Part shown: positions 1 through 64,000 of the stretch, piece after piece
Numbering within the stretch: position 1 is the stretch's first letter
How the letters are laid out: each line of letters opens with the position of its first letter
Assembly (NCBI RefSeq): GCF_024753565.1
Contig: NZ_JANTPT010000001.1
Location: 1,445,969 to 1,509,968, forward strand
Origin: Mechercharimyces sp. CAU 1602
Lineage (GTDB): Bacteria; Bacillota; Bacilli; Thermoactinomycetales; JANTPT01
Reading direction: 5' to 3'
DNA: 64,000 bases
Notes under the pieces: generated by a model
What the model was told of the DNA's origin: nothing
Databases searched by the model: none
The model's input: the letters and a program-made list of their open reading frames with translations, nothing else
Position numbers and translations under genes: made by a program

Positions 1-161
1 ACGAGCGGGCTACCTACTGTCGTTTCACCATCTTTATTTACAAGCAATACATGGTCAAAAACTACGGATTCTTCTGCGTCTGCGGTTAATTTTTCAATAT
101 ACAGTGTGTCACCTTCTTGAACACGGTACTGTTTTCCGCCAGTTTGAATCAGTGCATACAT
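1..161 (-). CDS. rplU: 50S ribosomal protein L21 (N-terminal part)
   Basis: The reverse strand reads [14 protein letters not shown] followed by an acidic beta-rich stretch ([19 protein letters not shown]), which is the start of bacterial L21, a large-subunit protein that binds 23S rRNA. Only the first 53 codons are inside the window; the gene runs off the left edge. ATG lies about 9 bases after a GGAGGG Shine-Dalgarno. It follows spoIVFB on the same strand, as in other Bacillales, but has its own leader and promoter at 165-339. Confidence 0.95.
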
Positions 162-164
162 CGT

Positions 165-304
165 CCGGGTCCCTCCTTCATCTTCAGTCTCGCCAGCCTC
201 CAGGTGGGAGTTTGTCTCCTCTTACAACCTTGACTGAGCGGTTATTGCCGGGTAACCCCTGGTTGACTGCTTATGATACCTTGAGAGCATCAAGCAGCAA
301 TAAC
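165..304 (-). ncRNA. L21 leader (autoregulatory 5' UTR of rplU)
   Basis: About 140 untranslated bases lie between the promoter at 311-339 and the rplU start codon, with several self-complementary GC-rich segments. Firmicutes commonly carry a structured L21 leader here that is thought to let L21 control its own operon. The call rests on position, length and folding potential; I could not align it to the family model. Confidence 0.6.
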
Positions 305-310
305 AAATGA

Positions 311-339
311 ATTTTAGCATATAGCACGGAAAATGTCAA
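311..339 (-). promoter_or_regulatory. sigma-A type promoter of the rplU leader
   Basis: On the minus strand there is TTGACA, a 17-base spacer and TAAAAT, a near-consensus vegetative promoter. It sits between the spoIVFB stop and the leader, so the ribosomal protein genes can be transcribed independently of the sporulation genes upstream. Confidence 0.8.
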
Positions 340-366
340 AAAAACAGAGGTAAAACTATCTCTTCA

Positions 367-1239
367 CTAACGGAGAAAAATCAAATCTTTCATCGTCGCC
401 CGCGGATTTTTCTCTTGAAAATAATGTGTTAAAAGTACTTCCTCTGGTATCGTCACTTTGCCGGGATCGTCTCCATCTGTAATTCGCATACAATGATACC
501 CTTCTTTTTTCCATCTTTTCACCACCGAAAGCAACTTCTCATCTTGTTTCACATCTACCCACACCAAAGGCGTTCGTTTGCTGCGACGACAATTGTAGCG
601 GTGCATCAAGTGACGGATAAATTGAAAATCCTTTTGTCTGTATGCCATCCAGTTGGAGAGACCGAGGAATAATGCAATTACTAGCAAATTGAGATGAATC
701 CCTCCTATCATCACACTAACACCGAGCAAAGCAACAGAGAGAGCAAAGCCAATCAGAATCGAATAGACGATTGATTTGCGATAAGGTAGATAATAACTGA
801 GCACTCCCTGGAAAACACGCCCCCCATCCAACGGATAAATCGGCAAAAGATTAAACCCTGCTATGAGAGCATTACAGTAGATAAAGTAAGAAGTCCACTC
901 TGCCGACCACCAACTGGCATAATAAAAGATAAACCCGACCAAGATCATCATTACATTGTGAAATGGACCCGCTAAAGCCACAATTAGCTCTTCTTGAGTC
1001 GAAACCGTCCCCCACTCATCTGTCTTCGCTACTCCGCCAAATGGAAGTAATTCCAATGACTCCACGCGCCAGCCAAATGACCACGCCGCCGTAATATGAC
1101 CCATCTCATGGATAATTACAAGCACAAATAAGGTGATAATCTCGAGAAATCGACCCGTCACCACTGCAGACAGGATGACCACCCAAAATAAAAAGTGAAT
1201 ACGTATCCGCACATTGGACCAGGGCCATTTATTGTTCAA
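367..1239 (-). CDS. spoIVFB: Stage IV sporulation protein FB, intramembrane metalloprotease
   Basis: Site-2-protease family (M50). In sporulating cells this zinc protease of the outer forespore membrane cleaves pro-sigma-K. The 290-residue protein has the zinc motif HEMGH at about residue 44, the second catalytic block PLDGGRV near 138, several membrane spans, and a C-terminal soluble domain (about 225-290) resembling the CBS-like domain of SpoIVFB. Length is close to the Bacillus protein (288). The ATG overlaps the end of spoIVFA by 11 bases, suggesting translational coupling with its partner. Confidence 0.95.
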   Translation of the reverse strand: MNNKWPWSNVRIRIHFLFWVVILSAVVTGRFLEIITLFVLVIIHEMGHITAAWSFGWRVESLELLPFGGVAKTDEWGTVSTQEELIVALAGPFHNVMMILVGFIFYYASWWSAEWTSYFIYCNALIAGFNLLPIYPLDGGRVFQGVLSYYLPYRKSIVYSILIGFALSVALLGVSVMIGGIHLNLLVIALFLGLSNWMAYRQKDFQFIRHLMHRYNCRRSKRTPLVWVDVKQDEKLLSVVKRWKKEGYHCMRITDGDDPGKVTIPEEVLLTHYFQEKNPRATMKDLIFLR

Positions 1240-2011
1240 AAGGGATCACACCCGATGGGTTTTGAAACTGGTCTTCTTTTCGATATCCAAAATACAGAAG
1301 GGAGTCACCCTCCTTTTCCCCTATCACACCCACCTTCTCTTCCTTTTGTATCCAATCCCGTTCTTCAACAACAATCTCTTCTAAATGTGCATACCATGTC
1401 TCTTGTCCATCTAAATGACGTAAAATGACGGTTTTACCCAAACCCTCCTTCTCACCAGCAAAAATGACCCACCCTCTTTCAACTGCAATCACTGACTCTA
1501 TTGATTGTGCACGCAAAACGAGCATCGGCTCATCAGATGCAAAGGGGCGAACCACTTCGATCTCTCCATTTAATGGCTTCCCCCAAGCTAATCCCTGTGG
1601 TTGCTCTTTCTGATCTCCCCCTGAAAAAGCGGGGATTAGCGCAGAATTTCCTTCCAAATTCTCATGATACCATCTAGCCACGCCAGTAAAGTCAAAAGGG
1701 CGCTCCATCGTCTTCTCAATCGCCATCTGCGCCTGCATACTCGCAGTCGTAGAAGTAGTGAAAATCATATACGTTAATAGAAACAACATCGACGAAAGCA
1801 CGACTTGTATAAAGAACCGTTTGTATACTTTTGATCTTCCATGATTTGGCGGACGCACCCCTTGATTCCAGGGTGCAATCTCATTTCTTTTCCCTGTAGA
1901 CTCCCAGCCACGGTCTGGTTTATCTTCTATAAAACGATGATGACGCCCTTGTTGTATCTGTTGAATTCGCTGTTCTCTCCGTTTTCGAATACTTTCTTTA
2001 AATTCACTCAT
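1229..2011 (-). CDS. spoIVFA: Stage IV sporulation protein FA, regulator of SpoIVFB
   Basis: SpoIVFA anchors and restrains SpoIVFB in the outer forespore membrane until a forespore signal arrives. I start it at MSEFKES, 5-6 bases after AGGTGAT, giving 260 residues, close to the Bacillus length. There is a basic N-terminal region, one membrane span near residues 72-92 (VVLSSMLFLLTYMIF) and a C-terminal LytM/M23-like domain (GKTVILRHLDGQETWYAH) that appears to lack a full set of metal ligands, as expected for a non-catalytic regulator. It overlaps spoIVFB by 11 bases. Confidence 0.9.
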   Translation of the reverse strand: MSEFKESIRKRREQRIQQIQQGRHHRFIEDKPDRGWESTGKRNEIAPWNQGVRPPNHGRSKVYKRFFIQVVLSSMLFLLTYMIFTTSTTASMQAQMAIEKTMERPFDFTGVARWYHENLEGNSALIPAFSGGDQKEQPQGLAWGKPLNGEIEVVRPFASDEPMLVLRAQSIESVIAVERGWVIFAGEKEGLGKTVILRHLDGQETWYAHLEEIVVEERDWIQKEEKVGVIGEKEGDSLLYFGYRKEDQFQNPSGVIPFEQ

Positions 2012-2133
2012 CTTTATCACCTGCCTGTCCTTCATTTGTACAAACTTATGCTTGTACGAATAAAGGTATGACTTGGACTCTACTACGGTTAACAGGTGAA
2101 GCAAGACACTCCCATCCGCTCACATTGGAACCA

Positions 2134-2166
2134 TAAAAAAAAGCACCCTTAAACGGGTACTTTTTA
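2134..2166. terminator. Bidirectional hairpin terminator after minD
   Basis: A 9-bp stem (2140-2148 with 2155-2163) is flanked by A-runs on one side and T-runs on the other, so it can end transcription on either strand. On the minus strand it separates minCD from spoIVFAB. Confidence 0.75.
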
Positions 2167-2192
2167 TCTTAGATCATTTATGGTCGCTCTTT

Positions 2193-2987
2193 TCAAGCAA
2201 ACCCAAACCATCGCTTCATACGGGACATCATTTTTTTTCGTTTCTCCATCATGAGTAAAGGTACGGTTTCTCCCTGGATCCGGCGCGCGATATTATGATA
2301 GGCACGTGCGGACACACTTCCATTTTTTAATACAACCGGTTCTCCTACATTACCAGCTCGAATGATATTCTCATCATCAGGCACAACCCCTAAAAGATCA
2401 ACGGCAAGTACAGAAACCACTTCATCGACACTCATCATGCCTCCATCTTTTGCCATATGTTCCCGATAACGATTAATGATCAACTTTGGAGGTTGAATCG
2501 ACTCTTTCTCCAGTAGCCCGATCACTCGATCTGCATCTCGCACAGAGGCATTCTCAGGAGTTGCCACTACAATCGCTTGGTCGACACCAGATACAGCGCT
2601 TTTAAAGCCATTTTCAATGCCGGCGGGACAGTCGACTAGTACATAATCAAACTGTTCTTTTAATTCTCCATTTAGCCAACGCAATTGGCTAGATGTAATC
2701 GCCGACTTGTCCTTCGATTGTGCCGCCGGCAACAAGTAAAGATTTTCACAGCGCTTGTCCCGAATCAGCGCTTGCTCTGCTGTACATTTTTTCTCTAATA
2801 CATCAACCAGGTCGTAGATAATCCGATTCTCCAAACCCATCAAGACATCTAAATTACGTAGACCGATATCCGTATCTACCAAACAGACGCTTTTGCCCGT
2901 TAACGCTAATGCCGTCCCGATGTTTGCCGTCGTGGTAGATTTACCTACACCACCTTTGCCAGACGTAATAACGATCGCTTCTCCCAT
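2193..2987 (-). CDS. minD: Septum site-determining ATPase MinD
   Basis: ParA/MinD-type ATPase that carries MinC to the membrane and blocks division away from mid-cell. The deviant Walker A motif GKGGVGKST sits at residues 10-18, followed by DTDIGLRNLD and the DCPAGIE block. The C-terminus (KKMMSRMKRWFGF) is the amphipathic membrane-targeting helix. I use the start MGEAIVITSGKGG, preceded by GGAGGGAGGGA; 264 residues, the usual length. It lies 20 bases after minC in the same operon. mreBCD, which usually precede minCD in Bacillus, are absent. Confidence 0.96.
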   Translation of the reverse strand: MGEAIVITSGKGGVGKSTTTANIGTALALTGKSVCLVDTDIGLRNLDVLMGLENRIIYDLVDVLEKKCTAEQALIRDKRCENLYLLPAAQSKDKSAITSSQLRWLNGELKEQFDYVLVDCPAGIENGFKSAVSGVDQAIVVATPENASVRDADRVIGLLEKESIQPPKLIINRYREHMAKDGGMMSVDEVVSVLAVDLLGVVPDDENIIRAGNVGEPVVLKNGSVSARAYHNIARRIQGETVPLLMMEKRKKMMSRMKRWFGFA

Positions 2988-3007
2988 CATTCCCTCCCTC
3001 CCTCTCA

Positions 3008-3682
3008 TCATAATTGTCGATAACGACTTTCCTTCCATTCCCAGTCGGGTCGCAATCGAGCCAATTGTGGCATCTTATCAACGGCAATCTGCTGATCCTG
3101 CAGATGTGCGAAGTGCATCCCTGTCTCTGTATCCTCCCATTGGTCTGGGGGTCTTGAAATCACATCGGCAATTCGTAATTGTGTCGGTCGTAATTGTGAG
3201 GCGGCAATAATGCTTGTTCCATCACCTATCGTTCCTGCATGAGCCAATCCCCTCAAAGCACCCATAACATAAATACTACCTTCAGCTTTAATGCTTCCCC
3301 CAGGGTTCACATCCCCGAGTAACATCACATCCCCGTGATGTTGCAATAACTGACCAGAACGCACTGTTCCCGTCAAAATGTGAAGGCCTGCTCCCGGCTC
3401 TAATAGATATGGGCGGCCGATCGCTTCAATCGAGCGGATGATTAAATTTTTTCTAATGGCAAACAGAGAGCGTAGCTCTATTTCTTCTTCCTTCGTAATT
3501 TGACGTCGACCTAATTTTAACATCACATGCATATCGGGTCCGTTCCATAAATTGGCACTTTGCTCTAATTTATATTTGATTTCCTCTAATATCGCAGGGA
3601 AAGGTCGTGAATCATCCAGCAGAAAATGAAGACCATCTTTTGTTCCCTTTATCACTACTGCTGGTTTTAACACTTGTCCCAT
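3008..3682 (-). CDS. minC: Septum site-determining protein MinC
   Basis: Inhibitor of FtsZ polymerisation, recruited by MinD. The 224-residue protein has the N-terminal FtsZ-inhibiting domain (about 1-100) and the C-terminal beta-helix that binds MinD, with the typical GTVRSGQ, GDVNPGGSIKAEGSIYVMGALRGLAHAG and AxQLRPTQLRIAD blocks. I use the ATG at 3682, 8 bases from GAGG; a GTG nine bases upstream is an alternative. First gene of a two-gene minCD unit directly downstream of radC. Confidence 0.95.
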   Translation of the reverse strand: MGQVLKPAVVIKGTKDGLHFLLDDSRPFPAILEEIKYKLEQSANLWNGPDMHVMLKLGRRQITKEEEIELRSLFAIRKNLIIRSIEAIGRPYLLEPGAGLHILTGTVRSGQLLQHHGDVMLLGDVNPGGSIKAEGSIYVMGALRGLAHAGTIGDGTSIIAASQLRPTQLRIADVISRPPDQWEDTETGMHFAHLQDQQIAVDKMPQLARLRPDWEWKESRYRQL

Positions 3683-3763
3683 ACGCGTCACCTCGTCTCA
3701 CCCAATAAATTCTCTATCTCTACCTTTTTTCCTGCCACAAACGCTTCTCTCAGCCGATTCGTA

Positions 3764-3790
3764 CAAAAAAATAAAAGGGTGGCACCCCTT
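3764..3790 (-). terminator. Weak terminator at the end of radC
   Basis: A short stem (AAG/CTT plus GGGT/ACCC with a bulged C) is followed on the minus strand by TTATTTTTTT. It overlaps the radC stop codon and would partly separate radC from minCD. Confidence 0.45.
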
Positions 3791-4493
3791 ATGAGGATAA
3801 TATCCCTTTTTCTTTCATACTATAATAAGTTTGATCTCCAATAACCACATGGTCCAACAAGGGTATTCCCAATACCTCCCCTGCCTCCGCCAAGCGGTGT
3901 GTAATCTGAATATCCTCGCGACTGGGAGTGGGATCACCACTAGGATGATTATGCAAACAGATCACAGCTGCTACACCGCGGCGTATCCCTTCTCGAAAAA
4001 CTTCACGCGGGTGCACAATGGATGCATTTAATGTTCCTACGAAAATGGTCTTCTTTCCCAATATCTGATGCTTGGTATCTAGTAACAAACAGACGAAATG
4101 CTCCTGCTTAAGATACCTCATCTCTTCCATCACATAATCTGCCGCATCGTGTGGGCAGCGAATTTTATAACGCTCTTCCGGTTGAATACGTGCAATGCGA
4201 CGACCCAACTCAACACCGGCTAAAAGCTGAACTGCTTTAGCTGGACCAATCCCATGAATCCCTATCAGTTCATCTAGCGTCATCTCTGCCAATCCCCGAA
4301 TTCCTCCCGTTTGCACCAACACTCGATCCGCCAGACTCAGCACAGATTCATTTGTTGTGCCGGTACGTAAGAGAATCGCAATCAAGTCCGCATGGGAGGC
4401 TTGACTCGTTCCTATTGCTAAGATACGCTCACGCGGACGTTCTTCCATTGGGAGATCACGCACCATGATCGGATCGTGTTCATACACTGACAA
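3789..4493 (-). CDS. radC: RadC family JAMM-domain protein
   Basis: RadC/YsxA family, 234 residues. An N-terminal helix-hairpin-helix region (IHGIGPAKAVQLLAG, about 80-95) precedes the JAB1/MPN domain whose metal motif HNHPSGDPTPSREDI is intact. The cellular role is unclear; the old link to DNA repair is not well supported. The longest reading starts at TTG, 4 bases after AAGGAGG; a GTG two codons later or an ATG at 4466 are alternatives. In Bacillus, maf lies upstream and mreBCD downstream; neither is present here. Confidence 0.93.
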   Translation of the reverse strand: MSVYEHDPIMVRDLPMEERPRERILAIGTSQASHADLIAILLRTGTTNESVLSLADRVLVQTGGIRGLAEMTLDELIGIHGIGPAKAVQLLAGVELGRRIARIQPEERYKIRCPHDAADYVMEEMRYLKQEHFVCLLLDTKHQILGKKTIFVGTLNASIVHPREVFREGIRRGVAAVICLHNHPSGDPTPSREDIQITHRLAEAGEVLGIPLLDHVVIGDQTYYSMKEKGILSS

Positions 4494-4571
4494 TGCTCCT
4501 CCTTGAAGGCCCTCTAGGTTCCAGTCGTAGGTGGGTGTTCCTTAAGTTGTGCGGCTCCCATGACCACGAAA

Positions 4572-5048
4572 TTATTTGACACTCCCCACGCATGTATGCG
4601 GGGGATTCTTGGAAGCTCCCGTCTAGTAATAGGATCGACTCCAAGCTTAGACGGTCTGCCCGACCGCAGTTAATCGCAGTCCTTCTTTCAAAATGTTCAG
4701 GGAGGCGTTAATGTCTCGGTCATGATGAGCGCGACATTCTGGACAAGTCCACTCCCTTACATTGAGGTTCTTCACCTCTTTGTTTCGGTAACCACAGGAA
4801 GAGCATAGCTGACTCGAAGGATAGGATTTCCCCACCTTCACAACGCTTCTCCCATACCACTTGGCTTGATACCCGAGCAGGGTGACAGTCGATCCGTTTG
4901 CTTTTTGAAGTAGCGGGAAAAGGCATCCGCTAGGTTCTTAAGGGATCTTTGCAGAAAGGTTGAATCCACTTCCCTTAGCCATTCCAACTCTTTTTTCAAT
5001 TGCGTCAATTGACGCGAGCAGGCGGGATAGGAAAGCCCCTTTTGCCAC
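4572..5048 (-). mobile_element. Decayed IS200/IS605-family element (tnpB-only type) with right end
   Basis: The left side keeps a typical IS605-group right end: the hairpin CCCCACGCATGTATGCGGGG at 4576-4596 next to TTTGACACT. Inside is a tnpB relic (see 4647-5048). The segment 5051-5293 on the same strand carries sequence like the upstream flank of such elements (CTTTAGCTGTGGGGATGAAAG) and an 80-codon open frame that I do not regard as a protein. No tnpA is visible. The element fills the gap between spoIIB and radC. Exact ends are uncertain. Confidence 0.75.
4647..5048 (-). pseudogene. tnpB: tnpB (IS605 OrfB) pseudogene with internal deletion
   Basis: The 5' part reads WQKGLSYPACSRQLTQLKKE, then [19 protein letters not shown] and AFSRYFKK, matching the N-terminal domain of TnpB after its first 20-25 residues. 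After a frameshift the frame jumps to [15 protein letters not shown], then the zinc ribbon (CSSCGY with [17 protein letters not shown]) and the C-terminus. Roughly 200 or more residues between these blocks are missing, including the first two acidic residues of the RuvC core, so it cannot encode an active nuclease. A stop codon lies in frame just upstream of the first Trp. Confidence 0.85.
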
Positions 5049-5294
5049 TATTATATACGGGGTGGGTCGGACTTGCGAGAGGGATGAATCCTCCCTTGTC
5101 TGACGCTCGCTTTCATCCCCACAGCTAAAGCCAGAGGTTTTCCTGCTCGCAAAGATATAAAGGTTCTCACAACATCTACAACGAATAGATCATTTTTATG
5201 TATGCTAGATGCTCCATTCATGTAGATGAGTAGAAAATGAGCTTCTAGCGTCATTTTATCAATTTCCATCGTGTGAAACAAGCAACTTACCACA

Positions 5295-6359
5295 TTACTT
5301 CACAGAGCTGACAAATTGATTATAAGCAATCGCATACCGTAATAAACCCTCTTGCATCTGCCATAAGATTGCCTCACTGGGCGATTTTTTTAATACAAAA
5401 GCGGACTGAACCGCTTGATCCAATGCTTGTGTCATCGTCTTCATATACTCCGTCTGTTCCTCATTTAATGCCTTAAGAGTATCTTCTTGTTGTTGGATCA
5501 GAGATTGATAACCCTTTTGTAACTTCTCTTCTGCTAATTTGCTCGCAACCGCTTCCTCTCTCCCCCCCATCCCAGCTACGGTAACCTCTTCTAACATCGT
5601 AAACAATTCAATTCCAGTAAGGAGCACCGGCTCTACTTTTTGTGTCAACTCTTTCGTAGCAGAGCCTTTCAAAGATAAATCCTTTAGATAAACATCGACT
5701 TCATCTTTCTGATAATATGCTGAAAGTTTTAGCGCATCATCACGCTTCACTGAAACCCCCAGATAGATACGATATGGTTTTTGATCCGTCATCACCGCTG
5801 CCCGTCCACGACTGCGATAATCTTCTACTTTCTCCTGCGCTCCCGCAACTTCATTAAATGACCCCGCCTGTAATAGCGTCACTTGAAAAGTAGGGAGTGA
5901 GGCCATGGCTCCCCCCGCCTCTTTCTTATCCGTTGTTATATTCTTAGGCTCATTTTGCAAGTGAGCATCGATACTCTGAGATGAGGAAGAGGAAGAGTCA
6001 GTAAAAAAAAGAACCAAAATGGAATAACCTAATACTACCCCCAACAAAATAGCACTCACTACAGCGAGCAGTAACGTAACAAACGGACGTTGTGTCACTG
6101 CTTGTTTCTTGGGATACGAAAGTGAGTGTCGTGGCCCTCCCCACTCTACACTATCCGCCTCCTCAGTTTGTTGCTGATATACCAATGGAAACGGCGGTTT
6201 CTTTTGCTTTGAAACGGATGAAGGAGATTTCTTTACATCTCTTTTATCATTATCTATTCTCTTCACTATTTTTGGGGATGGTGTTTGAATCGGTCGTCTC
6301 TCTCTTTCCTTCTGTTCCCGTTTTTTCTTCGTGCCAACTGTTACTCTTGGTTGAGCCAT
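5295..6359 (-). CDS. spoIIB: SpoIIB-like sporulation protein with SPOR domain
   Basis: 354-residue bitopic membrane protein. A very basic cytoplasmic N-terminus (about 1-92) precedes one membrane span (TLLLAVVSAILLGVVLGYSI, about 95-114), a Ser-rich linker and a SPOR-type domain (about 155-232: FQVTLLQAGSFNEVAGAQEK, YRIYLGVSVKRDDALKL), then a helical C-terminal region. SpoIIB localises to the sporulation septum and helps engulfment; SPOR domains bind denuded glycan. Identity rests on architecture and position downstream of comC. The upstream terminator at 6426-6456 implies its own promoter. Confidence 0.8.
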   Translation of the reverse strand: MAQPRVTVGTKKKREQKERERRPIQTPSPKIVKRIDNDKRDVKKSPSSVSKQKKPPFPLVYQQQTEEADSVEWGGPRHSLSYPKKQAVTQRPFVTLLLAVVSAILLGVVLGYSILVLFFTDSSSSSSQSIDAHLQNEPKNITTDKKEAGGAMASLPTFQVTLLQAGSFNEVAGAQEKVEDYRSRGRAAVMTDQKPYRIYLGVSVKRDDALKLSAYYQKDEVDVYLKDLSLKGSATKELTQKVEPVLLTGIELFTMLEEVTVAGMGGREEAVASKLAEEKLQKGYQSLIQQQEDTLKALNEEQTEYMKTMTQALDQAVQSAFVLKKSPSEAILWQMQEGLLRYAIAYNQFVSSVK

Positions 6360-6425
6360 TTGTTCCTCTCTCCCCTTCTATCAGCTATTCTCTATTACTA
6401 TATGATTTAATAGAGGAGCTAGAAC

Positions 6426-6456
6426 CAAAAAAAAGAAGCTGTACCTTGGGTACAGC
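6426..6456 (-). terminator. Intrinsic terminator of the pilMNO operon
   Basis: A perfect 8-bp stem GCTGTACC/GGTACAGC with a 3-base loop is followed on the minus strand by TTCTTTTTTTT. It lies just after pilO and before spoIIB. Confidence 0.9.
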
Positions 6457-6459
6457 CCC

Positions 6460-7320
6460 CTAGTCTTCATCTTTTTCATCTGTCAAATCCTCTTTTTCCT
6501 CGGTAGCAGACACATCAAGGTCAGATGAAGACACATCTTTCTCTTTTTTCTCTTTCTTATCCTCATCTCTTTCTATCTGCTTTTCTTTCTCCTCTACCTC
6601 AATCTTTTTTCCCGCTTCCGTCTCAATCTCCTGCAATTCTAACTTAGGTAGATCAAGTAATTGATCATCTTTGTACACATAAAAAGTGAGGCGAATCCGC
6701 ATGCTTCCATGACCTTCTTCTTCACTGGATACAAGATAATCCCAACCTCTTACCGTTACAAGACGATCCATAGAATAATGTAGTTGCTGAAAAAGATCAT
6801 CTAGCTCTTCCTCATCCGCCTCTATAAACATATCTGCCCATAGCGCCTTCATCCCCTTGGGTAATAGAGGGAGACGAATGAGATCCTCTGTCCTTTTGTC
6901 ACCCTTTTCTTTTGCTTCTTGTGCAGAAAAACGCATCTCTTCTAGCTCTTCTGGAGAATCTGCAAACCGAACACCTGTCATCGTCACACCAGCTGCTGCT
7001 GTTCGCTGCTCTAACTCCACCAAGAAGTAAGATACTTGCTCCTCTAAGGGCACCTGAGTTTGTAAGCGTTCCAATTCGCTTTCCCCTAACTTTTGCGGCG
7101 CATCGCTATAGCTAGCTGACAACACCTCTTGGTGGGTTTGAATGAAACGACTCCTCTTGTGATAATTATCCTTAGCTTGATCAAGCACCATTCGTTGTTC
7201 ATATAAGAAAAAGAGGGATACTCCTAGCACAACAAGCGTACTAAAGAAAAAAAAGCAGAATAAGAATCCACTAGACTTCCACCAAAGTGGATGTCGATTA
7301 CGCCAGCGCTTCATCATCAT
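6460..7320 (-). CDS. pilO: PilO-like pilus alignment protein with acidic tail
   Basis: 286 residues with a short basic N-terminus, one membrane span (FLFCFFFFSTLVVLGVSLFF, about 19-38), a coiled-coil segment and an alpha/beta domain (about 95-215) with PilO-like layout. In type IV pilus systems PilM, PilN and PilO form the inner alignment complex. The last 55 residues are an unusual Lys/Glu/Asp-rich tail. It overlaps pilN by 4 bases. Identification rests on size, topology and position after pilN; similarity to known PilO is weak. Confidence 0.65.
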   Translation of the reverse strand: MMMKRWRNRHPLWWKSSGFLFCFFFFSTLVVLGVSLFFLYEQRMVLDQAKDNYHKRSRFIQTHQEVLSASYSDAPQKLGESELERLQTQVPLEEQVSYFLVELEQRTAAAGVTMTGVRFADSPEELEEMRFSAQEAKEKGDKRTEDLIRLPLLPKGMKALWADMFIEADEEELDDLFQQLHYSMDRLVTVRGWDYLVSSEEEGHGSMRIRLTFYVYKDDQLLDLPKLELQEIETEAGKKIEVEEKEKQIERDEDKKEKKEKDVSSSDLDVSATEEKEDLTDEKDED

Positions 7321-7907
7321 TCACCCTCCCCCTCTGTCGATACTCCCTGAAGCTCATCGATCAAAGGTTGAAAACGAAAGTGGAAACGTACAATTTTCAC
7401 ATCTTCTGGATCTAATTTTAGATGTTTGTACACTTCTGCTGACTCAACTGCCTCAAGAGAGAAAGATGTCACAGTATTATTTAACTTCATCTTCTCTGTA
7501 AAAGAAGCGGCATCCGAATAGGAATGAAAAGCAGCCCATCCTTTCAATTCATTCTCCACAACCTGCAGCTGAAAGAGATTTGCTCCTGATGGAAGGGCAG
7601 AATCAATCAATTCAAGACCTTCTGTCCAATCTATGCGCTCTTTCATCAATTGCTCTACTCGCTCACCATAGAGATACGAAGGATCACTGGTAATCATCTC
7701 TTCATCATTGACGATCTCTCGCACAACTTTATAGTCAGCTTCGATCACTTTATTCTCCGCCTCTACTTCTTGTATAGCTACCATTTGTTTATAATAAATC
7801 CAGCCGCTCAAGACAAGAATCGTAGCTAGGAAGAGGACGATGAGGCTGATCCATAACTTATACCAACGCCGCGCCAAAGGAATAGGGGGCATTAGATCGA
7901 TCCTCAT
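7317..7907 (-). CDS. pilN: PilN-like fimbrial assembly protein
   Basis: The start MRIDLMPPIPLARR resembles the PilN signature (xxINLLP near the N-terminus) that binds the groove of PilM. One membrane span follows (about 19-38, WISLIVLFLATILVLSGWIYY), then a coiled coil and a ferredoxin-like periplasmic-type domain; 196 residues. GGAGGA precedes the ATG, which overlaps the pilM stop by one base (TAATG). It lies between pilM and pilO, so the three are probably co-translated. Confidence 0.75.
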   Translation of the reverse strand: MRIDLMPPIPLARRWYKLWISLIVLFLATILVLSGWIYYKQMVAIQEVEAENKVIEADYKVVREIVNDEEMITSDPSYLYGERVEQLMKERIDWTEGLELIDSALPSGANLFQLQVVENELKGWAAFHSYSDAASFTEKMKLNNTVTSFSLEAVESAEVYKHLKLDPEDVKIVRFHFRFQPLIDELQGVSTEGEGE

Positions 7908-8908
7908 TATCGCTTCCTCCTTCCCAGCGCCAATCCCAGCGGGACCGACAGTGTTGGTCCGATCCACTGCGAGGCTTTCTTCGCTACTCTTTTACTCATC
8001 ATATTTTCTGGTGACGGACTGACCGATACCTTTGTATCCACCTGTTCATTCAGGTATTGTTGCAGTAGAGAAAAATCAATTCCTTCTCCGCTAAGAACCC
8101 ATTCCATTATGTCTATACTATGATTCGCCTTCCACCCATCCACTATCTCTTCCAGTTGAATCAATAATCTTTCTCCATAAACTGAGATCTCTTCCTCATC
8201 TCTTACCACAGGTTTAAGCGAATCCATTTGTGGACGATAAATCTGGTCATCGTCCATGCTCACCGAAAGAGGGATTGACTTCCATTCGATCAAATTACCC
8301 TGTATGACCAGACTTATTTCTACTCTAGTCTTAGCGATCTGCAGTAACATGACATTTTCCGCCAGTTGCATATGTAGATCTAACCAGCGATAAAGACCTA
8401 GTGGCGCTAACTGCACACCTACTGGTTCTAAACCTAACCAGCCCGCCACTTCTACCCACTGCTCTACTTTCTCTTTCGATGTCATTACAAAGATCGCTTC
8501 CTGCTCACCACCATCTTCCCATACATGTCCAATCCGATGAAAATCAAAGGTAGGGTTATCAAAAGGAAGAGATAATTCTGGTAATATTTCATTTTGGAAC
8601 CATTTACGCAAACGTCGGTTTCGCAACTCTGGAATGCTTTGCTTCACTATATATACATCCGAACAATTAAGAGAAAGCACTGCTTTGCGCGTGCGAAACT
8701 TTTTCTCTTTCATCCCTTCACGCATTGTCTGAATGAATGCTTCACGTTCTTGCAAATCGCCCCCATCTATCCATGTAGATGGAAATGGGTGTGCCATATA
8801 CTCGATCATCCGAGATTTTAAGCGTTTTCTCTTTACTTTCACTTCTACAATTTTAACCAACGAATCTGAAAGCTCCATCGCTAGCATGTTGCGTGTAAAC
8901 CACCCCAT
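7907..8908 (-). CDS. pilM: PilM-like actin-fold pilus assembly protein
   Basis: 333-residue cytoplasmic protein of the PilM/FtsA-like actin fold. The N-terminus MGWFTRNMLAMELSDSLVKI fits the first phosphate loop, and RKAVLSLNCSDVYIVKQSIP with LRKWFQNEILPELSLPF matches PilM family blocks. It should bind the N-terminal peptide of PilN at the inner face of the membrane. ATG at 8908 has AAGGAG at good spacing; an ATG two codons earlier is too close to it. First gene of pilMNO, just after the prepilin peptidase gene. Confidence 0.8.
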   Translation of the reverse strand: MGWFTRNMLAMELSDSLVKIVEVKVKRKRLKSRMIEYMAHPFPSTWIDGGDLQEREAFIQTMREGMKEKKFRTRKAVLSLNCSDVYIVKQSIPELRNRRLRKWFQNEILPELSLPFDNPTFDFHRIGHVWEDGGEQEAIFVMTSKEKVEQWVEVAGWLGLEPVGVQLAPLGLYRWLDLHMQLAENVMLLQIAKTRVEISLVIQGNLIEWKSIPLSVSMDDDQIYRPQMDSLKPVVRDEEEISVYGERLLIQLEEIVDGWKANHSIDIMEWVLSGEGIDFSLLQQYLNEQVDTKVSVSPSPENMMSKRVAKKASQWIGPTLSVPLGLALGRRKR

Positions 8909-8947
8909 GCTCATACTCCTTCTTTCGTAAAATTATCTTTCATTCTA

Positions 8948-9679
8948 TTACCCCACTAATAAGCGCCAATAAGCTTGCAACAAAAACTCTCCCCATATAT
9001 AAGCAAGTAGAGAGCCTGCGGCGAGATGGGGGGCAAAAGGAATAGTGCGGGGAGCTTCGTGCACGCTCCCTATCATCAGATAAATACTCCACAACCCTCC
9101 GCATATTACAGCAGTCATTATCGCTACAGTGATAGATGGCCATCCAATAGCAAACCCTGCTACCCCCATCATTTTCGCATCCCCCCATCCCATTCCTCCA
9201 TCACTGAGTACAATAATGATCACAATGATGCAGAACCCTGCAAGCATTCCTAGTAGATAGGATCCCCAGGTAGATTCGGGATAGAGAAGACGAACACTTA
9301 TTAATACTAACAACCCACTCGCTGTAAGCCGGTTAGGAATGAAACCCGACCAACAATCCGTACATACACATGTCATTAAAAAAGTAACAAAGCATAATGA
9401 GATCACTAATTCATAAATGGAGGTTGTATAATAAGAGACCATCATACTACTACCCACCATTAGTATCATGATCATGCCTCCACTGGGAGATCGAACATGT
9501 ACACACTTTGCACACCGGGTCGATACGAGCAAATGTTTACTCTCCCCCAAACTAACATTACAGTGACGGCAGACCCCTCCATACTCTCGTGATTGTAACA
9601 TAATGAATGAAAGAGATGGAAGAAAAACTCCCACAATCACTCCCCATAGTAAACCGAAGTATAAAGTGGTGATAGACAC
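8948..9679 (-). CDS. comC: Prepilin peptidase / late competence protein ComC
   Basis: Type IV leader peptidase (A24) that cleaves and methylates pilin-like proteins. Visible are the two Cys pairs (CRHC, CAKC), the first catalytic Asp in DCWSGFIPN and the second in GMGWGDAKMM, with about eight membrane spans. The N-terminal GSFLNV block is degenerate here (GVFLPSL). I use GTG at 9679, preceded by GAAGGGGTG, giving 243 residues (Bacillus ComC 248); an ATG at 9697 has no clear Shine-Dalgarno. It precedes pilMNO. Confidence 0.88.
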   Translation of the reverse strand: MSITTLYFGLLWGVIVGVFLPSLSFIMLQSREYGGVCRHCNVSLGESKHLLVSTRCAKCVHVRSPSGGMIMILMVGSSMMVSYYTTSIYELVISLCFVTFLMTCVCTDCWSGFIPNRLTASGLLVLISVRLLYPESTWGSYLLGMLAGFCIIVIIIVLSDGGMGWGDAKMMGVAGFAIGWPSITVAIMTAVICGGLWSIYLMIGSVHEAPRTIPFAPHLAAGSLLAYIWGEFLLQAYWRLLVG

Positions 9680-9883
9680 AATCACACCCCTTCGCATCCA
9701 TTTTGGTTCATACCATACGTTGGAAACTGTTGTGTCATCCTCTCTCTCTACTTTACTAAAAAAGGGTGTGCAGGAAAATAGGACACGAAAAATAAATATT
9801 TTAACCTCATATCTTTACTGACGTATACCTCCCTCCAAAAGTTGCAAATTCCTATATTCATTTATTCGTGTCTAATGCAAGAG

Positions 9884-9926
9884 TGTGATCATTGCGATAT
9901 AATCAACCCATATCGCAATGATCACA
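9884..9926. repeat. 17-bp perfect inverted repeat upstream of the PanE-like gene
   Basis: Arms TGTGATCATTGCGATAT (9884-9900) and its exact reverse complement (9910-9926) are separated by 9 bases. It ends 31 bases before the PanE-like start codon and has no T-run, so it is more likely an operator or an mRNA structure than a terminator. Confidence 0.85.
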
Positions 9927-9957
9927 TTCGTTATAAAGGAGTGTAGAGACTAAACCT

Positions 9958-10986
9958 ATGAATAAAAATGTTGTTATCGTGGGAGCAGGTGCTATCGGAG
10001 GTACATTAGCAGCTTGGATCAGTCCACACCATCCCTCTACCTATGTATTAGACCGCGGAGTTGTGGCAGAAGCAATCAAAACAAATGGTATCACCACTTA
10101 TCTGGGTGGAAAAGAAGCTGAAAAACAGACCGTACGGGTAAACAGCATCGATGATCTTTCACAGATAGAAGCGATTGATATTCTCATCATCGCCGTCAAA
10201 ACCTACAGCTTGGAGGCTGTCTGTCAAGCTATTAGAGAAAAAATCGAAGGGGAGCCTATTGTAGTTGCCCTCCAAAATGGGATAGAAAATCAGGACATTC
10301 TTCCACGCTACTTTAAGCGCATCCTATACGGAGTAATCGGTTATAACGCATGGTTAGATCAGCCCGGCACCATCGGCTATCAGCATAAGGGACCTTTCAT
10401 TCTCGGTACCCCTACCAATGACCTACGACTCGAGCTGAATGAAGTCTCTACCCTTTTTAATCAAGGTGTCGAAACGATCATTACCACACATTTACAAGAT
10501 GCTGTCCACTCTAAAATCATACTCAACTTAACCAATTCCTTCACTACCCTAGTTGGCCATAAACATAGAGAAATATCTGATTTTAAACTTTTTAAGAAAA
10601 TACTAACAAACATTCTCGTTGAAGGAATTGAAATTGTTCAAGCGAATGGCTACAAAGAATGTCAGCTTGGCGATATGCCTTCGTGGCGAAAGATGAAGGC
10701 AACCGTACAACTTCCACAAATATTGACTAACGGAATCTTTCGTAGGAACATGAAAAAAATGGTTATTAGTAGTATGGGACAAGATATCCTCGTGCGTGGC
10801 AACTCAGATTCCGAGTTAGAGTCTATCAATGGCTACATGATTCAACTCGCCGATCGCAAACAGTTGGCGGCTCCCTATAATCGCGCCATCTATGCACTTT
10901 GTAAAGAAGAGTTTAGTAAGCCTTCCTTTAAACCACTGAGCGAAGAACAAGTATGGGAGTATCTCCAAAGCTTTCAGAAGGCATAA
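9958..10986 (+). CDS. Ketopantoate reductase family protein (PanE/ApbA-like)
   Basis: 342 residues with the N-terminal dinucleotide-binding motif GAGAIGG (residues 9-15), the VALQNGIEN block (about 104-112) and a helical C-terminal domain, as in ketopantoate reductases, which use NADPH to make pantoate for coenzyme A synthesis. No panB, panC or panD is nearby, and the family contains many paralogues with other substrates, so the exact reaction is not certain. The AAGGAG upstream is 16 bases away, unusually far, and a long inverted repeat lies just before it. Confidence 0.8.
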   Translation: MNKNVVIVGAGAIGGTLAAWISPHHPSTYVLDRGVVAEAIKTNGITTYLGGKEAEKQTVRVNSIDDLSQIEAIDILIIAVKTYSLEAVCQAIREKIEGEPIVVALQNGIENQDILPRYFKRILYGVIGYNAWLDQPGTIGYQHKGPFILGTPTNDLRLELNEVSTLFNQGVETIITTHLQDAVHSKIILNLTNSFTTLVGHKHREISDFKLFKKILTNILVEGIEIVQANGYKECQLGDMPSWRKMKATVQLPQILTNGIFRRNMKKMVISSMGQDILVRGNSDSELESINGYMIQLADRKQLAAPYNRAIYALCKEEFSKPSFKPLSEEQVWEYLQSFQKA

Positions 10987-11027
10987 GAAAAATAGAAACC
11001 GCTTTCATTAAGATGAGCACCTCTTCA

Positions 11028-11080
11028 AAGAGAGACCAATCAGCCCCACATCACTAGCTGGTTGGTCTCTCTTCTTTTGG
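11028..11080. terminator. Terminator between PanE-like gene and ArsR gene
   Basis: A 17-bp stem (11028-11044 with 11057-11073, one G-T pair) is followed on the plus strand by CTTCTTTT. It sits between two converging genes. Confidence 0.8.
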
Positions 11081-11770
11081 TCAGTTGGTTTCAATATGAA
11101 AGAAGCGCTGCAACTCTATCTTCCCTCTCTCTGTCACCACTACTGCTCGAGTGTTTTCACATTTAACCAACCACTTTTGTGAAAAGCAGTGTTCAGCTAT
11201 TGCCCATCCGAACCATCCTGCCATATGTTCACGACGTTCACTCCAATCCAAGCACGGCTTTAAAAATATACGCCTGCTCTTGTGCCCTTCTTCCCACTGG
11301 ATCCCGAGCTGTAAACACCACTTTGTTCCCGCCGGGGTCAAAACGTACTCTTCTTCCCTTCTCTCTATCCTTTTTAGACCTAACAGAGAATCGAAAATCT
11401 TCACTCCTAATTCACCTGCAAGATGGTCATAACATGTCCTGGCATAGCAAATTTTTTTCATTTTGTCCGATTGATGCAAGGAGCGGATTTCTACAGGTGG
11501 TGCAATCGTCCCCAATTTCTCTAACACTTCTGCAATCTCAATTCCCGCGAGAGAATAATAGCGATGCCTCCCCCTCTTTTCCACTCTCAATAATTTACCT
11601 TCAACCAATTTAGATAAATGAGAGCTCATTGTAGGATGTGAAACGCGCGCATGATAGGCCAGTTGACTGGCTGGTAATGATCTCCCGTCTAATAAACAAT
11701 CCAAGATGATAGCTCGTGTCGGTTCAGCAATTAATTTTGCTATATAAGCAATATCAGGATATACATTCAT
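11081..11770 (-). CDS. ArsR-family winged-helix regulator
   Basis: 229 residues. The N-terminal winged helix (about 8-75: ADPTR-like AEPTRAIILDCLLDGR, SQLAYHARVSHPTMSSHLSKL, KRGRHRYYSLA) is ArsR-type. The C-terminal part carries the block CYARTCYDHLAGELGV, common in a subgroup of ArsR-like regulators, whose ligand is unknown to me. It is transcribed away from the DinB gene at 11840 with about 70 bases between, a typical regulator/target arrangement; a short dyad ATCAACTTGAT lies between them. Confidence 0.85.
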   Translation of the reverse strand: MNVYPDIAYIAKLIAEPTRAIILDCLLDGRSLPASQLAYHARVSHPTMSSHLSKLVEGKLLRVEKRGRHRYYSLAGIEIAEVLEKLGTIAPPVEIRSLHQSDKMKKICYARTCYDHLAGELGVKIFDSLLGLKRIERREEEYVLTPAGTKWCLQLGIQWEEGHKSRRIFLKPCLDWSERREHMAGWFGWAIAEHCFSQKWLVKCENTRAVVVTERGKIELQRFFHIETN

Positions 11771-11788
11771 ATTTCGATGATACCCTAA

Positions 11789-11799
11789 ATCAACTTGAT
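11789..11799. promoter_or_regulatory. Candidate operator between arsR-type gene and dinB-type gene
   Basis: ATCAACTTGAT is an 11-base perfect dyad in the short divergent gap, next to TACAAT (a possible -10 for the plus-strand gene). It could be the ArsR-family protein's own binding site; nothing beyond symmetry and position supports it. Confidence 0.3.
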
Positions 11800-11839
11800 C
11801 TACAATTTACTTATAGCCACTTAACAAAGGAGAATGAGT

Positions 11840-12313
11840 ATGAATGCTATCGATGTATGTATACTGAATCTGGAGGAAACGAGAAGGAGATCACACAAAC
11901 TATGGCGCTCGTTACCTGATGAATGGCTTGGCTGGAGACCTGATCAAGGTGCCTTCTCTTTTGGAGAGATGATCCGTCATGTATGGCGAGCCAGTTATAA
12001 TTATCATCGTATCTTGCTTCATGGCGGCTCACCTATAAATGCGGGCGACCCTCCCTTTGATCAGCAGCCGATTCAATCTGTCGAGGGAGAAATCGCCCTG
12101 TCACAACCTTATTTTCAAGAATTTCTTACCTATGTTCGTTCACTCTCTGAAAGCGACCTAAACAGTATCCTAATCAAACGTGAAGACGCAGGTTATGAAC
12201 GTCACCTCGGCGATATGATATTACGTATTGCTTATCATGATTCTGTTCATACAGGACAGTTTTTACAATACCTCCGGATGGCTGGTTTAGAGCGCCCCCG
12301 CATTTGGGATTAA
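11840..12313 (+). CDS. DinB/YfiT family protein
   Basis: 157-residue four-helix bundle protein of the DinB family, many of which are thiol (bacillithiol) transferases using a metal held by three His. Candidate ligands are His in IRHVWRASYNYH (about residue 50) and the pair in AYHDSVHTGQF (about 135-139). I choose the second ATG, 7 bases from AAAGGAG; the first is too close. It diverges from the ArsR-type gene, its likely regulator. Substrate unknown. Confidence 0.85.
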   Translation: MNAIDVCILNLEETRRRSHKLWRSLPDEWLGWRPDQGAFSFGEMIRHVWRASYNYHRILLHGGSPINAGDPPFDQQPIQSVEGEIALSQPYFQEFLTYVRSLSESDLNSILIKREDAGYERHLGDMILRIAYHDSVHTGQFLQYLRMAGLERPRIWD

Positions 12314-12317
12314 TATT

Positions 12318-12353
12318 AGCGTGGGAGAGTTTAATTCTAAACCCTCTCACGCT
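12318..12353. repeat. Hairpin between converging genes, no U-tract
   Basis: A 16-bp stem (12318-12333 with 12338-12353; one A-C mismatch, one G-T pair) with the 4-base loop ATTC directly abuts the stop codon of the next gene. Neither strand has a T-run after the stem. Confidence 0.8.
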
Positions 12354-13124
12354 TTACATGCTTGTTAGATAATCCCATAAGCCTTTTCCAATAAAAATGA
12401 CTGTTACCGAGACAAACAACGCTTTCACATATGCCGCACCCTTTCGAATGGCAAGATTGGAACCAATCGCTGCTCCTATCACCATCGCTATCCCCATGGG
12501 AACGCCATAACCGAAATGAACCGAATCAAAGTAGATAAAAGCGATCAACGCTGCCAGGTTACTACCAAAGTTTAAAACCTTTGCATTCCCCGCCGCTTCT
12601 ACAAAGTCAAACCCGAGTAACAAAAAAGAAAAAATCAAAAATGAACCTGTTCCGGCCCCCAAAAAACCATCATAAAATCCGATTATCATTGCTGCCAAGC
12701 CGATAAAGATGGCTAGTTTCCTCGTCATCACTGTAAAGGTAGATTCACTCCCCCAGCGCTTGCTCATCACTGTATAAATAGTGACACCTACTAGCAGAAC
12801 CAAAATTAATGGCTTTAAAACTGCAGAAGAGATTAATTGAACAACATAAACACCGACTGCAGAGCCGACCACAGCCAGTGGAAAAAGCATAAGAACCAAT
12901 TTTTTATTAATCTTTCCTGATTTTAAGAATGAGAGGGTACTCGTTAATGCCCCCATCGTACTCGCTAACTTATTGGTTCCTAAAGCAAGAGATGGCGGCA
13001 GACCGGTAAAAAGTAAAGCGGGAATAGACACGAGCCCACCACCCCCCACGACCGAATCCACAAAGGCGGCTAAAAACCCTGCGGCAATAAGAAACAGTAA
13101 AATCTCCAGGCTCATATTTTCCAT
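12354..13124 (-). CDS. TauE/SafE family membrane transporter
   Basis: 256-residue integral membrane protein of the COG0730 family (YfcA/TauE/SafE), implicated in export of sulfite or organosulfur anions. The N-terminal DSVVGGGGLVSIPALLFTGLPP motif and the internally repeated GFYDGFLGAGTGSF block are characteristic, with about eight spans. It is a single gene facing away from ecsAB, with a 16-bp inverted repeat in the shared upstream gap. The substrate cannot be read from sequence. Confidence 0.88.
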   Translation of the reverse strand: MENMSLEILLFLIAAGFLAAFVDSVVGGGGLVSIPALLFTGLPPSLALGTNKLASTMGALTSTLSFLKSGKINKKLVLMLFPLAVVGSAVGVYVVQLISSAVLKPLILVLLVGVTIYTVMSKRWGSESTFTVMTRKLAIFIGLAAMIIGFYDGFLGAGTGSFLIFSFLLLGFDFVEAAGNAKVLNFGSNLAALIAFIYFDSVHFGYGVPMGIAMVIGAAIGSNLAIRKGAAYVKALFVSVTVIFIGKGLWDYLTSM

Positions 13125-13190
13125 TTATGCTGCTTCCTCTCTAGTTGAAATCCAAGTTTGTTGTATTCTCTCAGTTAGTCTAAATATGGT

Positions 13191-13234
13191 TAGATTATAA
13201 CCTAGTTGCTGTTTGCCCACTAGGTTATAATCTA
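13191..13234. repeat. 16-bp perfect inverted repeat in the tauE/ecsA divergent gap
   Basis: TAGATTATAACCTAGT (13191-13206) and its exact reverse complement (13219-13234) flank 12 bases. It lies 67-110 bases upstream of the TauE-like start and upstream of the putative ecsA promoter. No T-run follows on either strand. Confidence 0.85.
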
Positions 13235-13249
13235 TGATTTGAACCTCCC

Positions 13250-13279
13250 TAGACAAGCCCTCCTTTCATCGCATACAAT
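13250..13279 (+). promoter_or_regulatory. Possible promoter of ecsAB
   Basis: TAGACA, an 18-base spacer and TACAAT lie about 50 bases upstream of ecsA. The -35 is only a partial match. Confidence 0.45.
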
Positions 13280-13329
13280 AAACACAGTATGGAATCTGTT
13301 CCCACACAGAGAGAGAAAGGGTGCATCTG

Positions 13330-14061
13330 ATGTTACACGTAAATCAATTGGTAGGAGGCTACCAATTACATAAGCCTGTAATTCATGACATTTCATTTAC
13401 AGTACGTCCCCATGAAATGGTCGGAATCATCGGTCTTAATGGTGCCGGTAAAAGTACAACGATCAAACACATATTGGGACTTCTCAATCCTTCTTCTGGA
13501 GAAATAACCCTCGACAATGTGGCGCTTGGAGAAGATCCTGTACGATATCGCTCCAGCATGGCCTATATACCTGAAACGCCCCAACTATATGACGAGCTCA
13601 CCTTGATGGAACACTTGGAACTAACAGCTCAAGCATATCAAATAGATCAACAAGCTTTTGCTGAGCGTATCCCTGCTCTCCTTGAAACCTTTCGCATGAC
13701 CAAGCAAGCCAAATGGTTCCCAGGAGTTTTTTCAAAAGGCATGCAGCAAAAAGTTATGATCTTGTGTGCATTTCTTGTACAACCTTCACTCCTAATTGCC
13801 GATGAACCTTTTGTCGGACTAGATCCCCTGGCGACACAAGCTCTGCTCGATCATTTTGTCGCGATGAAAGAAGCCGGAGCAGGAATTCTTCTTTCCACTC
13901 ACATCCTTTCTACAGCAGAAAAATATTGTGATCGCTTCGTTCTCCTGCATGAGGGTCGGGTTCAGTTGCATGGAACATTAGCTCAAATGCAAGCTCAAGC
14001 CGGCCGAACTAATGCAAGCTTAGACGAGCTCTTTCGCATGGTCACACAGGGTGAGGGGTGA
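13330..14061 (+). CDS. ecsA: ABC transporter ATP-binding protein EcsA
   Basis: 243 residues with Walker A GLNGAGKST, the signature FSKGMQQKV, Walker B LLIADEPF and the H-loop STH. Blocks such as YRSSMAYIPETPQLYDELTLMEHLELTAQAY and KWFPGVFSKGM-type segments follow Bacillus EcsA closely. In Bacillus, EcsAB affects secretion, competence and sporulation through the intramembrane protease RasP. I use ATG 13330, 8 bases from AAAGGG; an upstream GTG is too close to it. ecsB follows immediately. Confidence 0.92.
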   Translation: MLHVNQLVGGYQLHKPVIHDISFTVRPHEMVGIIGLNGAGKSTTIKHILGLLNPSSGEITLDNVALGEDPVRYRSSMAYIPETPQLYDELTLMEHLELTAQAYQIDQQAFAERIPALLETFRMTKQAKWFPGVFSKGMQQKVMILCAFLVQPSLLIADEPFVGLDPLATQALLDHFVAMKEAGAGILLSTHILSTAEKYCDRFVLLHEGRVQLHGTLAQMQAQAGRTNASLDELFRMVTQGEG

Positions 14062-14069
14062 ACGCAACC

Positions 14070-15284
14070 ATGAATATTAACGCTCTTTACCGCCAACGAC
14101 TCCTCCAAGCTTGGAATAAGCGGCTTGGCTACTTTCGCTTGATCGCACAAGGACTCGGCGTCCTTCTCTTAGGTGCTATGCTACTGTTCACCCTACCTGA
14201 AAAACATCCACTCCTTTATCTACCGGACGTTTTTCCACCTTTCTTAACCGTACCGCTCTTCCTTACACTGCTTTATACTTTATGGTTAAGCTATGTTCCT
14301 ATCCGTACTTTCCTGCTCCAACCAGATCTTACTTTCTTATTGCCTGCAGAAGATCGTATGCGTCACTACTACCGTTCCAGTATTACTTATAGTGCAACCA
14401 TACATATGATTGTAACGGTTGTCATCAGCTTATTGCTCTCCCCACTTTACCTACAATACATCAGCGATACCATAAATATGTGGTTTGTTCTCTTATGGAT
14501 CTTGCTCTTAAAAGGGTGGAATTTTTATCAGTATGGAGAAGACTTACAACACCTTCATTCTCCATGGTTTCGTCCACACAGAGTGGTTATCAATCTACTC
14601 TTTACCGCCCTTCTTTTTTATCAAATCTATCTAGGTCTCATTGTTTCGATTCCGCTACTCGCCCTCACCATTTGGCTTGAGCTGCGAAATCGCAAAAAAC
14701 GTTTTCCCTGGCGTACATTGTTACAAAAAGAGGAGAAGATGACAGCTCGTAACTATAGTCTTGCTGCTCTCTTTGTTGACATCCCGCACGTACATGCAAA
14801 AGTAAAGCACCGAAAATGGCTGATTGCCCTTATCGGATGGCTACCTCTATTTAAACGACCTTTTCTATATCTCTACCTACGTACGTTTTTCCGTACTAAT
14901 GAACTATGGGACATGTATCTACGTCTTGTTATTGTGACCGGTCTACTCTTGTGGTGGTTAGATCATCCGTATTTAGTAATTACGATCTATCTCCTCAGTC
15001 TGTATGCGACTAGCTTACAACTTCCTACCGTCATTCGTCCTTATCGAGAACAGATCATGATCCACCTCTACCCTGTACTAACAACGGAAAAGCGCAACAG
15101 TTTTGCATGGTTTTCCTATCTCGCACTCGGTGGGCAAGCACTCGTGTTAGCTCTTTTTCAATTGTTCGAAGGCAAGCTACCTCTTCTGCACGTAGCTGCC
15201 CTTGGTGGCATTGGACTCGCGTTAAGCTATGTACTCAGTTTTCACTGGTTGCCTAAACGTCATCTACAAGATGCTCGACCCTAA
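14070..15284 (+). CDS. ecsB: ABC transporter membrane protein EcsB
   Basis: 404-residue polytopic membrane protein, partner of EcsA. The N-terminus MNINALYRQRLLQAWNKRLGY and several clusters of hydrophobic spans match the EcsB layout. ATG 14070 is 8 bases from GAGGGGTGA, which overlaps the ecsA stop; a GTG at 14058 overlapping the ecsA stop is an alternative. No ecsC follows; an SDR gene comes next. Confidence 0.88.
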   Translation: MNINALYRQRLLQAWNKRLGYFRLIAQGLGVLLLGAMLLFTLPEKHPLLYLPDVFPPFLTVPLFLTLLYTLWLSYVPIRTFLLQPDLTFLLPAEDRMRHYYRSSITYSATIHMIVTVVISLLLSPLYLQYISDTINMWFVLLWILLLKGWNFYQYGEDLQHLHSPWFRPHRVVINLLFTALLFYQIYLGLIVSIPLLALTIWLELRNRKKRFPWRTLLQKEEKMTARNYSLAALFVDIPHVHAKVKHRKWLIALIGWLPLFKRPFLYLYLRTFFRTNELWDMYLRLVIVTGLLLWWLDHPYLVITIYLLSLYATSLQLPTVIRPYREQIMIHLYPVLTTEKRNSFAWFSYLALGGQALVLALFQLFEGKLPLLHVAALGGIGLALSYVLSFHWLPKRHLQDARP

Positions 15285-15340
15285 CACATCCTTGTCTCCT
15301 CTTCTCTCTTTTTTAGCTAGCAGCTTTAGAAAGGATGGTT

Positions 15341-16186
15341 ATGATGAGTAAAGAAATTGCACTGATTACGGGATCGTCTAGCGGATTTGGTCTTCTTACC
15401 GCTTTATCACTAGCCAAAGAAGGCTATCAGGTCATTGCCACCATGCGTGCTTTAGAAAAAAAGACTGCCTTAGAAAAAGCGATCGAAAAGGAGAAGCTCA
15501 CTTCGATCGAGATCCTTCCACTGGATGTAACCGATCATGATTCCATCTCTACGACGATTCAATCTGTCCTCGAACGATATGGACAGATTGATCTGCTCAT
15601 CAATAACGCTGGTTATGCTGCCAATGGATACGTAGAGGATCTATCATTAACTACTTTTCGCGAACAATTTGAGACAAACTTTTTTGGACTCATCGCTGTT
15701 ACACAAGCAGTCCTTCCTTCCATGCGCCAACGCCAACAGGGACGAATTATCAATATGAGTAGTGTGAGCGGTCGCATCGCCTTCCCTGCTCTCAGCCCTT
15801 ATTCTTCCTCTAAATATGCTGTCGAAGGGTTTAGCGAATCACTCCGTCTTGAAATGCTCCCTTATGGGGTCTATGTCTCGTTGATTGAGCCAGGTTCATA
15901 TCAAACTTCTATCTGGGATAAAAGCTTTGCCCAAACGGACCAAGGTAAAAGAAATAGCAACTATCCCAAAGAGATGGAAATGATTATGAATGAAGCGATT
16001 CAAATCAAACAACACGCTGCTGACCCTCAAGATGTGGCTGACCTTATCGTCCGAGTTGCCCAGCACCCTAATCCTAAGCTACGCTATCCTATCGGAAAAG
16101 AGGCAAAATCCACCCTGCGCCTAAAATCCCTCCTCCCTTGGGCATGGATCGAACGCTATGTGATAAAAAAATATCTGAAAATGTAA
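15341..16186 (+). CDS. Short-chain dehydrogenase/reductase
   Basis: 281 residues, classical SDR fold: cofactor motif TGSSSGFG (about residues 10-17), NNAG (about 88-91), the catalytic Ser in NMSSVSG and the YSSSK pair (about 155-159). The absence of an Asp after the second strand does not settle NAD versus NADP. Substrate unknown. Start chosen for spacing to AAAGG. Followed by a strong bidirectional terminator. Confidence 0.88.
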   Translation: MMSKEIALITGSSSGFGLLTALSLAKEGYQVIATMRALEKKTALEKAIEKEKLTSIEILPLDVTDHDSISTTIQSVLERYGQIDLLINNAGYAANGYVEDLSLTTFREQFETNFFGLIAVTQAVLPSMRQRQQGRIINMSSVSGRIAFPALSPYSSSKYAVEGFSESLRLEMLPYGVYVSLIEPGSYQTSIWDKSFAQTDQGKRNSNYPKEMEMIMNEAIQIKQHAADPQDVADLIVRVAQHPNPKLRYPIGKEAKSTLRLKSLLPWAWIERYVIKKYLKM

Positions 16187-16201
16187 TACTACCTTGTAAA
16201 C

Positions 16202-16240
16202 AAAACCCCTAAATGGTTAAGACAACCATTTAGGGGTTTT
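16202..16240. terminator. Strong bidirectional terminator
   Basis: A perfect 17-bp stem (16202-16218 with 16224-16240) with a 5-base loop is bounded by A4 and T5 runs. It separates the converging SDR and murC genes. Confidence 0.95.
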
Positions 16241-16255
16241 TATCGCCTTCTATTA

Positions 16256-17635
16256 TTATGCTTCCCTTTTTTCCAATGCTGGCACGAGACTATGAGCCAA
16301 CTGCCAGATGTCTCCTGCTCCCATCGTCAGCACAAGATCATCTTGTCGTAACATCTCCAGCAAATATGCCTTCGCCTCTTCTTGCGTGTTACAAAATTGG
16401 ACATTTAGCTGTCCACTCTCTTTAACCATTTGTGTTAAACGCTCCGATGTAACGCCTTCGATTGGTTTCTCACCTGCTGGCGAGTAAATACTGGTAATAA
16501 CAACTTCATCCGCATCAGCAAAAGCCTCGCTAAACTCCTGCATCAACAAGTGTGTCCGTGAATAGCGTTGTGGTTGGAACACCGTAACGATCCGCTTGTT
16601 CATCGCCTTTACACCTTCAATTGTGGAACGGATTTCAGTCGGGTGATGAGCATAATCATCTACTACCATGATTCCGTTCACCTCACCGATCACTTGAAAG
16701 CGGCGCTTCGCACCACGAAAATGGGTAAGCGCATCTGCAATTTGTGCAAAAGATAAACCTACTTGTAAACAAGTGATTACTGCGGCTAAAGCATTAGAAA
16801 CATTATGATGACCCGGTACAAACAGATGGATTTCTCCTAGCACCTCCCCACGATACTGGATCTCAAACCGTACTTCCCGCTCCTGCGCACGAATATTGAT
16901 TGCACGGTAATCAGCCTCTGGATGCAGGCCATAGGTAATGACATTTGCATCCACCTCTTCCTTCATCTCGCGTAGATAGGGATCATCAACAGACAAAATA
17001 GCTGAGCCTTCGCTCTGAATTTGGGATAAGAATTGCTTATATGCTTGTTTCAGATTTTTAAAGTCACCATCGTAGTTTTCTAAATGATCCGGTTCGATAT
17101 TGGTCACAATACCTATGTAAGGAAAATACTCCAAGAATGTGCCATCACTTTCATCTGCTTCGGCCACAACATAAGGACTACTCCCTGCCTTAGCATTACC
17201 GTCTAACCCTACCACTTCTCCACCAATAATATAAGTGGGATCAGCCTCACCCAGCTCCATCACTTGGGCAATCATAGAAGAGGTCGTTGTCTTACCATGG
17301 GCACCTGCTACTGCTATTCCCTGTTTATCATTTAACAATAACGCCAACATCTCAGAGCGATGCATCACAGGAATCCCCCATTCACGAGCCGCCATCATCT
17401 CTACATTGTGCTCAGGAATACTGGAGGAATAAACTACCCGGTCTGCTCCCTCCACCCATTTTGCATCATGTTTATAATGTACTGTTGCGCCTCGTGCTGC
17501 CAAACTTTCCGTCAACTTATTTGCAGATAAGTCAGAGCCCGTCACAGGATGACCCATCTCTACCAATACACGGGCGATAGCACTCATGCCATAGCCACCT
17601 ATCCCAATAAAATGAATATGTTCGTTCGCTTTCAT
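16256..17635 (-). CDS. murC: UDP-N-acetylmuramate--L-alanine ligase
   Basis: Adds the first amino acid (L-Ala) to UDP-MurNAc in cytoplasmic peptidoglycan precursor synthesis. Visible are the N-terminal dinucleotide-type motif IGIGGYGMSA, the ATP-binding GAHGKTTTSSM, the EADESDGTF block and DDYAHHPTE. About 459 residues, the usual size. ATG 17635 is used; a GTG three codons upstream, closer to AAGGAAG, is possible. It lies 26 bases after folC on the same strand; in Bacillus murC is at another locus. Confidence 0.95.
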   Translation of the reverse strand: MKANEHIHFIGIGGYGMSAIARVLVEMGHPVTGSDLSANKLTESLAARGATVHYKHDAKWVEGADRVVYSSSIPEHNVEMMAAREWGIPVMHRSEMLALLLNDKQGIAVAGAHGKTTTSSMIAQVMELGEADPTYIIGGEVVGLDGNAKAGSSPYVVAEADESDGTFLEYFPYIGIVTNIEPDHLENYDGDFKNLKQAYKQFLSQIQSEGSAILSVDDPYLREMKEEVDANVITYGLHPEADYRAINIRAQEREVRFEIQYRGEVLGEIHLFVPGHHNVSNALAAVITCLQVGLSFAQIADALTHFRGAKRRFQVIGEVNGIMVVDDYAHHPTEIRSTIEGVKAMNKRIVTVFQPQRYSRTHLLMQEFSEAFADADEVVITSIYSPAGEKPIEGVTSERLTQMVKESGQLNVQFCNTQEEAKAYLLEMLRQDDLVLTMGAGDIWQLAHSLVPALEKREA

Positions 17636-17669
17636 CGGATGCACCCACTTCCTTTATTGATAAATCCTA

Positions 17670-18974
17670 TTACTGTATCATCCTTCTAACTTCCGCTACT
17701 AGGTAGAGCGATCCCGTCACCAAGATCAACTCCTCAGGCGTCCCTGATGTGCGCAACTCTGCCATCCCCTCTTCTGCGTTTCCAGCTACTGTTACCATAA
17801 GCTCGGGTGCCAAAGAAGTTATCTTATCTTTTAAGACTGATGGAGGAAGTGCACGTACATCGTCCACTTGTGTCACGACTACCTTCTCTACAAACGGTAA
17901 TATCGGCTGTAAAATAGCTTCAACCTCTTTCTCTTTCATCATAGCGATCAACATGGCGATGCGTCGATTTGGAAAGTGCTTATGAATCGTATGAGCAAGT
18001 GCACGGGCGCCTGTTTCATTATGAGCACCATCTAAGAGAATAGGCGGTTGCGAAGAAATCACTTCACAGCGCCCTGGCCATGAAGTCTTTTCTAAACCCA
18101 CTCGCACTTCATCCTCCTCCAAGACAGTTGCATAAAATTGGCGTAACACTTCCAACGTCATCAATGCTGTCGCTGCGTTTCTAACCTGATGCTCACCCAA
18201 CAGCGGAATCTTCACTCCAGCAATGGTGCGAAACGGGCTCACAAAATCATACTGATCTCCTTGCCCTGTCATCGTGTACTCTTTATCCCACTGATAGAGT
18301 CGACTCTTTTGCGCTTGCGCTACGTGTGCAATTTCCACCAACGCCTCTTCATCCATTTCACCGATAACAGTAGGTACGCCCCGCTTAATAATCCCCGCTT
18401 TTTCATGGGCGATTTCTGTTAATGATGAGCCTAGGAATTGAGTATGGTCTATACCGATATGAGGAATAACCGACACGAGCGGATACACCACATTCGTCGA
18501 ATCCAGTCGTCCTCCCATACCCGTCTCCCACACGACAAACCAAGGGGAGGCTTCATAAACAAAATAACAAATAGCAATCAACGTCCACCATTCAAACGGT
18601 GAAACGCGCTCACCTGTTTCCTTTTCTAACTGTATAACGTAAGGATAGAGATGGTTCGCCCAGTTAACCAAGGAGGCGTCCGCGATAGGCTCTCCATCCA
18701 CCACGATACGCTCACTCCAGTGTTGAATATAGGGTGAAGTAAATAAACCCACCGGATACCCCGCATGTTGCAATGAACTAGCTATCATCGCTGCTGTGGA
18801 ACCTTTCCCGTTGGTTCCAGCGATATGAATGCATTTTAATCTTCGTTCCGGATGATCCAATTGGGTAAGAACGCTCTGCATTCGTTCCAAGCCCGGTTGT
18901 ATTTTTTTGGCACAATATGAATCCATCCATGTTAAGACCTCATCTGCTGAATGAAATCGTTGCTGTTCACTCAT
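17670..18974 (-). CDS. folC: Folylpolyglutamate synthase / dihydrofolate synthase
   Basis: Adds glutamate to folates (and usually to dihydropteroate). The P-loop GTNGKGSTA (about residues 54-62), FTSPYIQHWSER and the DGAHNETGARAL block near the C-terminal domain are diagnostic; 434 residues. ATG lies 10 bases after GGAGGGA. It lies between valS and murC on the same strand, in the usual Bacillales position. Confidence 0.95.
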   Translation of the reverse strand: MSEQQRFHSADEVLTWMDSYCAKKIQPGLERMQSVLTQLDHPERRLKCIHIAGTNGKGSTAAMIASSLQHAGYPVGLFTSPYIQHWSERIVVDGEPIADASLVNWANHLYPYVIQLEKETGERVSPFEWWTLIAICYFVYEASPWFVVWETGMGGRLDSTNVVYPLVSVIPHIGIDHTQFLGSSLTEIAHEKAGIIKRGVPTVIGEMDEEALVEIAHVAQAQKSRLYQWDKEYTMTGQGDQYDFVSPFRTIAGVKIPLLGEHQVRNAATALMTLEVLRQFYATVLEEDEVRVGLEKTSWPGRCEVISSQPPILLDGAHNETGARALAHTIHKHFPNRRIAMLIAMMKEKEVEAILQPILPFVEKVVVTQVDDVRALPPSVLKDKITSLAPELMVTVAGNAEEGMAELRTSGTPEELILVTGSLYLVAEVRRMIQ

Positions 18975-19055
18975 GATTGATCTATTCCCTCCACTTTATC
19001 TTTAAACACCGTGAGAGATGGCCCCCCTCCAAATCTGAGCGGGCCATCTACAACT

Positions 19056-21716
19056 TTAGTCTTGTAACTCTTGCAGGCGAGCGATTACCTTACTCCGCTT
19101 TTCCGCATATTCTTCCCCTTTTCGTTTCTCTTCCTCCACAACATGAGCAGGTGCTTTGCTGACAAACCCTTTATTGCTCAGTTTCTTTTCTACACGCAAA
19201 ACCTCTTGATCCAACTTCTTCTTCTCAGCCTCCAAACGGGCGATCGTTTGTGAAATATCGATCAGCCCTTCCAGAGGTAAGAATATCTCCGCACCTGTTA
19301 CAACAGCACTCATAGCACGAGCAGGTTGCTCGATCTGTGTCCCGATTTCCAATTTTTTCGTTTGACACAAGCGTTGAATCGCTTCGCGACTGTTTTCAAT
19401 CGTCTCAATCGCACTCTCATCTGCCTTAATTAGAAGATCCACTTTATGACCTGGCTCCACTTCCTCTTCCGCACGAATATTACGTACTGAGCGGATCAAA
19501 TCGATAAGAAGATTCATCTCCCCTTCCGCATCAGAGAAGGAAAATGACTCCCTTGCTGTCGGCCAGCTAGCAATTGTAATGCTTTCCCCTTCTTCTAGCG
19601 GTAAGTGTTGCCATATCTCCTCTGTCACAAATGGCATAAACGGGTGAAGAAGACGGAGCGACTGATCCAATACGTATACGAGCACCGCGCGGGTGCGCTG
19701 TTTGGCCTCTTCATTTTCACCGTAAAGAGGTAACTTGGCGAATTCAATATACCAATCACACACATCGTCCCATACGAAATTGTAAAGAAGGCGACCCACT
19801 TCACCGAAGTCGTAGCGCTCTAAAAGACGTGTCACATCGGCAATCGTTTCGTTTAGGCGGTGTAAGATCCAACGATCCGCCGTCGATAGCTGCTTTATAC
19901 GCTCTGCTGTCAGTTGTAAATCTGCTGGCTGTTGGGACTCTACATGCATAAGAGCAAAGCGGGATGCATTCCAAATCTTATTAGAGAAATTGCGTGCCGC
20001 TTCCACACGCTCCCAGCGGAAGCGTTGATCATTCCCCGGAGTACAGCCAGTCGATAGCATAAAGCGCATCGCATCAACTCCGTACTTTTCAATCACTTCC
20101 AGTGGATCAATTCCGTTCCCCAGTGACTTAGACATTTTCCGGCCCTCAGCGTCGCGAATCAATCCTGTAATCAGCACATCTTGAAAAGGCTTTTGCTCTG
20201 TAAATTCAAGAGAGGTGAAAATCATGCGTGCAACCCAGAAATAGATGATGTCATAGCCAGTTATCAATACGTCTGTTGGGAAATAGCGCTTAAAATCTTC
20301 ACTTTCCGCAGGCCACCCCAGAGTAGAAAATGGCCATAGCGCTGAACTAAACCACGTATCCAATACATCGTTATCCTGCTTGATTTTATCACTTTGACAA
20401 TGCTCACAGGAAGTAGCATCTTCACGCTTCACGGTTACTTCTCCACAGTCCTCACAATACCATGCTGGGATACGGTGCCCCCACCAAAGCTGCCGTGAAA
20501 TACACCAATCACGGATATTTTCAATCCAATGCAAGTAAATCTTCTCAAAGCGATCGGGTACAAACTGAGCACTTTCTCCACTTTTCGTATCTTTTATCGC
20601 TTGTTCCGCTAATGGCTCCATCCGTACAAACCATTGCGTAGACAAATACGGTTCTACAACAGCTCCCGACCGTTCACTATGCCCCACTGAATGCATATGT
20701 TCTTCAATTTCAATTAGTACCCCTGCATCCTGCAGATCTTTTACAATCTGTTTACGACATTGGAATCGATCCAGTCCCTGATATGGACCTGCCTCTTTAT
20801 TCATCACACCGCTCTCATCCATGATTAATACCTGAGGCAATTGATGACGCTGACCAATTTCAAAATCATTTGGATCGTGCGCTGGTGTTATTTTTACCGC
20901 GCCACTTCCAAACTCAGGATCTACATGCTCATCTGCTACAATTGGAATTTCACGTCCAATAATAGGGAGAATCGCTCTTTTTCCGATCAATGACTTATAG
21001 CGCTCATCTTCGGGATGAACGGCAATGCCTGTATCCCCTAGCATCGTCTCTGGGCGAGTCGTCGCCACCCGAATTGAGCCTGATCCATCCTGTAGCGGAT
21101 ACTCTAAATGATAAAGCGCTCCCTGTACGTCTTTATAGATAACCTCAATATCTGAAAGAGCGGTCCGTGCCGCCGGATCCCAGTTAATAATATACTTCCC
21201 GCGATAGATAAACCCTTTTTCGTACAGACGTACAAAAACTTCTCGCACGGCTTTCGATAACCCTTCATCCATCGTAAAGCGTTCTCGCGAATAATCGAGC
21301 GACAAGCCCATCTTTTTCCATTGACTATGAATCACATTTGCATATTTTTCTTTCCATTCCCATACTTGCTCTAAAAATTTCTCCCTTCCTAGATCATGGC
21401 GCGTCAACCCTTCTTCACGCAAACGCTCTTCTACTTTTGTCTGCGTCGCAATCCCAGCATGGTCCGTACCTGGGAGCCATAATGCATCGTACCCTTGCAT
21501 CCGTTTAAAACGAATGAGTAGATCTTGCAATGCGTTATTTAATGCATGACCAATGTGTAAGTTCCCTGTTACATTTGGCGGCGGGATTACAATTGTATAC
21601 GGCTTCTTACTCTGGTCTTGACCAGCGGTAAAAAATCCTTTTTCCATCCAAAAATCGTACCATTTCTCTTCCGCTTTTTTAGGATCATAAGCGGATGGCA
21701 TTTCTGATTTAACCAT
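19056..21716 (-). CDS. valS: Valyl-tRNA synthetase
   Basis: Class I synthetase, 886 residues. The HIGH motif occurs in [13 protein letters not shown], the KMSKS motif in [12 protein letters not shown], with the inserted editing domain ([13 protein letters not shown]) and a C-terminal coiled coil ([22 protein letters not shown]). ATG at 21716 is 9 bases from AAAGGAG. Expression should be controlled by the T-box leader upstream. Confidence 0.97.
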
Positions 21717-21739
21717 AATTTTCATCTCCTTTAGCACAT

Positions 21740-22008
21740 AAAAAAAGCCCTCTCATCCAAAGGACGAAAGAAGCATCTTCGCGGTACCACCTTTGTTCAC
21801 AAACCCACTGTCCCGATTCGTGCCCTTACAACCCTTAACGCGGGCAGACGACCTACCTTACTCCACTGTTCAGGCAGATAGCTCCAGGGCGACCCGTCAT
21901 TGGATTCAACTAAAGCACCTTTCAGCCTATGGGTGCTATTCTCTTTATAGTGAAATACCCAACAACTCTTCCCTCTCACAGCCTCACTGACGCGACCATG
22001 TCATGTTT
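21740..22008 (-). ncRNA. T-box leader of valS
   Basis: The minus strand contains the T-box core AGGTGGTACCGCG (21780-21792), followed by a terminator stem (21747-21753 with 21759-21765, loop GGATG) and a run of T (21740-21746). The roughly 270-base leader begins at the promoter at 22015-22043. T-box leaders read uncharged tRNA and allow readthrough. A GTC triplet at 21891-21893 could be the valine specifier, but I did not fold stem I. Confidence 0.92.
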
Positions 22009-22014
22009 TTCATA

Positions 22015-22043
22015 TTGTACAATGGAAAAGGCAACAGGTCAAA
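22015..22043 (-). promoter_or_regulatory. sigma-A promoter of the valS T-box leader
   Basis: TTGACC, a 17-base spacer and TACAAT on the minus strand, directly upstream of the T-box leader. Confidence 0.8.
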
Positions 22044-22093
22044 TATGAATGCACCCGTCGCCTCTTCTTGTTCGTTCCATACCGTTTTTCTCA

Positions 22094-22252
22094 TCAGTTC
22101 ATTCCAAACGCTTTTTGCACACTTTCATACATCAAAGGCGGGTCAGCTAATACAGCCAATAGTAACGTGGCCCCCAATAATAATAAACTTAATAATAACA
22201 GAAAGAAAAAACCACGATACATGCTTTTCGCCATTGATTTTACTGCACTCAC
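22094..22252 (-). CDS. Small single-span membrane protein, 52 residues
   Basis: A short gene between ysxE and valS. GTG start is 9 bases after AGGAGG. The product begins MSAVKSMAKSMYRG, has one strongly hydrophobic span (about residues 15-38, Leu/Phe-rich) and ends PLMYESVQKAFGMN. I do not recognise the family. The ideal Shine-Dalgarno, the clean topology (basic N-terminus, one span) and the position just after the ysxE terminator support a real gene. It ends about 50 bases before the valS promoter. Confidence 0.65.
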   Translation of the reverse strand: MSAVKSMAKSMYRGFFFLLLLSLLLLGATLLLAVLADPPLMYESVQKAFGMN

Positions 22253-22368
22253 AGGCAAAAACCTCCTGTCGTTTCAAAAAAGTCTCTTCTCTATTTTGCT
22301 CTTTTCTTTTCTGCTTGTCCAGTCTCTATCAAAAAATATGGAATGATCCGGTCATTAATCGCACATAA

Positions 22369-22404
22369 AAAGCTGATGAGGAAGCTGTTCTCCTCATCAG
22401 CTTT
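22369..22404. terminator. Terminator after ysxE
   Basis: A perfect 14-bp stem (22369-22382 with 22391-22404) with an 8-base loop; the minus strand continues with TTTTTA. It ends the spoVID-ysxE transcript. Confidence 0.9.
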
Positions 22405-22425
22405 ATTTCTTACAATGAGGTATGG

Positions 22426-23550
22426 TTACGAATCAGGAGGGCTATGAGGGAAGATGGGAAATTGGACAGGCTCGTCAGCTAGCCCCAGCTCAGTCTCCTG
22501 CAACCCTTCCTGCTCACGACTAAACCGCTTATTCTTTCTTTCTTGTAACTGCACTTTATCTCTTTTCTGCCACAAAGTTTGAATCACTTCTTGAAACCGG
22601 CCCAACTGTGCTATCGCACGATCAAATTCTCCGACCGAATACGATTCGTTTACAGATGATTCATCACCGTAATACGATTTTAACACTTGATAAGGTCGCA
22701 GGGGGTAAGCCAAGTATACTGCTAATAACTTCTCTTCGATCCGTTTTAACGATGATTCTTCTTCATAGTGACTAAGGTAAGTAGAAATATCTTCCCGATC
22801 CGGATCACCAAATTGACGATAAAACGTCGCTATATCACGTACAGGAGTATCAATCACGGCATGGTCAAAATCAATCCAATACCAGCCACTTTCACTGATT
22901 AGGACGTGCTTTGGATGAATACGAGCATGGCATAAGGTGTAACGAGGAGCTTTGCCCCGCTCTGCTTGTAGAAAGCGCTCAACCCCACGAATGGAAAAGT
23001 CAAACGCTTTTTCTAAATAAGATGCTTGCTCTAGAAAAGAATGATCCAATGGCGATGGGATGTCGCGTTTTCTAGCAAAATGAAAATACTCCGCCGTCTT
23101 CTCTTTCCTTTCCTTCCACCTTTCAATAAAGGGTTCATTTAGTTGATTCTTAAACTTAGGGTATCGCTTAACAAGGGGTGCCGATAATTGATGCAACTGA
23201 GCCAGTGATTCAAGCAACGCATCTGTTGATGGTGCAAACAACTCTTGTTCGGCTGACTCTATCCATGGAGTCGCATACCAATTCCCACTTGTTGTCATTA
23301 CATATGCTTCATCCGACTCGGTCTTCACCCATGGAATTACATGCCGATATCCTTTTTCACACGCATGCTGTAGGATATCATATATCATCATTAGTTTTTC
23401 TGCCGGTTGCTTCGTCCACTTTAGCGCATATGTACCCTGGTCTGTTTCCACACGAAAGATTCTATTGATCTGTGTCACTTTATGGGGAGTAAATCCATAC
23501 TGAGTGAAAACTTGTTGTAATTCTTGCCGGCTCATATTTTGTTGCTTCAC
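22426..23550 (-). CDS. ysxE: Spore coat protein YsxE (CotS-like kinase fold)
   Basis: 374 residues of the CotS/YsxE family, phosphotransferase-like proteins found in the spore coat. An N-lobe with the lysine strand (YALKWTK) and a C-lobe with CHARIHPKHVLISESGWYWIDFDHA and DIATFYR are visible; the catalytic loop deviates from the HGDxHxxN consensus. GTG start, 7 bases from GGGAGGA. It lies immediately downstream of spoVID, as in Bacillus. Confidence 0.88.
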   Translation of the reverse strand: MKQQNMSRQELQQVFTQYGFTPHKVTQINRIFRVETDQGTYALKWTKQPAEKLMMIYDILQHACEKGYRHVIPWVKTESDEAYVMTTSGNWYATPWIESAEQELFAPSTDALLESLAQLHQLSAPLVKRYPKFKNQLNEPFIERWKERKEKTAEYFHFARKRDIPSPLDHSFLEQASYLEKAFDFSIRGVERFLQAERGKAPRYTLCHARIHPKHVLISESGWYWIDFDHAVIDTPVRDIATFYRQFGDPDREDISTYLSHYEEESSLKRIEEKLLAVYLAYPLRPYQVLKSYYGDESSVNESYSVGEFDRAIAQLGRFQEVIQTLWQKRDKVQLQERKNKRFSREQEGLQETELGLADEPVQFPIFPHSPPDS

Positions 23551-23654
23551 TATGCTTTCCTCCCTTCGTTATGAAGAGGATAAGGGAACGACCTCTATAC
23601 AGAAAGCGGCCATCCCCGTTACGCTTACTCCTTCTTCAACGGTTATCACCACGG

Positions 23655-24824
23655 TTACGCTTCACGTGGAATATAGACGATCTGTCCTTCTTCCAGCGCA
23701 TGACTATCTAGGCTATTTAGCTTCATAATTCTACTCGAAGCCAAATTGTAACGGTCGGCTATCGTATCCACGGAATCATTTTTTTGAGCAATCACCATGC
23801 GCATACGGACAAAGCTTGGTTCTTCTTCACGAACCAAGCGCCGTGCCCATTCCAATGAAGTCCCACTTGATTTCTCTGCTCTTGTCCCCGCTCTAGCTTC
23901 CGCTGCTACTTCAGTTGTCGTCGAACTGCTTTCTTCTGCCGAAGAATCAGCAGAAACGGAGGATAGGGAAACCTCTTCTATTTCCGGGCGAATTGGATGA
24001 ACATTACTTCTTTCATACTTATTTCCAATTAGTTCCGTTGATGATTCAAATTCCTCTTCTCCATAATCAGCAATATCAGATGGTGTCAGTCTCTGCCGCT
24101 TCTTTTCTAAATGGCTCGCCCGGATTTCCCTTTCCTCTTCTTCCAGGCGTTCTGTATCTTTTTTATCATACTCATGATCTTGTTCAGCTCTAAATTCATA
24201 TGAATCAGGTACATCTCTTTCTTGTGAATCGAGCTGAGATGTTGCCATCATTAACTCCTGTGCTTCCGATCGTGGTAAGTCAGACTCTGCTGACACACTG
24301 TCTGCTTCCTCAGCCTCTTCCGTTTGTGAAGTAGTAAGCTCTTCTCTCCCCTCATCTTCTTGCGCACGCGCTCCTGCAAATGAGGCTTCCGGAGCTTCCT
24401 CCCTTGTCGCTGGAGCCTGATTGCCGTCATCAATTAACCCATCAATAGTGAGCAAAGCCTCAATTTGCAGTTCGAATGGTGATAATACTTGATAATCAAA
24501 TGCCTCCACCTCGGCAGCTAACAATTCTAGATCGGCTTTGTCTGTGGGTAAAGAGATCTCAACCGGGATGACGTAAGCGATCTCTTCTTGCTTCTCTTCA
24601 TTCACCTCCGCTTGCATCTGAGCCGATGTCGCTTGATCATTGCTGCGATAAGCACCATTAAGACGCAAGTAGCCATGAATTTTTAGATGAGTATCTTGTT
24701 CTTCAATCTCGACATCCGGGTAAAGGTCCAGCTCCAGGAGGGTATCCATTCCCGGCTGATGGGGATGAAGTCGCACCTTTTCAGAAATATCGAAACGTAA
24801 CTGTTTATACTCGTTGTCCGCCAC
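23655..24824 (-). CDS. spoVID: Spore coat morphogenesis protein SpoVID
   Basis: SpoVID drives encasement of the forespore by coat proteins. The conserved N-terminal domain begins LRFDISEKVRLHPHQPGMDTL; the centre is long, acidic and of low complexity (Glu/Ser/Ala-rich); a LysM domain ends the protein (VIAQKNDSVDTIADRYNLASS, EGQIVYIPREA), where SafA binding and lipid II contact map in Bacillus. GTG at 24824 follows GAGGAGGGA at good spacing, giving 389 residues (Bacillus has 575). ysxE follows after 104 bases. Confidence 0.92.
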   Translation of the reverse strand: MADNEYKQLRFDISEKVRLHPHQPGMDTLLELDLYPDVEIEEQDTHLKIHGYLRLNGAYRSNDQATSAQMQAEVNEEKQEEIAYVIPVEISLPTDKADLELLAAEVEAFDYQVLSPFELQIEALLTIDGLIDDGNQAPATREEAPEASFAGARAQEDEGREELTTSQTEEAEEADSVSAESDLPRSEAQELMMATSQLDSQERDVPDSYEFRAEQDHEYDKKDTERLEEEEREIRASHLEKKRQRLTPSDIADYGEEEFESSTELIGNKYERSNVHPIRPEIEEVSLSSVSADSSAEESSSTTTEVAAEARAGTRAEKSSGTSLEWARRLVREEEPSFVRMRMVIAQKNDSVDTIADRYNLASSRIMKLNSLDSHALEEGQIVYIPREA

Positions 24825-25063
24825 TGTGCTCCCTCCTCGCATCGAAAATATCATCCGAAAACCTGGGTGGGTATAATGCGAGAGAAACGCCGAACGTCGA
24901 TCCTACGCACTTAACATCACAGATTTTCGACTGTACTGTATCTATATGCGCTCTTTCGACGGATATAACCCTGTCCGAATGGGAGAACTGGCAGACTTAC
25001 AATGTTACACGCGGGAAATGAAAGAGAACGAAATGTTCCTTCTAGCTGGGTTCCATGTGCCAT

Positions 25064-25098
25064 AAAAAAAGGACTCACCCCTTGTTTAAGGTGAATCC
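25064..25098 (-). terminator. Terminator after hemL
   Basis: A 9-bp stem (25071-25079 with 25090-25098, one wobble) is followed by TTTTTTT on the minus strand. Confidence 0.75.
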
Positions 25099-25106
25099 CC
25101 TAATCC

Positions 25107-26396
25107 TTATAATTGTGCTAGTGCAATGCGGTTCGCTTCAATCGTACGATCAATATCTTCAATAGAGTGGGCAGTAGACACAAACATCCCTTCAAATTGA
25201 GACGGCGGGAGCGATATCCCCTGCTCCAACATCAATTTAAAGTAAGCTGCAAATCGTTCACGATCTGCCCCGCTCGCTTGCTCATATGAGATCACTTCAT
25301 CTCCTGTGAAAAAGAGACAAACCATCGAACCCACGCGGTTTATATGATAAGGAATACCTGCTTCCTCAGCGTTTTTCCGCAGACCACTCTCTAAGCGCTG
25401 TGCCCGTTCATCCAGCTGTTCATATACACCTTCTTGTCCCAGTTCAGCCAATGTTGTATATCCAGCTGCCATCGCAAGCGGATTCCCCGATAAAGTTCCT
25501 GCTTGGTATACAGGGCCTTCAGGTGCCATGAGAGACATGATTTCACGTTTCCCTCCATAAGCTCCGACCGGAAGCCCACCCCCGATCACTTTACCAAAGG
25601 TGGTTAGGTCAGGTTGTACGCCATATAAGCCTTGTGCGCAGTGTTTATGTACACGAAAGCCCGTCATTACTTCGTCGAAGATGAGCACGGTTTCATGATG
25701 CGTACACAAGTGACGCACTTCCTCCAAATAACCTGCCTGAGGAGGCACAACCCCCATATTCCCCGCTACAGGTTCCATAATTACCGCAGCGATATCATGC
25801 CCATATTTCTGGAAGGCGAGGCGCAAACTTTCTACATCGTTATACGGCACCGTCAACGTATGCTGCCCTGTGTTTTCAGGGACACCAGGACTATCGGGTA
25901 GACCTAATGTCGCCACACCGGAACCCGCTTTGATAAGCAAGCTATCTGAATGACCGTGATAGCAGCCTTCAAACTTTAATATCTTATTACGCTTCGTGTA
26001 GGCACGAGCCAACCGCAGTGCACTCATCGTCGCCTCTGTACCTGAGTTTACCATCCGCACCACATCGACCGAGTCTACCCGTTCGGTAACCAACTGTGCC
26101 AATCTCGTCTCCATCTCCGTCGGCGCACCAAAACTTGTTCCTTTGGCTGCCATCTCTTGTACAGCTTGTACGACACGTGGATGAGCATGCCCTAAGATTA
26201 GTGGTCCCCAAGATCCTACATAATCAATATATTGGTTCCCATCCACATCAAAGACACGAGACCCTTCACCACGCTCTATGTATACCGGAGTCATTCCCAC
26301 AGATTTAAAAGCTCGGACGGGACTATTCACCCCCCCAGGAATCACTTTGCGCGCTTCCGTAAAATTGCGTGCAGATTGTTCAAATCCTTTATGCAT
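25107..26396 (-). CDS. hemL: Glutamate-1-semialdehyde 2,1-aminomutase
   Basis: PLP enzyme that turns glutamate-1-semialdehyde into 5-aminolevulinate, second step of the C5 haem pathway after Hem[15 protein letters not shown] is the family N-terminal signature; the PLP lysine is in [18 protein letters not shown] (about residue 268). 429 residues. GGGGTGA precedes the ATG. It is separated from hemB by two plus-strand genes, whereas in Bacillus it is the last gene of hemAXCDBL, so it needs its own promoter here. Confidence 0.97.
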
Positions 26397-26662
26397 CTAA
26401 TTCACCCCTTCGTTCAACCTTCCTTCGTATTGTACCGCAAATCGATAAAAATCGTACACACCCAATGAAGTGACAACTTTGCGGAGAAGTATAGCACCAT
26501 ACTGCATCAGGGACCTATTCTTCCCTCACAACGTTGCCGCATAAGTTTAATCCGTGCTGTCATCCGTTATACCTCCCCCTTGACCTTCTCGCTACGTAAA
26601 CCCTTATCATCGATCATGAAAGCTATTTCAAACTATCTACCAAACAAGAGGGAATGATTCAT

Positions 26663-27964
26663 ATGAGTCTACTCATTCAAAATGCAACCATTATAACGAT
26701 GATAAAAGAAGAAATGCCTTTTCAAGGAGATATCTTTATTGAAAATGAAGAGATTGTAGCCATTAGCCGCGGCTCATATAAACCTATCCCTTTGCATACT
26801 ACCCTAATCGATGCTACCGGCATGATTGCCCTCCCCGGTCTCATCAATACTCATCAACACTCACCTATGTCATTATTTCGCTCATATAACGATGACCTCA
26901 GATTGATGGATTGGCTACGACAAAAGATTTTGCCAGCTGAAGCTCGTATGACGGAAGAAGATATCTATTATGGCTCCTTACTTGGAATTGCAGAAATGAT
27001 TCGTTCTGGTACAACTACATTTGCCGATATGTACATTCATATGGATCAGGTAGCCGCCGCCGCTTCATTATCTGGAATTCGAGCATCCTTAACACGTGGA
27101 CTCGTCTTTAACAATGATTTACAGAGCGAGAAACGCCTTCAAGAAGGATTAGAGCTTATTCACCACTGGTCTGGAAAAGCAGATGGTCGAATCACTACTA
27201 TGCTGGGTCCGCACGCTCCCTATACCTGCGATCCCACTTCGCTAAAACGGGTGATGCAGTATGCAACGGACCTGGATGTTGCCATCCATATTCACCTAGC
27301 CGAAACCTTGGAAGAAAGCGAATGGATGCAACACCGATATAAACGCTCATCTACTCAATATCTACATCAACTCGGAATGTTAGACGGGACCCATCATCTT
27401 CTACTCGCTCACTGCGTTCACGTGAATGAAAATGAGATTCCTCTATTGACTAAGATCAAGGGAGGCATCGCTCACAATCCTATGAGTAACCTCAAACTAG
27501 GATGTGGATTTGCTCCTATCACACACTTTCGGGAACAGCACATCACTGTTGCGCTGGGAACCGATGGAGCGGGGAGCGCTTCTTCTCTTGACCTTTTTAA
27601 GGAAATGAAAATAGCTGCGGGCTTACAAAAAGCACAAGCATCAGATCCTCTTGCTGTCAGTGCCTTCGATATCCTTTCAATGGCAACCGTGAATGGGGCA
27701 CGTGTACTCGGTCTGGAACATCAAATTGGCAAGTTAGAAACAGGTAAAAAGGCAGATCTCATCCTTATTAACCTTAACCAACCCCACCTTACACCCCAGC
27801 ATGATCTCTACTCCTTACTCGCCTATGCTGCTACTGGTGCCGACGTCGATACTTCCATCGTAAATGGACAAATTCTTATGCGTGGACGAAAGTTGCAAAC
27901 GATAGATGAAGAAGGACTATTACAAGAGGTTCAGGAACGAGCACAAAGACTAGTCACTATTTAA
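26663..27964 (+). CDS. mtaD: 5-methylthioadenosine/S-adenosylhomocysteine deaminase
   Basis: Amidohydrolase, 433 residues. The metal motif NTHQHSPMSLFR near residue 60, ADMYIH, the GPHAPYTCDP block, IHLAETLEE, AHCVHV and the GTDGAGSASSLDLF metal Asp fit MTA/SAH deaminases, which convert these nucleosides to their inosyl forms during methyl-donor recycling. ATG 26663 is 9 bases from AGAGGGA; the ATG three codons earlier abuts it. Specificity within the cytosine/MTA/SAH deaminase group is inferred. Confidence 0.85.
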   Translation: MSLLIQNATIITMIKEEMPFQGDIFIENEEIVAISRGSYKPIPLHTTLIDATGMIALPGLINTHQHSPMSLFRSYNDDLRLMDWLRQKILPAEARMTEEDIYYGSLLGIAEMIRSGTTTFADMYIHMDQVAAAASLSGIRASLTRGLVFNNDLQSEKRLQEGLELIHHWSGKADGRITTMLGPHAPYTCDPTSLKRVMQYATDLDVAIHIHLAETLEESEWMQHRYKRSSTQYLHQLGMLDGTHHLLLAHCVHVNENEIPLLTKIKGGIAHNPMSNLKLGCGFAPITHFREQHITVALGTDGAGSASSLDLFKEMKIAAGLQKAQASDPLAVSAFDILSMATVNGARVLGLEHQIGKLETGKKADLILINLNQPHLTPQHDLYSLLAYAATGADVDTSIVNGQILMRGRKLQTIDEEGLLQEVQERAQRLVTI

Positions 27965-28082
27965 TGTAACGATTCGAACTGCTTAAGAAGGATAGTTAGA
28001 ACAAAGGAGAGAAGCTAATTTCACTGGGGTTATTCAATAAAGACGATGGAGTAGAATTTTCGATTATAAAGGAGGATCATTC

Positions 28083-28469
28083 ATGAAAATAAAACTAACG
28101 AGTGTTTTGGTCGATAATCAAGAGAAGGCTCTTAATTTCTATACCGGTAAACTTGGCTTTACAAAAAAACATGACATTCCCGTAGGCCAGTTCAAATGGC
28201 TAACTCTAGTATCTCCTAATGGAGCAGGGGAGATTGAGTTACTTCTTGAACCTAACGATAACCCTGCAGCCAAAACATATCAACAAGCTCTATATGAACA
28301 AGGAATACCCTTCACAACTTTTTTTGTCGAAGATGTCCAACATAAGTGCCAAAGATTAGAAAAGGCTGGAGTCAAATTTACGATAGCTCCCACAAACGAA
28401 GCCTGGGGAACTTACGCAAGATTTGATGATACTGTAGGAAACATTATTCAAATTCAAAATGAACAATAA
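28083..28469 (+). CDS. VOC (glyoxalase/bleomycin-resistance fold) protein
   Basis: 128 residues with the paired beta-alpha-beta modules of the vicinal oxygen chelate family: VLVDNQEKALNFYTGKLGF at the start and FDDTVGNIIQIQ at the end. No catalytic specificity can be assigned. ATG follows AAGGAGG at 7 bases. Monocistronic, and followed two bases later by an 18-bp perfect inverted repeat. Confidence 0.85.
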   Translation: MKIKLTSVLVDNQEKALNFYTGKLGFTKKHDIPVGQFKWLTLVSPNGAGEIELLLEPNDNPAAKTYQQALYEQGIPFTTFFVEDVQHKCQRLEKAGVKFTIAPTNEAWGTYARFDDTVGNIIQIQNEQ

Positions 28470-28470
28470 C

Positions 28471-28514
28471 ACAGGCAGGCGGACTTCTCATTATATAGAA
28501 GTCCGCCTGCCTGT
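28471..28514. repeat. 18-bp perfect inverted repeat between converging genes
   Basis: Arms 28471-28488 and 28497-28514 are exact reverse complements (ACAGGCAGGCGGACTTCT on the plus strand) with an 8-base loop. No T-run follows (ATATCTAG). It begins two bases after the VOC stop and probably ends that transcript despite the missing U-tract. Confidence 0.9.
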
Positions 28515-28607
28515 ATATCTAGCCCACTTTTTATAAAGTCAACTTTCAGATGGTGGCTACATCTGATTTCCTGATGTTACAGCTTGAGCACAGGCTTGAT
28601 CCGCCTT

Positions 28608-29579
28608 TTAATTCTTTAACCACCGCGCGGCATCTTTTGCGTGATAGGTAAGAATTAAATCAACTCCGGCTCGCTTCATTCCTGTTAGCATCTCCATAAC
28701 TACCGCTTGCTCGTCGATCCATCCGTTTTGTGCTGCTGCTTTTATCATCGAGTACTCCCCACTTACGTTATACACCGCCAGCGGAAGATCAAACTGTTGT
28801 TTCAAGCGCACAATAATATCCATATAAGCCAGTCCTGGCTTTACCATCAGCATATCGGCACCCTCGTCCACATCAGAAGCGGCTTCACGCAGTGCTTCAC
28901 GCGCATTAGCTGGATCCATCTGATACGTCCGTCGATCACCAAACTGCGGCGAGGAATCAGCCGCATCACGGAATGGCCCATAAAAAGCCGAAGCATACTT
29001 GACCGCATACGACATAATAGGAATATGACTAAATCCTTCCTCATCCAACCCCCGCCGAATCGCTGTAACAAATCCGTCCATCATATTCGAAGGTGCAATC
29101 ATATCAGCTCCTGCACGTGCCTGCGACACTGCCGTCTGTGCTAATCTCTCTAGTGAGGCATCGTTGAGGACAATCCCCTCTTCCACTACGCCACAGTGAC
29201 CATGATCAGTATATTGGCACAAACACGTATCAGCAATCACATACAATGCAGGGTGCCGTTCTTTTACTAGAGCCGTCGCCCGTTGCACGATACCAAACTC
29301 ATCATCCGCGCATTTTCCTACAGCATCCTTTTCAGACGGTACCCCAAATAAGATGATGGAGCGTATCCCTAAACCCACAATTTCGTCGATTTCTTCCTCT
29401 AATTGATCGAGCGAATAATGATATACACCTGGCATCGAAGGAATCTCTTTTTTCACCTGCTTCCCTTCTACCACAAAAAGCGGATAAATGAGATCAGTCA
29501 GTTGAAGTTCATGTTCACGCACCATTTGACGAATCGCACTATTTGCTCGTAAACGGCGGTGCCGTTTAAAATTTTCCAT
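28608..29579 (-). CDS. hemB: Delta-aminolevulinic acid dehydratase (porphobilinogen synthase)
   Basis: Condenses two 5-aminolevulinates to porphobilinogen. The zinc cysteines appear in [14 protein letters not shown], and the two Schiff-base lysines in [15 protein letters not shown] and [11 protein letters not shown]. 323 residues from ATG 29579, 8 bases after AGGAG. Last gene of hemAXCDB here. Confidence 0.97.
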
Positions 29580-29599
29580 CTCGAGCACTCCTCTCCTCT

Positions 29600-30400
29600 T
29601 CAGCTATTTCTTTGATACTTCGACATAGCGGCTATCAAACCATCTAAGGTTGACTCTTCCGCAACCAACTCCGCCGTCAATCCTGCTTGTTCCACAGCGG
29701 CGGCTGTAACAGGACCAATGCAGGCGAGACTCACTTGTTCCAACAACCGATCCGCCTCCCTTGTCGAGGAGCGAAGCGCATGTACAACATGATGAACGGA
29801 AGAGGGGCTGGTAAAGGTGACAATATGTAATTGACCTGTTTCTAACAAGCGAATGACCTCAGTAATATCACCAGGAGCTGGCACTGTCTCGTAAGCAATC
29901 ACATCCGTCACTTGAAAACCCGCTCCAGCTAGTTCTTCTATTAGCCAAGGTCGTGCCAACTGCGAGCGGGGGAACAGCAGGCGTTCCCCTACTTGTGCCT
30001 GTGAGGAGAGTATTTGAAACAACCCCTCTTGACGATATTCCTTCCTCGGCGCGAGGGATACTTTCCAACCCCGCTGTTCCACTGCTGCTTTTGTCTGAGG
30101 GCCTACCACAGCGATTTTAGGCCCTTCCACTTCGGTTTTCCACTTTATCCCCAGCTGCTCTAAGCGCTGTGCGAAAAAGCGAACACCATTAGAACTAGTA
30201 AAAATTAACCAATCATAGTGAGGCAACTCTTGCAAGGCATGATCGAGCGGTTCCATATTTCGTGTGGGTTTCACACAAATAGCAGGGTACGTGAAAGCCG
30301 TCCCTCCATGCGCTTCTATTTTTCCTATAAATGCTTGATTCTTCTCCTCCGGTTGTGTAACTAAAATGTGTACACCTGCGAGCGGAGATAAGGAATTCAC
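29600..30400 (-). CDS. hemD: Uroporphyrinogen-III synthase
   Basis: Closes hydroxymethylbilane with inversion of ring D. 266 residues, two-lobed HemD fold with weakly conserved but recognisable blocks ([54 protein letters not shown]). GTG start overlapping the hemC stop by 4 bases, with AAGGAG upstream; translationally coupled. Confidence 0.93.
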
Positions 30401-31326
30401 TTGTCAAGCTCCTTACGAACATCATTTAACAATGCGCCAGCTCCTTCTTCCTTCAACTGTAACGCTAATTGCTGACCCATCTCTATCTCATCTCTCCCTA
30501 GTCGTTCACCTTTGAAGATCGTTTTCCCATCTGGTGAAGTAACCAACCCTACTAATCTAATTTGATCCCCTACCTCAACGGCATAACCTGCGATCGGTAG
30601 ATGACAGCCGCCTTCAAAAGCATGTAGAAATGCACGTTCCGCACGTACACAACGTGCTGTTGACTCATCGTTCAAGTTTTGTAATTTATCCCTCACTTCT
30701 ATATCATCCGTGCGGCATTGTATAGCGAGAGCACCTTGTCCCACTGCTGGTAACATCATATCAGTAGAGATCACTTCCTGAATCCGCTCATTCCATCCCA
30801 TCCGTCGCATTCCTGCCGCCGCTAATAAAATGGCATCAAACTGACCGTCCTCAAGCTTGGCCAACCGCGTATTGATATTTCCGCGTACCGGTTCTACCAC
30901 CACATCCGGACGCAAGGCTAATAATTGAGCTTGGCGACGCAAACTACTTGTCCCCACACGTGCTCCGCTCGGTAGTTCTTTTATCGTACGATACTTCTCA
31001 GATACCATCACATCATGAGGATCTTCACGTTTCGTAACAGCCGCAATCTGTAAACCTTCTGGCATCACACCGGGTAAGTCTTTCATACTATGGACGGCAA
31101 AATCAACACGCTTATCTAAGAGGGCTTGCTCGATCTCTTTAACAAATAAGCCCTTACCGCCCACCTTGGATAAAGTCACATGTAAAATCTTATCGCCCTT
31201 GGTGACAATTTTCTCCGTCTCCATCTGCCATGTCGATACATACGGCTTTAATTTTTCCATCACCCATTCAGTCTGTGTAAGAGCGAGTGCACTCTTACGT
31301 GTCCCTGCAATCACTGTCCGCACCAT
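30397..31326 (-). CDS. hemC: Porphobilinogen deaminase (hydroxymethylbilane synthase)
   Basis: Polymerises four porphobilinogens on a dipyrromethane cofactor bound to the Cys in FEGGCHLPIAG. The N-terminal GTRKSALALTQTEWV and the DRVDFAVHSMKDLPG-type block (KRVDFAVHSMKDLP) are diagnostic. 309 residues. Overlaps hemD by 4 bases. Confidence 0.97.
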   Translation of the reverse strand: MVRTVIAGTRKSALALTQTEWVMEKLKPYVSTWQMETEKIVTKGDKILHVTLSKVGGKGLFVKEIEQALLDKRVDFAVHSMKDLPGVMPEGLQIAAVTKREDPHDVMVSEKYRTIKELPSGARVGTSSLRRQAQLLALRPDVVVEPVRGNINTRLAKLEDGQFDAILLAAAGMRRMGWNERIQEVISTDMMLPAVGQGALAIQCRTDDIEVRDKLQNLNDESTARCVRAERAFLHAFEGGCHLPIAGYAVEVGDQIRLVGLVTSPDGKTIFKGERLGRDEIEMGQQLALQLKEEGAGALLNDVRKELDK

Positions 31327-31359
31327 GAAAACTCCTTTAAACTCTTGTTCTATTTATTA

Positions 31360-32166
31360 CTACAACCACTGATGAAACGATAAGCCCGTATTAGAAATAA
31401 AATAATTGATCCAGATCGTCATAAAAACAGCTAAATTCCACCATGCTAATTGCCGTGCAGGCCAACGATTGGAATAGCGTTGATACAGATGGAAACTATA
31501 CACCAATAATACGAGGAGCGAGCCAAATATCTTAGCATCCACCCAAAAGAGCGCCCCTAATGTCTGATATGCCCAGAGAGAACCCAGTATGAGCGCCGTC
31601 AATAAAAAAGGAACGCCAATAACAACAAGGCGATTAGAAAAAGATTGTAATTGATCCAAGCTGGGTAGTCCCCGTAGTAAATTCCACTTCTTACGCTTCA
31701 ACAGGTAGCTAACCAATAAGTATAATCCTGCAGAAACTGCAGAGAGCGAAAAAGCCGCATACGAAACAAGTGCCATCGAAACATGAACAAAAACTAGTTC
31801 AGTTAAAAGTGGACCGGAAAGTCCTGTATCGTCACTGACAAAAAAGAGACTAGACGATGCCACTGCAAACCCGATCACATTTGTCAAAAAAACGAGCAAA
31901 TCCATTTTATAAAGGGCATTGATCACTAGAGTAAAAGTGACCAACGCCCACGAATAAAAGAAGAGCGAGTCAAACGGCGTTAATACAGGGGAGGTAAACA
32001 CACGCACAGCAAAGAAACTGGCCTGCATGAACCATACCAACACGAGTAATCCCTGAGCCATTCGCTTGGAAAGAGGGTTTTTATGCATAAGATTTGCAAA
32101 TGCAAACAAGAGACTTAAAGCATAGGAATAGATAATAAAGTCAGATACCCAATGCTCTGCAAACAC
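31360..32166 (-). CDS. hemX: HemX-like membrane protein (CcsA/cytochrome c assembly family)
   Basis: 268 residues with about eight spans and the CcsA-type layout (LLTELVFVHVSMALVSYAAFSLSAVS, GSLWAYQTLGALFWVDAK). In Bacillus, HemX lowers the cellular amount of HemA. GTG start follows GAAGGGGG. It lies between hemA and hemC. Confidence 0.9.
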   Translation of the reverse strand: MFAEHWVSDFIIYSYALSLLFAFANLMHKNPLSKRMAQGLLVLVWFMQASFFAVRVFTSPVLTPFDSLFFYSWALVTFTLVINALYKMDLLVFLTNVIGFAVASSSLFFVSDDTGLSGPLLTELVFVHVSMALVSYAAFSLSAVSAGLYLLVSYLLKRKKWNLLRGLPSLDQLQSFSNRLVVIGVPFLLTALILGSLWAYQTLGALFWVDAKIFGSLLVLLVYSFHLYQRYSNRWPARQLAWWNLAVFMTIWINYFISNTGLSFHQWL

Positions 32167-32186
32167 GGTGCAAAGCCCCCTTCACA

Positions 32187-33554
32187 CTATGATCGAACCG
32201 AAACATCTTTTGAAACCCATTTTGCTTGAAAGGACACCGCAGTCGGACAACGCTTCACACTCTGCATTTGTTGTTGTTGCAGCGCTTCCACTTCATCTTC
32301 CAACGCAAACAGGTGGACAAACATATCAAGATACTCATCCCGTTTGGAATCTGCCGCTGATTCTTTAATACGCGTAATCGGGTCACGAATCATCTGATTG
32401 ATAATACTTTTCGTCTGTTTTCGGATCAATCGTTTTTCGTAATCACTCAAATCTGGTAGTTTGCGCTCAATTCGATCCATAGCTTCTTCTTGAATCGTCA
32501 GCGCTTTTCCCCGCAAAGCACTAATGACTGGCACCACGCCCAGCGTACCCATCCACTCCAAAAACTGTTCAACTTCGTCATGAATCCAAGCCTCAACCTT
32601 CTCTGCTTCCTGCCGTCGCAAACGTACATTGCTCTCCACAATATCCTTTAAGTCATCGATATCATAAAGATAAGCATTCTCCAGTTGATGCACACCCGCA
32701 TCAATATCCCGTGGCACAGCAATATCGATAAAGAAGAGTGGAAACGATCTCGTCTTTATAATGGGCTCTACCATTTCACATGTGATTACTGTGCCCGATG
32801 CACCCGTAGAACTAATTACAATATCAGCTTGCGCCAATCGCATTGGTAACTCACACAACGTCCCTGCCTCGCCTTGAAAGCGATCCGCTAAGCTCTGTGC
32901 TTTCTCCAATGTACGATTGAGAACGATCATCTGCTTGGCTCCGTTAGCCTGTAAATGTTGAGCTGTAAGTTCCCCCGTCTTTCCCGCTCCCACCAACAGC
33001 ACTGTTTTGTTGGTAAAAGTGGTAAACATCTTCTTCCCTAATTCAACTGCCGCATAGCTAACTGATACGGCGTTTTGTCCAATTTCCGTCTCTGCATGCA
33101 CACGCTTTCCGAACGTAATCGCCTGCTTAAACAAGTGATTAAAGAGCGTGCCGGTCGTCTTCTCAGCTTGTGCCGTAAAGAAAGCTGATTTCACCTGTCC
33201 TAAGATCTGTGTTTCTCCTGGAACAAGCGAATCGAGTCCACAGACAACCTGCATGAGATGGTCAACAGCCTCATCTTGCTGCTTAATGTATAGGTGATCA
33301 ATAAAATCATCGAAAGGTATGTTAAACCAGTCTGCGAGAAATGAACGCAGATAATAAGCTCCTGTGTGCAATTGATCACAGACCGCATACAACTCCATAC
33401 GATTGCACGTGCTCAATACCACACACTCCAAGACGCCCTTTTGTGCTTGCAACCGCGTGACTGCTTCGCTGATTTCATCGGCAGAAAATGCCATCCGTTC
33501 ACGAAGTTCAACAGGAGCTGTTTGATGATTGATCCCTGCTACCATGATATGCAT
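32187..33554 (-). CDS. hemA: Glutamyl-tRNA reductase
   Basis: First committed enzyme of the C5 haem pathway; reduces glutamyl-tRNA with NADPH to glutamate-1-semialdehyde. Catalytic Cys in LSTCNRMELY (about 50), NADPH motif GAGKTGELTA (about 188) and a long helical dimerisation domain. 455 residues from ATG 33554, 5-6 bases after GGGGTGA, equal to the Bacillus length. First gene of hemAXCDB. Confidence 0.97.
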   Translation of the reverse strand: MHIMVAGINHQTAPVELRERMAFSADEISEAVTRLQAQKGVLECVVLSTCNRMELYAVCDQLHTGAYYLRSFLADWFNIPFDDFIDHLYIKQQDEAVDHLMQVVCGLDSLVPGETQILGQVKSAFFTAQAEKTTGTLFNHLFKQAITFGKRVHAETEIGQNAVSVSYAAVELGKKMFTTFTNKTVLLVGAGKTGELTAQHLQANGAKQMIVLNRTLEKAQSLADRFQGEAGTLCELPMRLAQADIVISSTGASGTVITCEMVEPIIKTRSFPLFFIDIAVPRDIDAGVHQLENAYLYDIDDLKDIVESNVRLRRQEAEKVEAWIHDEVEQFLEWMGTLGVVPVISALRGKALTIQEEAMDRIERKLPDLSDYEKRLIRKQTKSIINQMIRDPITRIKESAADSKRDEYLDMFVHLFALEDEVEALQQQQMQSVKRCPTAVSFQAKWVSKDVSVRS

Positions 33555-33796
33555 CGTCTTCACCCCGATCTACCTAGGACCACTCACTAAAATCTCCATC
33601 CCATTATAACATAACTCCTTGTCCCCTAAGACTGACACTCCTGTGAACAGAATTTGAAGTTCATGCATACGATACAGGAGGTAATTGGGCTCCTATCCTC
33701 TTCTTTCTTCTGTTAAATATCCTACCCTGAACTTTCAACTTCAAACCCCAGTTCTACGCTTTCCCGTGAAAAGAAACCCCAAGAATCCTTAATATG

Positions 33797-33852
33797 AAAG
33801 GAGGCACGGGCAGGGACGGATGCACAAGCAATCCTGCCCCTATCTCAAATGA
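33797..33852 (+). promoter_or_regulatory. Unusual translation-initiation leader of the ABC binding-protein gene
   Basis: AAAGGAGG (33797-33804) lies 44 bases before the start codon at 33849. Between them a GC-rich stem GGGCAGG/CCTGCCC (33808-33814 with 33833-33839) could bring the Shine-Dalgarno to about 12 bases from the ATG. The loop holds an ATG (33820) opening a 10-codon frame (MHKQSCPYLK) whose stop overlaps the gene's ATG as ATGA. Either could set translation. The rest of 33555-33796 shows no gene, and I found no TPP-riboswitch core. Confidence 0.5.
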
Positions 33853-34859
33853 TAACAAGACCATTACGCTGGGCAATCACCCTTACTATTCTTTGTCTAC
33901 TCGCGCTTTCACTCTTTGCCTGCTCTCCCACCGATCAAGATGAAATTCAAACGATTCGAGTAGTTGAAGTGACACACTCTTTGTTTTATGCACCACAATA
34001 TATTGCTATGGAAAAAGGATTTTTTCAAGATGAGGGCATACAGATTGAGCTTCTTAATGGTGCGGGTGGAGATAAGACAATGACAACCCTTCTCTCAGGA
34101 GAGGCCGATATTATTTTAATGGGTCAGGAAGGAGCTGTCTATGTTACCGCTCGTGAAGCGAATGAGCCTATTGTCGCTTTTGCCCAACTAACCCAACGTG
34201 ACGGTAGCTTTCTTGTCGCCCGCACACAGACATCCACTTTCAATTGGAGTGATCTGCGAAATCAAACCTTATTGGGTCAACGAAAAGGCGGCATGCCACA
34301 AATGGTTAGTGAACATGTCCAACGAATAAATGGACTTCATCCACACAAAGATGTTTCCATCATCCAAAATATAGAGTTTCAACATCTAGGAACTGCCTTT
34401 GCTTCCGGTACAGGCGATTACGTACAACTATTTGAACCCATCGCCTCTCAGCTTGAAGAAGAAGGCAAAGGATATGTAGTCGCCTCCTTCGGAGAGGAGA
34501 CCCAATATCTACCGTACACTGTATATTTGAGCAAACAATCCTGGCTACAGAGCGAGCGAGAACTTGCCGTTGGCTTTACTCGAGCCCTTTATCGCGCCCA
34601 ACAATGGATGACAAAACACTCCGCTGAAGAGATAGCAGATATCGTTGCTCCTCAATTCCCTGAAACGGATCCAACCATTGTAGAAAAAGTGATCCAACGA
34701 TACAAGCTTCAAGATGTATGGGCGCCAACACCCGTCATCGAAAAAGAAGAGTATGATCATATGATTAAGATAATGAATGAAGCTGGTGAACTTCCAAAGG
34801 CGGTTCCATATGAATCTGTAACTAACTCTGAAATTGCAGAAGAAGTGATTAAAAAATAA
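33849..34859 (+). CDS. ABC transporter substrate-binding lipoprotein (NMT1/THI5-like)
   Basis: 336 residues with a lipoprotein signal (lipobox LFACSP, Cys about 25), then an NMT1/SsuA-type periplasmic binding fold: HSLFYAPQYIAMEKGFFQDE, GGDKTMTTLLSGEADI, LGQRKGGMPQM and GTGDYVQLFEP. These blocks are like those I recall for Bacillus YtlA. Relatives bind sulfonates, nitrate, pyrimidine precursors of thiamine or other small molecules; the substrate here is unknown. Followed by its ATPase and permease. Confidence 0.85.
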   Translation: MITRPLRWAITLTILCLLALSLFACSPTDQDEIQTIRVVEVTHSLFYAPQYIAMEKGFFQDEGIQIELLNGAGGDKTMTTLLSGEADIILMGQEGAVYVTAREANEPIVAFAQLTQRDGSFLVARTQTSTFNWSDLRNQTLLGQRKGGMPQMVSEHVQRINGLHPHKDVSIIQNIEFQHLGTAFASGTGDYVQLFEPIASQLEEEGKGYVVASFGEETQYLPYTVYLSKQSWLQSERELAVGFTRALYRAQQWMTKHSAEEIADIVAPQFPETDPTIVEKVIQRYKLQDVWAPTPVIEKEEYDHMIKIMNEAGELPKAVPYESVTNSEIAEEVIKK

Positions 34860-34897
34860 CTTACACTTCCTGGTACTGAAGAAAGGAGGCACCATCT

Positions 34898-35677
34898 ATG
34901 GAGAACCATGTCCCAGCACTTCAGTTAGTAAAGGTAAGCAAAACATACTTACAACGAAGCGACGTTGAACAAGCGATTGCTGGGATTAACTTTACGATTG
35001 CTCCGAGGGAGTTTGTCAGTTTAATCGGACCGAGTGGATGCGGAAAAAGTACAATCCTCTCGCTCATCGCCGGTCTCATTCAGCCAAGTTCAGGTAATAT
35101 CTTTGTCCATGGAAAGAAAGTGGCTACTCCTTCACGCTCCCTCGGCTATATGTTACAGCGTGATTGCCTCCTTCCATGGCGAACCGTCGATGAAAATATC
35201 ATGCTGGGTTTAGAAATTCGCAAACAACTTACGACCGAAAACAAAGAGCTGGCACAGCAACTGCTCCATGAGCTTGGATTAAGTCATGTGCGCTTCCGTT
35301 ATCCTGCACAACTCTCTGGAGGGATGCGTCAACGTGTAGCTCTCGTTCGTACCCTCGTTCTGCGTCCTTCCGTCCTGTTATTAGATGAACCTTTTTCTGC
35401 CGTCGATTTTCAGACGAAATGCGAATTAGAAGAGCTACTTACTGCTGTCCTCCAACAACAAGGACAGACAGCCTTACTCGTTACTCATGATCTTGAAGAA
35501 GCGCTTGCAGTCTCTGATCGTATCCTTATTATGGGTGGTCAACCTAGCCGCATAACGAAAGAAATAAACCTCCCTGACGACTTGCGCCAAACAGCTCCCT
35601 TACAAGCACGAGGACATCCTCAATTCCGTTCGCTGTTTGAAGAATTATGGCGGGAACTAAAGGGGGGAAAAGAGTGA
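34898..35677 (+). CDS. ABC transporter ATP-binding protein (SsuB/TauB/YtlC type)
   Basis: 259 residues with Walker A GPSGCGKST, Q-loop MLQRDCLLPW, signature LSGGMRQRV, Walker B LLLDEPF and H-loop VTHD. It powers the importer with the binding protein upstream and the permease downstream. ATG follows AAAGGAGG. Its stop overlaps the permease GTG. Confidence 0.92.
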   Translation: MENHVPALQLVKVSKTYLQRSDVEQAIAGINFTIAPREFVSLIGPSGCGKSTILSLIAGLIQPSSGNIFVHGKKVATPSRSLGYMLQRDCLLPWRTVDENIMLGLEIRKQLTTENKELAQQLLHELGLSHVRFRYPAQLSGGMRQRVALVRTLVLRPSVLLLDEPFSAVDFQTKCELEELLTAVLQQQGQTALLVTHDLEEALAVSDRILIMGGQPSRITKEINLPDDLRQTAPLQARGHPQFRSLFEELWRELKGGKE

Positions 35678-36495
35678 GAAAATGGCTTGCTCGTGGAGCT
35701 AAATCCCAAGAACACGGTGAATATTTACGTAAAGAGCGTCTGAAGAACATAACGGTTCATTTCATGCAGTTGCTCCTTCTCCTCACACTGATAGGCGGAT
35801 GGGAGTGGGGGGCTCGTACTCGAACCATTGATCCCTTTCTCTTTAGCAGTCCCAGTCGTATCTACTCCCTTTTCTTAGAGATGAGTGCCTCCGGGGATTT
35901 GTTTTATCATATGGGAGTTACTTCCTTAGAAACCATTACAGGCTTCATTCTCGGTACATGCGGAGGAATCTTTTTAGCTACTCTCATCTGGTGGTCTCCT
36001 TTCCTCGCGCGCGTTCTTGACCCCTATCTTGTAATCGCAAATAGCATGCCCAAAGTCGCTCTCGGACCTCTATTTATTGTTACCATGGGTGCCGGATTTC
36101 TATCGATTGTAGCAATGGCAGTCGCCATCACCATTATTATTACTACACTCGTCATCTATACCCGTTTTCAGAGTACACCCCAGCAACCTATTCAATTAGC
36201 CAAAAGTCTGGGTGCCTCCCGTCTTACCATTTTTCGTCTCATTATCTTCCCCCATGCTGTCCCCGACATGATCTCCACTTTAAAAGTAAATGTAGGTTTA
36301 GCCTGGGTAGGTGTTATAGTAGGTGAATTCCTCGTTTCTGAATCTGGATTAGGACATTTGATGATCTATGGCTTTCAGGTTTTTCATCTCAGCCTCGTCA
36401 TGCTTAGTCTCATCCTGGTTGCAATCCTGGCAACAATCATGTACCAAGCAATCGCTTGGCTAGAAAACCGCCTCCAGCACCATCAATCGAAATAA
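35674..36495 (+). CDS. ABC transporter permease (SsuC/TauC/YtlD type)
   Basis: 273 residues, about six spans, with the EAA-loop region LAKSLGASRLTIFRLIIFPHAVPDM that contacts the ATPase. GTG start overlaps the ATPase stop by 4 bases, with AAGGGGGGA upstream, indicating coupling. Third gene of the importer operon; substrate unknown. Confidence 0.9.
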   Translation: MRKWLARGAKSQEHGEYLRKERLKNITVHFMQLLLLLTLIGGWEWGARTRTIDPFLFSSPSRIYSLFLEMSASGDLFYHMGVTSLETITGFILGTCGGIFLATLIWWSPFLARVLDPYLVIANSMPKVALGPLFIVTMGAGFLSIVAMAVAITIIITTLVIYTRFQSTPQQPIQLAKSLGASRLTIFRLIIFPHAVPDMISTLKVNVGLAWVGVIVGEFLVSESGLGHLMIYGFQVFHLSLVMLSLILVAILATIMYQAIAWLENRLQHHQSK

Positions 36496-36562
36496 GTTAT
36501 ATGATAAACTAGGATAAACATTACATCGAACGATCTACTATCGAAAGGTACAGGAGGTTTCC

Positions 36563-37036
36563 ATGCGCACTAAAGTACTAGGAATTGTACTCATCTTCGC
36601 GGGATTCATGTTCTTTTCCTATCAGGAACAATGGGAATTATTTCAAGGATGGCTATCCTGGGAACTGATCGTGCTCCTCTCCGGCATCATGATCATTGCT
36701 ATATCTTTACGCTCCCCTTATCGCAAAATGATGTTACATGGTGCAATCGTAACTGCCATTGGACTACAGCTCTGGGGAGAATCTCACTTGCATTACTGGC
36801 CCAATCATTGGAGCAACTATGTTGTAATATTAGGAAGCGCCATCTTTATAGTCGGCATTTTACAAAAAATGAAATTTTATATAGGAAGCGGGATCGCTGC
36901 CCTCGCTTTTGGATTTATATGGTGGCCGCTCGCTCCATCCTTCTCGCTCATCGCTAAAATCCGATACGTGTTCCTCGAATATTGGCCCCTAGCTCTCATA
37001 GCTATTGGGATCTTCTTGCTCTGGAGAAAAAAGTAG
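36563..37036 (+). CDS. Membrane protein with LiaI/LiaF-like transmembrane region
   Basis: 157 residues, almost entirely hydrophobic, about six short spans arranged as repeats, ending WPLALIAIGIFLLWRKK, a pattern typical of LiaI/LiaF-TM (DUF5668-like) domains. No soluble domain. Role unknown; related domains occur in cell-envelope stress proteins. It has AGGAGG upstream and lies between the ABC importer and map. Confidence 0.7.
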   Translation: MRTKVLGIVLIFAGFMFFSYQEQWELFQGWLSWELIVLLSGIMIIAISLRSPYRKMMLHGAIVTAIGLQLWGESHLHYWPNHWSNYVVILGSAIFIVGILQKMKFYIGSGIAALAFGFIWWPLAPSFSLIAKIRYVFLEYWPLALIAIGIFLLWRKK

Positions 37037-37052
37037 AAAGTGTGATGATGTG

Positions 37053-37805
37053 ATGAGTATCATCAAGTCGGCAAAAGAAATCGGCAAGATGTATAAAGCA
37101 GGTCAACTTTTAGCCCGCTGTCATCAAGAAATTGCACGTCGCCTTCGTCCCGGTGTATCCACGCTAGAGATAGATCGCTTTGTCGAACGATATCTACACC
37201 AGCATGGTGCCACTCCCGAACAGAAAGGATTTTTAGGGTATCCTTATGCCACTTGTGCTTCAGTTAATGAATGCGTATGCCACGGTTTCCCTACGGCCAC
37301 TCCTTTACAAGAAGGAGATATCTTCACCATTGATATGGTGGTAAACCTAGACGGCTGGTTGGCAGACTCCGCCTGGTCTTATGAGATTAAACCTGTTTCG
37401 TCTGCTGCTAAAAAACTACTTCAGGACACTAAAAAAGCATTGTACATCGGGATTGAGCAGGCATATGCAGGGAATCGTATCGGAGATATCTCCCATGCCA
37501 TTCAATCGTTTGCGCAACAAAAAGGATATAGTATCGTACAGCATTTCGTGGGCCATGGGATCGGTCAACGCATTCACGAAGATCCCGCTGTTCCTCATAC
37601 TGGACCCGCAGGAAAGGGAGAGCTTCTGAAAGAAGGGATGGTCATCACGATTGAACCGATCCTCACTTTAGGGAGTGATCAAATAAAGATAGATAAAAAA
37701 GATGGCTGGAGCGCGCGAACTGTTGATGGGAGTTTAGGCGCTCAATATGAGCACACGATCGCAATCACCTCCAACGAACCGCTCCTTTTAACTCGGCTAT
37801 CATAA
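37053..37805 (+). CDS. map: Methionine aminopeptidase, type I
   Basis: Removes N-terminal Met from new proteins using two metal ions. The five ligands are visible: Asp in FTIDMVV and LADSAWS, His in VGHGIGQRIHEDP, Glu in ITIEPI and Glu in QYEHTIAI, plus the substrate His in CVCHGFP. About 250 residues from MSIIKSAKEIGKM (a GTG one codon earlier is possible). It is away from ribosomal genes, so it may be a second copy like Bacillus MapB. Confidence 0.93.
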   Translation: MSIIKSAKEIGKMYKAGQLLARCHQEIARRLRPGVSTLEIDRFVERYLHQHGATPEQKGFLGYPYATCASVNECVCHGFPTATPLQEGDIFTIDMVVNLDGWLADSAWSYEIKPVSSAAKKLLQDTKKALYIGIEQAYAGNRIGDISHAIQSFAQQKGYSIVQHFVGHGIGQRIHEDPAVPHTGPAGKGELLKEGMVITIEPILTLGSDQIKIDKKDGWSARTVDGSLGAQYEHTIAITSNEPLLLTRLS

Positions 37806-37924
37806 ACCAACATACACTATTTCAATATTTTTTCACATTCCTCTTTAACATACCAGTTTCCTATTATATAATTACCCTGTACAAAACGTGCTTATATATT
37901 CTATTAGGGAGTTGTTTAATTTTT

Positions 37925-38284
37925 ATGCAATCACATATGGAACAGGAATCGGTTTACGCAACGCCTGCAGAAATTAAAAAATGGAACTGGGGCGCTTTTT
38001 TTCTGGGCTGGATCTGGGGAATAGGTAATAGCGTCTGGATCTCATTATTATGCTTTGTCCCGTTTGTAAATATCGCTATGCCTTTCGTTCTAGGATATAA
38101 AGGAAGCGAGTGGGCGTGGCAAAATAAATCGTGGGAGAGTGTAGATCACTTTAAGCGAGTACAAAAAAAGTGGGCGATTTGGGGTCTAGTAATTTTTCTG
38201 ATCTCGATCGTGTTCTTAGCTCTTGTATTTATCTTAATGATATTTGCCATGATCGCGGCTGCTAACACTGGTTCATCTATGTAA
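37925..38284 (+). CDS. Small membrane protein, DUF2628-like layout
   Basis: 119 residues. The N-terminus KKWNWGAFFLGWIWGIGN, the pair of spans around PFVNIAMPFVLGYKGSEWAWQ, the motif SWESVDHFKRVQKKW and a final long span are a common pattern in Firmicute membrane proteins of unknown function. Shine-Dalgarno is weak (GGGAG, 12 or more bases away). Monocistronic and followed by a terminator shared with ddl. Confidence 0.75.
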   Translation: MQSHMEQESVYATPAEIKKWNWGAFFLGWIWGIGNSVWISLLCFVPFVNIAMPFVLGYKGSEWAWQNKSWESVDHFKRVQKKWAIWGLVIFLISIVFLALVFILMIFAMIAAANTGSSM

Positions 38285-38303
38285 ACCATCGTAACAACAA
38301 TTT

Positions 38304-38340
38304 AAAGAGCCGGCTCCTCTTTATGAAGGGCCGGCTCTTT
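38304..38340. terminator. Bidirectional terminator
   Basis: An 11-13 bp stem (AAAGAGCCGGC with GCCGGCTCTTT) lies between the converging small membrane protein and ddl genes, with A/T runs on both sides. Confidence 0.85.
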
Positions 38341-38341
38341 A

Positions 38342-39451
38342 TTAATTAACTTCAAACGTCGTGATTGTCTTTTTCTTTTCTTCGTATCGCTGCATTGCTA
38401 ACTCGATTAATTTAGTAACCACACTTGCATACGTAAGTCCAGAGTGTTTCCATAGATTTGCGTACATGCTGTACGGTGTAAATCCTGGCATCGTATTTAT
38501 TTCATTAACAAAGATTTTACGATCATCATGACGCACAAAAAAATCGACCCGTGATAAGCCAGTGCAGTCGATCGCACGGTAACATTGAAGCGCCAAGTGA
38601 CGTATCTCTTCTAACGTTTCTGCTGGTAGTTGTGCGGGGATCTGCATTTCTGATTTGCCATCAATATATTTAGCACGATAATCATAAAAATCATTGGAAG
38701 AGACGATTTCGCCAGGTACGGAAGCTTCTGGCTCATCGTTACCCAACACCGCCACTTCCACTTCACGAGCGTTAATATATTCCTCTACGACAACCTTACG
38801 ATCGAAGCGAGCTGCCTCCTTGAGACCTTTGTGTAAACGATCACGATCATCTGCTTTGGAAATCCCAACACTAGAGCCTAGATTGGCTGGTTTAATGAAG
38901 CATGGATAGCCAAAGCGTGCCTCAACTTCATCCATCACCTGTTCCAAATCTTTTTCAATCTGAAAGCGCATATAATAGGTGAAGTCTCCCTGTGGCAACC
39001 CTTCGTGGGCAAATACCTTCTTCATCATCACCTTATCCATCCCAACTGCGGAAGCGAGCACACCTGCTCCCACATAAGGAATGTCTGCAATTTCCAATAA
39101 TCCTTGCATTGTACCATCTTCTCCAAAGGTGCCATGCAAAACAGGAAAAACCACATCCACCTGTTCTTTTAATCCAGTAATATCACCCGATATTGAAGAT
39201 GCACTAATGGCTGTCTCGCGCTCAAGCACCTCTTTCATCTCTTTTAAAGCACCACGATTCAGCGACTTTTCTAACAAGGGTAATGCTTCACTCCCCCTAT
39301 GCCATTCACCTGTTTGCGTAATCGCAATCGGTACAACCTCAAACCGATCACGGTCAATCGCTTGTAAAACAGAAGCCGCAGAATGCAACGAAACCTCATG
39401 CTCTCCAGATTTTCCACCGAACAGTACAGCTACGCGAATTTTCTTGTTCAC
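38342..39451 (-). CDS. ddl: D-alanine--D-alanine ligase
   Basis: ATP-grasp enzyme that makes D-Ala-D-Ala for peptidoglycan. Shown by VLFGGKSGEHEVSLHSA, KPANLGSSVGISKA, the omega-loop YDYRAKY typical of D-Ala-D-Ala rather than D-Ala-D-Lac ligases, and NEINTMPGFTPYSMY. 369 residues. GTG start after GGTGGGAGTAGG. It stands alone between the inserted plus-strand block and engB. Confidence 0.96.
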   Translation of the reverse strand: MNKKIRVAVLFGGKSGEHEVSLHSAASVLQAIDRDRFEVVPIAITQTGEWHRGSEALPLLEKSLNRGALKEMKEVLERETAISASSISGDITGLKEQVDVVFPVLHGTFGEDGTMQGLLEIADIPYVGAGVLASAVGMDKVMMKKVFAHEGLPQGDFTYYMRFQIEKDLEQVMDEVEARFGYPCFIKPANLGSSVGISKADDRDRLHKGLKEAARFDRKVVVEEYINAREVEVAVLGNDEPEASVPGEIVSSNDFYDYRAKYIDGKSEMQIPAQLPAETLEEIRHLALQCYRAIDCTGLSRVDFFVRHDDRKIFVNEINTMPGFTPYSMYANLWKHSGLTYASVVTKLIELAMQRYEEKKKTITTFEVN

Positions 39452-39486
39452 TTCCTACTCCCACCTTTATTAAAAGAACCGATATC

Positions 39487-40080
39487 TTATTTTACAGCCT
39501 TCTCTTTAATTGCGTGCCAAAGTTGGTCTTTTCCCTCACCGGTTTCCGCTGAGAACAAGATCAATTCATCTCCTGCTGCTATGTCCAGCTCTTGACGAAT
39601 CACTTTCAAATGCTTCTGTCGGTGGTTTCGCGAGATCTTATCAGCTTTCGTTGCTACCACAATCGTCGGCTTTTCATAATGCTTTAACCACTCATACATC
39701 TGCTTATCATCACGGGTTGGCGGGTGACGCACATCAATAAGCTGAATAACCGCTTGGCACTCTTGTCGTTCATGTAAGTATCGCTCCACCATCTTACCCC
39801 ATTGTGCCCGAATCGATTTCGACACTTTTGCAAATCCGTAACCAGGCATATCGGCAAAATAAAATTGTATCTGCTCTTCGATAAGATAAAAATTAATGGT
39901 TTGAGTCTTTCCCGGTCTAGAACTTGTCCGCGCCAGATTTTTGCGATGGATCAGTCGGTTAATTAGCGACGATTTCCCCACATTGGAACGCCCAGCCAGA
40001 GCTATTTCTGGCAGGGCATCATCTGGATATTGATCGGGACCTACTGCACTTATAATAAATTCAGCTTTTACTTTGCTCAT
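39487..40080 (-). CDS. engB: Ribosome biogenesis GTPase EngB (YsxC)
   Basis: Essential GTPase for 50S subunit assembly. G1 [10 protein letters not shown]3 [10 protein letters not shown] and G4 ATKADK are intact. 197 residues from MSKVKAEF, preceded by GGAGG; its first 20 bases overlap the end of lonA, implying translational coupling, as in Bacillus. Confidence 0.95.
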
Positions 40081-42406
40081 AAGGGTCCTCCACCAACGCG
40101 ATCTCGAGAACTTCATCCATATGGCTCACTGGGAAGAAGGTGAGATCATTACGTACACTTTCTGGTATGTCAACCAAGTCTTTTTCATTTTCTTTCGGGA
40201 TAATCACACGTCGAATTCCTGCCCGATGAGCACTTAATGATTTCTCTTTCAAACCACCAATAGGCAGGACACGACCACGTAAAGTAATCTCGCCAGTCAT
40301 CGCCACGTCTTTACTTACTGGAATATCTGTAAGTGCAGATAGCAAAGCAGTAGCCATGGTAATCCCCGCTGAAGGACCATCTTTTGGTATAGCTCCTTCG
40401 GGTACATGAATATGAATATCTTGCTTCTCATGAAAATCTTTTTCCAATTTGAGGCGATCTGAACGCGAACGTATATAACTAAAAGCAGCTTGCGCTGACT
40501 CCTTCATCACATCGCCCAATTTTCCGGTCAACGTCAGCTTTCCTTTTCCGGGGAGCAAAGATACCTCTATGCTAAGCGTATCCCCTCCTACTTCCGTCCA
40601 GGCTAAGCCCGTCGCCATCCCAGTTTGATCACTCTCTTCAGCTCGACCGTAACGATATTTTTCTGGCCCTAAGAATTGGGAGAGATTTTTGGCTGTAACA
40701 ACCACACGTTTCTTTTCTCCCGAAACAAGCAATTTCACGCCTTTGCGGCACAATTTACCAATAGTGCGTTCCAAATTACGTACTCCCGCTTCCCGGGTAT
40801 AGCGCCTGATCACTTTTAATATCGCTTCCGCTTGCAACTGAAACTTCTCTTTCGTCAAACCATGTTCGGCTAGCTGTTTAGGCAATAAGTATTCCTTAGC
40901 AATCTTCTCTTTTTCCAATTCCGTATATCCGGAAATCGACAACACTTCCATCCGATCCAAAAGTGGGCGAGGAATGTTATGCACTACATTGGCTGTCGTG
41001 ATGAACATCACTTTTGACAAGTCAAATGGTGTCTCAATATAGTGATCACTGAAGGTTTTATTCTGCTCTGGATCTAGTACTTCTAATAACGCTGACGCAG
41101 GGTCTCCGCGAAAGTCCATCGCCATCTTATCAATTTCATCCAACAAGAAGACCGGATTTGCTTTACCGGCAGTCTTCATTCCTTGGATAATTCGTCCTGG
41201 CATGGCTCCAACATACGTCCGTCTGTGTCCTCTAATTTCAGCTTCATCCCGCACACCACCTAGTGAGATACGGACAAACTCACGATTAAGAGAACGCGCT
41301 ATCGAACGTGCTAGGGACGTTTTCCCCACTCCAGGAGGTCCGACTAAACATAAGATCGGCCCTTTTTGTTGTTTAACCATGCTTTGCACAGCCAGATATT
41401 CGAGTACCCGTTCTTTTGCTTTTTCCAAACCATAGTGATCCTCATCTAAGATCTGCTCCGCTTTCTTCAGATCTAGATCGTCTTTCGTTTCTTCCGACCA
41501 TGGCAGACTGAGAAGCCATTCTACATAACTACGAATCACACCACCTTCAGCTGAGGAGGTTGGTGTTTTCTCCAATCGAACAATCTCTTTCTCCACTTTT
41601 TCTTTAACTGCGTCTGGAGCTTCAAGCTCAGCCAATTGTTTTCTTAATTCCTCTGCCTCGCCTGTACGGCCTTCTTTATCACCCAACTCCCGTTGGATCG
41701 CTTTCATCTGTTCCCGCAGATAATATTCCTTTTGTGTTTTCTCCATCTGCTTCTTTACACGCTGACTAATCTTTTTCTCTAGTTCCAACACTTCGCGTTC
41801 ATCATTTAATGTATCTAACAAAAGTTCCAATCTCTTCTCAATATCCAGTGTCTCTAAGAGCTTCTGCTTTTCAGGTATTTTAAGCGGCAAGTGAGCTGCA
41901 ATCACATCTGCTAATCGTCCTGGCTCATCTATATCCGAAACAGCCGAATATGTCTCCGGCGATACTTTCTTTGACAGGCGTAAATATTCTTCAAAATGAT
42001 CTAATACTGTACGCATCAATGCTTCCAAGTCTAACTCTACATCTTCTTCTTCATGGCTTAGTTCCTCTACCCGCACACTATAATGCGAATCGGAATCTTC
42101 ATACTCTACGATACGCGCTCGATGTAAACCCTCTACCAATACGCGAATAGTCCCATTGGGCAATTTTAGCATTTGCCTTACTTTCGCAATGGTTCCGAGT
42201 GAATAGATCTCCTCTTCTTTAGGCTCCTCAATATCCACTTCTTTTTGTGTAGAAAGCATGATCAGGTTGTCATCAATCATGGCCTGATCCAACGCTTGAA
42301 TAGAGCGTTCTCGCCCCACATCAAGATGGATTACCATACTGGGGTAAACCAAGATTCCCCGAAGCGGAAGAAGAGGAAGTTGACGAGTCTCTTCTTTTAT
42401 TGCCAT
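40061..42406 (-). CDS. lonA: ATP-dependent protease La (LonA)
   Basis: 781-residue AAA+ serine protease. N-terminal LAN domain ([19 protein letters not shown]), coiled coil, Walker [12 protein letters not shown], and a C-terminal protease domain with the catalytic Ser in [11 protein letters not shown] and Lys in [14 protein letters not shown]. Follows lonB after a palindrome at 42491-42520. Confidence 0.97.
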
Positions 42407-42490
42407 GAATCCACCTCCAATACTTGCTGCTTGAATTTCCTTTTAACTTTGTACGATTTTATCTTATTCGCTTCCTTTTGTCCATGATCG

Positions 42491-42520
42491 TAGACCGGTA
42501 GCCAATTGGCTACCGGTCTA
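42491..42520. repeat. 30-base perfect palindrome between lonB and lonA
   Basis: The 30 bases are identical to their reverse complement: 13-bp arms (TAGACCGGTAGCC) around AATT. No T-run follows on either strand. Could be an attenuating hairpin or a protein-binding site controlling lonA. Confidence 0.9.
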
Positions 42521-42537
42521 AAACATTTAACCAGCTA

Positions 42538-44226
42538 TTATACAGGTGCGGAAGAAGCGGACAATATCTCCACAGGTGAAGGGATGATCTGCTCTCCACT
42601 CTTTTCTTCCTCCAAACCAATAATCGCTGCGTGAAAAACATCTTTTACATGTTCGACGGGAATCACTTGAATCCCCTCAATATCTTCAAGCGCTCGTTGC
42701 ATATTATCATGTGGGATTATCACTCGGGTAGCTCCTGCCTGTTTGGCTGCTTTTACTTTAGCAATAACACCACCTACAGGTTTTACTGAGCCATGGATAC
42801 CTACTTCACCTGTCATTGCTACCCGATTGTCTATCGGCTCATCTCGAATGGCCGAGTATATTGCTGTTGCCATTGTAATTCCTGCAGAAGGTCCATCCAG
42901 AGGAATTCCTCCGGGGAAATTGACATGAAGATCGTAGTCATACGGATTGAGATTTGTACGAGCTAATACAGTGAGTACATTTTCGATTGAGCCCCGCGCC
43001 ATACTTTTACGGCGCAATTTTCGACTGGCAGAGCCCAACTCCTCTTCCTCCACCAAACCTGTAATCGTCAACTTTCCTTTGCCGTGCTCACGAGTAGGTA
43101 TAGCCGTCACTTCAATCTCCAGTAACGCCCCAATGTTGGGACCATACACTGCAAGTCCGTTGGCTAGCCCCACCTGTGGAGATGTTGGAATTTGTTTATC
43201 CGGTCTAGGTGTTAATTGACTGCTATGAATGACCCATTCCACATCGGCCACTTCCATGCACTCCCGCTTTTCCGTGATAGCAATTCCCACGGCCGTCTGC
43301 ACAATATTAATCGCTTCTCGTCCATTGGTGGCATAACGCTTTATCACTTCTAAGGCACCTTCAGCATATTTAAAACCAATCCGGCTAAGTGCTCGCTGCG
43401 CAACCAAACTAATTTCGCGCGGTAGTAATGGACGGAAAAAAATTTCCATACAACGCGATCGAATCGCAGGCGGAATTTCATCTGCAGTTCTTGTTGTCGC
43501 CCCTACCAAGCGAAAGTCAGCCGGCAAGCCATTTTGAAATATATCGTGAATATGCTTTGGTGTCTGCGGATCTTCTGCGCTATAATAGGCACTTTCCAAA
43601 AACACCTTACGATCTTCTAACACTTTTAACAGCTTGTTCATCTGAATGGAATGTAACTCGCCTATCTCATCGATGAAGAGCAAACCACCGTGAGCTTTTG
43701 TAACTGCTCCTTGTTTTGGCTGAGGAATTCCTGCTACCCCCATTGCCCCTGCCCCTTGATAAATAGGATCATGAACAGAGCCAATCAATGGATCCGCAAT
43801 GCCACGTTCATCGAAACGGGCTGTGGTCGCATCCAGTTCTACGAAACGGGAGGCCGCGTTAAAGGGCGAATCAGAATTTCGTTTTGCCTCCTCTAACACT
43901 ACACGTGCCGCCGCTGTCTTTCCCACTCCCGGAGGGCCATAAATAATAACATGTTGGGGGTTTGGACCGCATAGTGCCGCTTTTAGCGCTCGTAACCCTT
44001 CTTCTTGTCCGACGATATCAGCAAAAGAAGTAGGACGCGTCTTCTCAGCTAATGGTTCTGTCAGTGAAATCATCCGCAGTTTATTAAGCTTTTCTAGTTC
44101 TTTCTTCGATTCACGATCGACTGCATGCCGACTCGATTGTTGATTACGAAACAAGTTCCAAAAATAAAGTCCAATAACCATTGAAAAAAATATTTGTAGC
44201 AGAAGTAACAATCCTGTGATGTTCAT
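42538..44226 (-). CDS. lonB: Sporulation-associated Lon-type protease LonB
   Basis: 562 residues from MNITGLLLLLQIFFS, which forms a membrane anchor not found in LonA. AAA+ domain with Walker [12 protein letters not shown], then the Lon protease domain with Ser in [11 protein letters not shown] and Lys in GGVIAKVKAAKQAG. In Bacillus, lonB is forespore-expressed. GGGAGG lies 8 bases before the ATG. Usual position between clpX and lonA, with one extra gene inserted on the clpX side. Confidence 0.95.
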   Translation of the reverse strand: MNITGLLLLLQIFFSMVIGLYFWNLFRNQQSSRHAVDRESKKELEKLNKLRMISLTEPLAEKTRPTSFADIVGQEEGLRALKAALCGPNPQHVIIYGPPGVGKTAAARVVLEEAKRNSDSPFNAASRFVELDATTARFDERGIADPLIGSVHDPIYQGAGAMGVAGIPQPKQGAVTKAHGGLLFIDEIGELHSIQMNKLLKVLEDRKVFLESAYYSAEDPQTPKHIHDIFQNGLPADFRLVGATTRTADEIPPAIRSRCMEIFFRPLLPREISLVAQRALSRIGFKYAEGALEVIKRYATNGREAINIVQTAVGIAITEKRECMEVADVEWVIHSSQLTPRPDKQIPTSPQVGLANGLAVYGPNIGALLEIEVTAIPTREHGKGKLTITGLVEEEELGSASRKLRRKSMARGSIENVLTVLARTNLNPYDYDLHVNFPGGIPLDGPSAGITMATAIYSAIRDEPIDNRVAMTGEVGIHGSVKPVGGVIAKVKAAKQAGATRVIIPHDNMQRALEDIEGIQVIPVEHVKDVFHAAIIGLEEEKSGEQIIPSPVEILSASSAPV

Positions 44227-44342
44227 CTGTTCGTCCTCCCATACCCCTTGATTCCGTTTAATCAAAGTATGACCGAGGACAGACAGCACTAATCAAGGAA
44301 TCGCTTTCCTTATCTGACAAGCCTGGAGGTAATGAAAAGAGC

Positions 44343-45464
44343 CTACCGTTTCTTCATATACATTTCAAAGGCCCAATGTAACATTGGATGAAGTGGATAA
44401 TCCCACTCCCCGATATACTCACACGCAACGCCCCCAGCACCCAATAGAAAGGTTAATTCGTCGTAAGAGGAAGTAGCTGGATCTAGAACAGGTGACATAC
44501 TGCGAAAATCAAATACAGTTGCCCCCTTCTCATGTGCATCGGATATCATCTCCCAGAAAAGAAGAACCTTCGCAGGTAGATGAACCGGATTTACCTTACT
44601 CGCAGCGTACAAACTCCATACCTGCTCACCCATGCTCACTTTTATCGCCCCTGCCTGAATGATTCCCTCTTGCTCCGCTAGCTGGAGTGGAGAGTCCGCT
44701 TCACTTTCAGCAGATAATGCTCGAAACATCCTCTCAAAATAAGCAAACTCACGTATCCCTTTTCCTTCCTTTTCTGCTTTCTCTTTCAGTAAACTATAAA
44801 AAGTTGGCAAGTCGGATGCGTTTCCTGAACGGACGAGGACTCCTTGTTGGGAAGCTATCTGTAAATTTTTCTCCCACGAGGGCGATAACCCCTGTCGCAA
44901 CTGCTTCGCTGTTCGTCCTTGTAGCGGTATGCGGAAAGTATACTGAGGTTGAACCGTATTCTCCTCTTCCCTTTCCTTTCTACTCCAACCCATCTCCGTT
45001 AGTGCTTGTTGTATATACTCTGACTGCGGATCCACTTGATCCATAGCAATGTCGCGCAACTCTTTATTTCTTAATCCATACTCTTGAACTTTATCCAAAT
45101 ACGCCTCAATTGCGGCCGCCCTCCAATGCGCTAGCGGAACTGGGGGGTCCATCTTAACTGTAAAAGCATCTTGCTTTAACAAATATGCGAATAATGGCTG
45201 GAACCACTGTTCCAATTGTCGTGAATTCCAGTCGATAACAGGACCACGAGGTATGTATGCCAAATGTTTCTTCAAACCTGGCATCTTACGATACAAGATC
45301 ATGGCTACACCTACAAGTTGGCTTTCTTGTGAATACCAACCTACATATTCTGAAGACCATTCAGGTTTTACCTGCGCCCAAACAGGGGCTTGCATAAAAC
45401 TGGCTGCATGCTGCTTTAAGTACGACTGATAGGTGACTTGGTCCACTTGAGCTAGCTGTAACAT
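44343..45464 (-). CDS. FemAB/FemX-family peptidoglycan transferase
   Basis: About 373 residues of the two-domain GNAT-like Fem fold with a helical arm. Blocks such as SFMQAPVWAQVKPEW, KKHLAYIPRGPVIDW, SWEKNLQIASQQGVLVRSG and FDFRSMSPVLDPATSSYDEL are Fem-like. These enzymes add amino acids from aminoacyl-tRNA to the lipid II stem peptide, building an interpeptide bridge. Bacillus subtilis lacks one here. ATG 45464 is preferred over a GTG four codons upstream. It lies between lonB and clpX. Confidence 0.82.
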   Translation of the reverse strand: MLQLAQVDQVTYQSYLKQHAASFMQAPVWAQVKPEWSSEYVGWYSQESQLVGVAMILYRKMPGLKKHLAYIPRGPVIDWNSRQLEQWFQPLFAYLLKQDAFTVKMDPPVPLAHWRAAAIEAYLDKVQEYGLRNKELRDIAMDQVDPQSEYIQQALTEMGWSRKEREEENTVQPQYTFRIPLQGRTAKQLRQGLSPSWEKNLQIASQQGVLVRSGNASDLPTFYSLLKEKAEKEGKGIREFAYFERMFRALSAESEADSPLQLAEQEGIIQAGAIKVSMGEQVWSLYAASKVNPVHLPAKVLLFWEMISDAHEKGATVFDFRSMSPVLDPATSSYDELTFLLGAGGVACEYIGEWDYPLHPMLHWAFEMYMKKR

Positions 45465-45621
45465 TCTCTCGTACACTCCACTTTTTATAAATTTTCTTCA
45501 TTCTTACATTCACACTTACACAAGGAACATCTAAGTCGAGCAACGCTACTATTCTATCATAACTTTTTATCCATCACACAGGAAAACATAATCTACTGTT
45601 TTGACACATCTAGACGAGTCG

Positions 45622-45657
45622 AAAAAAACACTTACTACTTTAAAAGTAGTAAGTGTT
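45622..45657 (-). terminator. Terminator after clpX
   Basis: A 13-15 bp stem (AACACTTACTACT with its complement, 45628-45657) is followed on the minus strand by TTTTTTTC. Confidence 0.9.
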
Positions 45658-45673
45658 AGAGAGGAGAGATCTT

Positions 45674-46939
45674 TTATGCACTTTCTTCTTTCTTATCGCG
45701 ACTGCGACCTTTACGTGTATTAAGACGAGGTGCTACTCTTTTCAAAACGGTGTCTTCCGTAACTACGCACTTCGTCACATCATCACGGGACGGTAAGTCA
45801 TACATCACATCCAACATGATCGACTCAATAATTGCACGTAATCCACGAGCCCCTGTCTTCCGGCGAATGGCTTCGCTTGCAATCGCTTTGAGCGCATCTT
45901 CTTCAAAGACTAGCTCCACATCATCCATCTCAAACAGCTTCTGATATTGTTTCATCAAAGCATTTTTAGGTTCTGTCAAGATCCGAACAAGCGCTTCTTC
46001 ATCTAAAGGCTCCAGCGTTGAAACTACCGGTAATCGACCCACAAACTCAGGTATGAGTCCAAAGCGTAGTAAATCCTCCGGTAAAGCCAATTTTAGATAC
46101 TCGCCTGCTTTCAAATCAGTACCGCTTTCGCTTTCGGTTCCAAATCCGATCACTTTTTTCCCTATGCGGCGCTTAATAATCTGCTCCAGGCCATCAAAGG
46201 CTCCACCACAGATAAACAGGATGTTACCCGTATCAATCTGGATGAACTCTTGATGTGGGTGTTTCCGTCCTCCTTGCGGAGGAACACTTGCAACGCTACC
46301 TTCTAATATTTTCAATAGCGCTTGCTGTACCCCTTCACCAGAGACGTCACGCGTAATGGATGGGTTTTCTGATTTGCGGGCTACTTTATCAATTTCATCA
46401 ATGTAGATAATGCCACGTTCTGCCTTCTCTACATCATAATCTGCTGCTTGAATCAATTTAAGTAAGATGTTTTCTACATCTTCACCCACATACCCTGCCT
46501 CTGTAAGTGAAGTAGCATCTGCAATTGCAAACGGAACGTTAAGAATCCGCGCCAACGTCTGAGCGAGCAATGTCTTTCCGCTACCCGTCGGTCCAATCAT
46601 GATGATGTTACTCTTAGATAGTTCCACTTCTTCTGTCTTGATGGCAGAATTAATTCGTTTATAGTGATTGTATACTGCAACAGATAGAGATTTTTTCGCT
46701 GTTTCCTGCCCGATGACATATTCATTGAGCACCTCATTTATCTCATGAGGTTTTGGAAGACTTTGCAGATCCATCTCCTCGTCGCCACCAAGCTCTTCTT
46801 CAACAATTTCATTACATAGTTCAATACATTCGTCGCAAATGTATACGCCAGGACCTGCGACTAACTTTCTCACTTGATCCTGCGACTTTCCACAAAACGA
46901 GCACTTTAATTGCCCTTTTTCTTCATTAAACTTAAACAT
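45674..46939 (-). CDS. clpX: ATP-dependent Clp protease ATP-binding subunit ClpX
   Basis: Hexameric unfoldase. N-terminal C4 zinc domain ([16 protein letters not shown]), Walker [12 protein letters not shown], pore loop [16 protein letters not shown] pore loop, and the IGF-type tripeptide in KVIGFG that docks onto ClpP. 421 residues from MFKFNEEKG, preceded by AAGGGGTGA, which lies inside the clpP relic. The intact docking loop implies a working ClpP encoded elsewhere. Confidence 0.97.
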
Positions 46940-46944
46940 GCGAA

Positions 46945-47229
46945 TCACCCCTTGTGAAGGTCTGGCCGGGTGATCACTACATCGACCAAGCCATACGCTT
47001 TGGTTTTCCGTGCACCCATAAAACAGCTTGCGCGATTTCATCGCACTTCAAGATCATGCTAGCGGTTGGCCTGTCTCCGTCAAGGCTCAATCTAACACCT
47101 ATCGCCTCAGCCGCAAGTAGGTGACGTCCATACTCGCAGCCCAACCGCAAACGGATATGTACAATCGGTTCGGTGAACATGGTTTCATTCCAGCTGTAAG
47201 CGGAAGAACAACACCTCCTCCGATACTTT
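46945..47229 (-). pseudogene. clpP: clpP pseudogene (frameshifted, internally deleted)
   Basis: The minus strand holds scattered pieces of ClpP in different frames. One frame reads GGGVVLPLTAGM, matching the SPGG...AGM block, and YISVCGWAASM, matching the catalytic-serine block. Another reads TGQPL, as in the HTGQPLE block. A third ends [17 protein letters not shown], matching the C-terminal EAxxYGLVDxVI block. The N-terminus, the catalytic His region and much of the centre are gone. It lies between tig and clpX, where many Firmicutes keep clpP. Its last codons contain the clpX Shine-Dalgarno. Confidence 0.8.
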
Positions 47230-47263
47230 GAAAAAGAAGGCACGCGATAAGCACACGTGCCTT
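47230..47263 (-). terminator. Terminator after tig
   Basis: An 8-bp stem AAGGCACG/CGTGCCTT is followed on the minus strand by CTTTTTC. It directly precedes the clpP relic. Confidence 0.75.
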
Positions 47264-47282
47264 GTTTCTCTTCTTACTTCCA

Positions 47283-48575
47283 TTATGCCGCATTTTTGCT
47301 GTTGGATACAAGTAGGTCAACCGTTTTCTTTACTTTCACTTGATCTTTAAATGCCTCAATATTCCCTTGGCTATTTAGGATTTGACGAACTTCTTCTAAG
47401 TCGCGATCCATTTCACTTGCCAATTCTTTCAATTCCGCTTCCAAATCTTCATCAGAGACCTCAATGCTCTCTTCAATACCGATTTGTTCAAGAACTAAAT
47501 CAGCGCGCACTTTCTTCTCCGCATCTTCGCGGAATTGAGAGCGGATAGCGTCATCATCTTGACCCAATAGTTGCTGATATTGCTCTAATGTAATCCCTTG
47601 ATAGCGAAGTTGTTGTTCAAATTGTTGCACCATGTGATCTACTTGGCTTTCAATCATTACTGCTGGCAGTTCAATTTCAGCATTTTCTGTTGCTTTTTCA
47701 ACAAGCGAATTACGAATATAATCTTCTTGCTCACGCTTTGCTTTCTCTTCTAAATTCTTACGAGTATCTGCTTGTAGCTCAGCAAGTGTATCAAAGTCAC
47801 TCACATCTTGTGCAAATTCATCATCTAGAACAGGTAGAGACAGACGCTTGATTTCATGCATCTTCACATGGAAAGTAGCTTCTTTACCCGCCAAGTTTTC
47901 TGCGTGGTACTCCTCTGGAAAAGATACTAGTACATCTTTCTCATCTCCTACTTTCATGCCTACCAACTGTTCTTCAAATCCAGGAATGAACTGACCAGAT
48001 CCTACTTCGAGGTTGTACTGTTCTGCTTGACCGCCTTCAAAGCGCTCTCCGTCGATCATCCCATCAAAGTCTAAAATGACGCGATCGCCTTCGGCAACTT
48101 CGCCCTCTTCTACTACTTCGAGCTGACCTTGTTGTTCTTGCATCTTCTTCAGTTCCGCCTCAATATCTTCATCACTTACACTAAAGTCTTTTTCTTCGAT
48201 CTCTAGCTCTTTATATTGTCCCAGCTTCACTTCTGGTTTCACCGTAACCGTAGCTTTGAAGATAAGTGGAGCGCCTTTTTCGATCTGCTCTAAATCAATC
48301 TCTGGTTGATCCACTGGTTCGATCCCAGCTTCTTCAACAGCGGAGCCGTATGCTTCTGGCAACAAGATATCAAGTGCATCTTGATAAAGAGATTCCACAC
48401 CGAAACGCTTTTCAAAAATTGGACGTGGAACTTTCCCTTTACGGAAACCTGGTACACTTACTTTCTTAATCACTTTAGTAAAAGCTTGATCCAAAGCTTC
48501 ATTTACTTTTTCAGCTTCGACTTCTACCGTTAATATTCCTTTATTTGTTTCTGTTTTTTCCCATTTGGCGCTCAT
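47283..48575 (-). CDS. tig: Trigger factor, ribosome-bound chaperone and prolyl isomerase
   Basis: 430 residues from MSAKWEKTETNKG. The ribosome-binding signature GFRKGKVPRPIFEKRFG is at about 44-60, followed by an FKBP-type domain (GDRVILDFDGMIDGERFEGG, about 160-180) and a helical C-terminal substrate cradle. GGAGGGA precedes the ATG. Own terminator; neighbours are clpX and its lost clpP. Confidence 0.97.
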   Translation of the reverse strand: MSAKWEKTETNKGILTVEVEAEKVNEALDQAFTKVIKKVSVPGFRKGKVPRPIFEKRFGVESLYQDALDILLPEAYGSAVEEAGIEPVDQPEIDLEQIEKGAPLIFKATVTVKPEVKLGQYKELEIEEKDFSVSDEDIEAELKKMQEQQGQLEVVEEGEVAEGDRVILDFDGMIDGERFEGGQAEQYNLEVGSGQFIPGFEEQLVGMKVGDEKDVLVSFPEEYHAENLAGKEATFHVKMHEIKRLSLPVLDDEFAQDVSDFDTLAELQADTRKNLEEKAKREQEDYIRNSLVEKATENAEIELPAVMIESQVDHMVQQFEQQLRYQGITLEQYQQLLGQDDDAIRSQFREDAEKKVRADLVLEQIGIEESIEVSDEDLEAELKELASEMDRDLEEVRQILNSQGNIEAFKDQVKVKKTVDLLVSNSKNAA

Positions 48576-48669
48576 TACACGTTCCCTCCAAGCTCTATTT
48601 ACATAAATCTGACCATCCGGCTGGATGGTCACTTTATCTTTTTCTTCATCATGTCCATTAAGACAATCA

Positions 48670-48745
48670 TGGCGTCCCAGGAGGGATTTGAACCCCCGAC
48701 CTACGGTTTAGAAGACCGTTGCACTATCCACTGTGCTACTGGGAC
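48670..48745 (-). tRNA. tRNA-Arg (anticodon UCU)
   Basis: 76 bases on the minus strand including an encoded CCA. Acceptor arms GTCCCAG/CTGGGAC, discriminator G, anticodon loop CTTCTAA with anticodon TCT reading AGA, and T-loop GTTCAAATC are all present. A single tRNA gene between ysnB and tig. Confidence 0.97.
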
Positions 48746-48840
48746 ATATAGGGCAAAACACTTAGCATATTATATGCTGAACCTCGATGAACTGTCAAGG
48801 GATTCGTCGAATTGGTGGGACGTTTCCGGTATAACAGGCA

Positions 48841-49347
48841 CTACAACTGGAAACGTCCTCCATGCTCAACTATTTCCTCTCCATTTGGCTCATAAAAAGC
48901 AACTTCGACTGTTCGTTTCGCCCTCGTCGTAACAATCGCGTAACTAGGATATCGAACTCCACGGGGTTGGGTTAAACTACCCGGATTAAGCAATAGGAGA
49001 TCCGAATTTAGCATACACAAAGGACGGTGCGTATGACCAAAGCAAACTATGTGGACTCCCATCTCCTGAGCTCGATATCTAAGCATGAGCAAAGAGCGCT
49101 CCACATGATAACGATGCCCATGTGTGACCAGAATGCGCATCTCCTCATCTATCACTACCGTTCGTTCCTCCGGCACTAGTTCCCAATCGCAATTCCCACG
49201 AACTGCCGTCAAGTTAACTGCAGGCAAAGCATTTTCATCCGTGCAAAAATCTCCACAATGGATCACTTCATCACAAGCTTCCCTTCCAACCACTTCAGAT
49301 AAAAGTTGTTGGTTTCCATGTGAATCACTAACCACCAGGATTCGCAT
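48841..49347 (-). CDS. ysnB: Metallophosphoesterase YsnB (YfcE/MJ0936 family)
   Basis: 168 residues with all five metallophosphoesterase motifs: DSHGN, HCGDF, RGNCD, THGH and GHTH. Relatives are manganese-dependent phosphodiesterases of unknown physiological substrate. Position after rdgB is as in Bacillus. Confidence 0.92.
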   Translation of the reverse strand: MRILVVSDSHGNQQLLSEVVGREACDEVIHCGDFCTDENALPAVNLTAVRGNCDWELVPEERTVVIDEEMRILVTHGHRYHVERSLLMLRYRAQEMGVHIVCFGHTHRPLCMLNSDLLLLNPGSLTQPRGVRYPSYAIVTTRAKRTVEVAFYEPNGEEIVEHGGRFQL

Positions 49348-49367
49348 TTCGTCTACTCCACCCCTGC

Positions 49368-49991
49368 CTAAAAAGTAAACCTCTCATAAAGCTGAGCAAC
49401 CATTTTCCGTGCAGCCTCTGCGCGATGGCTTCGTTTATTTTTCACTTCTGTCCCCACTTGAGCCATTGTTTTTTTCATATCGGGAAGATAAAAAATGGGG
49501 TCATAACCAAATCCACCTTCACCTTGGGGTTGTTCCGCAATCACTCCTGCACATGTACCCTCTACTGAAATCGTCTCTACCCCAGGGACAGCCAATGAGA
49601 GTACACACACAAATCGAGCAGAACGCTCCTCCAGTGGGACTCCCTGCAATTCCATTAGTAACTTCTCCACATTCATACGATCGTTCGCCTTTTCGCCTGC
49701 ATAGCGCGCAGAATATACTCCCGGCGCACCTGCCAACGCTCTCACTTCTAAGCCTGAATCGTCTGCCATAACAGGAATATGCAAAAGTTGAGCAATCACC
49801 TCTGCCTTCTTTTCTGCATTACCTTGAAAGGTATCCCGATCCTCCACTACTTCTGGAAGAGACGGAAACGAATCCAATCCAATAACAGATAGACCCAACT
49901 CCTGTTGCAAAAGCGTATTTAATTCACGAACCTTATTTTTATTACGTGTGGCTAGAACGACTTGTTTGCCCATCCACCGCTGTTTCGACAT
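49368..49991 (-). CDS. rdgB: XTP/dITP diphosphatase (RdgB/HAM1 family, YsnA)
   Basis: Hydrolyses non-canonical purine nucleoside triphosphates to keep them out of DNA and [31 protein letters not shown] and [11 protein letters not shown] are family signatures. 207 residues from [11 protein letters not shown], with GGAGGAGG upstream. The first 50 bases overlap the 3' end of rph. Confidence 0.95.
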
Positions 49992-50733
49992 TCGTTCCTC
50001 CTCCAATATTTGCTCCTGCTTCTTGTAGTACTTCACGCTGGATAGCAATTAGCTGAGACACCCCTTGCTCTCCCAGTTGAATTAACTGAGTCAATTCTTG
50101 TGGTGAAAAAGGCGCTTCCTCCCCTGTCCCCTGTAATTCTACAAATTTACCCGCACCTGTCATCACGATGTTCATATCCACTTGCGCAGATGAATCCTCT
50201 CGATAGCACAAATCTAACATCGGTGTACCGTCTAAAATACCTACGCTAGTTGCGGCCAAATAATCATGGATCGGGATGGCAGGAAAGCCTTTCTTTTTGG
50301 CCAAATCATACAGAGCATCCACCACAGCCACAAATGCACCCGTAATCGATGCCGTTCGTGTTCCGCCATCCGCCTGGATCACATCACAGTCAACCCACAA
50401 CGTACGTTCTCCAAGTTGATTCAAATCGACAACCGAGCGGAGGGCACGCCCAATTAGCCGTTGGATTTCCATCGTCCTTCCGCCTAATTTCCCTTTACTC
50501 GCTTCACGGATTGTTCTTGTCTGTGTCGCACGAGGCAGCATGGAATACTCTGCTGTAATCCATCCCTTCCCACTTCCTCGCAGAAAGGGGGGCACGCGCT
50601 CCTCGACGGAAGCATTACATAACACATGAGTGTCGCCTACTTTTATGTATACCGATCCTTCTGCATGCTTCGTAAAATGACGCACCATCTCAATAGGGCG
50701 CAGTTCATCATATCCTCGTCCATCTACTCGCAT
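49942..50733 (-). CDS. rph: Ribonuclease PH
   Basis: Phosphate-dependent 3' exoribonuclease that trims tRNA 3' ends. [56 protein letters not shown] and [16 protein letters not shown] are diagnostic. 263 residues; the last 18 or so (after QEAGANIGG) extend beyond the usual end and run into the rdgB reading region. TGGAGGG precedes ATG 50733. Confidence 0.96.
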
Positions 50734-50782
50734 ATCGCTACCCTCCATTTTCTTTCATTCCCTAATGATAACATAGAAGCGA

Positions 50783-50818
50783 AAAAGAAAAAATTCCTCC
50801 TTCCATTAAGGCAGGAGG
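50783..50818 (-). terminator. Terminator after gerM
   Basis: A 9-bp stem with one mismatch (50796-50804 with 50810-50818) is followed on the minus strand by AATTTTTTC. Confidence 0.65.
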
Positions 50819-50842
50819 GCACTATTTGGTGGCATTATGATT

Positions 50843-51895
50843 CTATAATGAATTGGGATTAACCTGCTTAGGTCTAGATACGGGCTTACCGAGCAATTCT
50901 CCATCCGCCTTCACTTGCGCCTCACCATCTACCGTTATTTTCACTTTTTTAGCCTCTGCATTCTCCGTTAAGGAGAGGACAATCGCTTGAATCGCTTCCT
51001 TGGATGCCGATTTACTCTCAGCGTAATCGAGCAGCTCTTTACTAAAGTCAGCGGAAATCAGATCTTTGCTTACATCAACACTATTCACCTTGGTTGTATC
51101 GGATAATGCACTAACCAAAGCATCTCCGTGAGTAGGTCCTTGTATCAACTCGGCTAATGCCGCTTCAGCCACTTTTTCTTTCCGGTCAATCATCCTCGTC
51201 ACTGGCACATAATAGACTTGATCCTCACTCGTTTGTCCGAGGAAATAAAGCGTCACAGGCATACTTTTTGTCACATCGATCCCTCTGCTCACTTCTACAT
51301 TGATCCCACTGGAACGGGACAATTTTTGAGCTGGACTTTTCTTCTCTGGCATAGCCGCTAGAGGCTTTCCTTCAACCCAAATATTAACTTCTTCTACTGA
51401 TTCAAATCCTGTTAATGTCCATGTAATCGCGTTCAAAATCTTCTCTTCCATCTCAGCATCATACGTTAAAAACTCTTTTGATAAGTCGACAGTCGCTACC
51501 CGGCCATCGATGTTTAATCCTTTCACTTGTGTGCCTTTGGGAAGAATCGCACGAAACCCTGCTGGGATACTATCAGCAGCAGGACCTGATTCCACCATAT
51601 ACATCAATGCTTCTTTTGCGATCCCTTCAACTTTAGGAATACCCATCGCATAGGGAACCAAGTACCCATACTCATCTAAATAGTATAATTCAATACCACT
51701 TGTGGTTTTCTTCTCCTCTTTCTCTTCATCAGATTTTGCTTCACTCTCTTCTTTTTGTTCTGACTCCATCTTCTCCGGTGGTGGATCAATTGACTTATTC
51801 TCTCCTGTATCTGCTCCTAACGAACAACCGACGAACACCATTGCTAGAGCGATCAACAACGTGATCATTCGTAGTGATCGTAAATATGCACCCAT
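50843..51895 (-). CDS. gerM: Germination/sporulation lipoprotein GerM
   Basis: 350-residue lipoprotein (lipobox FVGCSL) with a charged linker and two GerMN domains (about 75-190 and 215-330; each with a VDLSKEF or ADFSKEL block). In Bacillus, GerM acts in the engulfment-channel complex and affects germination. AAGGAGGGG precedes ATG 51895. Between murI and rph, as in Bacillus apart from the order of the marR gene. Confidence 0.92.
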   Translation of the reverse strand: MGAYLRSLRMITLLIALAMVFVGCSLGADTGENKSIDPPPEKMESEQKEESEAKSDEEKEEKKTTSGIELYYLDEYGYLVPYAMGIPKVEGIAKEALMYMVESGPAADSIPAGFRAILPKGTQVKGLNIDGRVATVDLSKEFLTYDAEMEEKILNAITWTLTGFESVEEVNIWVEGKPLAAMPEKKSPAQKLSRSSGINVEVSRGIDVTKSMPVTLYFLGQTSEDQVYYVPVTRMIDRKEKVAEAALAELIQGPTHGDALVSALSDTTKVNSVDVSKDLISADFSKELLDYAESKSASKEAIQAIVLSLTENAEAKKVKITVDGEAQVKADGELLGKPVSRPKQVNPNSL

Positions 51896-52063
51896 CCCTT
51901 TCCCCTCCTTGGACAACTTTTTCTTTATATGTATACGAGCCGTCACAAAATTTATCACTCTCAATTATGTTTAGAGATAAAAAGTATGCTGGCCCTCTCT
52001 ACTTCTTAAAGAAAATAAAAAGGTCGACACATCGTTATATCCTCTACATTGCAAACAGCTAAA

Positions 52064-52105
52064 CACAAAAGAGGAGCTACCCCATAGAGTAGCTCCTCTT
52101 TTGTG
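52064..52105. terminator. Strong terminator after murI
   Basis: A perfect 17-bp stem (52064-52080 with 52089-52105) with an 8-base loop; the distal arm contains TTTT and the proximal arm AAAA. Confidence 0.88.
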
Positions 52106-52107
52106 AT

Positions 52108-52953
52108 TTAGCCTGTAACTCGTGTTAGTGTTTGCTCTAAATTTACACGTTCCACTTCCAGCGGATGATCCAACCAATCTTCCGCGATCTCATGAAAAAC
52201 ACGGGGATTTCCGCTGGTAAAAAAGCGGTGGCGGATGATATGAAGATTTCCGATTTCCCGATCTAATAATCCCTTATGATGAAGAATGGTACTAAGTTCA
52301 CGCGCTGTCTCTTCTGCTGAGCTGATGAGCTTTACAGATGAACCCATCACTTCGCCAATATAATTTGATAAAAGCGGATAATGCGTACATCCTAAAATCA
52401 AAGAATCCAGATCTTTACTTTTCATTGGATCTAGAGCTGCACGTACTATTTGACGCGCTGCCAGTGGATCTTTAAATCCGCCCTCTGCCAGCGGAACTAG
52501 CGTAGGACACGCATGTGAGTAAACGGACACTCCGGGATGAATCGACTTGAGAGCCCGTTCATAAGCCGCACTCTTAATCGTACCCTGTGTACCGATCACA
52601 CCAATACGTCCATGTCGTGACATATTGATAGCTGCACGAGCTCCTGGATCAACTACTCCTAACACAGGGATGTTTAATTCCTCTTTAACGATATCTAATG
52701 CCACTGCCGTTGCCGTGTTACATGCAATCACCAATGCTTTTAACGGAAACCGCGATAAAAAATCTACAATTTGCTTGGTGAAGGCGATCACTTCTTGTGG
52801 CTCACGTGGTCCATATGGACAACGCTTCGTATCACCAAAGTATAAAATATGTTCCCGCGGTAATTGACGAATCACTTCTTTAGCAACGGTTAAACCACCC
52901 ACACCAGAATCTAAAATTCCAATCGCTTTACGACTCTCCCGATTCATGATCAC
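52108..52953 (-). CDS. murI: Glutamate racemase
   Basis: Makes D-Glu for peptidoglycan. The two catalytic Cys are in IACNTATA and LGCTHYPLL, and DSGVGGLTVA is at the N-terminus. About 281 residues (GTG start; an ATG two codons later is possible). Heads the block leading into gerM, as racE does in Bacillus. Confidence 0.95.
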   Translation of the reverse strand: MIMNRESRKAIGILDSGVGGLTVAKEVIRQLPREHILYFGDTKRCPYGPREPQEVIAFTKQIVDFLSRFPLKALVIACNTATAVALDIVKEELNIPVLGVVDPGARAAINMSRHGRIGVIGTQGTIKSAAYERALKSIHPGVSVYSHACPTLVPLAEGGFKDPLAARQIVRAALDPMKSKDLDSLILGCTHYPLLSNYIGEVMGSSVKLISSAEETARELSTILHHKGLLDREIGNLHIIRHRFFTSGNPRVFHEIAEDWLDHPLEVERVNLEQTLTRVTG

Positions 52954-53224
52954 AGCGTACCCAGTCCTTTATTTTCTTTTCATTATTCTATTGCTTTCAT
53001 TATGAAACTGCCGTTGGACTATGCTAACATGCAAAAACACTATCTACAACCACGCGTGCCCAGAGTATGAGATAGTATGCGCAGCTGGTGGTTGCTACTT
53101 GTATTTGTCTCAATATCTTATGTTGCGGTCAAGCATTTGGTATTACCCAAATTATTTTTGTTGCTATTGTACCAGAGTAGGCAGCCCATGAATAGCTTTT
53201 TGCTATAAGCGTAAGGATCTCCCC

Positions 53225-53674
53225 TTATTTCTTCATCTCTTCATTAAGGATAGTTAAGCTTTTACGAATTTGATCAATCTCCGTTTTGTCTAAGTGAGAC
53301 AAAATTTCAGCAAGGTAGCCTCTGCGCGCTTCCATCACCTCTTTAATGATTTTCGACCCTTCATCTAATAAATGAATCCGAACAACTCGACGGTCACGAC
53401 TGTCCCGCACACGCTCTACCAACCCATTATTCTCCATGCGGTCGATGAGATCGGTCATGGTACTACACGCCAAAAACATTTTTTGACTAAGTTCTCCAAT
53501 CGTCATATCACCGTTTTCATCCAGCCACAGTAATGCTGTAAATTGAGGCGGAGTGATTGGAAAGTGATGCAGAATTTCTCGTCCTTTTCGCTTTACAATC
53601 ACACTTACTTCCCGCAGCAATTGTTCAATTTCCCCCACCCATGCCGTAGATGGTATTGTAGACTCATTAGTCAT
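53225..53674 (-). CDS. MarR-family transcriptional regulator (YsmB-like)
   Basis: 149 residues with a MarR winged helix: PPQFTALLWLDENGDMTIGELS, CSTMTDLIDRMENNGLVER and the wing RDSRDRRVVRIHL. It lies upstream of murI as Bacillus YsmB does in the racE region, though here it precedes murI. Ligand and targets unknown. Confidence 0.9.
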   Translation of the reverse strand: MTNESTIPSTAWVGEIEQLLREVSVIVKRKGREILHHFPITPPQFTALLWLDENGDMTIGELSQKMFLACSTMTDLIDRMENNGLVERVRDSRDRRVVRIHLLDEGSKIIKEVMEARRGYLAEILSHLDKTEIDQIRKSLTILNEEMKK

Positions 53675-54052
53675 GTTAAGTGCGCTCCTTCTATTGTAAA
53701 CATTCCTTCTCCCCTAGTCTTATCAATTGTGATCATTTTATCGTTATTTCAATTATGCGACAACCACTTAATCCTTATCACTGACGCCATACTTACTCAC
53801 ACCTGTAAAATTTTAGATATCCTTTTGTTCAATTCTAAATTTTATATTGGCTATTACTTCTTTGCAATATATCATAGTATTAGTTTAGTAAAAATATAGG
53901 AACCACCTAATCAAGGCGGGTTTTTTGTCAAATTGACGTATCCTGATAACAAATTGTAATCCATCGATCGTAAAACTGTACTGTGAGCAGGATATTTCTT
54001 GGTAATAGGGAATGAGAATAGTGAACAATCATTATCAACTGGAGGAATCAAT
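53675..54052. other. AT-rich gap with an orphan terminator-like hairpin
   Basis: 378 bases without a convincing gene. A hairpin CCACCTAATCAAGGCGG followed by TTTTTT (53904-53926) faces plus-strand transcription although no plus-strand gene precedes it. TTGGCT, 17 bases and TATCAT (53848-53876) could start a short RNA ending there. GTCAAATTGAC at 53927-53937 is a perfect dyad upstream of the DinB gene. Confidence 0.4.
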
Positions 54053-54547
54053 ATGTTTTACAAAGTAGAGGATTTTCTATTGGAATGGCGGCGTGAATTT
54101 CATCGTACGGCCAGTGTGTTAAAAAGATTAACCGATGAGTCCTTAACCCAACAAGTAGCTCCTTTACATTGGTCTCTAGGAGATATCGCTTGGCATCTCC
54201 CCTATACCATGCATGAAATGTTAACCCCAACTGGACTAAAAATCGACTTTGTTGATTCTCCCCATGACCTTCCCCATACTGCTAGTAATATTCTAGACAC
54301 ATATCTTAAAACAGCTCAATCTGTGTATGACGCTGTTAAGAATACATGGGATGATCATTCACTTTCCCATACCTCCTCCCCCTATGGAGAAAAATGGCCT
54401 CACGCTCTCACTCTTCGTATTCTTATTCAACATGAAATCCATCACCGCGGACAAGTTCTCATCCTGATGAGACAAGCAGGGCTTCGTGTACCCGGGCTAT
54501 ATGGATCTGTACGGGAAGATTTCCACTCTATTCACCCACGCGAATAG
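54053..54547 (+). CDS. DinB family protein (first of a related pair)
   Basis: 164 residues starting MFYKVEDFLLEWRREFHRTA, with CTGGAGGA upstream of ATG 54053. DinB four-helix fold; candidate metal His are in GDIAWHLPYTMHEML and QHEIHHRGQVLILMRQAG. Clearly similar to the gene at 55955 (shared LTDESL, SLGDIAWH, LTLRILIQHEIHHRGQ, LMRQAG), so they are paralogues. DinB proteins often act as thiol transferases; the substrate is unknown. Confidence 0.88.
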   Translation: MFYKVEDFLLEWRREFHRTASVLKRLTDESLTQQVAPLHWSLGDIAWHLPYTMHEMLTPTGLKIDFVDSPHDLPHTASNILDTYLKTAQSVYDAVKNTWDDHSLSHTSSPYGEKWPHALTLRILIQHEIHHRGQVLILMRQAGLRVPGLYGSVREDFHSIHPRE

Positions 54548-54592
54548 AGTGGAAAAATCAGATACAGCAACTGCTAACACCCCTCCCTATAC

Positions 54593-54784
54593 TCATTTAT
54601 CACACCACTTCTGCCAACACGCTTTACATATACAGGCTCGTCCTCTCCTTTTCTCTGGTATCTTTTCTAGCAATTCAGACGAAAATTGCACGTGGTAACA
54701 CCAACAAGAAAGCCCTTCTTCCTCTCCCTGTGCTTTCGTGCATTGATTTTCTTGCCCACACAGTGGACAGTGGTTACCTTCCAA
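54593..54784 (-). CDS. Cysteine-rich CWC family protein
   Basis: Short protein with the pattern CPLCGQENQC, SCWCYHVQF, ACICKACWQKWC, typical of the cysteine-rich CWC family, probably a zinc-binding protein of unknown role. I start it at TTG 54784, with AGAGGAGA 6-7 bases upstream, giving 63 residues; an ATG at 54823 would add 13. It faces away from the WYL regulator gene. Confidence 0.75.
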   Translation of the reverse strand: MEGNHCPLCGQENQCTKAQGEEEGLSCWCYHVQFSSELLEKIPEKRRGRACICKACWQKWCDK

Positions 54785-54859
54785 AATTTTCTCTCCTCTC
54801 TTAAAAATGATGCTTATATCCATTACAATAAAGTAAGAATCTCACTACTGGGGGTATCC

Positions 54860-55807
54860 ATGAAATTAGTACGCTTACTCGCCATCACCATGATTTTACT
54901 CAATCGAAAACGTATAGGAGCACAAGAGTTGGCGGATCGGTTTGAAGTATCCCTCCGCACGATCTATCGCGATATGGAGGCGATCAACGCCGCCGGAATT
55001 CCTATTGTATCCTATGCAGGCGTAGATGGTGGCTATGAAGTCATGGAGCAATTTCGTCTTGATCGACAATACTTATCACCGGAGGAAATCCAATCGATAT
55101 TAGTCGCTTTAAAGGGCATTCATCAATCCTGGGAGGATGAAAGTATTACAAGCATTCTCGATAAAGTAGGAGCATTACTAACAAACTCTGAGCAAAACTC
55201 TCCTCATAGCTTTACTCAACATGTGTTAATTGACCATCAAGCATGGAGCAACCGTGCAGAGATCAAAGAGCGACTGAGCGATCTACGACGAGCAATTCAA
55301 GACTCTTTTCTTGTCACGTTTTCCTACACCAATACTACTGGGCAGGAACATACACGGACATGTGAACCGATGCAGCTTATTTTAAAAGAACAGATCTGGT
55401 ATATGTATGGGTACTGTCATCTGCGTGAAAACTTACGCCTATTTCGTCTATCCCGCATTCGCGATCTACGAGTTGAACAAAAAACGTTTGCTCGCCGCCC
55501 ATTCACTCTCGAAAAACTAGACTTCTCTATCTTTCCCACTGAGAACGAGCAATTCTTTTCCCTAGAGCTCCGCTTCCATCCTCAAGTCAAAGTAAGAGTA
55601 ATGGATCAGTACCAAGAGGAACACATCGAGATTCAACCCGATGGTTACTTGCATGTCCGTGTAAATCATCCCAATGAGCCTTCGCTCTATCACCATCTCC
55701 TTAGCTTTGGCACCAATGTGACTGTCCTCGCTCCTCGTGAAGTAGCCCTTCAGCTACGAAGCACGGCACAAGAGATTGTGCACCACTACGACCACAAATT
55801 AAAATAA
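54860..55807 (+). CDS. YafY-type WYL-domain transcriptional regulator
   Basis: 315 residues. N-terminal HTH (MKLVRLLAITMILLNRKR, ELADRFEVSLRTIYRDMEAI), a middle WYL domain (KEQIWYMYGYCHLRENLRLFRLSRI) and a C-terminal WCX extension (DGYLHVRVNHPN, FGTNVTVLAPREV). WYL domains sense nucleic acid or small ligands. ATG 54860 follows GGGGGT. It lies between two DinB paralogues, and a dyad in front of the second may be its operator. Confidence 0.9.
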   Translation: MKLVRLLAITMILLNRKRIGAQELADRFEVSLRTIYRDMEAINAAGIPIVSYAGVDGGYEVMEQFRLDRQYLSPEEIQSILVALKGIHQSWEDESITSILDKVGALLTNSEQNSPHSFTQHVLIDHQAWSNRAEIKERLSDLRRAIQDSFLVTFSYTNTTGQEHTRTCEPMQLILKEQIWYMYGYCHLRENLRLFRLSRIRDLRVEQKTFARRPFTLEKLDFSIFPTENEQFFSLELRFHPQVKVRVMDQYQEEHIEIQPDGYLHVRVNHPNEPSLYHHLLSFGTNVTVLAPREVALQLRSTAQEIVHHYDHKLK

Positions 55808-55874
55808 AAAATATCATTGGGAGAATGAATAGAAGATAATCCTCTCTTATTCAATATAATTGTTTCGCATTCTC

Positions 55875-55894
55875 ACTGACATAATGTTGTCAGT
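55875..55894 (+). promoter_or_regulatory. Candidate operator of the second DinB gene
   Basis: ACTGACA TAATGT TGTCAGT is a perfect 7-bp dyad with a 6-base centre. It overlaps a possible -35 (TTGTCA, 17-base spacer, TAAGAA). The neighbouring WYL regulator is the obvious candidate ligand, by position only. Confidence 0.45.
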
Positions 55895-55954
55895 AAGCGT
55901 TGACTACAATAAGAATTGTACATCACTTCACACACACTTAAGGAGGAGATTTAG

Positions 55955-56455
55955 ATGTTTACAAGAATCGAGGATTTTGTCACAGAATATCAAACCCAAG
56001 CCGGTATCACCAACAGTGTATTAGAAACCTTAACCGATGAGTCATTAAAACAAAAAGTGAGCACCAATCAGCGCTCACTAGGTGACATCGCTTGGCATAT
56101 CGCAATCTCTGGACACGAGATGCTATCAAATACAGGACTCTCCTTTTCAATCTCGCTTCCGCACGATGCTTTCCCTTCGTCTGCCAAGCTCATCCATACC
56201 ACTTATAATGAAAGTGTCCACGCTATGTTGGAAGCCATTCAATCACAATGGAGCGACCAAACTCTTTTGAAAGAAGTAAATATGTATGGTCAACAGTGGA
56301 CAAATGGATTAACATTGCGCATTCTGATCCAACATGAAATTCACCACCGCGGTCAATTGTCAATCTTAATGCGCCAGGCAGGGTTACCCGTTCCCGACAT
56401 CTTCGGACCTACCCGAGATAGTTGGATTGCAGGAGGAATGGAGCCCCATCGGTAA
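55955..56455 (+). CDS. DinB family protein (second of the pair)
   Basis: 166 residues, paralogue of the gene at 54053 with the same core blocks: LTDESLKQKV, SLGDIAWHIAISGHEML, LRILIQHEIHHRGQLSILMRQAG. AAGGAGG lies 7 bases upstream of the ATG. Ends just before two hairpins, the second a strong terminator. Likely a metal-dependent thiol-transfer enzyme of unknown substrate. Confidence 0.9.
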   Translation: MFTRIEDFVTEYQTQAGITNSVLETLTDESLKQKVSTNQRSLGDIAWHIAISGHEMLSNTGLSFSISLPHDAFPSSAKLIHTTYNESVHAMLEAIQSQWSDQTLLKEVNMYGQQWTNGLTLRILIQHEIHHRGQLSILMRQAGLPVPDIFGPTRDSWIAGGMEPHR

Positions 56456-56520
56456 TCCCAATCTAACTCGGTTCGATTTAAATTGAAGGGGTGGAGCTTT
56501 GACACCCCTAATAGGAAAAG

Positions 56521-56559
56521 CTCTTCTAGAAATAAGGGGATAAACCCACTCTAGAAGAG
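56521..56559. repeat. 10-bp perfect inverted repeat before the terminator
   Basis: CTCTTCTAGA (56521-56530) pairs exactly with TCTAGAAGAG (56550-56559). It lies just upstream of the terminator at 56576-56616 in the DinB 3' region and lacks a T-run. Confidence 0.65.
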
Positions 56560-56575
56560 GTAGATAATTTCCCAC

Positions 56576-56616
56576 TACCCTCAACTATTAGGTCTAATAG
56601 TTGAGGGTACTTTTTT
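56576..56616 (+). terminator. Strong intrinsic terminator
   Basis: A perfect 15-bp stem TACCCTCAACTATTA with its complement, 4-base loop GGTC, followed by CTTTTTT. Confidence 0.95.
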
Positions 56617-56745
56617 GCCTCTCCGACCAAAGTATGAGACTAAAATCATCCTTGTTATCGTCGTACCCATCTATCTCATCTCTTATGATTTAACTATGAA
56701 CAAAAACTGAGCGCTATCAACTACTGACGGAAGAAGGAACAAAAA

Positions 56746-57960
56746 ATGAATCGAGTTAGACTGTTATTCAAACAATATCACCCTTTAGTATGGGGTATTT
56801 TATTCGGTAGCATGTTTTCACGTGCTGCCTCCTTTATGAGCTTGCCATTCTTAGTCATATACTTGCATCAACAAGCTGATCTCTCTCCTCTCATGATCGG
56901 GCTTATCATTGGCATGGGCCCATTAACTGGCTCTTTTACAGGTTTCTTAGGGGGACATTTATCAGACCGTTGGGGGAGAAAAGTTGTAATGCTCTCCACC
57001 CTTCTCCTTTGGTCCTTCGTCTTCATCAGTTTTTCGTTCGCGCAACATATGCTCCTTTTCGTTTTCCTCAATGCTTTAAACGGAATGTGTCGCTCCTTTT
57101 TCGAACCGATCAGTCAAGCCTTTATCGCAGATATTACTCCGCCCGAGCAACGCATGCTTGTGTTTAGTTATCGCTACTTCGCTCTAAATGTAGGGGCTTC
57201 CCTCGGACCTATTTTAGGGGCCTATCTCGCACTTACCTCTGGAACGATCGCTTTCTTTATCACTGGTATCATCTACATCCTATATTTCATCGTCTTACTC
57301 AGCCTAGTATTACTGTATCCCATCGAAGAAGAGGCTAACGCAGTCACTCCTCCTGCCACGTTACGTTCTTCTTTTACCGTCATCCGCCAAGATGCAGCTT
57401 TGCTCTATTTTCTTTTGGGTATGACTTTAGTCAATGTGGCTTATGCACAAATTACCTCCAATTTACCCCTTTACATAGGTGAAAACTTATCCGAGGCAAC
57501 ATGGCTATATCCTGCCATTTTGACAGGGAACGCCCTTCTTGTCGTCGCCTTACAATTACCACTCACACGTTGGGCAGAGAAAAAGACGATTACATCAAGT
57601 ATGAATATAGGGCTTATTCTCTTCTCCTCTGGCTTTCTCAGCTTTTCCATCGGCAGTCATTGGTCTATATTTTTAGTCGGCATCACGTTGGTCACCTTAG
57701 GAGAGATTCTGTTGTTTCCCTTAAGTAGTGTCTATATCGACCAACTAGCACCCTCCCATTTACGTGGCGCCTACTTTGGAGCAAGCTCCTTCCGCTCTCT
57801 CGGTTTCTTCATCGGCCCCATCGCCGGTGGATCACTGCTTCAATTTATTGATGGCCAGTTCTTATTTCTGGCAGTCAGTCTGCTTTCATTGACAGGCATC
57901 CTTTTCTTCTCTCTAGGAAGTCGCGCTCGGGATAATCAGTCATTAAAAATAGCCAGTTAA
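56746..57960 (+). CDS. MFS transporter (drug-efflux type)
   Basis: 404 residues, twelve spans, with MFS motif A GGHLSDRWGRKVVM between spans 2 and 3 and the motif-C-like RYFALNVGASLGPILGAYL in span 5. It resembles the MdtH/YttB-type multidrug exporters, but substrate cannot be deduced. Monocistronic, with terminators on both sides. Confidence 0.88.
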   Translation: MNRVRLLFKQYHPLVWGILFGSMFSRAASFMSLPFLVIYLHQQADLSPLMIGLIIGMGPLTGSFTGFLGGHLSDRWGRKVVMLSTLLLWSFVFISFSFAQHMLLFVFLNALNGMCRSFFEPISQAFIADITPPEQRMLVFSYRYFALNVGASLGPILGAYLALTSGTIAFFITGIIYILYFIVLLSLVLLYPIEEEANAVTPPATLRSSFTVIRQDAALLYFLLGMTLVNVAYAQITSNLPLYIGENLSEATWLYPAILTGNALLVVALQLPLTRWAEKKTITSSMNIGLILFSSGFLSFSIGSHWSIFLVGITLVTLGEILLFPLSSVYIDQLAPSHLRGAYFGASSFRSLGFFIGPIAGGSLLQFIDGQFLFLAVSLLSLTGILFFSLGSRARDNQSLKIAS

Positions 57961-57968
57961 TCAACAAA

Positions 57969-58004
57969 AAGGAACCACCAAAGAGAGTGGTTCCTTCTTT
58001 TTTG
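57969..58004 (+). terminator. Terminator after the MFS gene
   Basis: A perfect 10-bp stem AAGGAACCAC/GTGGTTCCTT with an 8-base loop, followed by CTTTTTTTG-type T-run on the plus strand. Confidence 0.92.
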
Positions 58005-58006
58005 CT

Positions 58007-58930
58007 TTAATATTTTTTTAGTGCTACTTGCCGCATTCGAACCTTACTTCCCCATTTAGTATAACTAAACGAAAACAAAAAGAGGGCTATCCAGATCAAA
58101 CTAAACGTGATTACCTGTGTTCTGCTAAACGACTCATCATATACAAAAACTCCAAGAATAAAAGCGAGCGACGGTGCGATGTATTGTAAAAATCCAATCA
58201 TGTACAACGGAATACGCTGTGCCCCTCTAGCAAACAGAAGGAGCGGCACTGCTGTAATCACCCCCGCTCCACACAGCACCAAAGTAGTAAACCAGCTCAC
58301 CCCTACAAACGAACTATTCCCTCCCACCATGAGGTAGAACCAATAGATAAGAGCGCAGGGGAGCATAAAGAGCGTTTCCAATGCTAACCCATATAAAGGC
58401 TTGATTTGAAGGAGTTTCTTTGTTAGTGCATACAATCCAAAGGAGAACGCTAATATGAGTGCAATCCATGGGATTTGACCATGTGAGAGGGTGGAGTACA
58501 GTACAGCCAACGCCGCTACTATCGTAGCAATCGACTGTAACAACGTCATTCTTTCTTTCAAAAATATATATCCTAATAAAACCGCAATCAGTGGATTCAT
58601 ATAATATCCCAAGCTCGTTTGTAATATCGCCTCATGATTAACTGCATAGATGAAAACAAACCAGTTTATTGATATCAAGGTGGATGCCAGTGCTAAATAG
58701 ATCCAAGTGCGCCCCACTTTCATATATTGACGCGCCTCACTTAAAAACTGAGGAAGTCCACTGGTGAATCCAAGTAGAAGAAGCACAAACAAAAACGACC
58801 AGATTACACGGTGAAGCAATATCTCGGTTGAGGAAACGTGTTCGATCAATTTCCAATAAACCGGCAATAATCCCCATAACACATAAGCTAAAGCTGTATT
58901 TATAGCACCTCGTCGATCAATCCCCATCAT
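58007..58930 (-). CDS. rarD: RarD-type EamA family transporter
   Basis: 307 residues, ten spans in two EamA repeats. RarD features: GAINTALAYVLWGLLPVYWKL at the start, EILLHRVIWSF, and SLGYYMNPLIAVLLGYIFLKER. Members are drug/metabolite transporters with unclear substrates. ATG follows GGGAGGT. Confidence 0.9.
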   Translation of the reverse strand: MMGIDRRGAINTALAYVLWGLLPVYWKLIEHVSSTEILLHRVIWSFLFVLLLLGFTSGLPQFLSEARQYMKVGRTWIYLALASTLISINWFVFIYAVNHEAILQTSLGYYMNPLIAVLLGYIFLKERMTLLQSIATIVAALAVLYSTLSHGQIPWIALILAFSFGLYALTKKLLQIKPLYGLALETLFMLPCALIYWFYLMVGGNSSFVGVSWFTTLVLCGAGVITAVPLLLFARGAQRIPLYMIGFLQYIAPSLAFILGVFVYDESFSRTQVITFSLIWIALFLFSFSYTKWGSKVRMRQVALKKY

Positions 58931-59093
58931 AGCCTACCTCCCGTTCCCCTACTAAGCTACCATACCCCTCATGATGTGGATACAGGAAATTTAGTATAAA
59001 TGTAGGATTTATACTCTGCTAATTCATATAATTTTGAAGATAATTATGGTAAACTATTTCTGACTGACAATTTATGATATGGAGCTGGTGAAG

Positions 59094-59519
59094 ATGTCTT
59101 CGAAAATATTCCCGTACCTAGTGATGGATGGAAACTGCAAAGAAGCCATTCAGTTTTATGAAGAAGCTTTACAAGCGAAGTGCACCTTCTCACAAACGTT
59201 TGGAGAAATGCCGGAAGACCCTGATCACCCTATCCCTGCAGAAGCGAAAGAACGGATCTCCCATGCTACCCTCGAAGTAGGTGATACCAACTTAATGTTC
59301 TCTGATACTTTTCCTGGACTGCCCCATCAGATAGGAAACCAAGTCACCCTCTGTATCTCGTCAACTGATAAAGAGAAATCAGAAAAAATATTTGCCACTT
59401 TGCAAGAAGAGGGCGAAGTAGAAATGCCCCTACAAGAAACTTTTTTCAGCCCCGCCTATGGTATCGTGGTCGATAAGTTCGGCGTTACTTTCCAAATATA
59501 TACCGAGGGTGCGAAGTAG
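59094..59519 (+). CDS. PhnB-like VOC protein
   Basis: 141 residues with the PhnB/YjdN-type start IFPYLVMDGNCKEAIQFYEEAL and the block ISHATLEVGDTNLMFSDTFPG, ending DKFGVTFQIYTE. Function within this VOC subgroup is unknown. ATG 59094 is 9 bases from GGAG. Single gene. Confidence 0.85.
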   Translation: MSSKIFPYLVMDGNCKEAIQFYEEALQAKCTFSQTFGEMPEDPDHPIPAEAKERISHATLEVGDTNLMFSDTFPGLPHQIGNQVTLCISSTDKEKSEKIFATLQEEGEVEMPLQETFFSPAYGIVVDKFGVTFQIYTEGAK

Positions 59520-59541
59520 AGTAATGAAGAGTATTTTACTT

Positions 59542-59589
59542 AAGAAAAAGACCCCACTGGCCTTAGTGCTAAGGTAGGGTCTTTTTCTT
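59542..59589. terminator. Bidirectional terminator
   Basis: A 13-bp outer stem AAGAAAAAGACCC with GGGTCTTTTTCTT and an inner CCTTA/TAAGG stem, between converging genes. Confidence 0.9.
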
Positions 59590-59596
59590 ATAGGCA

Positions 59597-60418
59597 TTAA
59601 CCGCAATCCCAATTATACATGACATTTGCAAAGTTACACTGTTGAAGATCCTCTTTCGTGATAAAGAAGTTACCAACACCCATATCCCCCCACATAACAT
59701 TAAAAGCGGAGTCAGAATCTAATTGAAACAACAGTACATCATATTTTTGCCTTTCTTCCTCATCCATCCGGGGATCAGTTTGTGTAAAAAAAGCATACCC
59801 ACCAATCTTATGCCCCTCACCACTAAAGTTACTTCTATACACCTCATCCAGGCTGTTATTTTCATCTCCATCTTTATTTCTATCTAAATCATATTCTTCC
59901 TCAAATTCATCATAACGATAATCTGAATAAGAAAGTACTCCATGAGTGGCCGTAAACATCATCCTCATTTCATCATCTTCCCCCAGTGGAAAAAGATACT
60001 CTTCACCTTGCTCCATTTGTGGATCAGGAAAGTCAGACGTGAGCTCAGTAATCCTGGTTATCACTTCTGGATGATACATGATACGAAAGTTTCTTTGTGC
60101 ACAAGGATCGTCAAAATCACATCCATATAAATCATCCCGCATAGATAAATAAAATTGCAAAATTCCAGTTTGAGGGAAATCTTCCAAGAATGGCACTTCA
60201 GCAAAATTGATTTGCGCTAATAACTTCATTGGCTTCCCCTTTTCATCGGTTGGAAATGTTGCTCCTATGGGTAAATAAGGATTTCCACCTACCTTACTTT
60301 GATAAATCATTGGTGACTGGCTGGTATCAAGTGAGATAGATATGTAAGGCCTTATTGAACTTAATATTTCCTTCTCAAGTGGTTTAAGGACATCAGGAAT
60401 TTTCATCATATCTGACAA
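59597..60418 (-). CDS. DUF1963 / YwqG family protein
   Basis: 273 residues. KVGGNPYLPIGATFPTDEKG, LLAQINFAEVP, GILQFYLS and KIGGYAFFTQTDPR are hallmarks of the YwqG family; an acidic DxDxD-like segment (DLDRNKDGDENNSLDEV) resembles a calcium loop. The family sometimes occurs in contact-dependent toxin loci, but nothing of that kind is adjacent. TTG start 4 bases after GGGGGGAG fits better than the ATG three codons later. Confidence 0.88.
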   Translation of the reverse strand: MSDMMKIPDVLKPLEKEILSSIRPYISISLDTSQSPMIYQSKVGGNPYLPIGATFPTDEKGKPMKLLAQINFAEVPFLEDFPQTGILQFYLSMRDDLYGCDFDDPCAQRNFRIMYHPEVITRITELTSDFPDPQMEQGEEYLFPLGEDDEMRMMFTATHGVLSYSDYRYDEFEEEYDLDRNKDGDENNSLDEVYRSNFSGEGHKIGGYAFFTQTDPRMDEEERQKYDVLLFQLDSDSAFNVMWGDMGVGNFFITKEDLQQCNFANVMYNWDCG

Positions 60419-60502
60419 TTAACTCCCCCCTTGATAGTAGTATTATAATTTTATAAATATAGTGAATCCAAATGACTTCATATCCCGGGTTCGTCTTTCA
60501 TA

Positions 60503-61273
60503 CTACTTAACGGTTTCCTCTCGGTCAAAAAGTGGGATCTCACTCAAAGCAAATGCATCCGCCGTCGGCTCGTAGCCAACCAACTTTTTCGTTTCATCAA
60601 GGTTTAAACGTTTAAAGCGGTTATCTGAGATAGCGTGCAAAGTGCAAAAGGGAGGCAATTGCTCAGCTGTGATTGTCTTGAGCAGTAAATCAGCAAAATC
60701 AGCTGGGCTTAAGTAAGCACTCATATCACGGGCTGATAGCTTCCCCTCTTGCGCATCAAGATCATCATATGCTCCAATACGCAGTGCAATGGTTTGTAAG
60801 CCCTCTGAATAACCAAAGTAAGAAGCTACCGCTTCCACAAAGCACTTGCTTACCCCATACATATTTTTCGGCCTAACAGGTGATTGATGCTGTATCTGAT
60901 GATCGAGTGGATAATTTTCTATCGTTTGCGCACTCGAGGCTACGATCACTCTTGACACACGGTTATCTTTAGCTGATCGTAAGATATTGTATGTTCCTTT
61001 TATATGGCCATCTAAAAGTGAGCTATAAAAATCCCCATCTGGTGAAGGGTCACCTGCAAGATGAATCACCACATCAACACCCTCACACACCGCCTGACAC
61101 CCTTTCATATCCGCAACATCTAGCTCAATAACTTCGTGAGTACCTCTAAATGGTTCCAAGCCTGGGTAGTTAATGTCGGCTAACCTTAATTGGTACTCTT
61201 CCATCCTCCCCAACACCGATACAACATCTCTTCCTATCTTTCCTGCCGCCCCAGTCACTAGAATTTTCCTCAT
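60503..61273 (-). CDS. NAD-dependent epimerase/dehydratase family protein
   Basis: 256-residue extended SDR: cofactor motif GAAGKIG (about 8-14), the Ser in VASSAQT and the YGVSK pair (about 139-143). It resembles uronate dehydrogenase-type sugar oxidoreductases (HLAGDPSPDGDF, RIGAYDD). ATG 61273 follows GGGAGGGG. A dyad over the start of transcription suggests control by a TetR-type repressor. Confidence 0.82.
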   Translation of the reverse strand: MRKILVTGAAGKIGRDVVSVLGRMEEYQLRLADINYPGLEPFRGTHEVIELDVADMKGCQAVCEGVDVVIHLAGDPSPDGDFYSSLLDGHIKGTYNILRSAKDNRVSRVIVASSAQTIENYPLDHQIQHQSPVRPKNMYGVSKCFVEAVASYFGYSEGLQTIALRIGAYDDLDAQEGKLSARDMSAYLSPADFADLLLKTITAEQLPPFCTLHAISDNRFKRLNLDETKKLVGYEPTADAFALSEIPLFDREETVK

Positions 61274-61304
61274 CAAACCCCTCCCTATATTTATATAATC
61301 ATAC

Positions 61305-61324
61305 GAACGATTGTTCAGATTATA
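61305..61324 (-). promoter_or_regulatory. Promoter with TetR-type operator
   Basis: On the minus strand TATAAT (61319-61324) is followed two bases later by GAACAATCGTTC (61305-61316), a dyad with GAAC/GTTC arms like TetR-family operators. The -35 region (TTTAAA) is poor. A repressor bound here would cover the transcription start. Confidence 0.5.
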
Positions 61325-61525
61325 TCACATATATAAATTAGTTTAAATATATTTACATAAGCATAAGATATAGATAGTTAACCCAAGAAACCCTATACAA
61401 TCACCAAAGAGTATTTTGGTATATCTGCTAGTATGCTTATCATAAAACGAATGGATATTTAAGTTATAAATGGATAGATTATTTTATTAAGCTAGATAAA
61501 TATAAGAGTAAGAAGGTGTTTTATA

Positions 61526-62392
61526 ATGAAACTTTGGAAATCAACCGTTCTCACCATTTTACTACTAACAGGGTCTGCCCTTACTGGAACAGATACTACT
61601 CTTTCGCAGCCAGACATCGCCTATCCTATTTTAAATATCGCTCATCGAGGAGCATCAGGGTATGCACCGGAACATACCATGATCTCGTACACTTTAGGGC
61701 AAGAGCTAGGTGCTGACTATATTGAAATTGATTTGCAGATGACAAAAGATGGGGAGCTAATTGCTTTTCATGATGAAACACTCGACCGTACCACCAATGG
61801 ATCCGGTTTGGTCAAAGACCATACACTAGCCGAGATTAAGAAGTTAGATGCAGGCTCTTGGTTTAACCAAGAAAACCCTGAGAAAGCAAAGTCCCAGTTT
61901 CAGGGTCTACAGGTGCCTACACTTAATGAAGTACTAGACAAGTTCGGAAGTGAGGCCAACTATTACATTGAAACAAAGTCTCCAGAGGTTTATCCCGGAA
62001 TGGAAGAAAAACTATTACAAATCCTAGCTCGTCACGATCTGACTGGTCCCCAAGCACGCAAAGATCAGCTCTTAATCCAGTCCTTTAGCAAAGAGAGCTT
62101 GCAGAAAGTCCATCAACTAGATCCGGATATTTCTCTTATCCAGCTCCTCTGGTACACGGAACCCGCTAAAATTTCGAATCAAGAGCTAGTCAATATTAAA
62201 CAGTACGCTATCGGTATTGGAATGAACTATGATCTGGTTGATCAGTCTTATATCCAAAAGGCGCGAGATCATCAATTATGGGTTCATGCCTATACCGTCA
62301 ACAAAAAAGATGAAATTGACAAGATGCTTCAATGGGGGGCAACAGGAATCTTCACCAACTTTCCAGACCTACTTAGCGCCGAAAATTATTGA
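61526..62392 (+). CDS. Secreted glycerophosphodiester phosphodiesterase (GlpQ/UgpQ-like)
   Basis: 288 residues with a signal peptide (about 1-26). The GDPD catalytic blocks are intact: AHRGASGYAPEHT, EIDLQMTKDG and FHDETLDRTTNG, plus IETKSPE and HAYTVNKKDEI. It should cleave glycerophosphodiesters outside the membrane, supplying glycerol-3-phosphate from phospholipid or teichoic acid turnover. AAGGTG lies upstream of the ATG. No glpT nearby. Confidence 0.9.
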   Translation: MKLWKSTVLTILLLTGSALTGTDTTLSQPDIAYPILNIAHRGASGYAPEHTMISYTLGQELGADYIEIDLQMTKDGELIAFHDETLDRTTNGSGLVKDHTLAEIKKLDAGSWFNQENPEKAKSQFQGLQVPTLNEVLDKFGSEANYYIETKSPEVYPGMEEKLLQILARHDLTGPQARKDQLLIQSFSKESLQKVHQLDPDISLIQLLWYTEPAKISNQELVNIKQYAIGIGMNYDLVDQSYIQKARDHQLWVHAYTVNKKDEIDKMLQWGATGIFTNFPDLLSAENY

Positions 62393-62714
62393 TGCGTGTA
62401 TCTCACTGCTCGACCAAACCCAGCTACAACTAAAGATATTAGACCAATTCGTTAGAACATATATTTCCAAAGAAAACGGTAGATATAACAATATAACTTA
62501 CATATCTACCGTTTACACCATTTAAAGAACAAAGCAGTAAAGGAAGTGAAAAAATCTGATCTACCTTACAACCTCACTCCCACTCTTAATTTACCACTCC
62601 TGCTGTTATGATCCAAAATTTACCATCTTCCATATCCACTTTAAGATTCCACTTATAACTATCACATTAAATAACGATTAGAATACTATACCTATAGCTT
62701 AAGAACCCTCTGGA
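62393..62714. other. Gene-free gap with one U-less hairpin
   Basis: 322 AT-rich bases. A perfect 13-bp inverted repeat AAACGGTAGATAT (62474-62486) with its complement (62502-62514) lies about 80 bases after the GlpQ-like gene and has no T-run. Nothing else recognisable. Confidence 0.8.
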
Positions 62715-63257
62715 TTGGAGGTTGACTCAATAATTATTGGGAAAAGTTTAGCATCCGTCGTTGAAGTCACTCAAAGTGCATTTCGAGCATCACGAGGAAA
62801 CCTTTTTATAGGCACAACAGGAACGTTATTATTTGGAGAGGGTCGATTTGCGTGGGGACGCCTGTTCAACCCTTTGGGATCTAATAGAAACTTAACTGTG
62901 CAATTATTTTCCATCGCTAATTTTTCCCCAACTCCGTGTACAGCAAGATTATTTTTGAACCCATTTCCTCCAGGAAAAGTATTCACCTCTCCCCTTACGG
63001 GTAATTTAAAATTAAATTCAACAAACATACCAGTAGGAAAAGTTCAGTTTAGTTCGTTTGTTACTAGAATTCCCGTTGGAGGATCACTGGTTGCGCTTAG
63101 AAGGGTCCCTCCAAATAATACATTTGATATTTCACTGGAAGGAAATGTATTAATCACCCCTGGAAAATCATTTCTGTTCTTTTTAATAAATCAGTCTCTG
63201 ACTAGAGCCTCAGTAGAATTTGTTTGGTGGGAAAGTCCTATCTCTTCTAAACTATAA
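62715..63257 (+). CDS. DUF6143-like protein of unknown function
   Basis: About 175-180 residues, mostly beta-strands, with no signal peptide or membrane span. The layout, LLFGEGRFAWGRLFNP near the start, VPPNNTFDISLEG, and the ending SVEFVWWESPI, resembles what I recall of DUF6143 proteins of spore-formers; this is from memory and unproven. The only standard start is TTG 62715, but GGAGG lies at 62717-62721, after it, with ATA (62730) 8 bases and ATT (62733) 11 bases downstream. Start is therefore uncertain. Confidence 0.6.
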   Translation: MEVDSIIIGKSLASVVEVTQSAFRASRGNLFIGTTGTLLFGEGRFAWGRLFNPLGSNRNLTVQLFSIANFSPTPCTARLFLNPFPPGKVFTSPLTGNLKLNSTNIPVGKVQFSSFVTRIPVGGSLVALRRVPPNNTFDISLEGNVLITPGKSFLFFLINQSLTRASVEFVWWESPISSKL

Positions 63258-63685
63258 CTAACTGTTTCTCTTCCGATGGCTATCAGAGAATTCAATTGAA
63301 TTCAATGTTTCTACAGACTCATCAAAGTACCCTCACGCTCCTTATACAACAAACTCTACTAATCCGGTAGGGTTTGTTGTATGGACAACTGTTTCCTGAC
63401 GCTATACACGCAATACCCGTGAATACCACCAAGGGTATTGCGTGTATTAAATATAACTATTATTCTCCAGATAAGTATGGAAACGGTGATTCTTAGAACC
63501 TAAGTGGGGTATCACATTTTTTGATTCCAATCTCCTTTAGAGTATACAACAACAGCAGACCCATCTTTAGATCATTGTTAGGCAAGGAAGGTGTGAATTT
63601 GGTTTATTAATCCTCGGGTGTGTTAATCAATGTCCGAATGTGTGTAGAGACATTGGACAAATCCATCACAATCAATCACTCCTAA
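63258..63685. other. Gap with two consecutive U-less hairpins
   Basis: 428 bases without a gene. A 15-bp inverted repeat (63345-63359 with 63367-63381; one G-T pair) is followed by a perfect 15-bp one (ATACACGCAATACCC, 63404-63418, with 63433-63447). Neither has a T-run. They lie between the DUF6143-like gene and the converging copper ATPase gene. I saw no copper-type operator. Confidence 0.8.
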
Positions 63686-64000
63686 CTACAACTTCACCTT
63701 TTGTAGTCGAAGTGAATTTAAAACAACAGAAACCGAACTAAATGCCATCGCTGCTCCTGCTAACCAGGGAGCGAGAAATCCAAATGCAGCAATCGGGATT
63801 CCCAAAGTATTGTAGGCAAATGCCCAGAACAAGTTCTGCTTAATGTTACGAATCGTTTTCTTACTCATGTAGATGGCATCTGCTATGCTATTTAAATCCC
63901 CACGGATAAGGGTAATGTCTGCTGTTTCCATGGCAATATCCGTTCCTGTTCCAATGGCCATACCAATATCTGCAACCGCGAGAGCTGGTGCATCGTTAAT
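63686..64000 (-). CDS. copA: Copper-translocating P-type ATPase (C-terminal part)
   Basis: The last 104 codons of a P1B-type ATPase; the 5' part lies beyond the right edge. The frame starts [23 protein letters not shown] (hinge motif) and ends with the last two membrane spans, including [27 protein letters not shown], where the MxxSS motif is typical of Cu(I) exporters. Direction means the rest, and probably copZ/csoR, lie to the right. Confidence 0.92.

Follow-up and report, generated by a model that had tools for sequence, protein, structure and literature searches.

What does the alignment trio of a type IV pilus do in a bacterium that has neither the motor nor the platform of that pilus? 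The question is raised by Mechercharimyces sp. CAU 1602 (NZ_JANTPT010000001.1, assembly GCF_024753565.1), where pilM, pilN and pilO follow a prepilin peptidase gene in the 64,000-nt stretch analysed here (the window), and it extends to the order Thermoactinomycetales. Across the whole order, the genes for the motor, the platform and the fibre of the type IVa pilus (T4aP) seem to be gone; the three membrane-base genes are often kept and probably now serve the DNA-uptake pilus, a machine described as working without them. According to the parts of a review drawn on here, the Com pilus consists of eight components, MNOP proteins being absent and unreplaced; ComG pili of model species function without PilMNO; and why other type IV filaments carry extra membrane proteins and the Com pilus none is posed as an open question (PMC10191384). 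The portions used of a survey describe homologues of PilMNOP as missing, or very seldom found, beside ComM, and loss of PilT as frequent (PMC6668835).

The genes of the region, their order and their coordinates are those given by the sequence-only reading from which this work started, all on the minus strand:

8948..9697, minus strand: comC, prepilin peptidase, 249 aa, first gene of the operon (Peptidase_A24, 2.3e-14, Pfam)
7907..8914, minus strand: pilM, actin-like cytoplasmic protein, 335 aa (PilM_2, 8.8e-14, Pfam)
7317..7907, minus strand: pilN, 196 aa, with a MRIDLMPP motif near the start, one membrane helix, a coiled coil and a ferredoxin-like domain
6460..7320, minus strand: pilO, 286 aa, with a membrane helix, a coiled coil, a ferredoxin-like domain and a charged tail
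6433..6461, minus strand: intrinsic terminator of the operon (13-pair stem, 3-base loop, T tail)
5295..6359, minus strand: spoIIB-like gene, context only (SPOR domain, 0.0068, under the Pfam cut-off)

The comC-pilM-pilN-pilO genes are a tight operon closed by a terminator. The gap between comC and pilM is 33 bases, pilN likely starts at the ATG at 7907 in a TAATG overlap with pilM (the mechanical ORF start is 7967), and pilN and pilO overlap by 4 bases. The stem with its T tail at 6461-6433 bears out the operon's own terminator after pilO and has the most pairs among the terminator-like sites, of which 5 kb contain 9, against 3.3 +/- 1.8 in shuffles. It was also correct that no pil motor, platform or pilin gene adjoins the trio. 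The spoIIB-like gene is named from its position after comC/pilO, as seen in relatives.

The identities of the three proteins are supported to different degrees: PilM is certain by profile, PilO is well supported, and PilN is assigned by fold, motif and position. PilM scores 51.6 bits against PF11104 (PilM_2; gathering score 27) and matches TIGR01175 at 2.7e-16, yet at 59.5 bits, below the cut-off of 133; a profile of the order's PilM matches the PDB PilM chains 3jc8, 2ych and 5eox at 5.3e-22 to 2.5e-12. The phosphate motifs by which PilM binds nucleotide are of the DxG type, and the window protein, judged by eye, lacks them: the places expected for DIG-type motifs read LAMELSDS and LLQIAKTR. 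A clear DIG is likewise missing from the PilM of seven relatives that belong to the class but not to the order, at least five of them beside full pil loci; the degenerate motif is thus common to non-orphan PilM and not special to orphans, and loss of the ATP motif was dropped as a mark of a new role. Since the other PilM features are present, the window protein is filed as PilM with a degenerate site.

Neither the window PilN nor the window PilO has a Pfam or NCBIfam match of its own kind. Aligned PilN relatives (26 of 28 sequences, L049 and L051 excluded) carry a motif of N-L/F-M/L/I-P type near the start, with N in at least 90% of the 26; in MRIDLMPP a D replaces this nearly invariant N. With that replacement, the protein has the layout of PilN, namely an N-L-L-P type cytoplasmic peptide, one transmembrane helix and an alpha-beta-beta-alpha-beta-beta domain, the fold being taken from a model of low confidence (mean pLDDT 63.9). 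In VIA the model matches XcpY (GspL) at Z 10.5 and T. thermophilus PilN 4bhq_B at Z 7.4 (rmsd 2.2, 72 aligned), and since the VIA lists include unrelated ferredoxin-like folds at Z 6-8, the fold match alone is no proof of PilN. Foldseek found no match for the model at <=0.001, one of the 26 aligned members and not the window protein matches Pfam PilN (0.0018), and the PilN profile reaches PDB PilN 3jc8_Na weakly (E 0.23), spanning profile positions 1-141. PilO is matched by both profile and structure: the profile (26 of 28 sequences, L049 and L065 excluded) finds M. xanthus PilO 3jc8_Oa at 2.3e-5, Foldseek finds the same chain with the model at 2.5e-5, and VIA gives Z 11.5 (rmsd 2.4, 96 aligned) to P. 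aeruginosa PilO 2rjz_A, the mean pLDDT being low (56.1). Pfam PilO is matched by 8 of the 26 aligned members (best 1e-5), the window protein not among them.

A genome-wide search of the assembly (2.93 Mb, 98% complete, 11 contigs), as the sequence-only reading had proposed, found no T4aP PilB, PilC or PilT and no full pil cluster elsewhere; the extension ATPase and the platform of a T4aP system were thus not detected. Its only T2SSE proteins are ComGA and TadA, its only T2SSF proteins are ComGB and two from a Tad cluster, and for type IV filaments it has two machines, encoded by a complete comG operon and by the genes of the Tad pilus (Flp-like pilin, CpaB/CpaE-like proteins, TadA, the two T2SSF proteins and an A24 peptidase of its own). 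The comGA-GG genes (L007, 5291-9446) were identified from their sizes and order and from the best fit for ComGB-ComGF, comGG by position only, and their scores all lie below the NCBIfam cut-offs (ComGA 268/300, ComGB 189/240, ComGC 73.6/75, ComGD 34/70); ComGA scores higher against the GspE and PilB models (439 and 431 bits), also below cut-off. The gene set of a Com (ComM) pilus, comC with comGA, comGB, comGC and comGD, is present, as is ComEC.

Among 42 genomes of the order (our own and 41 relatives), PilM occurs in 28 and was not found in 14, two of which are 67-68% complete. The Pfam PilM model missed PilM of G031 and G035, both found by protein search, and gives a partial match of 20-24 bits in PilM-negative G003, G008, G012, G032 and G041 (model positions 126-237 or less); PilM-positive genomes, our own too, give that partial match as a second one, and it is therefore read as another actin-fold protein. 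Neither a PilB-like protein (about 553-596 aa in other Bacilli) nor a PilC-like protein (about 400 aa) is among the matches listed for the 41 relatives. PF00437 and PF00482 have matches in 58 of 58 near-complete genomes, and in the other families of the class the top-scoring matches are PilB and PilC. In a class sample of 299 genomes, all 151 with PilC also have PilM, and PilM without PilC occurs in 20 genomes of the order, which counts at least 27 genomes in the sample and none with PilC among the matches listed, plus one other; outside the order PilM is thus kept in 1 of about 121 PilC-less genomes. That one, G281, is an assembly in 170 contigs.

PilT is present in 15 of the 42 genomes, above the curated cut-off in all five of the order's proteins tested. 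Five of the 28 PilM-positive genomes (G004, G026, G031, G033, G040) have only two T2SSF domain matches, the number that a single ComGB yields (in G026 and G033 the second T2SSF place lies beyond the matches listed), and only two T2SSE matches, ComGA and PilT; in them the platform role appears to fall to ComGB alone, with no ATPases other than ComGA and PilT. We detected comG in all 27 PilM-positive relatives (E <= 0.05, own queries; comGA of G021 is cut by a contig end). Nine of 12 near-complete PilM-negative genomes still have all seven comG genes. The operon is broken in two of these 12 (G012, G037), comGG is undetected in G038, and none of the 28 PilM-positive genomes has a broken operon, the independent cases being few.

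Gene order bears on two further suggestions of the sequence-only reading. The trio lies together in 27 relative loci, spread with our own over five families, and a ComC match directly adjoins PilM in 16 relative loci, 11 from the order and 5 from outside. A splitting of the pilus genes by an accessory insertion at 9.9-16.2 kb had been proposed, and we reject it: the missing genes are found nowhere in our own genome or among the matches listed for the order, ecsA-ecsB, which lie inside the supposed insertion (13321-15284), are flanked by murC and comC in 13 relative loci, and the basal family f2 of the order (L064, L065) has folC-murC-comC-pilMNO-spoIIB with nothing between and still no pilB or pilC. 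The other suggestion was a separate role linked to the competence pseudopilus or to SpoIIB; its competence half has become the best-supported reading, and a SpoIIB partnership was rejected, because two groups of genomes hold the trio away from spoIIB. In family f3 the intact trio stands beside nad genes, with a PAS-SpoIIE phosphatase, a cell-wall hydrolase and an L,D-transpeptidase in the surroundings, and in part of family f5 it stands beside arg and other genes; in both groups ecsBA-(pilT)-comC-spoIIB stay together without it. Two moves are implied if f5 is a clade, as it is in RpoB, and a single move or a transfer between groups may also explain the pattern: in the PilM tree the relocated f5 group falls beside f3, at a place where nodes nearby have too little support (0.45 and 0.35) to be useful. 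In none of the order's loci that were read is PilMNO adjacent to a comG gene.

The PilM sequences of the order form a single clade (support 0.98), as the order itself does in RpoB, and the RpoB tree requires at least three losses of PilMNO. PilMNO is under purifying selection, with dN/dS of 0.065-0.340 in 16 of 18 comparisons (two not computable); these come from six genome pairs, and the pilN values are blurred by an upstream extension over pilM in several ORFs. The rate of comG evolution after PilMNO loss was measured on an RpoB-fixed topology as distances to f3 and our own genome, relative to PilMNO-positive f5 genomes and RpoB, with G012, G037 and G041 (broken, interrupted or cut operons) excluded from the ComG sets. 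Clade A, after the loss, gives ComGB 1.13, ComGC 1.23, ComGD 1.31, ComGE 1.18, ComGF 1.42 and ComGG 1.14, against ComEC 1.03, ComGA 0.98, ComC 0.97 (one genome), MurC 1.00, FolC 1.11, EcsA 1.25 and EcsB 1.18 as controls. For f4 versus f6 the ratios are ComGC 1.00, ComGD 1.37, ComGE 1.77, ComGF 1.85, ComGG 1.83, ComGA 1.56 and ComGB 1.52, and for other genes ComEC 1.63, FolC 1.40, ComC 1.39, MurC 1.28 and SpoIIB 1.17. The ComG values overlap those of the controls (at most 30 genomes; 1-8 clade A genomes for controls). ValS was dropped as a species marker on account of two ValS types. Two-box patterns with at most one mismatch per box found no shared ComK-type box upstream of comGA in 38 genomes of the order, nor upstream of our own comGA and comC.

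The reading we favour, with slightly better than even confidence, is that PilMNO descends from a T4aP since lost and has come to serve the ComG competence pilus. The trio would be a genuine T4aP alignment subcomplex from a pilB-pilT-pilC-pilin-comC-pilM-pilN-pilO locus of the kind that others in the class still have; loss of PilB, PilC and the pilins would have preceded the diversification of the Thermoactinomycetales, with PilMNO, plus PilT in part of the order, retained and under purifying selection. The most likely reason for its retention is service to the ComG pilus, the other filament machine whose prepilins ComC would process. PilN and PilO would form a membrane heterodimer surrounding the ComGB platform, the N-terminal peptide of PilN would anchor PilM on the cytoplasmic side, and PilM would stabilise or position the ComGA ATPase, and PilT where present, the parts being arranged as is generally known for T4aP. 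The data establish the gene content, the homologies, a common origin of PilM across the order, selection, the relocation of the trio as a unit and, in five genomes, the lack of a second platform match; from there we infer a physical partnership of PilMNO with ComG and an effect on assembly or retraction. Since at least three lineages lost PilMNO, mostly with comG kept, the trio is not essential for the ComG pilus. This and the ComG pili of model species count against the reading, as do the separation of PilMNO from comG in the loci read, the lack of a shared ComK-type box and the D in the window PilN motif. That the order has a hybrid DNA-uptake pilus, made of ComG on a T4aP base (PilMNO) with a PilT retraction ATPase in about one third of its genomes, has in our view an even chance of being right.

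Other roles for the trio were weighed against service to ComG. PilMNO might have become a filament-free membrane scaffold and, in these filamentous bacteria, anchor some other factor, for instance one of polarity, division, the cell wall or sporulation. PilM belongs to the actin-like proteins (even MreB gives 28.6 bits against PilM_2), comG is able to lose PilMNO, mreBCD is gone from its usual place in the window and part of the order, and cell-wall and phosphatase genes lie near the f3 trio; these genes, however, are kilobases away and in f3 only, part of f5 having arg genes beside the trio, and the spoIIB neighbourhood is broken in two groups. Nine other PilMNO genomes have mreB in place (G001, G002, G006, G009, G013, G016, G023, G026, G033), so no trade-off between mreB and PilMNO is seen, and we regard the scaffold as unlikely, though worth keeping in mind. 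A slowly decaying relic of no present function would agree with the three or more losses, with the missing original motor and with pilO of L065, which is split across two ORFs, but the dN/dS values, the cohesion of the trio in the relative loci, its preservation as a unit at new sites and the rarity of PilM without PilC outside the order make it very improbable.

Work with a different filament is likewise improbable. The Tad (Flp) pilus is encoded in our own genome, but its cluster has its own peptidase, the genome's sole PilM match is the window protein, and in the five genomes described above two T2SSF domain matches would not suffice for ComGB and a Tad platform pair together; a partnership with Tad is accordingly very unlikely. 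Least probable of all is that the trio serves a diverged T4aP, the searches having overlooked its PilB, PilC and pilins: Pfam barely detects even PilN, and the absence of PilB and PilC in the order rests on the matches listed, but the ATPase and platform families PF00437 and PF00482 are detected in every near-complete genome, PilB and PilC stand out in other families, and nothing is left over in the five genomes.

Three known systems frame the finding. With the T4aP of class relatives and of the M. xanthus, P. aeruginosa and T. thermophilus structures, the trio shares the same three proteins, order and folds and the adjoining comC; unlike in T4aP, PilB and PilC of that type are missing from our genome and from the matches listed for the order. 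The comGA-GG operon, comC and ComEC are present as in the Com pilus of B. subtilis and streptococci, the difference being that ComG coexists with PilMNO and, in part of the order, with PilT. The PilN and PilO models also match the periplasmic domains of T2SS proteins (XcpY, PulL, PulM, EpsL, EpsM), but our genome has no GspE or GspF besides ComGA/ComGB and the Tad proteins, and PilM is separate from PilN, whereas GspL is the fused counterpart of PilM and PilN. Thermoactinomyces vulgaris was reportedly found transformable decades ago. Among the literature matches listed, no title or abstract opening deals with PilMNO or PilT in Thermoactinomycetales, or with a role of either in the ComG pilus; PMC10790768 does not mention PilM, PilN or PilT, and PMC7317962 names Thermoactinomycetaceae together with comGA.

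The Com pilus is known to do without MNO, yet here PilMNO shares genomes with ComG, which in five of them is apparently the only machine left. It could therefore not be a strict rule that MNO is absent wherever a genome's only pili are of ComG type. In this order PilB and PilC were outlived by PilMNO and partly by PilT, and the trio appears to be a separable, movable module. If the reading is true, the 'minimal' Com pilus is one end of a range and the order's genomes are natural plus/minus tests of the contributions of PilMNO and PilT, the five with ComG as apparently sole machine being a natural setting for them. One difference between the ATPases speaks against a PilMNO base for ComG: PilB of L067 has an N-terminal MshEN domain, a possible docking part, and ComGA (362 aa) lacks it.

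The minus strand of the window carries the pilM-pilN-pilO trio between comC and a spoIIB-like gene:

8948-9697, minus, comC
7907-8914, minus, pilM
7317-7907, minus, pilN
6460-7320, minus, pilO
6461-6433, minus, terminator 3' of pilO
5295-6359, minus, spoIIB-like gene, next after the terminator

The stop of pilM overlaps the start of pilN (TAATG) and pilN overlaps pilO by four bases, thus translational coupling across the three genes is likely. A perfect inverted repeat in the comC-panE gap (9885-9925, arms of at least 16 bases) is possibly an operator or a bidirectional stem. Unlike relatives such as G026 and G016, in the former of which the identity of MreB and Maf was confirmed, the window lacks mreBCD between minC and radC (3691-3789) as well as maf in the radC-spoIIB interval (4493-5295); mreBCD is likewise missing at that place in the genomes G005, G010, G031, G034, G035, and G040.

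The identities proposed from the sequence-only reading were confirmed. PilM is identified by a Pfam match and by a match of the order (Thermoactinomycetales) profile to solved PilM structures, and PilO by a profile match to M. xanthus PilO together with its fold. PilN begins with an N-L-M-P-type peptide (the window protein reads D-L-M-P, with D replacing N) and also has a membrane helix, a coiled coil, and an alpha-beta-beta-alpha-beta-beta domain whose fold neighbors are GspL, PilO, GspM, and PilN domains, the PilN and PilO structure models being of low confidence (mean pLDDT 63.9 and 56.1, six sequences behind them).

The absence of a type IVa pilus (T4aP) motor and platform near the trio extends to the whole assembly (2.93 Mb, 98% complete), in which no T4aP PilB, PilC, or PilT was found. 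Its two T2SSE ATPases and three T2SSF platform proteins are distributed between ComGA and ComGB, one of each within a seven-gene comG operon (own-genome locus L007, 5291-9446), and a Tad cluster that includes its own A24 prepilin peptidase (L008, 4533-10814); ComEC is also present. The earlier proposal that an insertion had split the pilus genes is therefore rejected. 3' of the Tad genes, the Tad/Flp region (L008, 4533-17621) encodes two related membrane proteins and a lipoprotein that is VWA-like by eye and unmatched in NCBIfam at 1e-20.

Among 299 genomes sampled from the class Bacilli, PilM was found in 172 at E <= 1e-6, and the 151 with PilC at E <= 1e-45 all possess PilM too. PilM without PilC is found in 20 genomes of the order (out of 27 order genomes in the sample, as counted among the matches listed) and in one other, G281; therefore PilM goes with its platform outside the order and is retained without it inside. 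Outside the order, the arrangement PilB-PilT-PilC-pilin-comC-pilM-pilN-pilO is seen in six of seven class loci (L066-L072), extra genes separate comC from pilM in L071, and spoIIB comes next in four of the seven. At the order loci, PilB-, PilC-, and pilin-like genes are no longer present. PilM is found in 28 of the 42 order genomes, own included; the order is read as Thermoactinomycetales from the relatives that bear names, Paenactinomyces guangxiensis, Lihuaxuella thermophila, Marinithermofilum abyssi, and two Thermoflavimicrobium species. On the RpoB tree, where family f2 is basal, PilMNO was lost at least three times (a four-genus clade with support 0.88, G038, and family f4). The PilM tree recovers the order as monophyletic (0.98) and agrees partially with RpoB inside it, family f5 being split with weak support. 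G030 and G033 carry two ValS copies each, the ValS of G016 is diverged, and the order's ValS trees are confused.

PilMNO is kept by selection (dN/dS of 0.065-0.340 in the computable 16 of 18 comparisons), and the trio occurs as a unit at other sites: near nad genes in family f3, and near arg or other genes in part of f5. There, ecsBA-(pilT)-comC-spoIIB remains at the old site without the trio (L203, L206, L210, L212), so neither a SpoIIB link, as had been suggested, nor even comC linkage explains its retention. Among further f3 neighbors are a PAS-SpoIIE phosphatase, a cell-wall hydrolase, and an L,D-transpeptidase, on which a reading of the trio as a scaffold could draw.

The other suggestion, a link to the competence pseudopilus, fared better: a putative role of PilMNO with ComG is the most likely reading, held at slightly better than even confidence, and its strongest argument is elimination. 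Among the matches listed, 15 of 42 order genomes have a PilT-like ATPase and neither PilB nor PilC (at L040 7791-8870 in one of them), and in ten the gene directly precedes comC; five of five order proteins tested passed the PilT cut-off, and the other ten were assigned by score, some by position too. In five PilM-positive genomes (G004, G026, G031, G033, G040) the matches listed comprise two T2SSF domains, for which one ComGB suffices, and two T2SSE domains, ComGA and PilT, leaving ComG as the only filament machine seen there for PilMNO and PilT. All 27 PilM-positive order relatives show comGA-GG (E <= 0.05), comGA of G021 being cut by a contig end. Counting against the ComG role, all seven comG genes persist in nine of 12 near-complete PilM-negative genomes, comG adjoins pilMNO in none of the order loci read, no shared upstream box was found, the N-terminal domain seen in PilB is absent from ComGA, and in the window PilN the N of the motif is replaced by D. 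Rates after PilMNO loss lean the expected way in the minor pilins, ComGF most, with values that overlap the controls.

The Com pilus is described in a 2023 review as without MNOP proteins (PMC10191384), whereas the PilM-positive order genomes encode PilMNO and ComG together; a 2019 survey likewise found that PilMNOP is missing or very seldom present where ComM loci occur (PMC6668835). If the ComG role is true, the present case would represent a variant form of the already known ComG pilus and not a new kind of machine.

In G037 (L112, 1660-8004), comGB is seemingly interrupted after about codon 12 by a segment, perhaps a prophage, holding by eye a 504-aa serine recombinase-like ORF, a repressor-like ORF, and an 811-aa ORF. 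In G012 (L089), comGA is present as a fragment, with comGB and most of comGC undetected, and no ComEC turned up in the genome; its sisters G003 and G008 show comG and ComEC.

Follow-up and report, generated by a model that had tools for sequence, protein, structure and literature searches.

A clpP pseudogene between tig and clpX, and parallel loss of its orthologues within one bacterial order

The question raised by this locus is what occupies the 343 bases (minus strand, 47282 down to 46940) that separate the tig stop codon (47285-47283) from the clpX ATG (46939) in the window, i.e., the whole 64-kb stretch of DNA analysed here. A preliminary description had proposed a relic of clpP between tig and an intact clpX, with ClpP pieces in the right order over three frames and with the N-terminus and the catalytic His region missing, and the present analysis confirms it on each of these points: the gap holds a clpP pseudogene. 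When the gap was aligned locally, with frameshifts allowed, to a profile built from 39 intact ClpP proteins of the tig-linked type, the score was 64.6, compared with a mean of 15.2 and a maximum of 23.0 in a control set of 400 dinucleotide shuffles (Gumbel p about 6e-14 to 1e-13), while the opposite strand of the gap scored 13.8, within the range of its own shuffles. Chance similarity to ClpP is excluded.

The recognisable pieces, all on the minus strand, run in the correct order from ITAGM (at about 47201-47187) through GWAASM, the region of the catalytic Ser codon, followed by LLAAEAIGVRL (47149-47090, with a frame change within) and TGQPL (at about 47077-47060), to a C-terminal piece of 25 residues that ends in a stop codon (47022-46945). 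By itself, the C-terminal block scored 48.4 and the middle block, from GWAASM to the C-terminal block, 25.2 (p values in Table 1), and the segment upstream of GWAASM scored 18.4 with a p of only 0.02. An nhmmer search over all 64 kb of the window with a DNA profile of intact clpP genes matched 47088-46958 (E 7e-11) and 47201-47098 (E 1e-4, clpP nt 210-329), the latter backing the earlier assignment of the TAGM piece (model position 210 onward), and found no further clpP place below E 3 in the window. Over 63 nt, the C-terminal block is still 81% identical in DNA sequence to the best-matching intact relative.

The extent of decay is considerable, with the frame changing several times and about 340 nt absent relative to intact relatives. 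The deleted parts comprise codons 1 to about 69, the catalytic-His region and part of the catalytic-Asp region; the first 60-70 clpP codons are unrecognisable, and the exact ends of the deletions are uncertain. The numerous frameshifts together with the missing bases rule out a sequencing slip as the cause. As for ClpP function, no open frame in the gap carries the Ser-His-Asp triad, and the His region is gone. In the longest relic block, changes are distributed almost evenly over the three codon positions, as 4, 6 and 8, vs. 2, 0 and 7 between two intact genes, these being small counts (about 18 differences). A Pfam search of this genome with PF00574 at the default threshold did not detect the relic, so that a plain domain search would miss it.

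Table 1. Features of the tig-clpX region, in positions of the window
Feature	Positions	Strand	Basis or remark
tig, trigger factor, 430 aa	47283..48575	-	TIGR00115, 462.8 bits
Intrinsic terminator 3' of tig	47231..47263	-	10-pair stem + T run
Probable former clpP Shine-Dalgarno GGAGGAGGTGTT	47210..47221	-	inferred from position in intact relatives
clpP pseudogene, full extent	46945..47230	-	frameshift-aware alignment, nhmmer, intact positional orthologue in 37/42 order genomes
Relic block ITAGM...TM-FTEP...GWAASM...LLAAEAIGVRL	47090..47201	-	nhmmer E 1e-4; middle-block alignment p 3e-4
Relic block ETGQPL...C-terminal 25 residues and stop	46945..47088	-	nhmmer E 7e-11; C-terminal alignment p 4e-11
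clpX Shine-Dalgarno AAGGGGTGA	46945..46953	-	overlaps relic's stop codon; conserved in relatives
clpX, 421 aa, intact, IGF loop KVIGFGTES	45674..46939	-	TIGR00382, 700.8 bits

The two ends of the gap are set by signals shared with relatives (Table 1). The terminator is conserved at this place in the order, its hairpin of the form GGCACG...CGTGCC recurring between tig and clpP in nearly all relatives, and directly upstream of clpX the sequence GAGAGGGGTGA / AAAGGGGTGA is conserved in all of them, the stop codon of the relic being part of the clpX Shine-Dalgarno sequence. One detail of the preliminary description needs correction at the tig end: the "GGG" block, listed there among the ClpP pieces, lies in CGGAGGAGGTGTT and sits where intact relatives carry the clpP Shine-Dalgarno sequence, directly 3' of the terminator, so that it is probably better read as the old clpP Shine-Dalgarno than as the PGGS motif of ClpP.

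A comparison of the tig-clpX gap among relatives, which had been suggested as a check, covered 42 genomes of the order. Between tig and clpX, clpP is intact in 37, a relic in four (this genome, G011, G017 and G001) and unreadable in one (G041, whose clpX sits at the edge of a contig); for genomes other than those with the locus compared in sequence, "intact" denotes clpP and clpX match positions side by side. Both the ancestral tig-clpP-clpX order and its decay in this lineage, as proposed earlier, are upheld. Intact copies lie between the same terminator hairpin and the clpX Shine-Dalgarno seen here, and where clpP is intact the tig stop and the clpX start are about 680 nt apart. The relics form a size series, from G017 (gap of about 626 nt, many frameshifts, frameshift-aware score 309) through G011 (497 nt, score 66) to this genome as the third step and, finally, G001 (127 nt), in which only a C-terminal stub reading GLIVQVITHRHFI is left (p 6e-4). 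The segment adjoining clpX survives in all four. In eight genomes of the class that have no clpP between tig and clpX, the gaps hold no relic trace.

The loss has recurred in parallel, a point that the preliminary description had overlooked. In a quick tree of ClpX and trigger factor, many inner branches of which are weak, trusting only the starred branches requires at least three independent origins of the relic state: G011 and G017 belong to one genus, the sister genera of which are intact; G001 pairs with the intact G006; and this genome stands alone in its family. Since the comparison contains no other genome of that family, the loss in this lineage is not closely datable.

Could the gap have been retained for another role, e.g., as a regulatory RNA or a clpX leader related to Listeria rli117? 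An Rfam RF02909 match at 47174-47363 (minus strand; E 1e-4) points in this direction, and so does the terminator 3' of tig, which implies read-through or an internal promoter for clpX. Nevertheless, the match scores 25.7 bits, below the gathering score of 87, and covers mainly the 3' end of tig and the terminator, which are conserved for reasons of their own; promoter-like matches are at chance level (2 found vs. 1.1 expected), and the relic part is not common to the four relic genomes. We therefore regard such a role as improbable.

The relic itself is, judged by its sequence, of the tig-linked positional type of clpP. Its frameshift-aware score is 64.6 against the tig-linked profile vs. 45.3 bits against the profile of copies linked to whiA, and the corresponding nhmmer E values are 7e-11 and 7e-6. 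The C-terminal ITRPDLHKG tail, by which tig-linked copies are typically marked, gives a best score of 90 vs. 68, and every one of the best C-terminal matches is to a tig-linked copy. The two types fall largely into separate parts of a ClpP tree (four label changes for all three groups vs. about 26 when shuffled). These comparisons also bear on the idea that the relic stems not from an ancestral resident but from a clpP that landed between tig and clpX through recent duplication or horizontal gain. Duplicates do exist in the order, whose genomes commonly hold two to three ClpP genes; yet an intact clpP with the same terminator and clpX Shine-Dalgarno is found in the 37 genomes of the order and in relatives within the class, including Alicyclobacillus contaminans, the relic resembles the tig-linked copies of relatives and not the remaining clpP of its own genome, and it has no second DNA match elsewhere in that genome, all of which makes a recent gain highly unlikely. 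It is equally implausible that the stretch encodes a new short protein (an 88-aa frame at 46977-47243 or a 73-aa frame at 47099-47320) or lengthens ClpX by 34 aa at its N-terminus. These frames are open, but the first two lack any Pfam match at E 1, each crosses relic pieces belonging to different frames, and the other relics hold no counterpart; the canonical ClpX start has a Shine-Dalgarno conserved in all relatives and is where the ClpX model begins.

With the resident clpP broken, which ClpP serves ClpX? The expectation that another ClpP must exist was correct: among four PF00574 matches in the genome, one is a full-length housekeeping ClpP (TIGR00493, 340.5 bits) with intact Ser, His and Asp motifs. 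Its gene lies on contig C2, 3' of trxB, rapZ, yvcK, whiA, crh and an antiporter gene, and adjoins rpoN, cggR and gap (gene names as read from translations). The clpX translation keeps the ClpP-docking IGF loop, KVIGFGTES, as had been pointed out, and since this is the single housekeeping ClpP of the genome, ClpX most likely pairs with it. The other three matches, named from their translations except where a model backs the name, were set aside: a prophage head maturation protease encoded between the genes for portal and capsid (L002), a TepA-like protein beside an ftsK/spoIIIE gene (L003) and an NfeD/SppA-like membrane protein (L004). The locus G000:C1:1170000-1177000 (L087) is a structural region of a prophage in which portal and capsid genes flank a head maturation protease related to ClpP.

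A perfect CtsR-type box, GGTCAACAAAGGTCAAA, lies 72 bases upstream of the start of the surviving clpP, on the opposite strand, where chance would give 0.03 such boxes in 17 kb at one mismatch; it is one base off the box reported for clpP1 of B. anthracis (PMC8419472). Such a box is found upstream of the whiA-linked clpP in most relatives, and none with fewer than four mismatches occurs in any tig-linked gap. The presence of the box at the survivor and its absence from tig-linked copies argue that the surviving clpP is an older, stress-regulated paralogue, which the preliminary description had likewise not recognised.

Taken with the intact orthologues, these observations are almost certainly accounted for by decay of a tig-linked clpP, probably lost as redundant with the other ClpP and probably worn down between constrained flanks. 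The ancestor of the order would have possessed a pair of clpP genes: a copy between tig and clpX that lacked a CtsR box and was apparently co-transcribed with its neighbours, and a second copy under a CtsR operator at the trxB-rapZ-yvcK-whiA-crh locus. With the other ClpP available to ClpX, the tig-linked copy may have become dispensable in this lineage, and would then have been eroded by frameshifts and deletions. Selection on the two bordering signals, the terminator of tig and the Shine-Dalgarno of clpX, may bound this decay, so that the last surviving piece would be the C-terminal stub adjoining clpX. The earlier suggestion that the clpX Shine-Dalgarno limits deletion of the relic fits four of four relics; neutral decay with protected flanks would give the same picture. 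Overall, this is ordinary gene loss for which no new mechanism is needed.

A broader pattern is a serious possibility that we put forward tentatively: the order may repeatedly lose (at least three times) the ClpX-linked, CtsR-free clpP while keeping the CtsR-controlled copy, the relics persisting from the clpX side because the Shine-Dalgarno lies in the old clpP end. If true, such biased loss would place all ClpXP proteolysis of those lineages under heat-shock control.

In gene order, the relic lies exactly at the place of clpP in the tig-clpP-clpX(-lon) operon of Alicyclobacillus contaminans and most genomes of the order, an arrangement also found in E. coli and many clostridia; the terminator and Shine-Dalgarno flanks are those of the order, whereas clpP is here broken by frameshifts and deletions. 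The outcome approaches the Bacillus-type arrangement (tig-clpX without clpP, a single clpP near whiA, a CtsR operator), with the same remaining locus and a CtsR-type box, and differs from it in that a recognisable clpP relic remains between tig and clpX. The presumed ancestral state of the order corresponds to that of two-ClpP bacteria such as Listeria, Clostridioides difficile and the Bacillus anthracis group, with two housekeeping ClpPs at separate loci (reviewed in PMC9753991 and PMC8419472); unlike these, the present lineage has returned to one ClpP. A literature search returned these two-ClpP reviews but no work dealing with this order or describing a relic of a tig-linked clpP. The pseudogene itself is of an ordinary kind, and what the analysis adds is the parallel, staged loss within one order and the identity of the surviving paralogue. 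Gene losses are usually seen only as presence or absence, whereas here four stages of disappearance stand beside intact copies, illustrating how an operon can lose one internal gene yet retain the signals of the neighbouring ones. The relics also mark lineages passing from two housekeeping ClpPs to one, with ClpX left relying on the other ClpP. We consider the locus a neat case, not a system of a new kind.

Several minor observations concern the same neighbourhood. In the window, a FemAB-family gene (44343-45476, minus strand; PF02388, 132.5 bits) lies between clpX and two lon genes, a place at which Bacillus is not known to carry one. In G038 (L068), the tig-linked clpP is the only clpP found, the whiA-linked copy being missing or not assembled, and the trigger factor has diverged strongly (about 28-31% identity). 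In G015 (L019, 1212-1361), a 62-aa second N-terminal ClpX zinc-finger piece, 61-64% identical, stands between clpP and clpX and is probably a partial tandem duplication. Finally, clpX of G001 (L066, 1379-2646), the only clpX found in that genome, is split into two overlapping frames with a break at residue 224/225, which may reflect a frameshift, a sequencing error or recoding.
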